IMG/VR virus record: IMGVR_UViG_3300010354_000014 | Location: 1 to 36,647 of that record | DNA: 36,647 nucleotides | Source of the DNA: a virus | Direction: 5' to 3' (one strand) | Position numbers and translations under genes: made by a program | Part shown: in pieces, positions 1 through 36,647 of the stretch | Numbering within the stretch: the first letter of the stretch is position 1 | Layout of the letters: the number at the start of each line of letters is the position of its first letter | The notes under the pieces: model-generated | Databases searched by the model: none | Told to the model about the DNA's origin: nothing | The model's input: only the letters and a program-made list of their open reading frames with translations

Positions 1-123
1 AACGCCTTCATGGAACTTGGGAAAGGAACGAAATCCGCGACGGAAGTCATGAAGTCGTTTTTCCTGAATGCGTTGGCGGACATTGCTCAATCTCAAGGGT
101 CAATCATGCTCGCAAACATTTAC
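1..123. repeat. Direct terminal repeat, left copy
   Basis: These 123 bases are identical to 36525-36647 at the other end of the window. The repeat is in frame with one long coding sequence (the tape measure) across both ends, so joining the ends gives one closed molecule of 36524 bp. An odd length of 123 inside a gene looks like a k-mer overlap left by the assembler of a circular contig, not a biological packaging repeat; that reading is inference. Confidence 0.9.
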
Positions 124-456
124 AACCCGGCAGGAATGGCGGCGGGCGCGGGTTTGCTTGTGTTGGCGGGATTGCTCCGCGCAATGGCGGGCGGCGGCGG
201 CGGGAGTTCCGCGCTAGGTTCCGCAACCGTTAGCGCGGGCAATTCGGGCGGATTCGGAACAGGCGGCACCATGGCACCGGCCGTTGACGTTGCTCAACCA
301 TCCTTGGAAGAAAGTCGGCGGCGGCGCGAGGTTCAACTCGTGATTCAGGGAAATTATTTTGACACCGAGGCGACGAATCGACGGCTCATGGAAATGATTC
401 GATCCGAAACGGATGCAACCGGATTCAGTTACGTTCAAATCGGACAAGGGGCGTGA
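1..456 (+). CDS. Tail tape measure protein, C-terminal part (split by linearisation)
   Basis: This is the 3' end of the tape-measure gene that starts at 34947. Base 1 equals base 36525, a first codon position in that frame, so the protein runs on without interruption and ends at TGA 454-456. This part encodes about 151 residues: an amphipathic helical stretch (MKSFFLNALADIAQSQGS), a hydrophobic segment (GAGLLVLAGLLRAMAG), a Gly/Ser-rich linker and a short charged C-terminal domain. Hydrophobic segments followed by a glycine linker are usual near the C-terminus of siphovirus tape measures. The ATG at 10 is an internal codon and should not be used as a start. Confidence 0.85.
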   Translation, partial: NAFMELGKGTKSATEVMKSFFLNALADIAQSQGSIMLANIYNPAGMAAGAGLLVLAGLLRAMAGGGGGSSALGSATVSAGNSGGFGTGGTMAPAVDVAQPSLEESRRRREVQLVIQGNYFDTEATNRRLMEMIRSETDATGFSYVQIGQGA

Positions 457-459
457 CTA

Positions 460-1230
460 ATGGCACTAACGGGGAAATCCTTAATTCGATACAATCTCGC
501 GGTCACGGCGTTCAATTCGTCGCTCGATTTCAAAAAAGCAAGCGGCGGGTCGCAAATCAATGCAACGCTGCGGACCGGATTCTACTCATTGACCGGCCTC
601 ATGGACGAGGTCGTTCGAGCAATGAACGAGGCCGATCCAACGAATGTTTACGGTTATTCGATCGACCGCAGCATTTCAGGCGGAACGCAGAATCGCGTTA
701 CTATCACGACAACCGGCACGTTTCTCTCGTTACTTTTTGGAACAGGTACGCGGGCGATCACGTCATGCGCGACTTTGTTAGGATACACCGCAACCGATAA
801 AACGGGCGCGACCTCGTACACGTCGCAAACAAGCGCGGGAGCGACGTTTCTTTCCGCGCGTCCTGGTTACAACTACCAGTCGCCGCTAACGACACGAAAA
901 ATTCAGGGATCGGTAAACATTTCGGCATCCGGAGAAAAGGAAGCAATCGTTTTCAACACGATGCAATTCCTTGAGGTTGAGTTTCGGCATGAAACTCAAG
1001 CGGATACATATACAACGTGGGCGGATTTCTTCACCTGGGCGATCAAACAACGTCCGTTTGAAATCACGCCGATAGTGTCCGAGTTCTCGACGTTTTACGA
1101 AGTGACGCTCGACTCGACGGAATACGACGGGAAGGGCCTCGGATTTCAAATGAAGGAAATGTTACCCGATTTTCCGTTTTACTACCGGACGGGCAAACTT
1201 AAAATGCGACTGAAGGCTTCGATCATTTAA
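460..1230 (+). CDS. Distal tail protein candidate (virion protein, 256 aa)
   Basis: The gene starts at ATG 460, three bases after the tape-measure stop, and ends with TAA at 1230. No catalytic motif is visible; the sequence is rich in beta-prone Thr/Ser/Tyr stretches. The C-terminal third (EFRHETQADTYTTWADFF, then a Pro-rich turn and alternating hydrophobic strands to the end) looks like a phage tail beta-sandwich. The gene immediately after the tape measure usually encodes the distal tail (Dit-like) protein that joins the tube to the tip; the assignment rests mainly on that position. It could be another minor tail protein. Confidence 0.6.
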   Translation: MALTGKSLIRYNLAVTAFNSSLDFKKASGGSQINATLRTGFYSLTGLMDEVVRAMNEADPTNVYGYSIDRSISGGTQNRVTITTTGTFLSLLFGTGTRAITSCATLLGYTATDKTGATSYTSQTSAGATFLSARPGYNYQSPLTTRKIQGSVNISASGEKEAIVFNTMQFLEVEFRHETQADTYTTWADFFTWAIKQRPFEITPIVSEFSTFYEVTLDSTEYDGKGLGFQMKEMLPDFPFYYRTGKLKMRLKASII

Positions 1231-1241
1231 GGGGAACACTC

Positions 1242-3401
1242 ATGGGTGTTTTGGACGGACAGGCAGTTTCAGCGGGCGTTACTAACCCGGCGTTCATTGA
1301 CGCAAACGCGGACGATACCGGCGTCGGAAAATACACGCTCGCGAACACCGAGGCGGTTTCGGGTGCAACCGTGGACAACGTGCAAGCCGAAGCAAACTCG
1401 GCGGCGTCGTTCATGGGAAAATCGCTCAACTCCGCAAAGGACGACTTGCCCGCCTGGACGACCTCGGTTGTCGGGTCGGCATCCGATCCGCTTTTTGATC
1501 GCGCCGACGCGCTCACCGAACGATTCGTGGCGGCAACCGGACACACTCACGACGGAACCGACGGTGAAGGCCCGCAAATCCTCGCGGCCAATCTGGACGC
1601 CGTTCCGCTCAAAGGTTACGTCGCTCAAGGCACGAACTTTTCAACGGGTACAGGCTCCTCCGTTATCGTCACGGGCATCATGACCGGAAAAACGCCGGGC
1701 GGCTCAACCGTGGCCGAAGGCGTCGTCACCACGGGCGCATATAACCGCGTCATCATGCGACAGGCGACCGGCGCGGAGGCGGGTGACGCATTCACCGACG
1801 CGCTCGGAAATGAAGTGTATGGCCGGTTGACCGAAGCGGCGGGCGTGTGGACGATTTCATTTTTCACCGACGTTTCCGGCGTCGAAACGGCGTACACGTT
1901 TGCGTCGTCGGCAAGTTCGCGCTGGTATTATCAGGAAATTTTTAACCCAATGGGCGGGAACGCGCCCGTGTTCTCGGAGTTTGCGAGCATTCCGAGTGAC
2001 AACGCGACTGCGGACGTCATTCCAGCAACCACGACGCTACAAGGGAAAGTGTCACTTTCTGCGAGCGCACCCGGTGCGATTGCCTCGACGGGAAGCGCGG
2101 GGACGGCGACGGCAAGCGTCGCAAACGCCGATCACACACACGAAGGATTGCATTCGATTGCAAAGTCAGGCGATCCGCAAATCAAAGGTGATGCAACCCT
2201 TTCGGCTTCGGGCGGTGTGACGCTCACGCAATCACTAAACGATATTCAAATTTCCGGACCCGCGCTCGCGTCAACTGCGCCGTCGGCAGTTGGAAGCGCA
2301 AACAGCGTTGGGACTGGCACGACAAGCGCGCGCGCCGATCACGTTCACGAGGGCGTCCATTCGGTCGGATTGTCAGGCGATCCGGACCTTTACGGCGACG
2401 TCACGCTTGCGGCAAGCGGTGGAACCTCGGCAGTTCAGGCCGGGCAAACAATCACGTTTTCAAGTCCTGCGCTCACGACTAACGCACCGTCGGACGTGGG
2501 TTCGACTGCGGCGGTTGGAACCGGGACGGCCTCGGCGCGTGAGGACCACGTTCACCGAGGCGTGACGTCGGTTGCGAAAAACGGGTCGTCGCAGCTTTTT
2601 GGAAACGTGACGCTTTCGGCTGGGAGCGGCATCACGATCAATCAGGTTGCCCAGGACATTCAAATTGTAAACGATATTGGCGGCCTCTCAAGCGCGACCC
2701 CGCAGGACGTGGGCGCAACGGCGAGCGCGGGAGTATCGGCAAGCGCATCACGTGACGATCACGTCCACGAGGGATTGCATTCGATCGCAAAGTCGGGGAG
2801 TTCTCAAATCGTCGGCGACGCGACGCTTTCGGCCTCGGGCGCAATCACGCTGACGCAAACGGTAAACGACATTCAAATTTCCGCACCGGCAACGGACACG
2901 GTTACAACTCCGCAGGACGTGGGGAGCGCAGGAAGCCCAGGCGTTTCGACTTCTCCTGCGCCCGCCGATCACGTTCACGAGGGCGTCCATTCGGTTTCAA
3001 AAAATGGGAGTTCGCAGATTTTTGGGGACGTGACGCTTTCGGCGGGTTCAAACGTCACAATTACACAAGTCGGAAACGACATTTCATTTTCAGCAACCGC
3101 ACCGGGCGCGGGCGCGGTTGAATCACCGGCCTCTTATCCCGTAACCTTGAGCGCGTCGGATGACGGAAAAACATTGTTAATCGACACGTCGGCCGCACGA
3201 ACAATCAATGCGTTTGCGGCATCGGCGAATTTCAGAATCACAATCAAAGATAAAACGGGAACTGCGCAAATCTATCCGATCACGTTCGTTCGTTCAGGCT
3301 CACAGAAAATCGAAGGACTTTCGGCCAACTATGTCATGGAAGCAAATTGGGGCGAGTGGGGCCTTGCGTTTGACGGAACCGATTGGTTTTTGAGCAATTG
3401 A
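1242..3401 (+). CDS. Tail fibre with tandem DH.H repeats (719 aa)
   Basis: The start is ATG 1242, preceded by AAGGGGA. The N-terminal third is low-complexity Ala/Thr/Ser/Gly-rich sequence containing one H-T-H-D-G motif. Residues about 297-618 hold five imperfect repeats of roughly 60-70 aa, each opening with DH(T/V)HEGxHS or a close variant and continuing as G(D)xTLSA and (N)DIQIS. Such short beta repeats with paired histidines are typical of trimeric phage fibres, where HxH motifs can bind metal on the trimer axis. The last 100 residues (PASYPVTLSASDDGKTLLID to DWFLSN) resemble a fibre tip domain. It probably acts in host recognition, next to the RCC1 protein that follows after seven bases. 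Confidence 0.8.
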   Translation: MGVLDGQAVSAGVTNPAFIDANADDTGVGKYTLANTEAVSGATVDNVQAEANSAASFMGKSLNSAKDDLPAWTTSVVGSASDPLFDRADALTERFVAATGHTHDGTDGEGPQILAANLDAVPLKGYVAQGTNFSTGTGSSVIVTGIMTGKTPGGSTVAEGVVTTGAYNRVIMRQATGAEAGDAFTDALGNEVYGRLTEAAGVWTISFFTDVSGVETAYTFASSASSRWYYQEIFNPMGGNAPVFSEFASIPSDNATADVIPATTTLQGKVSLSASAPGAIASTGSAGTATASVANADHTHEGLHSIAKSGDPQIKGDATLSASGGVTLTQSLNDIQISGPALASTAPSAVGSANSVGTGTTSARADHVHEGVHSVGLSGDPDLYGDVTLAASGGTSAVQAGQTITFSSPALTTNAPSDVGSTAAVGTGTASAREDHVHRGVTSVAKNGSSQLFGNVTLSAGSGITINQVAQDIQIVNDIGGLSSATPQDVGATASAGVSASASRDDHVHEGLHSIAKSGSSQIVGDATLSASGAITLTQTVNDIQISAPATDTVTTPQDVGSAGSPGVSTSPAPADHVHEGVHSVSKNGSSQIFGDVTLSAGSNVTITQVGNDISFSATAPGAGAVESPASYPVTLSASDDGKTLLIDTSAARTINAFAASANFRITIKDKTGTAQIYPITFVRSGSQKIEGLSANYVMEANWGEWGLAFDGTDWFLSN
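2130..3096 (+). repeat. Five DH.H fibre repeats
   Basis: Imperfect coding repeats of about 200 bp, each starting with a GATCAC(A/G)T(C/T)CACGAGG-like sequence that encodes DHVHEG (variants DHTHEG, DHVHRG). Units begin near 2130, 2337, 2547, 2757 and 2967. Identity between units is highest around the histidine motif and the TLSA segment and low in between, which suggests old duplication with divergence. Confidence 0.75.
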
Positions 3402-3408
3402 GGAAATC

Positions 3409-4728
3409 ATGGGAAAAAATAGAATTGTAAAAACGCTAACGGGTTCAGGGACGTTTACGGTTCCGGCGGGTGTGACTCAGATTTCCGTTTATTCTCGTTT
3501 TGGCGATGAAAAATTATCGCCGGTCAATGTAGGATTTCTAAGTACGGTTGCCCATACTCAAACGGGACAAGCGTATAGCTGGGGAGATAACAGAGACGGC
3601 CAACTTGGAGACGGCACTATTATTGATAAATCAAGTCCGGTCGCCGTGGTTGGCGGATATTCATTCGTGAGTGTCACCGGAGGAGGTAGCGCAGGGACGG
3701 GATTTACTATTGGCTTAACCGCATCCGGTCAAGCGTATGGTTGGGGATTGAACACATCTGGGCGACTTGGGGACGGCACGACGGTAACAAAATCAAGTCC
3801 GGTCGCCGTGGTTGGCGGGTATTCGTTTAATCAGATTTCTTCTGGGGTATCACACACGTTAGCATTAACCGATTCTGGTCAAGCATATGGTTGGGGAGCA
3901 AACACAAACGGTGTTATCGGAGACGGAACAATTGTAAGTCGCTCAAGTCCGGTCCCCGTGGTTGGCGGGTATTCATTTATTCAGGTTTCGTGTAGCTCGT
4001 CGTCCTTTGGCTTAACCGCATCCGGTCAAGCGTATGCTTGGGGAAACAATGGCACTGGCCAGCTTGGGGACGACACCCTTGTTAGTAAATCAAGTCCGGT
4101 CGCCGTGGTTGGCGGGTATTCGTTTATTCAAATTTCTGCCGGGGGAAGTCATACGCTAGGATTGACGGCATCCGGTCAAGCGTATGCTTGGGGAGCAAAC
4201 ACGTCGGGCCAACTTGGGGACGACACCCTTGTTAGTAAATCAAGTCCGGTCGCCGTGGTCGGCGGGTATTCGTTTATTCAAGTTTCAGCCGGAGGCTCAA
4301 ATTCTTTTGGATTAACGGCATCCGGACAATTATATGGTTGGGGATTTAATAGCAGCGGTCAAATCGGTGATGGCACGGTTATAAGAAGATCAAGTCCGGT
4401 CGCCGTGGTTGGCGGGTATTCGTTTATTCAAGTTTCAGCCGGAAGCGGCGGAACTAATAGCGCAATCTCTGTTGAAGGACGCATTTATTCGTGGGGCCAA
4501 AACGTAAACGGTATAATAGGGGACGGAACGATTGTACCGAAATCAAGTCCGGTTGCCGTGGTTGGCAATTTGTTTTTTTCGGTTATTCCGCCGTTAACGC
4601 TGCGATGTTCAATCACTGTTAGACCGGGCGATTCAATCGGATATAAAACAGGGTTGGCCAGAACGTATTTTGGGCAAGCGGTTTTCAATACGGATATTTC
4701 GGAATTTGTTGTCGAATATTTTGCTTGA
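3409..4728 (+). CDS. RCC1-repeat beta-propeller tail protein (439 aa)
   Basis: The start is ATG 3409, after the short leader GAGGAAATC. The N-terminus (GSGTFTVPAGVTQISV) is a motif common at the start of glycine-rich phage tail proteins. Residues about 52-395 are seven tandem repeats of about 50 aa with the pattern GQAYxWGxNxxGQLGDGT, then SSPVAVVGGYSFIQVSAG and LTAS, which matches RCC1 repeats. Seven repeats equal one seven-bladed RCC1 propeller. The C-terminus (residues about 400-439) returns to tail-type beta sequence. The propeller therefore appears inserted in a tail-protein frame and may be a receptor-binding head. The gene uses more TTA, AAT and ATA codons than its neighbours, suggesting separate acquisition. 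Confidence 0.85.
   Translation: MGKNRIVKTLTGSGTFTVPAGVTQISVYSRFGDEKLSPVNVGFLSTVAHTQTGQAYSWGDNRDGQLGDGTIIDKSSPVAVVGGYSFVSVTGGGSAGTGFTIGLTASGQAYGWGLNTSGRLGDGTTVTKSSPVAVVGGYSFNQISSGVSHTLALTDSGQAYGWGANTNGVIGDGTIVSRSSPVPVVGGYSFIQVSCSSSSFGLTASGQAYAWGNNGTGQLGDDTLVSKSSPVAVVGGYSFIQISAGGSHTLGLTASGQAYAWGANTSGQLGDDTLVSKSSPVAVVGGYSFIQVSAGGSNSFGLTASGQLYGWGFNSSGQIGDGTVIRRSSPVAVVGGYSFIQVSAGSGGTNSAISVEGRIYSWGQNVNGIIGDGTIVPKSSPVAVVGNLFFSVIPPLTLRCSITVRPGDSIGYKTGLARTYFGQAVFNTDISEFVVEYFA
3565..4569 (+). repeat. Seven tandem RCC1-coding repeats, about 150 bp each
   Basis: A near-identical core, TCAAGTCCGGTCGCCGTGG, recurs at 3631, 3793, 3943 (one base changed), 4090, 4240, 4390 and 4543 (one base changed). Spacings are 162, 150, 147, 150, 150 and 153 bp, all multiples of three. 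Units 4 and 5 are close to identical over most of their length, including the GGGGACGACACCCTTGTTAG segment. The DNA-level identity implies recent duplication or gene conversion between blades. Confidence 0.9.
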
Positions 4729-4759
4729 AAAAAATGTGACAGAACCGCAATTTTTTTTC

Positions 4760-5806
4760 ATGGAAAAAAACGCTCGCGACTTAATGCCGACGCCGAAAAT
4801 CAATCCGTTCGACTTCATGGCGAAAAGTCGCGACGTCGTGCAAGTCCCGGCGCATATGGTTCCAGCGTTCAACGTGTGGAAAGCGTTTGAAGAGGGTAAA
4901 AGCCGCCGCTTTTTGATTAACACCTGGGGAGGGCTTGGCGATCAAATTTGCGCGGAACCCGCGATCCGCTGGGCGACTAAGAACTTTCCTAAGTGTGAAA
5001 TTTCAATTTCGAGTCGAACGCCGTCGATTTTCTCGCACCTAAAGTTCCATGAGGTTTTCGATACACGCGATGAAAAGTCATTTCCAAAATGGAATGATTT
5101 TTTGGTTTTTCAAACGATCGTGGAGCCCGAGCATATTCTATGGCAATTTGCGTCGCATATGCTCACGCATTGCGTGGACTTTCCTGCGCTTTCAATGTGG
5201 CGCATGACACTCCCGATTGCTGAAAAGGAAATTGTCCTTCCTGACTTTGAAATGACGGAGCAAATACGTTCCGCATTGTCGGAGCGCGAGCGGACGATTG
5301 TGTTTCATCCGGGCCGACATTGGCCGTCAAAGACCTTTCCGAAAACGTGGTGGGATTCTCAAATCAAAGCGTTTCAAGCGCGAGGCTTTAAGGTTTGTTT
5401 GATCGGCGCACACGTTGATGAAAACGTGGGTTACGTTGACGTTGACGCGACGGATTGCATTGACTTGCGCGATCGTCTTTCCATTCCCGAGTTTGTTTCG
5501 TTGCTGAAAAATTGCGCTTATCTTTTTTCCAATGATTCATCGCCGATTCATGCGGCGGCGGCGGGTGACGCATTTATTGGATTTGTCGCAAGCGTAAAAC
5601 ACCCGGACTACATTAAGCATTGGCGGAAAGGCCAATGGGCATGGAAAACGAAAAACTTTGAGCGTGACGGCGCATGGAACCACGTCGATCAAAACCCGGC
5701 TCAAAAGGATGAAATCAAAATTGAGTCGTTGCCGCCTGGACTCATGGACGCCTTGTTGCCGAACCCGGAAGAGGTTGCGGCGTATTACGCGGCGGTGCGC
5801 GGGTGA
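4760..5806 (+). CDS. Glycosyltransferase family 9 (heptosyltransferase-like)
   Basis: The product has GT-B, ADP-heptose transferase-type motifs. Residues about 53-72 read NTWGGLGDQICAEPAIRWAT, matching the N-terminal GLGD...PAIR motif. Residues about 183-194 read HPGRHWPSKTFP, the P-G..WPSK..P nucleotide-sugar motif. Residues near 257 read NDSSPIHAAAA, matching the D(T/S).P.H.AAA donor-binding motif. The length (348 aa) fits the family. Known members add heptose or related sugars to lipopolysaccharide core. Here the target could be host LPS or a virion protein. ATG 4760 is chosen because the longer frame needs a TTG at 4670 inside the RCC1 gene; no good ribosome site precedes either, and ATG 4784 is another option. 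It overlaps the next gene by four bases. Confidence 0.8.
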   Translation: MEKNARDLMPTPKINPFDFMAKSRDVVQVPAHMVPAFNVWKAFEEGKSRRFLINTWGGLGDQICAEPAIRWATKNFPKCEISISSRTPSIFSHLKFHEVFDTRDEKSFPKWNDFLVFQTIVEPEHILWQFASHMLTHCVDFPALSMWRMTLPIAEKEIVLPDFEMTEQIRSALSERERTIVFHPGRHWPSKTFPKTWWDSQIKAFQARGFKVCLIGAHVDENVGYVDVDATDCIDLRDRLSIPEFVSLLKNCAYLFSNDSSPIHAAAAGDAFIGFVASVKHPDYIKHWRKGQWAWKTKNFERDGAWNHVDQNPAQKDEIKIESLPPGLMDALLPNPEEVAAYYAAVRG

Positions 5807-6384
5807 GTTTGCTTGAAGCGTTTTTAAGAGATCCGAACGCAGAAAAACTTGATCGCCGTCGTGATGGATTCGCCGCGATCATGGCGCACCTGGACAGCTC
5901 AAAACCGGGATGGATTTTGGAAACGGGTGTTTCACGCGAACCCGACAACTATTCCGGCGATGGAATGTCAACCGCGTGGTGGGATTGGGTAATTGCGCGT
6001 TTGCCGGAAAAGTTTGAAGGCATATCGTTCGACATTAACCCAACGTCGTGCGAGTGGGCGCGGACGCAATTTTCGCGAATGAAAGTGTGGTGCGGCGATT
6101 CTGTTTCAGGGTTGTCCGTCGTTCCGGCGCATATCGTTGAAACAACCCGACTCCTTTATCTCGACTCGTTCGATTGGAGTTTGGAAAAAAACCTCGATTC
6201 AGCGTTTCATCATTTCAAAGAATTGGCGACCGTGTATGCGCGACTTCCGTCGGGATGCCTCATCGTTGTTGACGACCGTCACGATGAACTTTTTGGAAAA
6301 CACGGTGCGGTAACCGCTTTTTTTCAGAATTTAGGCGTTTCGCCAATTTTTGTTGGCTATCAAATCGGCTGGATCAAGCCATAA
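5803..6384 (+). CDS. Class I SAM-dependent methyltransferase-like protein (193 aa)
   Basis: The start is GTG 5803, overlapping the TGA of the glycosyltransferase. The sequence shows a Rossmann-like order: a first strand ILETGVS (residues 38-44) followed by a glycine-containing loop, an acidic second strand GISFDINPTS (about 73-82), WCGDSV (about 97), LLYLDSFDW (about 113) and LIVVDDRH (about 148). This resembles Methyltransf_24-type sugar O-methyltransferases or related hydroxylase-like enzymes, though the glycine loop is not classical. Coupling to a glycosyltransferase suggests that both act on the same glycan. The function is inferred from fold and context. Confidence 0.55.
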   Translation: MSLLEAFLRDPNAEKLDRRRDGFAAIMAHLDSSKPGWILETGVSREPDNYSGDGMSTAWWDWVIARLPEKFEGISFDINPTSCEWARTQFSRMKVWCGDSVSGLSVVPAHIVETTRLLYLDSFDWSLEKNLDSAFHHFKELATVYARLPSGCLIVVDDRHDELFGKHGAVTAFFQNLGVSPIFVGYQIGWIKP

Positions 6385-6391
6385 TTGATCC

Positions 6392-8860
6392 ATGAGTTAC
6401 ACGGTTTACCCTTCAGAGTTTATCCGCCTGGGCGACGCGCAAACAAAAACGCTGAATGTCGTCCTTTGCATTGAAGGGTTGCCGGAATGCTTTTCGACAC
6501 TGCCGACGTTTACCACGCTTAAATATGGCGACCCCGTCGTGTACGGACAACCCGGACTGATTTACGGCGGGTTGCGACTTTTGACGGACATTCGCGCCGT
6601 CATTGGAATTGAAACGAATTTGACGATTGCGCAGCGGCTTGAACCGGAACAAGGCCGGGCGTCAATTCAGCAAATGACGTTTCAATTGATCGACAAGGAC
6701 GGCACGGTTGCCGACCTTCTTTTGACAAACGGCGAAATTCTTGGACGTCGAGTTAAAGTTGTCGCGGGCTATCAAAACAGTTCATATCCGCAGGACTACA
6801 TCGTGGCGTTCCGAGGCATGGTCACGAACCTTGAATTTCAAACTGGGCGCGTGATTCTCGCGCTTGGGGACTATGGCCAGAAACGGCGAACGGCGATTTT
6901 CCGCGCAAAGAAAACGGACCTCACGGCTGGGATTAACGCCTCGACTCTTTCAATCCCGGTGACGGATAACGTCGGTTTTTACAATCTCACCGTCAATCAA
7001 AACGCGCTTCCGGTCGGCGATCAGCGCGTCAAACCGTACTTAAAAATTGAAAACGAGTTTATTCGATACGGGTTTGGCGCGGCCGTTGGCACCACGTCAA
7101 TGACCGTCCTTGAGCGCGGTGCGCGTGGCACGACGGCCGCAGTTCACGCGATCAACACCGAAGTCTCCCACGCGGTTGAGTTGAAGGAAAACGCGATCAC
7201 GCTTGCGCTTCAACTTATGCTTTCTGGGAGCGGAAACGTCGCGCTTCCTGCGCCCCAGGCATTCGGAACCGTCGTTGACCCGGCAATCACGCCCGCAACC
7301 AACGTGATTCTTTTCAAGGCGGGTGTAAATCTAAACCGGGATTTTGGGGTCGTCGTTGGGGACACCGTGACGATTGCTGGCGCGGGCGCGAATAACGGGA
7401 CATACACGATCACGGCTTTCGGACCTTCTTTCGGCGACGAAAACCGCATCATGTATCTTTCGAGTGCGCTTGTGATTCAAAACCCAGCCGTCGGAACGGT
7501 GACGTTCAAATCGCAATTTGACGTATTGCCGGAACAGATGGGTTTGAAAATCGCGCCCGTTGACGTGGACGTGGACGGACACGTTGCGCTCCGAAACGAT
7601 TTTTTCCTCGGCGCGGAATACACGCTCGAAATTTTCGTCACCGAACAGCAAACCGGAAAAGAATTTATTGAATCGCAATGCTACTTGCCCATTGGCGCGT
7701 ATGCGTTGACCCGGAGCGGTCGCCTTTCAATGGGATTTACGAAACCGCCTTTGGCGACCGATCGACTACTTTTTTTGACCGAAGACAACGTCATCAATCC
7801 GGTTGGCATCACGACGTCACGAGGATTGAACACGCGAAAGTTTTTCAACGAAATTCAGTTTGAGTATGACCCGGACGATTCTGGCAATTATCAAAAGGTC
7901 ATTCGTGCGCTGGACACTGACTCTTTGAATGAGATTGGGATTCTCTCGTTGCTTCCGATCAAAGCCAAAGGATTGAAAGCGGGAAGCGGCGAACTTGTCG
8001 CAAATCGCGTGACCCGGAGATTGCTCGGGCGTTACAAGTCGGGCGCAATCGAAATCAATCTGACAACGAATTTCGGAAGCGGATCGCAGATTGAAGCGGG
8101 CGACGTCGTGGTTGTCGTTGACGATGGAAACTTGAAAATTCAAAACTTTGAGACGGGCGAGCGAAACGTCGGCTCAATCCTTGTTGAAGTCGTTGATCGG
8201 ACGCTTGACTTAAAAACCGGGCAAACAAAACTAAAACTTATAACCGGCCTTGGAACGACATTGACCGATCGGTTCGGCGTGATTGCGCCGAGTTCATTGA
8301 TTCAGGCAAGCGGCACGACGAACACGCTTTTGAAGTTGAAAACCTCCTTTGGAGTGACCGATCAAACGACGAAATGGGCGGACTATATCGGCGAAAAAAT
8401 CGTGGTTCACAATGCCGCCTGGACGCAATCAGCGGAAGCAACGATTCAAGCCATTTCGAGCACTATCCCGAACGCGCTCGAACTCGTGTCGGCGTTGCCG
8501 TTTACTCCGGGCGAGAATTTCATCGTGGACATTGTGGGTTATGGAACGACGGGAAGCGTTGACGAAAACAAACTTTATAAACTACTTTTCGCGTTCGTCG
8601 ATCCGACGTTGGGTGTCCTAACGGGAAGCACGACGACCGTCATTCAACTATCGGCGGGTGATGCCGCAAAGTGTAAACCCGGCCAGCTTGTTTTTATTCG
8701 CAATTCGGCGTGGTCGATTGAATCAAGCGAGGTTGAGATTCAATCCGTCGGTGCCACGTCGATCACGCTTTCCGAGGCCCTTTCGTTCACTCCGCTGGCG
8801 GGCTATTTCGTGGAACTTGTGGGCTTTACTGACGGCGGCGGCGCGTACAGAATCACCTAA
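6392..8860 (+). CDS. Large tail hub / minor tail protein (822 aa)
   Basis: The start is ATG 6392, eight bases after the previous stop. The N-terminal region (residues about 60-170, LTIAQRLEPEQGRASIQQMT through RGMVTNLEFQTGRVILALGD) looks like the beta-rich hub domain seen in siphovirus tip proteins. Size and place between the fibres and the lysis genes fit a tail hub or baseplate-like protein. The C-terminus contains two related units of about 55 residues: GEKIVVHNAAWTQSAEATIQ...ALPFTPGENFIVDIVGY and GQLVFIRNSAWSIESSEVEIQ-like...ALSFTPLAGYFVELVGF. No peptidase or lysozyme motif was seen. Confidence 0.65.
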   Translation: MSYTVYPSEFIRLGDAQTKTLNVVLCIEGLPECFSTLPTFTTLKYGDPVVYGQPGLIYGGLRLLTDIRAVIGIETNLTIAQRLEPEQGRASIQQMTFQLIDKDGTVADLLLTNGEILGRRVKVVAGYQNSSYPQDYIVAFRGMVTNLEFQTGRVILALGDYGQKRRTAIFRAKKTDLTAGINASTLSIPVTDNVGFYNLTVNQNALPVGDQRVKPYLKIENEFIRYGFGAAVGTTSMTVLERGARGTTAAVHAINTEVSHAVELKENAITLALQLMLSGSGNVALPAPQAFGTVVDPAITPATNVILFKAGVNLNRDFGVVVGDTVTIAGAGANNGTYTITAFGPSFGDENRIMYLSSALVIQNPAVGTVTFKSQFDVLPEQMGLKIAPVDVDVDGHVALRNDFFLGAEYTLEIFVTEQQTGKEFIESQCYLPIGAYALTRSGRLSMGFTKPPLATDRLLFLTEDNVINPVGITTSRGLNTRKFFNEIQFEYDPDDSGNYQKVIRALDTDSLNEIGILSLLPIKAKGLKAGSGELVANRVTRRLLGRYKSGAIEINLTTNFGSGSQIEAGDVVVVVDDGNLKIQNFETGERNVGSILVEVVDRTLDLKTGQTKLKLITGLGTTLTDRFGVIAPSSLIQASGTTNTLLKLKTSFGVTDQTTKWADYIGEKIVVHNAAWTQSAEATIQAISSTIPNALELVSALPFTPGENFIVDIVGYGTTGSVDENKLYKLLFAFVDPTLGVLTGSTTTVIQLSAGDAAKCKPGQLVFIRNSAWSIESSEVEIQSVGATSITLSEALSFTPLAGYFVELVGFTDGGGAYRIT

Positions 8861-8872
8861 AACGAGGGCGAA

Positions 8873-9550
8873 ATGTCGAACATCCCAAGCGCAAACAGTA
8901 AGATTCAGATTGAGGCGACGCAGTATCTAAAACCAACAAGCGAATCGCTCATGCAGACCATGGGCGGGTCGATCAACTATGCGCTCGATCAAGTCGCGGC
9001 GAATGCGTCGGCGATTTCAGCAGAAACATCGGCAAGAATTTCGGCGGATTCGACGATCAATGGAAAGACCGTTTTTCGACCCTCTGCAACGGGCGGCAGC
9101 GGAGCATTTATTGATACATCGTTCGGGTCAACCTCATCATTTATTACTCCCGGTGATATTATTGATGAAGAAACTTATTCGCTTTCAATCCCGACGTCGA
9201 TTGACCCGTCCGGGTTAGTTGTTTTAGCTTTCAAATGTCAGCGCTTGGAAACGTCGTATTTGGAAAGCGGAATTTATGTCGATTTCGTGAATGACCCGAA
9301 TTACGGAACGCAACGATTGTTTCCGCAGATATTGAATGTGGGAACTTATTTATCTGGCGGCTTTACTGAGCCTGGGCACATAACGAGCGGCGGAAACATG
9401 TCAATCATCATGCCGAGGGATTGGTGGGCCTCACCGACATCGACTATTCGAGTTCGTTTGCGGGCGCTCGGGGCGAGTATCGGCCGTTTTAACCGTTGGG
9501 AGTATCGTTTTTCTTACTACACGCTAGATCGACGGACGATTGGCGCATGA
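8873..9550 (+). CDS. Tail protein, possible small fibre (225 aa)
   Basis: The start is ATG 8873, preceded by GAGGGCGAA. Residues 1-65 are predicted helical (LMQTMGGSINYALDQVAANA, then SAETSARISAD), typical of the coiled attachment segment of a small trimeric fibre. The rest is beta-rich, ending in WEYRFSYYTLDRRTIGA. No homologue is recognised; a virion role is inferred from its place between the hub gene and the lysis genes. Confidence 0.55.
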   Translation: MSNIPSANSKIQIEATQYLKPTSESLMQTMGGSINYALDQVAANASAISAETSARISADSTINGKTVFRPSATGGSGAFIDTSFGSTSSFITPGDIIDEETYSLSIPTSIDPSGLVVLAFKCQRLETSYLESGIYVDFVNDPNYGTQRLFPQILNVGTYLSGGFTEPGHITSGGNMSIIMPRDWWASPTSTIRVRLRALGASIGRFNRWEYRFSYYTLDRRTIGA

Positions 9551-10050
9551 TGATTGATTCAGAATTGAAAGCATTGATCCGCGAGGTTGCCGAAAAAGTT
9601 GGGATTGACGGCGACCTTTTGATTGCGGTTTGCACCGTCGAATCAAGCCTTGAGCCTTTCGCAATCCGCTTTGAGCCGGTTTATCGGTGGACCCTTGAGC
9701 CTCGCGCCTGGGCGAGTCGCATTGAAAAAAACGTGCCCGGTTATTCAACGGCGACTGAAGAGGCGTTGCAGAAATTTTCATACGGCCTCGGGCAAATCAT
9801 GGGCGCGGTGATGCGGGAATATGGTTTCAGCGGCTTGCTGCAAACCTGCATGGTAAATCCGAAAACGCCGCTCGAATACTCGGCCAGGCACCTAAAAAAG
9901 TTTCTTCAAAAATACGGCGATGAAGCATCGGCGGTTGCGGCGTACAACGCGGGAAGCGTTCGATTCACACCGGCCAAAAATTTCGTCAATCAGGTTTACG
10001 TTGACAAGGTCATGGGCGAACTGCGAAAAAATCGCCGAATCGTTCAGTGA
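9547..10050 (+). CDS. Lytic transglycosylase endolysin (SLT-type)
   Basis: A 167-aa protein with the soluble lytic transglycosylase pattern: VCTVESSLEPFAIRFEP near residues 28-44, with the likely catalytic Glu at 32; SYGLGQIMG near 78-86; YSARHLKKFLQKYGDEASA; and AVAAYNAGS near 134-142. Members cleave the MurNAc-GlcNAc bond of peptidoglycan with formation of 1,6-anhydroMurNAc. There is no signal peptide, so it would need a holin or other export route, and it begins the lysis cassette. ATG 9547 is preferred because it overlaps the TGA of the previous gene. Confidence 0.85.
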   Translation: MMIDSELKALIREVAEKVGIDGDLLIAVCTVESSLEPFAIRFEPVYRWTLEPRAWASRIEKNVPGYSTATEEALQKFSYGLGQIMGAVMREYGFSGLLQTCMVNPKTPLEYSARHLKKFLQKYGDEASAVAAYNAGSVRFTPAKNFVNQVYVDKVMGELRKNRRIVQ

Positions 10051-10072
10051 TTTTCCATTTCAGGTACATTTA

Positions 10073-10101
10073 GAAAGCGTTGGTCGCAAACAACGCTTTT
10101 T
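10073..10101 (+). terminator. Hairpin terminator after the transglycosylase gene
   Basis: A perfect 9-bp stem (AAAGCGTTG at 10074-10082 with CAACGCTTT at 10091-10099) and an 8-nt loop, with the 3' arm running into a short T tract (10097-10101). It lies 23 bases after the endolysin stop. The T tract is only five long and partly inside the stem, so termination may be partial, letting transcription reach the holin candidate. Confidence 0.55.
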
Positions 10102-10156
10102 CCGGGCCTCGGTTCAGTCTTTCCCTCGACAACCAAAAGTTTGAGTCGAGGCCCGG
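10102..10156 (+). promoter_or_regulatory. Leader with two mutually exclusive stems before the holin candidate
   Basis: An outer inverted repeat pairs CCGGGCCTCG (10102-10111) with CGAGGCCCGG (10147-10156), 10 perfect base pairs. An inner stem pairs CCTCGAC (10124-10130) with GTCGAGG (10145-10151), 7 perfect base pairs. The two share bases 10147-10151 and cannot form together. This gives a possible two-state RNA leader just upstream of the holin ribosome site (AAGGA at 10164-10168). A regulatory role is inferred. Confidence 0.4.
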
Positions 10157-10173
10157 CACCTGAAAGGATCATC

Positions 10174-10311
10174 ATGGAAACCGTCGAAATGATTCTCGCC
10201 GTTCTGCTCGGACTCTCCGAAGCCCTCGCGCTCATCCCGCAAGTGAAAGCCAACGGGATTTTCGACTTCGTTTTTCAAATGCTGAAAAAACTGGTCGGCT
10301 CCGGCGAGTAA
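10174..10311 (+). CDS. Small membrane protein, holin candidate (45 aa)
   Basis: A 46-codon frame from ATG 10174 to TAA 10311. It has a good ribosome site (GAAAGGA at 10162-10168, five bases before the ATG), the same motif used before the ERF and capsid genes. The protein has one hydrophobic segment (MILAVLLGLSEALALIPQ, from residue 6) and an amphipathic C-terminal part ending in MLKKLVGSGE. A short one-segment protein just after the endolysin fits a holin or pinholin. No specific holin family is recognised. Confidence 0.6.
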   Translation: METVEMILAVLLGLSEALALIPQVKANGIFDFVFQMLKKLVGSGE

Positions 10312-10314
10312 CCC

Positions 10315-10521
10315 GTGGCGGGACTTCTCGCATTTTTTTCGGTTGTTTCACGCTTGATCGACCTAGCAATCCGCCTGGGCGATCAAATGCAGTCGAACCG
10401 CTTCGATCAATGGGTTGAGGAACTCGACGCAAGCGTGAAACAACTTGAGGCCGCGAAATCACCCGAGGAAAAACGCAATGCTGCGCTTTCGATTTCTCGC
10501 GTTATTGCTCGCAAGCGTTAG
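10315..10521 (+). CDS. Small lysis-cassette protein with N-terminal hydrophobic segment (68 aa)
   Basis: The start is GTG 10315, three bases after the holin candidate stop. The N-terminus (LLAFFSVVSRLIDLAIRLG) is hydrophobic to amphipathic; the rest is a charged helix (WVEELDASVKQLEAAKSPEE). The 3' end overlaps the lipoprotein gene in another frame by 44 bases, as inner and outer spanin genes often do. It could be an inner-membrane spanin-like partner or a second holin-like protein. It is shorter than usual spanins. Confidence 0.5.
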   Translation: MAGLLAFFSVVSRLIDLAIRLGDQMQSNRFDQWVEELDASVKQLEAAKSPEEKRNAALSISRVIARKR

Positions 10522-10717
10522 CCTCACCGGATGCAAGGACGGACCGCGCGTGACGGTTTGCGTACTTGATCCGGTAAATGCTTCGCTTGAATGCTCGGAC
10601 CCCGACGGAAACGGCGTCACGCTTCCGATTGCGGACGCGGAAAACTTCGTGTGTTTCTCGCCCGAGGACCTTGAAAAATTGGTCCGCGCTTGTACGCGAG
10701 GGCGCGCGTATGAATGA
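10478..10717 (+). CDS. Lipoprotein, candidate outer-membrane spanin (79 aa)
   Basis: The start ATG 10478 lies inside the preceding gene in a different frame, with GAGGAAA nine to twelve bases upstream. The signal sequence MLRFRFLALLLASVSLTGC ends in a lipobox LTGC, so Cys19 should be lipidated; the next residues (Lys, Asp) do not clearly show sorting. Four more cysteines (VCVLD, ECSD, FVCF, RACT) follow. Overlapping genes with a lipoprotein inside the lysis cassette are the hallmark of Rz1-like spanins. The mature part lacks the strong proline content of lambda Rz1, so this is a probable functional analogue. Confidence 0.6.
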   Translation: MLRFRFLALLLASVSLTGCKDGPRVTVCVLDPVNASLECSDPDGNGVTLPIADAENFVCFSPEDLEKLVRACTRGRAYE

Positions 10718-10895
10718 AATCCCGCAATTCGTGACGTTTGTTGTTTCCATGCTAGCCGCTGGCCTCGGCGTGTCGGCGTACACGTTCGGCGCATTCGAGA
10801 CGAAAGAGGCGGCCAGGCGTTCAACGGAGATTCTCGAAGCGCGACTTGAGCGCATTGAAACGAAAGTCGATCGTTTGATTGAGTGGAAGCGTTAA
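10710..10895 (+). CDS. Membrane-anchored coiled-coil protein, candidate inner spanin (61 aa)
   Basis: The start is ATG 10710, overlapping the lipoprotein gene by eight bases. One N-terminal membrane segment (FVTFVVSMLAAGLGVSAYTF) is followed by a charged heptad helix (ILEARLERIETKVDRLIEWK). This is the topology of an inner-membrane spanin, though short. It is followed by a GC-rich hairpin. An alternative is an antiholin-like or XhlA-like protein. Confidence 0.55.
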   Translation: MNEIPQFVTFVVSMLAAGLGVSAYTFGAFETKEAARRSTEILEARLERIETKVDRLIEWKR

Positions 10896-10902
10896 AAGCA
10901 AA

Positions 10903-10928
10903 CCGCCCGACCTGTTTAGGCCGGGCGG
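10903..10928 (+). terminator. GC-rich hairpin at end of lysis cassette
   Basis: CCGCCCGACCT (10903-10913) pairs with AGGCCGGGCGG (10918-10928) through one A-C mismatch, with a GTTT loop. It lies eight bases after the last lysis gene. No T tract follows, so it may end transcription weakly, need Rho, or protect the 3' end of the mRNA. Confidence 0.5.
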
Positions 10929-11155
10929 CGCGACGCTCGCGGTGAGTGTGAGGCAACGGGAGCGTCAAGGCATTACAAAATCCTCACCGAACTGGGCGCG
11001 GTGACAGCGTTTTTTTCGACTCCCTTTCCATCATTATATACGCGCCGCGCCATGCGCGGGAGGGCCCCAAAAGGGCACCGGAGAGGCCCCGTAACGGCCC
11101 CGCTGGACACCGAGCAATCTCGCGAATAGTCGGGTTTTCGAAAGGATGACCCGAA
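10929..11155 (+). promoter_or_regulatory. Non-coding gap before the early operon, candidate promoter/operator region
   Basis: About 230 bases without a convincing gene. Visible signals: an inverted repeat GACGCTC/GAGCGTC (10932-10938 and 10960-10966); a dyad TCACCG/CGGTGA (10984-10989 and 10999-11004); a GTGACA (11001-11006) overlapping the dyad; and a TTATATA (11034-11040) that could be a -10 element, although 27 or more bases from GTGACA is too long for a normal spacer. A second GCGGTGA copy lies at 10938-10944. Downstream is a GGCCCC-rich stretch (11062-11105). This is the most likely place for the early promoter, but no standard -35/-10 pair can be assigned. Confidence 0.35.
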
Positions 11156-11158
11156 ATG
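11130..11158 (+). promoter_or_regulatory. ERF gene ribosome site enclosed in a small hairpin
   Basis: TCGGGT (11130-11135) can pair with ACCCGA (11149-11154), placing the GAAAGGA ribosome site (11140-11146) in the loop and the ATG at 11156 two bases beyond the stem. The arrangement could tune initiation of the first early gene; it is short and may be chance. Confidence 0.3.
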
Positions 11159-11908
11159 AAAACAAGCGATAATACCGATAAAATCTCCGAGGCCCTCGCC
11201 GCCGCGCAGGGCATGATGCGAAATCCTGAAAAAAACAAAACGGCGAAAATCCCAATGAAAGCCGGTGGGACCTATAGTTACGATTACGCCGACCTCCCGG
11301 CGACAATCGACACGATCCGACCCGCGCTTGCGAAAAATGGGTTGGCCCACGTCGCGGGCGTCAAGCGCGAGGACCGTGGAACCGTTCTCGCCGTTCGACT
11401 GCTCCACACGTCGGGGCAATGGCTTGAGAGTGAAATGGATTTACCGATGGCCGCCGACCCTAAAGCGGCCGCGTCAAACCTGACTTATTTTCGCCGGTAT
11501 CTTTTGACCGCGCTCGTCGGCATCGCCGCCGACGATGACCTCGACTCCGAACCCGAGGCGGGTGCGACGTATGAGCAACGCCGGAAACAGGCCCCGCTTC
11601 AAACGAGCGGCGCGTTAGATTCACGGCCAAGGGGTCCGGCCGAGAAAACGAAAAAACCCGTCAAAACGGAACCTCGCGCAAAGCCGACGAACCCGCTCGA
11701 CTATGTCCCGCAAATTGGGAAATGGATCACGACACGCCTGGGCGATCACTCGGCAACGGAGTTGGAGGAATACGCAACCGCGCTCACGCGGTCTCTGCAT
11801 GAGTCGGGAAAGCGAATCGAGGACCTCCCAACGCTCCAACGTGAGTTGTACGAGAATCTCATGGCGGCAACCCTCGCCAAAATTTCCGATGAGGCCGACG
11901 TCCCATGA
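11156..11908 (+). CDS. erf: ERF-family single-strand annealing recombinase
   Basis: A 250-aa protein with ERF superfamily signatures: residues about 40-52 YSYDYADLPATID, then LAKNGLAHV, and near 100-121 ADPKAAASNLTYFRRYLLTA, the conserved region ending at LVGIAADDDLD. The C-terminal half is a basic, low-complexity linker followed by a charged helix. ERF proteins anneal complementary single strands in phage recombination and work with SSB, which is encoded two genes downstream. It heads the early operon and overlaps the next gene by ATGA. Confidence 0.9.
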   Translation: MKTSDNTDKISEALAAAQGMMRNPEKNKTAKIPMKAGGTYSYDYADLPATIDTIRPALAKNGLAHVAGVKREDRGTVLAVRLLHTSGQWLESEMDLPMAADPKAAASNLTYFRRYLLTALVGIAADDDLDSEPEAGATYEQRRKQAPLQTSGALDSRPRGPAEKTKKPVKTEPRAKPTNPLDYVPQIGKWITTRLGDHSATELEEYATALTRSLHESGKRIEDLPTLQRELYENLMAATLAKISDEADVP

Positions 11909-12111
11909 GGCCGCGCCTAAAAAGCGGCGTCCCGGTGCCGCCGAAAAAACAATCGCCGGAATGGGAAATCCTCGAACGCATGGCGGTCAATGATTCGTTC
12001 GAGGTTCCGATCGGAAAGAAACGCGCCGTGTATAAACACGCGGAACGCGCAGGAATAAAAATCACCGTCCGAAAACAGGACGGAAAAATCAGAGTTTGGA
12101 GAATTGCATGA
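11905..12111 (+). CDS. Small basic early protein (68 aa)
   Basis: ATG 11905 overlaps the erf stop and the gene's own TGA overlaps the ssb start. The pattern MAVNDSFEVPIGKK ... AGIKITVRKQDGKIRVWRI matches a small conserved phage protein family found near replication genes (S-F-xVP, TxRK, RVWRI). The function is unknown; the basic, beta-strand-like tail suggests nucleic-acid binding. Confidence 0.7.
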   Translation: MRPRLKSGVPVPPKKQSPEWEILERMAVNDSFEVPIGKKRAVYKHAERAGIKITVRKQDGKIRVWRIA

Positions 12112-12506
12112 CGTTCGCGAAAATCACGATTCAAGGCCGTGCCGGTGAGGATTCGGTCCTGCGATGGACGACCAACGGAAAAGCAGTCGCTTCGGTTTCA
12201 ATTGCCGTGAACAAAGGCCCGAAGGAAGCGCGGAGAACAATTTGGTTCACCGCGAAAGCATTCGGCGAGGCGGCGGAAGCGTTGAGAGTCGAGCGCGGTC
12301 AACTCGTCCGCATTGACGGAAACCTCGACGTGTCCTCGTGGATCGACAAGCGGACGGGCGAAAAGCGCGAGCGTTTTGAGGTCCTGATCGACACGCTTTC
12401 AACGGACGTTCAGGATTCGTCCGCTCAGAAGCCCTCGGCATCACCACGCGCCCAGGCGGAAAGTCCCGCGCAATCGGGCGATTGGGACGCCGACCTCCCA
12501 TTCTGA
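12108..12506 (+). CDS. ssb: Single-stranded DNA-binding protein
   Basis: A 132-aa OB-fold SSB. Residues 1-105 show the family pattern: a first strand FAKITIQGRAG, then VLRWTTNGKAVASVSIAVNK, TIWFTAKAFGEAAEAL and the GQLVRIDGNLDVSSWIDK segment. A Pro/Ala/Ser linker leads to the acidic tip DWDADLPF, which in bacterial SSBs recruits partner proteins. The ATG at 12108 is chosen from the ATGA overlap; a TTG 12 bases upstream is less likely. It should coat single strands for ERF and the replication initiator. Confidence 0.93.
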   Translation: MTFAKITIQGRAGEDSVLRWTTNGKAVASVSIAVNKGPKEARRTIWFTAKAFGEAAEALRVERGQLVRIDGNLDVSSWIDKRTGEKRERFEVLIDTLSTDVQDSSAQKPSASPRAQAESPAQSGDWDADLPF

Positions 12507-12512
12507 CGGACG

Positions 12513-12555
12513 AAAAAAAACCCGGATTCGGTGGAAATGCGCCGAGTCCGGGTTT
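12513..12555 (-). terminator. Intrinsic terminator, canonical only on the - strand
   Basis: A 14-bp stem with one G-U pair (AAACCCGGATTCGG 12518-12531 with CCGAGTCCGGGTTT 12542-12555) and a 10-nt loop. On the - strand the stem is followed by eight T (the A run 12513-12520), a textbook terminator. On the + strand only TTTA follows, so it may work weakly after ssb. No - strand gene lies close upstream of it in that direction. Confidence 0.65.
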
Positions 12556-12654
12556 ACCACGGTAGCGTCAACCGACCGTGAAGTGTGATGCGAGACAACT
12601 AGCGCACCCGCGCAAGCCGCGCAAGCCTCACGGTTGGAAATCATCGGAGGACTT
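12556..12654 (+). promoter_or_regulatory. Spacer before the replication initiator with a tandem 9-mer
   Basis: About 100 bases with two tandem copies of GCGCAAGCC (12610-12618, 12619-12627) and an inverted repeat ACCGTGA/TCACGGT (12575-12581 and 12628-12634). The ribosome site CGGAGG (12645-12650) precedes GTG 12655. The repeats may bind a regulator or the initiator; no clear promoter is seen. Confidence 0.3.
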
Positions 12655-13560
12655 GTGGCACGAATTAACATTGACGATTCAATTTTTACCGACACGCGGT
12701 TTCTGAAGCTGGTCGTACACCTGGGCAGTATGCCCGCCGCGCTCGGGCACCTATGCCACGCATGGATCGTCGCGCAGCGTTACTATCTCACCGAAAGCCG
12801 CATGATCCCGAGGACTGCATGGGACGCGCAGGAATTACACGGCGCATTGATCGACGTGGGCCTTGCGGAAGTTGTCGGCGATCACGTCCGCATGAAGGGG
12901 AGCGACGCTCAATTTGCGTGGCTACTTCAACGCTCTAACGCGGGGCGACTCGGGGGGGCGAAACCAAAAGCAAGCGACCGAAAGCGACCGTTAACGACCG
13001 AAAGCGGCCGCTTAACGGACGGAAGCGGGAGCAAGCCTCTTTCTCTTTCTCTTTCTCATAAACCTAAGATTAAAAACTTAAAGTCTATCCTAACGGAGCA
13101 CGAAAAACCGAAAACCGGGGATGCGGGACTGCGTCCCGAAACCGCCGTCGCGGTTTCACCCGTTGAGGCTCAGGAAAAATTTTTAATCCCTGAACAGCCG
13201 AAAGCCGCTGGTCAGGGGAAAGCCGAGTCGGCGCAATGGCTCATCGCGGCGTGGATCAAAGCGTTTCAACTCCGATTTCCCGGCCAGCGTCCGGCCGAAC
13301 TCTCGGACCCGAAGGTGATCGGGCAAATGCGCTTGTTCGCCCGCACGATCGAGAATCGGGACCGCGTCGCCGAACTCATGCAAATTTTTTTTCAAATTGA
13401 GGACGATTGGTTTAAAAAGCGCGGGTGGGCGTTTGAGACGTTCCGCGCGAATCTCAATCGCATCGGCCAGGCGAGGGATGCGGGCGAGGACGTTTCGGGG
13501 TCGGGTGTGAACTGGGCGAAACTGCGAGCCGAGTTCGAGAGTCGAGGGGAAATCGAATGA
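12655..13560 (+). CDS. Replication initiator / replisome organiser (301 aa)
   Basis: The start GTG 12655 has CGGAGG four bases upstream. The N-terminal domain (residues about 1-100) looks like the winged-helix domain of phage replication proteins: INIDDSIFTDTRFLKLV, LITESRMIP-like, LIDVGLAEVVGDHV, ending in the typical QRSNAGRLGGAKPK. Residues about 103-180 are a low-complexity linker whose DNA carries iteron-like repeats. The C-terminal domain (about 195-285, AQWLIAAWIKAFQLRFPGQR and WAFETFRANLNRIGQA) is helical, as in proteins that load helicase. The layout parallels lambda O, with the origin inside the gene between two domains. Specific partners are not known. Confidence 0.75.
   Translation: MARINIDDSIFTDTRFLKLVVHLGSMPAALGHLCHAWIVAQRYYLTESRMIPRTAWDAQELHGALIDVGLAEVVGDHVRMKGSDAQFAWLLQRSNAGRLGGAKPKASDRKRPLTTESGRLTDGSGSKPLSLSLSHKPKIKNLKSILTEHEKPKTGDAGLRPETAVAVSPVEAQEKFLIPEQPKAAGQGKAESAQWLIAAWIKAFQLRFPGQRPAELSDPKVIGQMRLFARTIENRDRVAELMQIFFQIEDDWFKKRGWAFETFRANLNRIGQARDAGEDVSGSGVNWAKLRAEFESRGEIE
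12971..13026 (+). repeat. Iteron-like 10-bp tandem repeats, candidate origin
   Basis: Five and a half units with helical spacing: CAAGCGACCG, AAAGCGACCG, TTAACGACCG, AAAGCGGCCG, then CTTAACGGAC and GGAAGCGG. Phased differently they alternate ACCGAAAGCG and ACCGTTAACG. The period of 10 is not a multiple of three, so the encoded residues (SDRKRPLTTESGRLTDGS) do not repeat; the repetition exists at DNA level only. This suits binding sites for the initiator. Confidence 0.7.
13036..13093 (+). other. Polypyrimidine mirror tract and AT-rich stretch, candidate unwinding element
   Basis: Bases 13036-13057 are 22 uninterrupted pyrimidines; 13037-13057 (CTCTTTC repeated, 21 nt) is a perfect mirror repeat able in principle to form a triplex. 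It is followed by 13058-13090, about three-quarters A/T. Iterons, then a melting-prone tract, is the arrangement of lambda-type origins. The tract encodes SLSLSLSH and the following basic residues of the linker. Confidence 0.5.
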
Positions 13561-13940
13561 CGTTCGCGGAGTTTGAAATCGGGATGCGTCGCCTCTCGGC
13601 GCAATTCGGAAAGGCCGCATACGGCGATGAGCGAACGCGATTGATTTTCGCCGCCGTTAGAGAGTTTTCCGCCGCGTGGTGGAACCGGACGGTTGACCGA
13701 TTTGTTGCGGAGTTTCGCATCCCGCCGCTGATGCCCGAAATTCGGATTGAAATTGCGGCCGAGCGCGAGCGCATGATTGAGCGAAAGCGCGTCGAGGACC
13801 GACAAGCCGCCGAAGATTTCTGGTCGGGAAAATTTCTCTCGGAAGAGAAAACCGTGATTGTTGAAACAATCAAACGGCGAATGGCGAATCAGCTATCCGA
13901 TGCGGAATGGGCGCAGTTTTTAAAATTGCTCCCGCGATGA
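13557..13940 (+). CDS. Hypothetical replication-module protein (127 aa)
   Basis: ATG 13557 overlaps the initiator stop. The protein is helical and charged: FEIGMRRLSAQFGKAAYGDE near the N-terminus, then WWNRTVDRFVAEFRIPPLMPE and a basic helix ERERMIERKRVED. Spacing and size fit the small accessory proteins that follow phage initiators, such as helicase-loader-like factors, but no nucleotide-binding motif is present. Function unassigned. Confidence 0.6.
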   Translation: MTFAEFEIGMRRLSAQFGKAAYGDERTRLIFAAVREFSAAWWNRTVDRFVAEFRIPPLMPEIRIEIAAERERMIERKRVEDRQAAEDFWSGKFLSEEKTVIVETIKRRMANQLSDAEWAQFLKLLPR

Positions 13941-14143
13941 ATGGGGAAAAAATGGAACGGTGTGAACTTTGCGCCGCGCTCGATCAATTTTTCGAGGCGG
14001 TGAAAAAAAAGGGCTGGGCAGTAAAGCCCGGATCGCGGGATTGCCAGGAATGCAACGGGACGGGATTCATTCCGTCGCCGAGGCCGGGTGAAAAAAACGA
14101 GGGAAAGACCGATGAATTGCGAACAGTGTCAAACGAGAGTTGA
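13937..14143 (+). CDS. Small zinc-ribbon-like protein (68 aa)
   Basis: ATG 13937 overlaps the preceding stop (ATGA). Two CxxC pairs (CELC at residues 8-11 and CQECNGTG from about residue 36) could bind one zinc ion; the second pair resembles a DnaJ-type CxxCxGxG unit. The C-terminus is polar. It overlaps the next gene by 32 bases. The function is unknown. Confidence 0.55.
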   Translation: MNGEKMERCELCAALDQFFEAVKKKGWAVKPGSRDCQECNGTGFIPSPRPGEKNEGKTDELRTVSNES

Positions 14144-14516
14144 ACTTGATCCGGTATTGTTCACGCCGAGGCCGCACGTTTGCGACGCGAGGCCGTCACC
14201 CGACGCGCTCGCCCGTCGCGCACTAAACACGTTCGGGGAAAAGCATCAAACCGTGAAGGCGGTGGAAGAACTCGGCGAATTGATTGTCGCCTTGGCCCGG
14301 TGGAATGCCCGCATTCCCGACCCGCTGAAAAGCGCGGACCTTGCGCTCGCGGTGATTGACGAAATTGCCGACGCGACAATCATGCTCGACCAACTGCGCG
14401 AGGTGTTCGGCGCGTGGGAATGCGACGAACAAACGAATCACAAGCGGAGACGGCTTGCTGGACTGATTGATCGCGCGATTGCGGAAAATCCTCGACAAAT
14501 TTCGGCTCACTGGTAA
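14112..14516 (+). CDS. MazG-like nucleotide pyrophosphohydrolase with N-terminal zinc ribbon
   Basis: The start ATG 14112 has GAGGGAAAG upstream and lies inside the preceding gene. Residues 3-6 are CEQC and a later Cys follows (VCDA). Residues about 53-66 (AVEELGELIVALAR) and about 83-99 (VIDEIADATIMLDQLRE) supply the paired acidic motifs (EExxE and ExxD) of all-alpha NTP pyrophosphatases. Such phage enzymes hydrolyse (d)NTPs or alarmones and can adjust host nucleotide pools during replication. The zinc-ribbon head is unusual; a GTG at 14088 would add eight residues. Confidence 0.75.
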   Translation: MNCEQCQTRVELDPVLFTPRPHVCDARPSPDALARRALNTFGEKHQTVKAVEELGELIVALARWNARIPDPLKSADLALAVIDEIADATIMLDQLREVFGAWECDEQTNHKRRRLAGLIDRAIAENPRQISAHW

Positions 14517-14539
14517 AAAAGTTTTACGAGGGAAAGAAT

Positions 14540-14800
14540 ATGCAACAGCTAAAATCGGGCGATCCAACGCCCGCCGTGTTCACAATTATCGAAGTCCATC
14601 CCGACCGTTTGATTGAGTTGGGACACCGATTGAAACAAACCGCGATGGACTTTGCTCGGGTCGGTGAGTCCGTGACGGTTCCGCTTACCGATCGAATCCT
14701 GTTACTGTTTGACCCGCTCGCCGATTTCCAAAAGCCGTTTCAAACCTACGGCGACGTCATCGACACGAAGGCTCCGGAAATCGAAACGAGGTTGCAATGA
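14540..14800 (+). CDS. Hypothetical early protein (86 aa)
   Basis: ATG 14540 follows GAGGGAAAGAAT, a good ribosome site. Sequence features: AVFTIIEVHPDRLIELGHRL at the N-terminus and an acidic C-terminus; no membrane segment or cysteine motif. It lies in the early operon and overlaps the next gene by ATGA. Not recognised. Confidence 0.6.
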   Translation: MQQLKSGDPTPAVFTIIEVHPDRLIELGHRLKQTAMDFARVGESVTVPLTDRILLLFDPLADFQKPFQTYGDVIDTKAPEIETRLQ

Positions 14801-15015
14801 CGACGCATTTTGACGCCGACATTGTCGCTATCGGAAAGTATTGCGGCGAACGATATAAGTTCAGAGACGGCGAACTCGGCGCGTTCGTGGCCGGATACGT
14901 CGAGGGTTACAACGTGCGCACAAGTGTGGTGAATCAAACGATCATCGGATTGCGGCGCCAACTTGATGAGGCGCTTGAGCGGCTGGAAGCAATCGAGGGG
15001 GGAAAAGCATCGTGA
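14797..15015 (+). CDS. Hypothetical early protein (72 aa)
   Basis: ATG 14797 overlaps the preceding stop. The C-terminal half is a likely coiled helix (LRRQLDEALERLEAIEGG); the middle holds GAFVAGYVEGYNVRTSVV. It is coupled to the HTH gene downstream (GTGA overlap). Not recognised. Confidence 0.55.
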   Translation: MTTHFDADIVAIGKYCGERYKFRDGELGAFVAGYVEGYNVRTSVVNQTIIGLRRQLDEALERLEAIEGGKAS

Positions 15016-15350
15016 CTCAAAAGATAAAGCGTCGCCATTTTCCGACCGCGTTAAAACTAAAAATTCTTGAGGACGCAAACGCGCTCGGTCTCACCCAGGC
15101 GGCCGTGAAATACGCCGTGACAAATAAGCTGATTGGAAAATGGCGAACACAATTCACCCGCCGCCTGAACTGCGAAACTCCGAAACCCGTGACAGTAGCG
15201 CCGACGATGAAACCCGAAGTCGGACTTGAAAAATACGTGCAATACTTGGAAAAATTGCTCGCAGAGAAGACGATCGAACTTGAGCGAATGCGGTTTCAAA
15301 AAAATGAGACGCGCGTGATTCGATCGGCGCAAATGGACCTTTCGTTGTGA
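15012..15350 (+). CDS. OrfA-like helix-turn-helix protein with coiled coil (112 aa)
   Basis: GTG 15012 overlaps the preceding TGA. Residues about 6-45 (RRHFPTALKLKILEDANALG, then LTQAAVKYAVTNKLIGKWRT) resemble the transposase-8 type helix-turn-helix of IS3-family OrfA. Residues about 74-95 (LEKYVQYLEKLLAEKTIELE) form a coiled coil, also as in OrfA. No OrfB transposase or inverted repeats are near, so it is not an insertion sequence; a recruited DNA-binding regulator is more likely. Confidence 0.6.
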   Translation: MTQKIKRRHFPTALKLKILEDANALGLTQAAVKYAVTNKLIGKWRTQFTRRLNCETPKPVTVAPTMKPEVGLEKYVQYLEKLLAEKTIELERMRFQKNETRVIRSAQMDLSL

Positions 15351-15592
15351 AATGCAAAAAATGCGGCCGCGAATGCTCGAACAGGCTTGAGGTTTGCGTT
15401 ACGTGCCGCGCAGTCCCATGCGTGACGTGTGGTGCAACGCATTTGAGGCAAACCGCTAAATGCGCGGTTTGCGAGTACGGCCAGGAATACGTGGACCGCA
15501 AACGCGAAGCGCAAAGACGAAAAGAGACGCAGAAACGGATTGAACGCGAAAGCCGCAACAAACAACCCGCAACGGAATGGGGGACGGAATGA
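15347..15592 (+). CDS. Multi-cysteine zinc-ribbon protein (81 aa)
   Basis: GTG 15347 overlaps the HTH stop. The first half contains CKKC, C-x6-C, CRAVPC, VTC and CAVC clusters, ten cysteines in the first 43 residues, enough for two zinc sites. The second half is a strongly basic helix (YVDRKREAQRRKETQKRIER). Zinc ribbon plus basic helix suggests nucleic-acid or RNA polymerase binding. The family is not recognised. Confidence 0.6.
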   Translation: MKCKKCGRECSNRLEVCVTCRAVPCVTCGATHLRQTAKCAVCEYGQEYVDRKREAQRRKETQKRIERESRNKQPATEWGTE

Positions 15593-15840
15593 CAAAGAAA
15601 AAAGAATTTCGGACGATTGAACAGGTCGAGCGCGAAATGATTTTTGACGCGCTCGAACGACACAATTTCAACAAGCAAGCGGTCGCGCGTGAACTGGGCG
15701 TGACGCCCGCCACGATCCGAAACAAGTTGGCTAAATACGGGTTCAAGGTGATTCGGGAAGTGGTCGTTCCAATCGAGGACGCCTCGAACGCCGAGCGCGA
15801 GTTTGAGCCTTTCAAAGGCCGGGCGAAACTGCGTGGCTGA
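15589..15840 (+). CDS. Fis-type helix-turn-helix protein (83 aa)
   Basis: ATG 15589 overlaps the previous stop (ATGA). Residues about 10-50 (TIEQVEREMIFDALERHNFN, then KQAVARELGVTPATIRNKLAKYGF) match the Fis/HTH_8 domain usually found at the C-terminus of NtrC-type sigma-54 activators. Here it stands alone without the AAA+ part, with an acidic-to-basic C-terminal extension. It could bend DNA like Fis or interfere with host enhancer-binding proteins. It is one of two HTH genes closing the early operon. Confidence 0.75.
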   Translation: MTKKKEFRTIEQVEREMIFDALERHNFNKQAVARELGVTPATIRNKLAKYGFKVIREVVVPIEDASNAEREFEPFKGRAKLRG

Positions 15841-16162
15841 TTTGTTTGATTGTCCGGTTTGCGAAAAATCCTTTCGCGATGAGGCGGCCGATCATTGGCG
15901 TTGCCAATGGATCATGCACCCGGACGATATGATCCGACGTTTCAACGCGCGGTGCGTTGGGATGCCCGAACAGGAAAGGCTCCGAAATCAATCACACCTC
16001 TCGGAACTTCTGTTCGGGCAATCATCGCGCGACCCGAACCGGCCAGGGCGATTCGATGCGCCCGACGCAGTCGGCGAGCGGGCCGTCCTCGAACGACTCG
16101 AAAACGAGTGGTGGAAGGACACGGGCAAACCCGCGCTTGACGCCGCCTTCCCGTCCTACTGA
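15833..16162 (+). CDS. Hypothetical protein with CPVC motif (109 aa)
   Basis: GTG 15833 overlaps the Fis-like gene and is chosen by coupling. The N-terminus has CPVCEKSF and WRCQW; a third cysteine follows in FNARC, so a zinc site is possible. The rest is polar with an aromatic C-terminal helix (LENEWWKDTG). It is the last + strand gene of the early operon, and its 3' end overlaps the 3' end of rusA by seven bases. Not recognised. Confidence 0.55.
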   Translation: MADLFDCPVCEKSFRDEAADHWRCQWIMHPDDMIRRFNARCVGMPEQERLRNQSHLSELLFGQSSRDPNRPGRFDAPDAVGERAVLERLENEWWKDTGKPALDAAFPSY

Positions 16163-16620
16163 AGTTCGTCCTCGGGGATTTCCTCGACCGTTTCAATCAG
16201 GTCCTCATCGCGGACGGCGACCGCCTCGACCAAAACGCCCTCGGCCTTTTCGTCAATCACCCAAACTTTTGAGACCTCAAGCGCGATCACCTGGGCGTCG
16301 TCTTTCCAGACAATCCCATTCCCGGCGTCCAAAATCATTTTCGCCCAGTTATCGACGTCGGACGTGTTGCGCGTCGCCGGGAGCAACGTCTTATTGCTTT
16401 TCGGCCGCATGAGTTGAACCCGAATCACGACCGCAACCGGACCCTCAATCGGGTCGCGGACCCGGCGTGAGAAAATCGACGCGCACGAGAGTTTATAGAG
16501 CCGTTGTTTCGTCGGTGTGAAAAATGACCCCGCGTGGCCGACGCGGGTTCGCGCCCACGGGACGGGACGGCCAGGAATGAAAAACGAAAACTTTTTCTGC
16601 GGTTCAAATTTTTCTGCCAC
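16156..16620 (-). CDS. rusA: RusA-family Holliday junction resolvase
   Basis: The 154-aa product has FFIPGRPVPWARTRV near the N-terminus and, in the middle, SDVDNWAKMILDAGNGIVWK followed by DDAQV, the conserved acidic core of RusA (D.DN..K...D......DD.Q). The protein resolves four-way junctions and fits with ERF and SSB. The start is GTG 16620, preceded by GGGAGG six bases upstream; the frame stays open to an ATG at 16704, but that would overlap the divergent gene. It is the only real gene on the - strand and converges with the early operon. Confidence 0.88.
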   Translation of the reverse strand: MAEKFEPQKKFSFFIPGRPVPWARTRVGHAGSFFTPTKQRLYKLSCASIFSRRVRDPIEGPVAVVIRVQLMRPKSNKTLLPATRNTSDVDNWAKMILDAGNGIVWKDDAQVIALEVSKVWVIDEKAEGVLVEAVAVRDEDLIETVEEIPEDELQ

Positions 16621-16684
16621 GCGAACCTCCCGGTTTTTATTTCTTGAAATCCACACTAGGATAAAACCGAATTGAGGGGAAAAA
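16621..16684. promoter_or_regulatory. Divergent intergenic region between rusA and the second adhesin module
   Basis: Sixty-four bases, AT-rich for this genome, between two divergent starts, so promoters for both are expected. On the + strand TTGAAA (16644-16649) and TAAAAC (16662-16667) are visible but only 12 bases apart, too close for a standard pair. GAGGGGA (16674-16680) is the ribosome site of the + gene and GGGAGG (- strand) that of rusA. Promoter positions cannot be fixed. Confidence 0.4.
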
Positions 16685-16972
16685 ATGAGCGAGCAATCCG
16701 TCATTTCGCCGTTACTTATGGATCGAAGTGATCCAATCGGAAATTCGGTCGATAGTTTCGGGCGTCGATCGCTTCACACTTTTGTTTCGGGCGGTTCAAT
16801 TGTCGTCGGAAATGCGACCGTTCCGCCGGACTATGATGAAGGAATAGTCGCTTATCCCAACACTCTCACCGAGGTTTACACCTATAAGAAAGCGGGCGTT
16901 ACACTTCGGACGGTAACAATCGTTTACACTGACACGAGTAAAAATTTCATATCGTCGTGGACGATTGTCTAA
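16685..16972 (+). CDS. Small virion-associated protein (95 aa)
   Basis: ATG 16685 follows GAGGGGAAAAA. The N-terminus is polar; the rest is beta-rich with Thr/Val/Tyr alternation (TLTEVYTYKKAGVTLRTVTI). Such short beta proteins accompany phage fibres. It stops directly against the next gene (TAA then ATG). The function is inferred from position only. Confidence 0.5.
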   Translation: MSEQSVISPLLMDRSDPIGNSVDSFGRRSLHTFVSGGSIVVGNATVPPDYDEGIVAYPNTLTEVYTYKKAGVTLRTVTIVYTDTSKNFISSWTIV

Positions 16973-17173
16973 ATGCGTCTCGTATACAAACCTCTAAGCG
17001 GCGAATTTGTACTCGAACAACTTCCGACCGGGGGAGTCGGCGGCGGAACGGTCACAATGGGTGTTGTTCAGATAACGGATGGAACGTCGTTTCAAGTTAC
17101 TGAAGGAATGGGCGCAATCGGCGACGGAGAGTTCGTCGTTGAGGGCGGTTCTGAAATTTTGATTGGGGAATAA
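16973..17173 (+). CDS. Small hypothetical virion-associated protein (66 aa)
   Basis: ATG 16973 follows the preceding TAA without a gap. The protein is Gly/Val/Thr-rich and acidic (LPTGGVGGGTVTMGVVQITD), with no cysteine or membrane segment. It is followed without a gap by the next gene. Not recognised; likely part of the fibre module. Confidence 0.5.
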   Translation: MRLVYKPLSGEFVLEQLPTGGVGGGTVTMGVVQITDGTSFQVTEGMGAIGDGEFVVEGGSEILIGE

Positions 17174-17554
17174 ATGGCACGAATTAGACTTGCAACAATC
17201 CCAACGACCGACACGCCCCCTGCCGGTGAGGTTTCAATATACGCAAAGGCAGACCGAAACCTTTTTTTGAAGGACGACCTCGGCGTCGAACGACTCATTT
17301 TTGATAGCGGATCGGCGCCGGGCGGTTACGTCGTCGAATACTTCACGCTTGATGCGCTGCAAATTGCTGCGAAAAAAATTCTTCTGGCGGACACGCCGAC
17401 TGAAGCCGATCACGTGATCGTTGACGTTTATGGCGCGGGCGCGTGTTTTTTTTCCCTCGACTATACGGTTAGCGGAAACGCGTTAGAATGGGACGGGCTC
17501 AACCTTGATGGATTGCTTGAAGTCGGGGACGTCGTCCGCGTTATCTATAATTAA
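17174..17554 (+). CDS. Fibre-associated protein with a duplicated tip-type domain (126 aa)
   Basis: ATG 17174 follows the previous TAA directly. The N-terminus (PPAGEVSIYAKADRNLFLKD) matches the strand pattern common in phage tail fibres. Residues about 52-126 resemble the last 85 residues of the next gene: both read YF.L or KF.L, IAA, a VD motif, DY..S and end L..GDV.RV.Y. It is therefore probably a free-standing copy of a fibre end domain. Confidence 0.6.
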   Translation: MARIRLATIPTTDTPPAGEVSIYAKADRNLFLKDDLGVERLIFDSGSAPGGYVVEYFTLDALQIAAKKILLADTPTEADHVIVDVYGAGACFFSLDYTVSGNALEWDGLNLDGLLEVGDVVRVIYN

Positions 17555-17570
17555 CTATTCGGGGGAATGA

Positions 17571-20114
17571 ATGTCGCAAATTAAAAAGAAGTTTTTGAAA
17601 GACGCAGCAGTTGATGGATCAAAAATTCTGTTTTTGAACGATCAAGCCTTGAAAAGCCGCAACGCGGCCGACACTGCCGACGTGTCGTTGATGAAACTGG
17701 ACTCGGCCGATAAGCTGAAATTCTTGACCCTCCCGCAAGTGTCGTCCGACCCGGTCTCGGGTGATGACCTTGTGAGAAAATCACACGTCGATTCAGAAAT
17801 TTCCGCCGTGACCGGCGACCTCTCGACGCTCGAAGGTCGCGTTGACGACCTTGAAGAATCGCTCGGTGAACCGCTCGGGATTGCGACTCTTGACGAAAAC
17901 GGCCTCGTGCCGACTTCGCAGCTTCCGAGTTACGTTGACGACGTGCTTGAGTTCGCAAGCCTCGCGGCCTTTCCGAACCCTGGGCAAACCGGGAAAATCT
18001 ATATCGCGCTCGACACGAACAAAACCTACCGCTGGGGCGGTTCGGTCTACGTTCAAATCACTTCCGGCGCAGTCGATTCGGTCAACGGACAGACTGGCAT
18101 CGTGGTTCTCGACTCCGAGGACGTCGCAGAATCCGGTGATTCGCGTTACTACACCGCCGCCCGGCAGACTGCGATTGAAGGTTACGCCGATCAAGCGGAA
18201 CTCGACGCGATTGCGGCCGCTGAAGCATACACTGATGCGGAGATTGCAGCACTGCTCGTTCCTGAGGGCCAGCGCAAACACGTCAATTACGTCAGCGGAT
18301 CGGACGTCACTGGAAACGGGTCGCAATTGAAGCCGTGGAAAACGGTTAGTTATGCCTGTTCTCAAATTACCGATAGTGCGCCCGTGGTCACGACTGCAAC
18401 ATGGGCGGCAGGTAGCAACGTCCTTGCGGTTGCATCAACGGCCGGGCTTGCCGTTGGACAATTGATCGTTCATTCGTCCGGATCAAGTGTTGGCTTTGCG
18501 ACCGGAACAGCTATCGTCACGGCAATTCTTTCGGGCACCTCGATTCAAATTTCAGTGACGACGACGGCCGCGCGTACGACTGCCTTTTCGCTCACGTTCC
18601 GCAAGCTGTATTGCATTGAGTTCGACGGCCAAGGTCTTTACGACACGGTTACACTCCCGCCGTATGTAATGATTGTTGGAAAAAACATGAGTAGTTCTCA
18701 GATTGGCACCGTCAATCTGACGCTCCCAGCGGTTGCCGTGACGGGGAACACGGTGATGAACGCGCAGATTAACGTGTTCAACCTTGATTCGACGGCGGTC
18801 ACGACTGGACACAGTACCCGGTTCTTTGACTGTTCGTTCAATGACCTTAATTGCGTCGGTAAAGCGAGCGGAAGTCATCAAGTCCTGCTTTATAGCAGTG
18901 ACGTGTTGAACCAACTGCACTGGAAGGGCGGCTATCTACAGATTGCGGCTCCGAACTATCTCCAGCGCGTTCGTGTATTCCACACGTCAAACGGCGGATC
19001 GACCAACTACGTCCTGATTCAAGGCGGACAACACGCATCGTCGGCAGGTACTTGGTTGTCAGGCAACGCATCGTTGCAGGTGATTGGCGGCGTTTCGATG
19101 AACGTGCCGGTTGTCACTTGGGGCGAGGAAAGCGCGGGCGTGTTCCGGGGTCGTGCATTTCCGTTTGTTGCGACAACAAACGCCTGGTCAACCGACGTCA
19201 CCATTTCGATTCAAAATGCTGCAACGGAAGTCATTCTCACCGGCAACGGTACAAAGACAATCAGCACGTTGATTTCCGAGTGGAACGCGGCCAATCCAAC
19301 TAACCTCATGACCTTGACGCAGGGGAACGGTGCGCAAATTCCGGCAACCGGAACGGAGATTGTGTTCCGGTCGGGAGCAAAGCCCGCAATCATTTTTGAT
19401 TCGTCGAGTTATGTTACCGAAAGCGCATCACTCCAAGGCCCGGTCTCGGTTGTTCCGAACGCAAGGCCCGAAGGGATTCGGTATGATGACCGCGCCCGCG
19501 CAAGTTATTATGGGTTCCGTTTCTACGCGCAAACCTACGGCGTCGCCGGAAACTCAATCTCACTTGCGTTCACCGGGTCAAACACCGTCGCCCAGGCGGT
19601 AACCTCGTGGAACACGGCCAACCCGTCAAATCAGGTTAGCTACACGAGCGCGGGAAGTGCGGACGCTCGCGGGTATGACGTCATCCTTCCGGCAGCAACC
19701 GTGGCCCTTTCGGGCGGCGGACTGTTTGTTGGATCAAGTGTGACCTTTACGGTTCACGACGCAATCCGGGCGACCGCTCAAAAAGCAAAGGATCTTGAGG
19801 CGGCGGACGTCGTCACCCAAGGGTTGATCGACGCCCTTGAGGCGGCATCGGTTGAGTTCGTGCAGCAGAAGTTCGTCCTTAGTTCGGGGGACATTGCGGC
19901 GGGATATATCGACCTTTCCCAACTCGCAATCGGCGCTTCGGTCAACGCGTTTGTTGACCGCCTCGCGATTCACGAGACCGACGACTATGTCCTTTCGACC
20001 GTCGGCGGAGTAACCCGGATGACGTTTGCCGGGTCGCTCATTGGCGGCGGCGACGAACAACTCGTCGCCGGTGACGTTATTCGCGTGAAGTACGCAAAGC
20101 GCGCAATCGCTTAA
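17571..20114 (+). CDS. Tail fibre / tailspike-like protein (847 aa)
   Basis: ATG 17571 is preceded by GGGGGAATG. Domains by eye: residues 1-75, a conserved virion-anchoring type sequence; about 78-100, coiled coil (LSTLEGRVDDLEESLGEPLG); about 100-165, the motif LDENGLVPTSQLPSYVDDVL with KIYIALDTNKTYRWGGS; about 170-180, VNGQTGIVVL; about 235-530, Gly/Asn-rich strands starting KHVNYVSGSDVTGNGSQLKP, suggestive of a right-handed beta-helix; then two IQNAATE/IFTGSN-like repeats and the C-terminal domain shared with the preceding gene. Adhesion is likely; no catalytic residues can be assigned. Confidence 0.75.
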   Translation: MSQIKKKFLKDAAVDGSKILFLNDQALKSRNAADTADVSLMKLDSADKLKFLTLPQVSSDPVSGDDLVRKSHVDSEISAVTGDLSTLEGRVDDLEESLGEPLGIATLDENGLVPTSQLPSYVDDVLEFASLAAFPNPGQTGKIYIALDTNKTYRWGGSVYVQITSGAVDSVNGQTGIVVLDSEDVAESGDSRYYTAARQTAIEGYADQAELDAIAAAEAYTDAEIAALLVPEGQRKHVNYVSGSDVTGNGSQLKPWKTVSYACSQITDSAPVVTTATWAAGSNVLAVASTAGLAVGQLIVHSSGSSVGFATGTAIVTAILSGTSIQISVTTTAARTTAFSLTFRKLYCIEFDGQGLYDTVTLPPYVMIVGKNMSSSQIGTVNLTLPAVAVTGNTVMNAQINVFNLDSTAVTTGHSTRFFDCSFNDLNCVGKASGSHQVLLYSSDVLNQLHWKGGYLQIAAPNYLQRVRVFHTSNGGSTNYVLIQGGQHASSAGTWLSGNASLQVIGGVSMNVPVVTWGEESAGVFRGRAFPFVATTNAWSTDVTISIQNAATEVILTGNGTKTISTLISEWNAANPTNLMTLTQGNGAQIPATGTEIVFRSGAKPAIIFDSSSYVTESASLQGPVSVVPNARPEGIRYDDRARASYYGFRFYAQTYGVAGNSISLAFTGSNTVAQAVTSWNTANPSNQVSYTSAGSADARGYDVILPAATVALSGGGLFVGSSVTFTVHDAIRATAQKAKDLEAADVVTQGLIDALEAASVEFVQQKFVLSSGDIAAGYIDLSQLAIGASVNAFVDRLAIHETDDYVLSTVGGVTRMTFAGSLIGGGDEQLVAGDVIRVKYAKRAIA

Positions 20115-20122
20115 ATAGTCTG

Positions 20123-27718: not shown

Positions 27719-29793
27719 AGAAACTCGGAAAACCTTTTCGTACACCCGACGGCCCGAAAAAGTTTTCCGTGTATGTAAAAAACGACAAGGGAAACACGGT
27801 TAAAGTCAATTTTGGCGACCCTGAAATGGAAATCAAAAGGGACGATCCAAAGAGACGAAAGGCATTCCGCGACCGTCACGGATGCGATGAACCGGGACCG
27901 CGTTGGAAGCCGAAATACTGGTCGTGCAAATTGTGGAGTGGAAAACCCGTGGGGAAAATTATTAAGGGCGAATCGGAAGCGAAAACGGTTGAACCCGAAT
28001 GGGTTGCCGATGAGGAAGTGTGGAACCGCGCGAAAAAGGCCGCAAAGAAGGGTGACGCTGAATCCCCGTGGGCGTTAACGACCTATCTATACAAGCGCAT
28101 GGGCGGAAAGATTGAGCCGAAGGAAGCGGCAACGGGAAAGGCCGCGCAACCCGGTATTCGCGTTCCGTTTTGGTTTTACGGAACCGAGGCGTTCGTCAAA
28201 CTGCACGGCAAACGCGGCGAGGCATCCGGCGACAAGGCCGAACTCCCGCCGAAAGCAACCGGCCAGGCGGACGTTGACGCTAAGGTTCAAAAACTGCTTG
28301 TTGATACGCCGGACCTTCCGGCGAATGCATTGGTTCAAGCGTTGAAATCCCAAGGGATTGAACTCGTGGACACGACGGCCGAAGCGGATTCGGCAACGAG
28401 TCACGGCGAATTGCAACGCGAAAGCACGGGCGGCATCGCCGTTCGAGCGACCTTCATAGAGTCGTCTTATCGTGACGACGGAATTGGTCCGACGCGGTTC
28501 AAAGTCGCATTGATTCAAGAGGGACTGGGCAATCTCAAAGACGCTTTTTACTACACCCGCGCCGCGCTTGAGTCGGGCATTCAGGCATTCGAGGGGAAAA
28601 AGTGTTTCGCCGATCACCCGTCGCGTTCTGAAGAGAGTGACCGGCCCGAGCGTTCGGTCCGAGACATTGTCGGTCATTTTGAAAACTGCCGACTTGAGGA
28701 ACGGGAGGACGGCGGCGCGATTCTTTGCGCGGAACTCGTAATGCTTCCGACACCTGCGAATCAATGGGCGCGGTCCCTTGTGACTCACGCGCTTGAATAT
28801 TCGAAACGCTATTCCGGCCAAGAATTTATCGGCCTTTCAATCAATGCCAGCGGTGACGCTCGGGCAATGCCGCTTGAGCAATTCGTAAAGGAAGGCGACA
28901 TTCCTTCCGAGGCCAAGCCAAAACTTTTTGACGCGCTTGAACGGGGCATTGAGACCGTTCGAGTGGTCGATTCAATTCGGGACGCCGTTTCGACTGATCT
29001 CGTTACGGAACCCGGTGCGCGGGGAAAGGTCCTCGAACTACTTGAAACTGAAAGGGATGAAACCATGAAAAAGAAAGTCACCGGGGAAAAAGTCCTCGAA
29101 GCGGAAAAGGAAATGAAAGCCGAAGAGATGAAGGCCGAGGAAATGAAAGCCGAGGAAATGAAAGCCGAAGCCGAGGACGGCGAAGAGGACCACGAGGACG
29201 TGGAAAAAGACAAAGCCCTCATTCTTTCCATGATTAAGAAACACATGGGCAAAGACGGCGAGGATCTCGACGAGGAAGCCGCCGCTGCCGCTTGTGAGGC
29301 TCACGAAGCATATTGCGAAATGGGGCAGGAAAGCGAAGAGGCCGCGAAACACGCCGCCGAAGCAATGAAACTTGCGAAGCATATGGCGAAAAAAGCCGAA
29401 GCCGCTGCGAAAGAATCCGACGCCGAAAAGGGCGAGGATGAGGAAAAGGTCGAGGAAGCAAAGGCAACCGAAAGCGAAGTCAAACTTGCTGCGCGGATTG
29501 CGTTTCTTGAGCGCAAGGTCAAAACCTATGAACTCGCGGAAACCCTCGACCGGAAACTTGCGGAGTCGAAACTGGGACGCGCTGAAACCGATAAGATTCG
29601 GACCCTGATTGGGACGCCGAAATCAGAATCGCAAATCGAACACACGATCAAAGTTTTCAAAGAAGCGTTTGGAATGGCGTCGGGAAGTGAGTCCCGTCCG
29701 TCGTTCGCGTCGCTTTTTGTTACCGGAACCGAAAAGCAAGCCGACGACGTTCACGGTGCCAAGGTGAATTTCGCCGAGTGCCTCAAGTTCTAA
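27715..29793 (+). CDS. Prohead protease-scaffold fusion (692 aa)
   Basis: ATG 27715 overlaps the previous stop. Residues about 4-75 (KFSVYVKNDKGNTVKVNFGD, later KPKYWSCKLW) form a conserved phage N-terminal module. Residues about 240-385 (IAVRATFIESSYRDDGIGPT, CFADHPSRSEESDRPERSV, GHFENCRL, GLSINASGDA) resemble a capsid maturation protease; candidate catalytic residues are the His of ADHPS and the Ser of GLSIN. Residues about 466-640 are a highly charged coiled coil, including four EEMKA-type repeats, that fits a scaffold, with a structured end (AARIAFLERKVKTYELAE). One protein would scaffold the shell and then process it. The protease class is not certain. Confidence 0.7.
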   Translation: MKKLGKPFRTPDGPKKFSVYVKNDKGNTVKVNFGDPEMEIKRDDPKRRKAFRDRHGCDEPGPRWKPKYWSCKLWSGKPVGKIIKGESEAKTVEPEWVADEEVWNRAKKAAKKGDAESPWALTTYLYKRMGGKIEPKEAATGKAAQPGIRVPFWFYGTEAFVKLHGKRGEASGDKAELPPKATGQADVDAKVQKLLVDTPDLPANALVQALKSQGIELVDTTAEADSATSHGELQRESTGGIAVRATFIESSYRDDGIGPTRFKVALIQEGLGNLKDAFYYTRAALESGIQAFEGKKCFADHPSRSEESDRPERSVRDIVGHFENCRLEEREDGGAILCAELVMLPTPANQWARSLVTHALEYSKRYSGQEFIGLSINASGDARAMPLEQFVKEGDIPSEAKPKLFDALERGIETVRVVDSIRDAVSTDLVTEPGARGKVLELLETERDETMKKKVTGEKVLEAEKEMKAEEMKAEEMKAEEMKAEAEDGEEDHEDVEKDKALILSMIKKHMGKDGEDLDEEAAAAACEAHEAYCEMGQESEEAAKHAAEAMKLAKHMAKKAEAAAKESDAEKGEDEEKVEEAKATESEVKLAARIAFLERKVKTYELAETLDRKLAESKLGRAETDKIRTLIGTPKSESQIEHTIKVFKEAFGMASGSESRPSFASLFVTGTEKQADDVHGAKVNFAECLKF
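29110..29169 (+). repeat. Four 15-bp tandem repeats encoding EEMKA
   Basis: Units GAAATGAAAGCCGAA, GAGATGAAGGCCGAG, GAAATGAAAGCCGAG and GAAATGAAAGCCGAA at 29110, 29125, 29140 and 29155. In frame, they extend the charged coiled coil of the scaffold part. The number of units could vary between isolates. Confidence 0.9.
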
Positions 29794-29816
29794 ACTAACC
29801 TCGAAAGGAAAAGACC

Positions 29817-30302
29817 ATGCCGACTATTGCAAAGAATCGGATCGTTCAGTCGATCGCACCGAAGTCTCTCTATCCCGAAGCGAGCGTCATTGTTGACGCA
29901 ACCGTTTCGTACAATCAAGGCGACCTGCTCGCGCTTGATTCTGGTCTCATCAAGGCCGTTGCCGCCGACGCGGACGGTGCAACCCTTCTCGGGATTGCTC
30001 CGCAAACCGTGGTGTCCGGAAAGCCAAAACCCGTTTACAGCGGCACCGCCGTTGACGCCGCTCAGGCCGTCGAGGCCCTCGCCGGTCCCGTTTACGGCGT
30101 GGTTGTGAAACTTAAACTCAAGTCGGGCGACACGTTCGCGCCGGGTGATGCGGTTTATGCAACCGCCGTTGACGCTCAAACCGTTTCCAGCGCAGGGACG
30201 AACGTCATCGGATTGTTCCAGGACGCTCAAATCACGGCGGTCTCCGGATCGGAAGGCCGAGTCCTTCTCGGCGCGGTTGGCCCGAACGGTCTCCAATTCT
30301 AA
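29817..30302 (+). CDS. Head decoration protein candidate (161 aa)
   Basis: ATG 29817 follows GAAAGGA. The protein is compact, beta-rich and Ala/Val/Gly-rich (VSYNQGDLLALDSGLIKAVA, then FAPGDAVYATAVDAQTVSS and IGLFQDAQITAVSGSEGRVL). This pattern and its place immediately before the major capsid gene fit the DUF2190-like or lambda-D-type decoration proteins that bind the outer shell. High expression is expected from its ribosome site and placement. Confidence 0.7.
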   Translation: MPTIAKNRIVQSIAPKSLYPEASVIVDATVSYNQGDLLALDSGLIKAVAADADGATLLGIAPQTVVSGKPKPVYSGTAVDAAQAVEALAGPVYGVVVKLKLKSGDTFAPGDAVYATAVDAQTVSSAGTNVIGLFQDAQITAVSGSEGRVLLGAVGPNGLQF

Positions 30303-30322
30303 TTTTTGAAAGGACATAAAAA

Positions 30323-31495
30323 ATGATTCACCTTCATAAGCGAACCTCGAAAGAACAAGCCGCCGAAGCAATCCGCCGCGCAACGTGGAAATCGCCGGAA
30401 GAAATTGCGCTCCGCGAATCCATCCGCCGCGACCTCGGCGTGGACATTGCCGATGCGAAACAATTCCCGGTTGCTGATCCGGGTTTCAACTGGGCTCATG
30501 CTCGGGCGAAACTCCGCGAAGCGGATTCGGCCACGTCGTTCACCCAACTGCTCCGCGCGGGCGTTCAGTCGGTCGCCAACTCTCTTTATGAGACCGTTGA
30601 CGTCACCTATAAAGACTGGGCAACCGTTGTCACGTCCTCGAAAATGGAAGAATTGTATGCCCCGCTGCAAGGCGTGGGTTTCCCTTCCATGATTGCGGAA
30701 GGCGAACAGTATCCGGAAGTCGGTGCGCTCGGCCTCGACATTAAACTCCGCAACAAAAAGGCGGGGACCATGTATCCCGTCACGAAAGAACTCGTTGACG
30801 ACGATCAAACCGGCCAGGTGCAGCGCATGGCGGGACTGCTCGGCGAATACTGCGCCCAGCTTGTTGAAGTGTGGGCCTACGGTAAACTTGCCTCGGTGTC
30901 CGGTATGTCCTACGCGGGCCTTCAAATCCCCGTGTCGGAAACGAAACCGGCCGACGAGTCGGTTTATCCTTGGTCAACCGCGCTTGTCGGCGGCGGAAAA
31001 ACCCGCCCGGCCAGCTACGGCGCATTCAGTCAAGCAACGATTCAGTCGGGCATGACCGCCCTCATGAATCAGTTGAACATTCTCGGACTGAAAATGAGCG
31101 TGAAGCCTGATCGCATCATCATTTCGCCGAAATATCGTTTCGACTCGGCCGTGTTGCTCAATTCGTCGTACTATCCGACGGGCGCAACCGCTGGTTCGAC
31201 CGGCGGCGCGTTCTCGATCAACCCGTTGCAGGGCATCGCGGACGTGACCGTGTCGCGCTTCGTGTTCGATCAAAACGGTTCGGTCAATGCCGACTCGAAA
31301 GCCTGGTATATCTGCGATTCTTCCAAGCCCGCATTCGTTGTTCAAATGCGGACGCCTTGCGAAGTGTCGGTTGAAAACCCGCAGTCGGGCGACTCCTTCA
31401 ACAAGGACGTCATTCGGTTCAAAGCGACGACCCGCTTCAACGCCGACTTCATTGATCCGCGCTTCTTCTGGCGCGGTTCCGACGGCTCCGTTTGA
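30323..31495 (+). CDS. Major capsid protein (HK97-type)
   Basis: A 390-aa shell protein starting at ATG 30323 with GAAAGGA upstream. The N-terminal 60 residues are charged and helical (a delta-like region possibly cut by the upstream protease), followed by the N-arm and E-loop region (SLYETVDVTYKDWATVVTSS, GTMYPVTKELVDDDQTG), the spine helix (QVQRMAGLLGEYCAQLVEVW) and the P/A domain (PDRIIISPKYRFDSAVLLNS). The C-terminal FKATTRFNADFIDPRFFWRG is typical of HK97-fold capsids. Codon use is the most GC3-biased of the genome, as expected for high expression. Confidence 0.88.
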   Translation: MIHLHKRTSKEQAAEAIRRATWKSPEEIALRESIRRDLGVDIADAKQFPVADPGFNWAHARAKLREADSATSFTQLLRAGVQSVANSLYETVDVTYKDWATVVTSSKMEELYAPLQGVGFPSMIAEGEQYPEVGALGLDIKLRNKKAGTMYPVTKELVDDDQTGQVQRMAGLLGEYCAQLVEVWAYGKLASVSGMSYAGLQIPVSETKPADESVYPWSTALVGGGKTRPASYGAFSQATIQSGMTALMNQLNILGLKMSVKPDRIIISPKYRFDSAVLLNSSYYPTGATAGSTGGAFSINPLQGIADVTVSRFVFDQNGSVNADSKAWYICDSSKPAFVVQMRTPCEVSVENPQSGDSFNKDVIRFKATTRFNADFIDPRFFWRGSDGSV

Positions 31496-31512
31496 TAGCC
31501 TGAAAAACCTTG

Positions 31513-31544
31513 AGGGAGAGGGTGACTCGGGTCATCCTCTCCCT
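31513..31544 (+). terminator. Long hairpin after the capsid gene
   Basis: AGGGAGAGGGTGAC (31513-31526) pairs with GTCATCCTCTCCCT (31531-31544) through 14 pairs including one G-U, loop TCGG (a stable tetraloop type). No T tract follows. It probably stabilises or partly ends the capsid mRNA and lowers expression of the connector and tail genes. Confidence 0.6.
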
Positions 31545-31558
31545 AAAGGGGAAAACGA

Positions 31559-31972
31559 ATGACCAAACGAGCCTACGCGCGACGACTCCCGCCGAAAGAA
31601 CTTGTGATTGAGGATGAAGTCCGCGACCGAATCCAAGCCGTTGAAGTCACGACGCCCGTTCAAAAGTTTGAAAGTTTGCCCGAACAGATTGCGAAATCGA
31701 CAATTTTCCATCGGAACTGGTACGTTCCAGAATTGCGAGACCGCTATAAACACGCCGACCGGATGAAACGGGTTGACCGTGTTTTTCCATACGCGCGAAT
31801 CAAAGAGGGCGCGGCAACCGTCATGCTTTGCGTGGACGAACCTAAAACGCCAATCGACGTTGAAATTTGCGCCAAAAAAGCAAAGGTGATGCGGGAGTTG
31901 GGTTATCATTACGTTTTCATTGAAAAGGATTCGACGCTTTTTGACGCGCTCGAACAGTTGGGAGTTGTATGA
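31559..31972 (+). CDS. Hypothetical head-tail region protein (137 aa)
   Basis: ATG 31559 is preceded by AAGGGGAAAAC. The basic N-terminus (KRAYARRLPPKELVIEDEVR) is followed by KSTIFHRNWYVPELRDRYKH and a Rossmann-like C-terminal half ending ELGYHYVFIEKDSTLFDALE. Position after the capsid gene and before the connector suggests a head completion or virion role; no family is recognised. Confidence 0.6.
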   Translation: MTKRAYARRLPPKELVIEDEVRDRIQAVEVTTPVQKFESLPEQIAKSTIFHRNWYVPELRDRYKHADRMKRVDRVFPYARIKEGAATVMLCVDEPKTPIDVEICAKKAKVMRELGYHYVFIEKDSTLFDALEQLGVV

Positions 31973-32643
31973 GCTGGTCAACGTCCGTTCTCGACCTGCG
32001 GCTTTTGATGAATGACGGCGCGACTGATAAAATCCGCGCGTTCAAGCGCGTGTTCGGGGACGTAAACGGGACCAACGTCCGGTTCAAAACTTATGAGTTC
32101 CGGCGCGTGACGGACTTTTCGGCCGAGGCCGACGCCTCTCCGCTGGGCGTTTACGTTGACGGCGTGAAGGTGACGGCGGCAAGTATCGCGGCCGACTCAC
32201 CCGCGACGGGATTTTTTTCATTCACGGCGGGCGCGAAACCGGCCTCGGGTTCGGTTGTTGAGGCGACTTATTTCGTGCAATTTTTTCTCGATTCGGAGTT
32301 GGACGGGTTTCTGCGACTCTCGGCAAATTGGCTTGGGTTCTCGGACGCGGTCGCGGACATTCCGCAGGGACTAAGACCGGCCGCGCTTCAGTACGCGGCG
32401 GGTGAGGCATATCAAAAACTTGCAATGCGATTCGCCGAGCATTCGAGCGAAACCTATAGACTTGAGGATATGCCCGACGATCGGCGCATGGAAATCGTCG
32501 CGCAATACAAGCAAGCGGCCGCTGAAGCAAAGGCCCAGGCTCAAGGATTGCGGGATCAAAACTATATGCGGCAGGGTCAACACCTTGCGCCGCTTTTCGG
32601 GACGTTCTCGCCGAGCGTTCGGGACGTGGCTCCGCGCCGATGA
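31969..32643 (+). CDS. Head-tail connector / head completion protein candidate (224 aa)
   Basis: ATG 31969 overlaps the previous stop. It begins SWSTSVLDLRLLMNDGATDK with a beta middle (FKTYEFRRVTDFSAEADASP) and a helical C-terminal half (RPAALQYAAGEAYQKLAMRF, later AEAKAQAQGL). Helical packs with the L..FL.LSANWLGF-type sequence are frequent in connector proteins that extend the portal channel. Assigned from position and pattern. Confidence 0.6.
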   Translation: MSWSTSVLDLRLLMNDGATDKIRAFKRVFGDVNGTNVRFKTYEFRRVTDFSAEADASPLGVYVDGVKVTAASIAADSPATGFFSFTAGAKPASGSVVEATYFVQFFLDSELDGFLRLSANWLGFSDAVADIPQGLRPAALQYAAGEAYQKLAMRFAEHSSETYRLEDMPDDRRMEIVAQYKQAAAEAKAQAQGLRDQNYMRQGQHLAPLFGTFSPSVRDVAPRR

Positions 32644-33110
32644 AACTGCAAACCGTGACCGCTGGCATCACGAAATACCTGAAAGGATTGAGGCAACGCG
32701 AGCGGGCCTTGGAAGGGTATTTGAACCGCAACGTGTTGCGCCAATACCAGAATTTGCAGCGCAAGCGGTGGATCACTGAAAACGTGTCCGAGGGGAAAGA
32801 GTGGGCGAAACTCAACCCGACGTATGCGGCGTGGAAAAAAAAGCGATTCGCGACCTATCCGGGCGGCGGAACTAAAAAATTGATCGCGAGTGGAACGCTT
32901 TTCGTGTCGGTCATCGGACCCGGAAAAGGGTTTCGCAAGGTCACGACGCCGCGATCGCTTTACCTCGCAACGACGATTGAATATGCGAGGCACGTCAACG
33001 AGGCGCGGCCGTTCGATCAATGGTCGGACCGCTCGCGGAAAGAAATTTTGAACGGGATTTCTCGGTTCATTTTTAAGGGCATTCAAAAAAGCGTGAGTGA
33101 CCTCGCATGA
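32640..33110 (+). CDS. Tail completion / virion morphogenesis protein (156 aa)
   Basis: ATG 32640 overlaps the previous stop (ATGA). The pattern LNPTYAAWKKKRFATYPGGG then TKKLIASGTLFVSV and TTIEYARHVNEARPFDQWSD matches virion morphogenesis proteins of the Mu gpG or P2 gpS type (W..L...Y...K, L..TG.L..S, YA..H..G.P.R). These act at the head-tail joint before tail attachment. Confidence 0.8.
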   Translation: MKLQTVTAGITKYLKGLRQRERALEGYLNRNVLRQYQNLQRKRWITENVSEGKEWAKLNPTYAAWKKKRFATYPGGGTKKLIASGTLFVSVIGPGKGFRKVTTPRSLYLATTIEYARHVNEARPFDQWSDRSRKEILNGISRFIFKGIQKSVSDLA

Positions 33111-33625
33111 GCAATCGACACTTGACCGAATGGGCGGTTGACCTTGTCACCGATCAAATCAAAACAACGATCGAATCGGAACTGGTCGCGACTCAAGCGG
33201 TCATCCCCCCCGGTGCGCCCGTCCTTTCGATTGAACCGCCGAGGGACTATTACACGTTTCCGCGAGCGGTTGGATACCGGACGCCCGCCGTGTTCGTGAT
33301 TGCCGACCGGATTGATTTTCAAAAGCGCGAGAAACAGTCAAACTTCATTAACGCAAACATTCGGTTGAACGTGACGGTTTTGATTGAGGACAAAGATGCC
33401 GACCGAATCACGCGCAAAGCCTATCGGTATCAGTCGGCGTTGCAAACCGTACTTGATGAGGTTCAACTCGTGTCGCTTGACGGGGACTTAAAAATTGTCG
33501 TTGTCGTGACGAATGCGGCCTTTTCGCCGTTATACTCAACGACGGACGACCCCAACGCGCCGGGCGCGGTTTATCGGAAAGAAGTTTCGCTTGAACTGGA
33601 TTGCTTCACGTTTGAGCAAGTGTAA
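33107..33625 (+). CDS. Tail terminator-like protein (172 aa)
   Basis: ATG 33107 overlaps the previous stop (ATGA). An alpha/beta protein with a helical start (WAVDLVTDQIKTTIESELVA), a core of strands (TPAVFVIADRIDFQ and ANIRLNVTVLIEDKDADRIT) and YRYQSALQTVLDEV; ending with KEVSLELDCFTFEQV. Size, fold pattern and place just before the tail tube gene fit the ring protein that caps the tail tube. Confidence 0.7.
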   Translation: MSNRHLTEWAVDLVTDQIKTTIESELVATQAVIPPGAPVLSIEPPRDYYTFPRAVGYRTPAVFVIADRIDFQKREKQSNFINANIRLNVTVLIEDKDADRITRKAYRYQSALQTVLDEVQLVSLDGDLKIVVVVTNAAFSPLYSTTDDPNAPGAVYRKEVSLELDCFTFEQV

Positions 33626-33647
33626 CCCAAGGAAAGGGAAAACCTAA

Positions 33648-34187
33648 ATGTCATACGCAACCGTTACGACTTCAAAAATGGAACTTTCGCCCATGCGCGT
33701 AAAGTTTAATTCGGTGGACCTGGGCGGAACGCTTGCGGGCGTCGTCATCACCGCAAAGTATGTGAAAAGCCCGATTCTCGCCGATCAAAGTGGTTCGACC
33801 GTTCGCGACCGCCGCGTGTCGGGCATCGAAATCAGCGTGACGACTGAACTGGCCGAAATTCAAAACAAGGACGTGTGGGCGGTTGTTTTCCCTCATGCAA
33901 CGAAAGTTGGAACGGGGACGGGTGCGCTTGCCGCCATTGATTTCAAGGAAAACATGGGCGACGGCGAACTGGCCAAAGCTGAACAGCTTGTGTTGCATCC
34001 TCTCTCGAAAGCGGACGCCGACCTCTCGGCTGATTACACGTTTTTCAAGGCGATTGCTTCGGCGGAGTCGTCGGTGACGTATTCGCCGACCGAACAGGCC
34101 AGGCTCAAAATCGTGTGGAATATCCTTCCCGATGAATCGGCCACGCCTAACAAATTCTTCCGGTATGGCGATCCGGCAGTGACCTGA
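33648..34187 (+). CDS. Major tail tube protein (179 aa)
   Basis: ATG 33648 has AAGGAAAGGGAAA upstream. Beta-rich with the usual tube elements: MRVKFNSVDLGGTLAGVVIT near the start, RRVSGIEISVTTELAEIQNK in the middle and ADYTFFKAIASAESSVTYSP near the end, closing with LKIVWNILPDES. Position between the terminator and the chaperones supports the call. Hexameric rings form the tail tube. Confidence 0.82.
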   Translation: MSYATVTTSKMELSPMRVKFNSVDLGGTLAGVVITAKYVKSPILADQSGSTVRDRRVSGIEISVTTELAEIQNKDVWAVVFPHATKVGTGTGALAAIDFKENMGDGELAKAEQLVLHPLSKADADLSADYTFFKAIASAESSVTYSPTEQARLKIVWNILPDESATPNKFFRYGDPAVT

Positions 34188-34206
34188 TAGTGGGGGGGAC
34201 GGGACC

Positions 34207-34593
34207 GTGTCGCTTTTTTCTCTGAAATCCAAAATGGCAGAATCATCGGCGCAAGTCGTGTCGGACCTCGACGCGCTCGTTGCCGAACCGATCGCGTTTC
34301 GGTTCAAGGGTCGCGTTCATGAAATCAAACCGATTTCCACGCTCGAACTTTTGAAATTCACGAACGCCTTTGCTGCGCTCCAAACGCTTCAGGGAAAAAG
34401 TGACACGGTCACGGTCGCGGAACTCGTTGACGCATACGCGGGCGTCATTGCTTCCGTATGTCCGACGATCACTCGCGAACACGTCGAGGATATGACTCAA
34501 GCGCAAGTCTCCGCGCTTTTCCAACTGGTCATGGATTCAGTGACCGGGAAGGCTCACGTCATGCCAGGCGGCGAGGCCGAAAAAAAAAAGTAG
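34207..34593 (+). CDS. Tail assembly chaperone, short form (128 aa)
   Basis: GTG 34207 follows a G-rich ribosome site. The protein has the pattern of tail chaperones: IAFRFKGRVHEIKPISTLEL, LKFTNAFAALQTLQ and a helical C-terminus, ending GEAEKKK at TAG 34591-34593. It is the equivalent of lambda gpG. A slippery A AAA AAG just before the stop leads a fraction of ribosomes into the -1 frame, giving the fused long form. Confidence 0.85.
   Translation: MSLFSLKSKMAESSAQVVSDLDALVAEPIAFRFKGRVHEIKPISTLELLKFTNAFAALQTLQGKSDTVTVAELVDAYAGVIASVCPTITREHVEDMTQAQVSALFQLVMDSVTGKAHVMPGGEAEKKK
34584..34590 (+). other. -1 frameshift slippery site A AAA AAG
   Basis: In the zero frame the codons are AAA (34585-34587) and AAG (34588-34590) before TAG. 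The run of ten A (34580-34589) and the heptamer A AAA AAG let both tRNAs slip one base back, so translation goes on with GTA (34590-34592). The site lies three bases before the stop. This is the standard G/GT mechanism. Downstream stimulators are not obvious. Confidence 0.88.
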
Positions 34594-34946
34594 CTGAAAG
34601 CGACATAAAATTTGAGGCCGTCCCGCTTTTGACTGAGGCTCTGCTAACCTTTGGGTGGACCCCGGACACGGTGTTGGAAATGCCCGCCCGACGATTTTTC
34701 GCGATCATGCGTGAAGCGAGAAAACAAAAGCGTCAAAACGACGCAGCAAGGGACGTTGCGGCGGTGGACATTGCAAGCGTCGCGCTCGGGGACGCCAAGT
34801 ATTATGACGAGGTCCGATCGGTGTTTTTACGACGCGCGATTGGCGATGAAGGAAAACCGATTCGGCGTCAACTTGACCCGACCGACGCGGCGACGGTTGA
34901 ACTAGTCGAGTCGCTCACAATGCAAGCGTCGAAGTTGAGGGCTTAA
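34590..34946 (+). CDS. Tail assembly chaperone extension, made by -1 frameshift
   Basis: This open stretch (VAESDIKFEAVPLLTEALLT through FAIMREARKQKRQND to the stop at 34946) has no good start of its own and follows the slippery site directly. The fused product (34207-34946) is about 246 aa, equal to the gpGT form that binds the tape measure and guides tube assembly. The stop (TAA 34944-34946) adjoins the tape-measure ATG. Confidence 0.85.
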   Translation, partial: VAESDIKFEAVPLLTEALLTFGWTPDTVLEMPARRFFAIMREARKQKRQNDAARDVAAVDIASVALGDAKYYDEVRSVFLRRAIGDEGKPIRRQLDPTDAATVELVESLTMQASKLRA

Positions 34947-36647
34947 ATGGCAACCGAAACCCAACTCTTAAAACTCGACCTCGACACGAAAGACTTCATC
35001 GAAAAAACAAGCGAGGCGGACGCGAAACTCGGGCAGATTGGCGACCCGTCAAAACTCACGGGTTTGATTGACGGCCTCGCAAGCGTGACGAAAGTTTTGG
35101 GAGTGATTGGGACGATCGGCCTTGCAGCAAAGGCCGCGCTCGACCTTTCGCTTGAGGCGGAAAACGTCCGCCTTGTGAATCAGCAATTTGAGATTCTGAC
35201 GCGAAATGCGGGCCTAGCTGGTTCAACGCTCAAGGATTCATTGACTCAGATTGCGGACGGCCTCGTTGACGATACCGACTTGCTAAAGGCGGCAAACGCG
35301 GCGGTCGTTCAGCTTGGCGGAAATGCCGAGCGATTGCCTGAGATTTTTGGTCTCGCCAAAAGTGTGACGACCGCTTTCGGCGGCGACATTCTCGACAATT
35401 TTTCGCGATTGAACGAAGCGGTTGCGACCGGAAACCTTCGCGGCTTGCGGCAATATGGATTGATTGTCGATCAAGACCTTGCGCTGCGAAACTATGCCCG
35501 CACCGTTGGCACGACGGTTGACGCGCTTTCTGAACAGGAAAGACGTTCGGCAATTTTGAACGCGATTTTGGAGCGCGGAAAAACTGCGCTTGCGGGCGTG
35601 TCGGATGAAGTCGCCGTCAATACGAACGCCTGGACGCGGCTCAACGTCGCGCTGGGACAATTGAAAGAATCCGCTGCGATTGCGTTTGATCGCGTATTCG
35701 GCGGCGTCATTAAAGCGGAAATCACTGGGTTCACGGCGATTGCGAACGACCTCACGCGATTTTTGACCGCGAAATTTGGAAGCGGACCCGAGGCCGCCCG
35801 AGCGCAGTTTGAGCGATTGACGGAACAGATTAACGCCTCGGGCGCGAACGTATTCGACCTTCAAACGAAAATCGAAACGCTTTCGGCGCGATATGGGGAA
35901 GGCGCAAAGTATCTTTCCGACTATACCGAAGCGGTCCGGTTGCTCGCGTTTGAAGAAGAAAGGCTCAAAGGACTTCGAGCGCAAGCGGCGGAACTGAAGG
36001 GCGTAGCGGGCGGCGGACCGGAAGAGACCGCGCAAGCAAGCGCAGACCGAACGATTGCCGTTGATGAAGAGGCCGCCGCACGTCGGCTTGAGGTTGCCTC
36101 AAAGTTCGAGGCCGACCTGTACAATCTGCAATTGAACCGCGTCAATCAAGAGGTGCAAGTCGCGACCTCGATTGAAGAGGTGGACCGATTGCAGAATGAG
36201 CGGCGCGTCCTCATGAGCCAGCTAGTTCTTGAAAAAGAACAGCAAGCGCAAGCGGCGGTCCTTGAGGGTAAAATGACGGCCGATCAAGCCGAAGCGCAGT
36301 CGGTCGAACTGCGAAAAGCGTTAGTCGCGGACCTTCGCTCGGTTGAAATGAGGGCCGAGGATGAACGGTTACGGGCGCTTCAGAATTTCGCCGCAGTGTC
36401 GGCGAATACGGCATCGGGTTTTGTTGCGGGATTCAAAGCGGCGTCGGCCAATGCTTCCCGTGACGTCGGAAACTTTTCAAAACTCGGGCAAACCGCGTTC
36501 AATTCATTTTCAGCAAACGCGGCAAACGCCTTCATGGAACTTGGGAAAGGAACGAAATCCGCGACGGAAGTCATGAAGTCGTTTTTCCTGAATGCGTTGG
36601 CGGACATTGCTCAATCTCAAGGGTCAATCATGCTCGCAAACATTTAC
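34947..36647 (+). CDS. Tail tape measure protein, N-terminal part
   Basis: ATG 34947 follows the chaperone stop directly. The frame is open to the window end and continues at base 1, giving about 677 aa in total. Residues about 30-60 contain the hydrophobic stretch VLGVIGTIGLAAKAALDLSL; the centre has PhageMin-tail-type sequence (DDTDLLKAANAAVVQLGG, RLPEIFGLAKSVTTAFGG) and a long coiled coil (residues about 290-490, FEADLYNLQLNRVNQEVQVA etc.). Tape measures set tail length at about 1.5 angstrom per residue, which suggests a tail near 100 nm (estimate). Bases 36525-36647 repeat bases 1-123. Confidence 0.85.
   Translation, partial: MATETQLLKLDLDTKDFIEKTSEADAKLGQIGDPSKLTGLIDGLASVTKVLGVIGTIGLAAKAALDLSLEAENVRLVNQQFEILTRNAGLAGSTLKDSLTQIADGLVDDTDLLKAANAAVVQLGGNAERLPEIFGLAKSVTTAFGGDILDNFSRLNEAVATGNLRGLRQYGLIVDQDLALRNYARTVGTTVDALSEQERRSAILNAILERGKTALAGVSDEVAVNTNAWTRLNVALGQLKESAAIAFDRVFGGVIKAEITGFTAIANDLTRFLTAKFGSGPEAARAQFERLTEQINASGANVFDLQTKIETLSARYGEGAKYLSDYTEAVRLLAFEEERLKGLRAQAAELKGVAGGGPEETAQASADRTIAVDEEAAARRLEVASKFEADLYNLQLNRVNQEVQVATSIEEVDRLQNERRVLMSQLVLEKEQQAQAAVLEGKMTADQAEAQSVELRKALVADLRSVEMRAEDERLRALQNFAAVSANTASGFVAGFKAASANASRDVGNFSKLGQTAFNSFSANAANAFMELGKGTKSATEVMKSFFLNALADIAQSQGSIMLANIY
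36525..36647. repeat. Direct terminal repeat, right copy
   Basis: Identical to bases 1-123; shows that the contig closes into a circle inside the tape-measure gene. Confidence 0.9.

Follow-up and report, generated by a model that had tools for sequence, protein, structure and literature searches.

The sequence analysed here, referred to as the window, is a virus record of 36,647 bases that is classed as linear. In this window, a gene encoding seven RCC1 repeats lies between a gene for a tail-fibre-like carrier and genes for a GT9-type glycosyltransferase and a probable methyltransferase (Table 1). The motif Y.WG.N..G..GD.T occurs seven times in the 439-aa product, at aa 56, 110, 160, 209, 259, 309, and 360, with a spacing of 49-54 aa. 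The Pfam RCC1 match covers seven stretches and is accompanied by a match to WD40_RLD (4.4e-66). With repeats of ~50 aa scoring above the Pfam cut-off, the protein belongs to the RCC1 repeat family (PF00415, PF25390), and it also matches phrog_4219, the profile of phage RCC1 proteins. A six-frame search recovered all seven copies singly and gave no match in 14 control genomes. Pfam, motif spacing, and six-frame search agree on the seven WG.N..G repeats reported in a preliminary description of this DNA, and the feature is genuine, well outside what chance would give.

Table 1. Genes and protein segments of the propeller locus, in window coordinates
Feature	Position	Strand	Basis
Tail-fibre-like carrier, 719 aa, probable propeller mount	1242..3401	+	C-terminus matches related cassettes; mounting role putative
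RCC1 propeller tail protein	3409..4728	+	439 aa; Pfam RCC1 2.3e-60, phrog_4219 1.8e-33, pLDDT 86.9
N-terminal end segment, aa 1-38 (GSGTFTVPAGV...)	3409..3522	+	shared by the 14 homologues aligned
Seven RCC1 blades, aa 39-383	3523..4557	+	motifs and spacing, tandem repeat finder, model
C-terminal end segment, aa 384-439 (ITVRPGDSIGY...FG...VEYFA)	4558..4725	+	conserved in homologues
GT9-type glycosyltransferase (phage-type, heptosyltransferase-like)	4760..5806	+	Pfam Glyco_transf_9 4.3e-12; directly downstream of propeller
Methyltransferase, SAM-dependent (probable), 193 aa	5803..6384	+	overlaps GT9 stop; 48% identical to L086:8954-9529

The propeller gene had also been described as more AT-rich in codon use than its flanks, and this holds, third-position GC being 0.41 as against 0.51-0.65 in the other genes measured. 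The statement that its blades are nearly identical in DNA was overstated: pairwise identities are 55-83% for DNA and 40-86% for protein, with blade 7 the most divergent of the seven, and only the core, KSSPVAVVGGYSF, is kept largely to the codon. Among blades 1-6, pairs sharing a residue use the same codon in 87% of cases within this core, in 58% before it, and in 33% after it. This pattern looks like homogenisation of the core alone, by gene conversion, with variable loops between. Other compositional features of the window include an AT skew of 0.53 at 29001-29500, where a 15-base tandem repeat, GAAATGAAAGCCGAA, occupies 29110-29170 inside the ORF 27709-29793, and short tandem repeats of about 10 and 20 bases with the unit AAGCGACCGA at 12972-13028. 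Further, the gene at 21537-22736 encodes a ParB-like part fused to a DNA methyltransferase (phrog_498, 2.7e-97).

An AlphaFold2 model built with 14 homologues is a propeller (mean pLDDT 86.9), and its best PDB match in Foldseek is the plant photoreceptor UVR8 (TM 0.76/0.89, rmsd 1.6 Å), already found by sequence search (2e-44), followed by other RCC1 propellers. The seven-bladed fold anticipated for this protein is thus borne out by structure prediction. Both end segments lie outside the propeller in the model, the N-terminal one, with GSGTFTVPAG at aa 12-21, forming strands 5-11, 14-17, and 24-28, and the C-terminal one strands from 399-403 to 432-438. The two segments probably pair, forming one mounting domain. 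They had been called an N-terminal tail motif and a tail-type C-terminus; a pair of end segments conserved in this phage group is what stands of that assignment, and assignment to any known tail domain failed. The end segments of relatives gave weak PHROG tail matches, the best at 9e-4. We also considered the segments as the two halves of Gly_rich_2 (PF21722) and rejected this, as the joined segments gave no Pfam match and the window record contained none; the resemblance is an unproven likeness only.

The evidence that this is a tail protein is indirect, and consists of its place in a tail gene block, the tail-fibre-like carrier upstream, and relatives detected in virions by mass spectrometry, namely three phrog_4219 proteins of phage W70 (PMC11370258) and GAP_001 of phage GAP32 (PMC5259590). 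In 8 of 12 related cassettes, the gene occupying this position matches the last 83-143 aa of the carrier (E 1e-11 to 7e-17). The carrier also has repeated DHVHEG motifs, and such histidine repeats, which some tail fibres also have, may bind metal. Phage records in general seldom contain RCC1: tblastn found it in 16 of 50,697, comprising freshwater T4-like cyanophages, T7-like Pseudomonas phages, Clostridioides phages, and others. Nevertheless, the view that an RCC1 propeller is unusual for a phage does not stand against these 16 records, the RCC1 relatives encoded in at least 567 IMG/VR pattern stretches, the virion relatives of W70 and GAP32, and the eleven copies of phAPEC6 (PMC7247149). RCC1 genes lie in the tail regions of S-SRM01, of BUCT-ZZ01, of the T7-like Pseudomonas phage PollyC, where RCC1 is part of an annotated tail fibre gene, of SeaP2, and of a Clostridioides phage. 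BUCT-ZZ01, a phage in culture whose host is recorded as Synechococcus elongatus PCC 7942, encodes the RCC1 protein UTS52180.1, and Synechococcus phage S-SRM01 encodes YP_010670310.1, YP_010670312.1, and YP_010670319.1. Some of the proteins are very large: a 2,227-aa ORF on a virus contig (L001:3032-9715) consists almost entirely of RCC1 repeats, with many propellers in one chain, and is followed by two glycosyltransferase-like genes, and in Clostridioides phage LIBA6276 a 1,627-aa RCC1 protein (L009:4750-9633) is surrounded by genes for tail fibres.

The open frame of the enzyme gene downstream of the propeller runs from 4670, and its likely start is the ATG at 4760, 31 bases past the propeller stop. 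The product belongs to the GT9 family (PF01075; 46.3 bits, cut-off 22), and among proteins of solved structure LPS heptosyltransferase II comes closest to it in sequence (1.6e-5); the enzyme model has a pLDDT of 82.2. The catalytic motifs are retained throughout the 13 aligned homologues, which share TWGGLGD, HWxSKTFP, and NDSSPxH, with GGLGD and NDSSPxH as conserved donor-site motifs. The relative of the methyltransferase at L086:8954-9529 directly follows the L086 enzyme, with a weak match to Methyltransf_25 (0.008). By eye, a methyltransferase of the window type also comes after the enzyme in L190. In L085 and L096, the enzyme is followed by methyltransferases of the FkbM type.

The preliminary description missed the coupling between the propeller and the glycosyltransferase. 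As phage RCC1 proteins were already known, this coupling is the new point. IMG/VR was searched with the enzyme alone, so RCC1 was not part of the selection. In the first 12 distinct loci, which came from the initial enzyme searches of IMG/VR and from one contig of a bacterial MAG, an RCC1 propeller lay directly upstream of the enzyme in every case, either singly or in up to three copies; those propellers that were aligned had end segments resembling those of the window protein. L086:3446-7937 and L096:3385-7937 each contain three tandem RCC1 genes with the same end segments and a single downstream enzyme. A second enzyme seed gave nine judgeable loci, in which RCC1 was directly upstream in five, directly downstream in one, and at 2.5 and 4.1 kb in two, with one phage (L193/L194/L199) carrying the enzyme without RCC1; L198, which starts at the enzyme, was excluded from the count. 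Besides the window, RCC1 therefore lies within about 4 kb of the enzyme in 20 of 21 distinct loci, 17 times directly upstream, although these counts are not independent, since the cassettes may share descent. L094 seemed at first to be a locus without RCC1 and proved to have it intact in another frame. Two groups of matches were not accepted as cassettes: the Vibrio phage D505 group, with a weak GT9-like gene (2e-5) and no RCC1 annotated near it, and Salmonella/Escherichia matches in the phage collection, which appear to be the usual bacterial genes for LPS heptosyltransferases. At L196:5323-9488, a 538-aa two-part glycosyltransferase-like protein directly precedes an 848-aa RCC1 protein, in reversed order.

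By blastp, the 12 first loci share with the window RCC1 (12/12), the enzyme (12/12), the carrier C-terminus (8/12), and the methyltransferase (1/12). Beyond the cassette only two genes were matched, both of L084, and ten of the records, several of them fragments, gave no match to the window terminase or 822-aa tail protein. What the window and the 12 loci have in common is essentially the cassette.

A second enzyme family shows a similar association. In aquatic T4-like phages, a TPR-glycosyltransferase stands near the RCC1 genes, its place being taken in BUCT-ZZ01 and L001 by a glycosyltransferase-methyltransferase fusion. The TPR-enzyme family was present in 50 of 69 RCC1-seeded loci, and RCC1 in 59 of 78 enzyme-seeded loci, in sets where contig ends truncate many of the loci and near-duplicates are included. 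In the phage record collection this family occurs in four records (three phages), all four among the sixteen with RCC1. RCC1 was not seen in the other 19 of the 78 loci, around which sulfotransferase-like and other glycosyltransferase-like genes were read by eye, some of these loci also lying near collagen-like tail proteins. The GT9 and TPR-enzyme families are distantly related (hhalign E 8e-5, probability 61), and the existence of two families suggests that the coupling to RCC1 originated, or was given a new enzyme, on more than one occasion. RCC1 tail proteins also occur with no annotated glycosyltransferase nearby, as in PollyC, SeaP2, and Clostridioides phage LIBA6276.

Many phages with little else in common carry a propeller gene accompanied by its own glycosyltransferase, which suggests that this part of the tail receives a phage-made sugar coat. 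Starting from what is observed, that is, the repeats, the fold, the gene order, and the linkage of the enzyme family to RCC1, itself rare among phage records, in all but one of the 21 other phage loci, we lean, with modest confidence, towards a tail-tip adhesin that is mounted on the 1242-3401 protein and would be glycosylated by the enzyme borne on the cassette. By analogy with its relatives, the 3409-4728 product would be a virion tail protein, likely held through its end segments by the carrier at the tail tip, where the propeller would touch the host surface and act as an adhesin. Before assembly, in the cytoplasm, the GT9 enzyme would most likely move a sugar from a nucleotide sugar, possibly ADP-heptose or another, to Ser/Thr residues of the propeller loops as its putative substrate, and the methyltransferase may cap the transferred sugar afterwards. 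We found no acceptor signature, because the [KR]SSP loop, tried as one, is as frequent where the enzyme was not seen, and its Ser/Thr content is equally high whether an enzyme lies nearby (0.97) or not (0.90). More generally, it seems to us an evenly balanced proposal that this is a mobile adhesin-glycosylation cassette spread across several tailed-phage backbones, comprising a mount, one to three end-segmented RCC1 propellers, a private GT9 or TPR glycosyltransferase, and a glycan-capping methyltransferase, in which the sugar on the propeller would tune host binding or hide the tip.

Three other explanations were weighed. The enzyme may instead act on the host surface, adding or blocking a sugar on the LPS core or capsule and preventing superinfection or the loss of progeny on debris, and the two would then travel together because that surface is what the propeller binds. 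The kinship to LPS heptosyltransferase II, the other glycan genes of the TPR-enzyme loci, and the existence of phage glycosyltransferases that modify surfaces (PMC12619734) are all in keeping with this. We nevertheless consider it unlikely, as the enzyme directly adjoins the propeller in the tail block, unlike an early or lysogenic gene, and there is one enzyme per one to three propellers. A rather more doubtful explanation is that tail ends are hot spots for accessory genes, where RCC1 and the glycosyltransferase arrived together with no joint action. Methyltransferases, sulfotransferase-like genes, and other accessory genes do occur in the same region, and shared descent of the cassettes would fit as well; yet RCC1 is at 20 of 21 enzyme loci while the other genes are not shared, and the second enzyme family has a similar RCC1 linkage. 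Ordering of DNA inside the head, an idea raised by the phAPEC6 authors (PMC7247149) and in line with the nucleosome binding of eukaryotic RCC1 and the placing of RCC1 under DNA metabolism in PHROGs, is highly improbable for a gene that lies in a tail block with a tail-fibre-like carrier, encodes end segments that are conserved, and has a counterpart inside the annotated tail-fibre gene of PollyC.

Glycosylation of a tail-tip adhesin, the reading that we prefer, bears on how phage RCC1 proteins are understood. RCC1 is common in phages and yet is classed by PHROGs as DNA metabolism, 'regulator of chromosome condensation', and DNA ordering was put forward in one paper (PMC7247149). The partnership with glycosyltransferases points to a sugar-coated surface protein, and gives a large class of phage RCC1 proteins a testable role. 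Virion glycosylation would then extend from shells and tubes to the parts that contact the host. No description of a link between RCC1 and glycosyltransferases was found in the searchable literature, most subscription journals lying outside it.

The window protein shares the seven-bladed propeller of UVR8, HERC2, and RCC1 (TM 0.89 to UVR8 by target length) and differs from them in its viral tail context. Like the RCC1 proteins of W70, GAP32, phAPEC6, S-SRM01, and BUCT-ZZ01, it has RCC1 repeats and belongs with tail or virion proteins, and it is set apart from known phage RCC1 proteins by its conserved end segments, the adjoining GT9 enzyme, and a different phage backbone. Phage-encoded glycosyltransferases that sugar virion proteins are known from mycobacteriophages, where the targets are capsid and tail tube, and the accessible parts of these reports mention neither RCC1 nor a GT9 cassette (PMC12363180, PMC12619734). 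In bacteria, TibC heptosylates autotransporter adhesins, and the TibC/AAH heptosyltransferases are likewise GT9-like enzymes encoded with an extended surface adhesin (PMC4358343). The match of the window enzyme to the TibC/AAH profile is weak (E 0.41 in one search, absent with a larger profile), and with one invariant Cys in the 13-protein alignment it lacks the four-Cys iron finger of the TibC type. FlmG, a TPR and GT-B protein that O-glycosylates flagellins (PMC7591256), has a domain plan resembling that of the TPR-enzyme family at phage RCC1 loci; this family has the TPR part that is missing in the window enzyme. Even without the iron finger of TibC or the TPR part of FlmG, the window enzyme may still work like them.

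Follow-up and report, generated by a model that had tools for sequence, protein, structure and literature searches.

The 36,647-nucleotide viral stretch analysed here (IMG/VR record IMGVR_UViG_3300010354_000014; hereafter the window) carries, at 12972-13093 and inside what is probably the phage's own initiator gene, a DNA segment that we read from its sequence as a lambda-style replication origin, with a probability of roughly 85%. Three observations underlie this reading, namely (i) an ordered DNA architecture of helically phased iterons, an abutting tract of CTCYTN hexamers, and A+T-rich DNA; (ii) the conservation of this architecture at the level of DNA; and (iii) its recurrent association with initiator genes. 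Phage origins are rarely predictable from sequence, and the regular anatomy of phased iterons, an AAGCC-like junction, and CTCYTN hexamers within an initiator linker could make it possible to locate origins in phages that have not been cultured.

Table 1. Features of the candidate origin and its surroundings (window positions).
Feature	Position	Strand	Basis
ERF single-strand annealing protein (context)	11156..11908	+	
Single-stranded DNA-binding protein, SSB (context)	12096..12506	+	
Putative replication initiator gene of the phage (301 aa, GTG start)	12655..13560	+	Homologues match replication-initiator PHROGs
Winged-helix-like domain at the N-terminus (MARINIEDS family), presumed to bind the iterons	12655..12969	+	AlphaFold, viral fold matches, alignment
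Seven phased iterons of ~10 bp; the last, a half-unit (AAGCC), adjoins the tract	12972..13036	+	Read from sequence; TRF; shuffles; homologues
CTCYTN hexamer tract, (CTCTTT)3CTC, proposed single-strand capture or unwinding element	13037..13057	+	Shuffles, homologues
A+T-rich stretch, proposed to complete the DNA unwinding element	13058..13093	+	33 nt at 13058-13090 are 76% A+T
Helical domain at the C-terminus (aa 190-280), presumed to recruit a helicase or loader	13222..13494	+	AlphaFold; C-domain PHROGs of other homologues

The gene that carries these elements is immediately preceded by a GGAGG ribosome-binding site. AlphaFold modelled the N-domain (aa 1-105) and the C-domain of its product with pLDDT mostly >90, and predicted the linker between them, inside which the iterons, the tract, and the A+T stretch all lie, to be disordered. 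Among viral models, a primosomal protein was one of the nearest folds to the N-domain, with replisome organizers matching more weakly and lower in the list, and a Foldseek search of the PDB gave weak matches only (E >0.2), winged-helix proteins among them. The window protein had no significant match to family profiles (PHROG_9474, 13246, and others; best E=0.17); an O-family N-domain was not recognised in it (no Pfam match), and it was not placed in that family. Its homologues reach E values of 1e-6 to 1e-21 against replication-initiator PHROGs, and the gene order of annealing protein, SSB, and initiator matches that of TP901-1 and, broadly, that of 80alpha. Since the protein lacks a significant family match of its own, we infer from its homologues and gene context that it is a phage replication initiator. 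The first-pass annotation, which had placed the three DNA elements between the two domains of an initiator, is supported.

Read directly, the iterons start at 12972, 12982, 12992, 13002, 13013, 13023, and 13033, and their units run, in order, AAGCGACCGA, AAGCGACCGT, TAACGACCGA, AAGCGGCCGCT, TAACGGACGG, AAGCGGGAGC, and then AAGC/C. TRF reported periods of 10 and 20 for this block, and the iteron cores fall in different reading frames. The best 30-nt segment of the block has 22/30 matches at lag 10, which is more than expected (p=0.004) when codons are exchanged among synonymous positions, leaving the protein unchanged, and the maximum is taken over lags 8-14. Directly 3' of the AAGCC half-unit comes the 21-nt tract CTCTTTCTCTTTCTCTTTCTC, which has T at every third base and which, against the same kind of shuffle, reached p=0.002, the lowest value that 500 shuffles allow. 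Its non-coding strand holds eight consecutive NAN triplets adjoining the iterons. A search of the whole genome found no second copy of the tract, and iteron-like words elsewhere in it stand singly and do not clearly exceed chance (11 genome-wide, the two here included, against 6.4 expected). Direct reading, with TRF for the repeats, confirmed the 10-bp tandem repeats, the 21-nt polypyrimidine mirror repeat, and the 33-nt stretch of ~76% A/T described in the first-pass annotation. Its further argument, that selection acts on the DNA and not on the encoded residues, was borne out by iterons and a tract that both exceed synonymous shuffles, as well as by iteron cores lying in different frames.

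Protein searches for close relatives among viral contigs, named phages, and the PDB gave none; the sole match, in genome contigs (L005), was spurious, and 299 genomes from the phylum of G001 yielded no match. A degenerate DNA pattern for the conserved N-domain motif recovered three distant homologues, whose alignment led to 25 loci, and after further scans the set comprised 39 distinct proteins, that of the window included, all on viral metagenome contigs; L051, L061, and L067 were rejected as start-motif matches by chance. All statistics refer to 25 homologues (window included) found via protein motifs alone, whereas the other 14 proteins, recovered by scanning for DNA motifs and biased towards the tract, were kept outside them. 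The homologous proteins are ~20-37% identical overall, and their PHROG matches comprise replication initiation, O-like, DnaD-like helicase loader, primosomal, and replisome organizer families, with C-domain matches to DnaD-like PHROGs in some homologues only. This variety of C-domain families on one type of N-domain suggests that C-domains are exchanged as modules behind it.

In most of this family, helically phased iterons lead into an abutting CTCYTN tract and then into A+T-rich DNA. Mean identity across the 25 homologues was 0.41 at lag 10, 0.35 at lag 11, and 0.36 at lag 21, compared with ~0.25 at lags 7, 8, 12, and 13, and a period of 10-11 was significant at p<=0.05 against synonymous shuffles in 15/25 (Fisher 7e-18). 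The other 10/25 showed no individually significant 10-11-bp signal, indicating that iteron spacing or degeneracy varies. Iteron sequences change by lineage (CAAGCAAACT, GAAGCGGGAC, GAACGGGCGT, and CCATCCAGTTAA, among others), with helical spacing mostly kept; the L110 linker has perfect 12-bp repeats of CCATCCAGTTAA instead of 10-11-bp iterons. The tract lay above synonymous shuffles at p<=0.01 in 21/25 homologues, and the 40 bases 3' of it are higher in A+T than the gene in 20/25. Within the hexamer, positions 1, 2, 3, and 5 (C, T, C, and T) are nearly fixed at the start of the tract, position 4 is C or T, and position 6 is free. A different hexamer occurs in the homologue L021, as GTTACC repeats after a short CTCTTCCTC. 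What is preserved seems to be the layout of the DNA itself and not its sequence. When viral DNA was searched with AANCC plus three hexamers, using no protein information, 24 of the 56 stretches recovered belonged to this initiator family; L082, from the same search, was rejected as a member because its score was at chance level.

The tract also extends beyond this family. A second DNA-only scan used a looser, hexamer-only pattern; its matches lay mostly in proline/threonine-rich, non-initiator-like proteins, and only the initiator matches are informative. Among the matches listed were initiators of the unrelated families PHROG 5968, 4880, 3171, 9474, and 3926, mostly with 10-12-bp iterons directly 5' of the tract, and among 47 of the matches listed that were selected by length only, replication families were the commonest, with up to eight members each. 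Ten proteins chosen by eye and scanned individually (L137, L138, L151, L158, L163, L164, L165, L181, L182, and L200) are encoded by initiator-like genes of other families in which iterons, mostly of 10-12 bp, are followed by a hexamer tract. In several of these ten, the tract lies on the opposite strand; the coding strand then reads GAGTAAGAGTAA, the purine version, and encodes Ser-Lys, Arg-Val, or Gly-Val repeats. What is new here is that one and the same hexamer tract stands behind the iterons in several initiator families that are not related to each other, in either strand orientation. Searches of the open-access literature returned no paper describing this tract, nor one on a DRE or trio in phages, so an earlier description may exist. 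Judged from these sequences, the tract looks general among phage initiators, with a strand polarity that is not fixed. It is absent from the four known origin-bearing initiator genes that we inspected, those of lambda, P22, 80alpha, and TP901-1, all of which contain repeats and A+T-rich DNA.

These opposite-strand tracts bear on the possibility that the iterons form an autoregulatory operator and that the tract controls transcription or translation, for instance as an mRNA site at which Rho loads. Self-binding repeats are expected for a repressor too, pyrimidine-rich mRNA could load Rho, and the tract of this initiator family does lie on the coding strand; in other initiator families, however, it is purine-rich on the mRNA strand, which makes an RNA-level role unlikely. 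Moreover, an operator 300 nt 3' of the start codon would be oddly positioned, a promoter scan and an Rfam search returned no promoter-like site and no match, respectively, and the C-domains of the homologues belong to helicase-loader and initiator families. We regard the operator or Rho explanation as very unlikely.

A shade less probable still is that the tract gathers start sites for primase, in the form of YTN triplets on the template, and is not a melting or capture element. Although many homologue tracts alternate CTC with TTA or CTA, and some primases start at CTA/TTA-type triplets, CTC and TTT are the only triplets of the window tract before ATA, the third base is free, and the strand differs between families.

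Another explanation would treat the linker as a tolerant, low-complexity protein stretch in which functionless repeats arose by DNA slippage. The predicted disorder of the linker and the wide variation in hexamer copy number among homologues would fit this, but the same unit, order, and register recur across proteins as divergent as those described above, and the tract abuts the last iteron. Comparison at the linker, as proposed in the first-pass annotation, showed that relatives keep the architecture: between the window and L008, 26/27 iteron bases are identical, compared with 52% of the N-domain DNA, and where residues are identical, their codons agree in 9/10 cases in the linker, but in only 12/45 cases in the N-domain. 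In the close homologues L024 and L025, the 104 nt holding the iterons are without any difference, and each of the five changes in the 54-nt tract next to them, as read, keeps a pyrimidine or hits the free sixth base. Further, the tract occurs in two codon frames, encoding either Leu-Thr, Leu-Ser, or Pro-Thr or else Ser-Tyr or Ser-Ser repeats, while the third frame, in which T would occupy the second codon position and hydrophobic residues would be encoded, is avoided. The use of two frames together with the avoidance of the hydrophobic one indicates that selection acts on the DNA, and a tract that moves between codon frames allows selection on DNA and on protein to be cleanly separated. Slippage alone is thus highly improbable. 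Least tenable is the opening of the origin by an intramolecular triplex, an addition made in the first-pass annotation: the window tract (13037-13057) is indeed an exact mirror repeat, but the sixth hexamer base is A in 12/25 homologues, and (CTCTTA)n and (CTCTTC)n are not mirror repeats, leaving the symmetry as a non-conserved by-product of the CTCYTN hexamer.

If 12972-13093 is a lambda-style origin, the N-terminal winged-helix domain would bind the iterons along one side of the DNA, where their helical phasing suggests that initiators are stacked. The stacked complex would then melt the hexamer tract next to the iterons together with the A+T-rich DNA that follows, and a single strand of the melted tract might be captured by the initiator or a loader, in the manner of the DnaA-trio and the DnaD recognition element in oriC; the coding strand would offer T at every third base, and the other strand NAN triplets. 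The variable C-domain, judging by its family matches, would subsequently recruit the host helicase machinery. By analogy with oriC, we give roughly even odds to the tract being a single-strand capture or unwinding element beside a melting A+T stretch. Somewhat short of even odds, and offered as a tentative extension, is that a CTCYTN tract behind phased iterons could serve phage origins in general for unwinding or strand capture, shared by several unrelated initiator families on either strand and forming the phage counterpart of the DnaA-trio/DRE. Because some unrelated initiators carry the tract on the opposite strand, a mechanism with a single strand polarity, or a simple DnaD-like reading, is insufficient. 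The architecture makes it testable whether phage initiators open DNA as DnaA and DnaD do in oriC.

In B. subtilis, the DRE 5'-CTACTATTACTTCTACTA-3' has T at every third base and adjoins initiator boxes (PMC10201434), and its complement is the DnaA-trio array, with the trio pattern.A. (PMC8287927). The window resembles the basal unwinding system (BUS) of bacterial oriC in that initiator boxes are followed by a triplet-phased element with NAN triplets on the other strand. Its eight NAN triplets next to the iterons exceed the minimum of three used to recognise a BUS, and its tract has at least two TnnT motifs on a strand, as used for the DnaD recognition element. It differs from B. subtilis oriC in that its triplets are GAG/AAA-like and not GAT, in its hexamer periodicity, and in the involvement of a phage protein and not DnaA; direct reading of 12960-13100 revealed no DnaA boxes in the iteron block.

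Lambda O likewise has origin-like elements within its coding sequence, between the N- and C-domains and directly after the former, with the first iteron at nt 349 of O and at nt 318 here. In ori-lambda, the iterons are followed by strand-asymmetric A+T-rich DNA (PMC5043065), and A+T-rich DNA follows the iterons here too. The lambda iterons, however, are 18-bp inverted repeats spaced 20-24 bp, whereas those of the window are direct units of ~10 bp, and lambda O has purines on the coding strand after the iterons, without CTCYTN hexamers. The earlier suggestion of an independent example of the lambda O design holds for the lambda-like design and the unrelated sequence, but the window is not an isolated case, being a member of a widespread architecture.

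Further likenesses are found in 80alpha gp20 and TP901-1 rep, where repeats and A+T-rich DNA lie inside an initiator gene near annealing-protein and SSB genes; 80alpha has an annotated rep_origin within gp20. Their N-domains differ from that of the window by sequence, and neither has a CTCYTN tract. In the annotated 80alpha rep_origin (L241 3240-3366), repeats are followed by CTACTAATAATAATAGTACTAATAATG, which has T at every third base over ~11 triplets; this run is in frame, and codon usage may therefore explain it. The replication initiation protein of the Moorella phage MCACPph1 (L124 1290-1412) combines linker repeats with a CTCYTN tract, CTTCTCCTTCTCCTTCTCTTTCTCCTACTCC, but its N-domain differs from that of the window by sequence and its repeats lie 20-30 bp apart.

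With respect to the genome as a whole, a 123-bp direct terminal repeat (1-123 identical to 36525-36647) indicates that the virus record is complete and that the genome, of 36,524 bp, is circular or circularly permuted. The first-pass annotation had expected a GC-skew minimum near 13,000 and had named a minimum elsewhere as evidence against this origin. Taken literally, the result goes against it, as the skew across the whole 36,524-bp genome keeps one sign nearly throughout, without a minimum around 13,000; the skew gives no clear signal of an origin anywhere in the genome, however, as would be expected with almost all genes on a single strand, and GC skew is uninformative for locating the origin here. 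The 127-aa product of the gene 3' of the initiator, tested as a possible counterpart of the lambda helicase-loader gene P, had no match. Elsewhere in the window, an ORF at 3409-4728 contains about five 150-bp tandem repeats (3710-4443), whose unit reads like a beta-propeller (RCC1-like) motif, and positions 21537-22736 encode a 399-aa protein in which a ParB-like domain is fused to a DNA methyltransferase domain.
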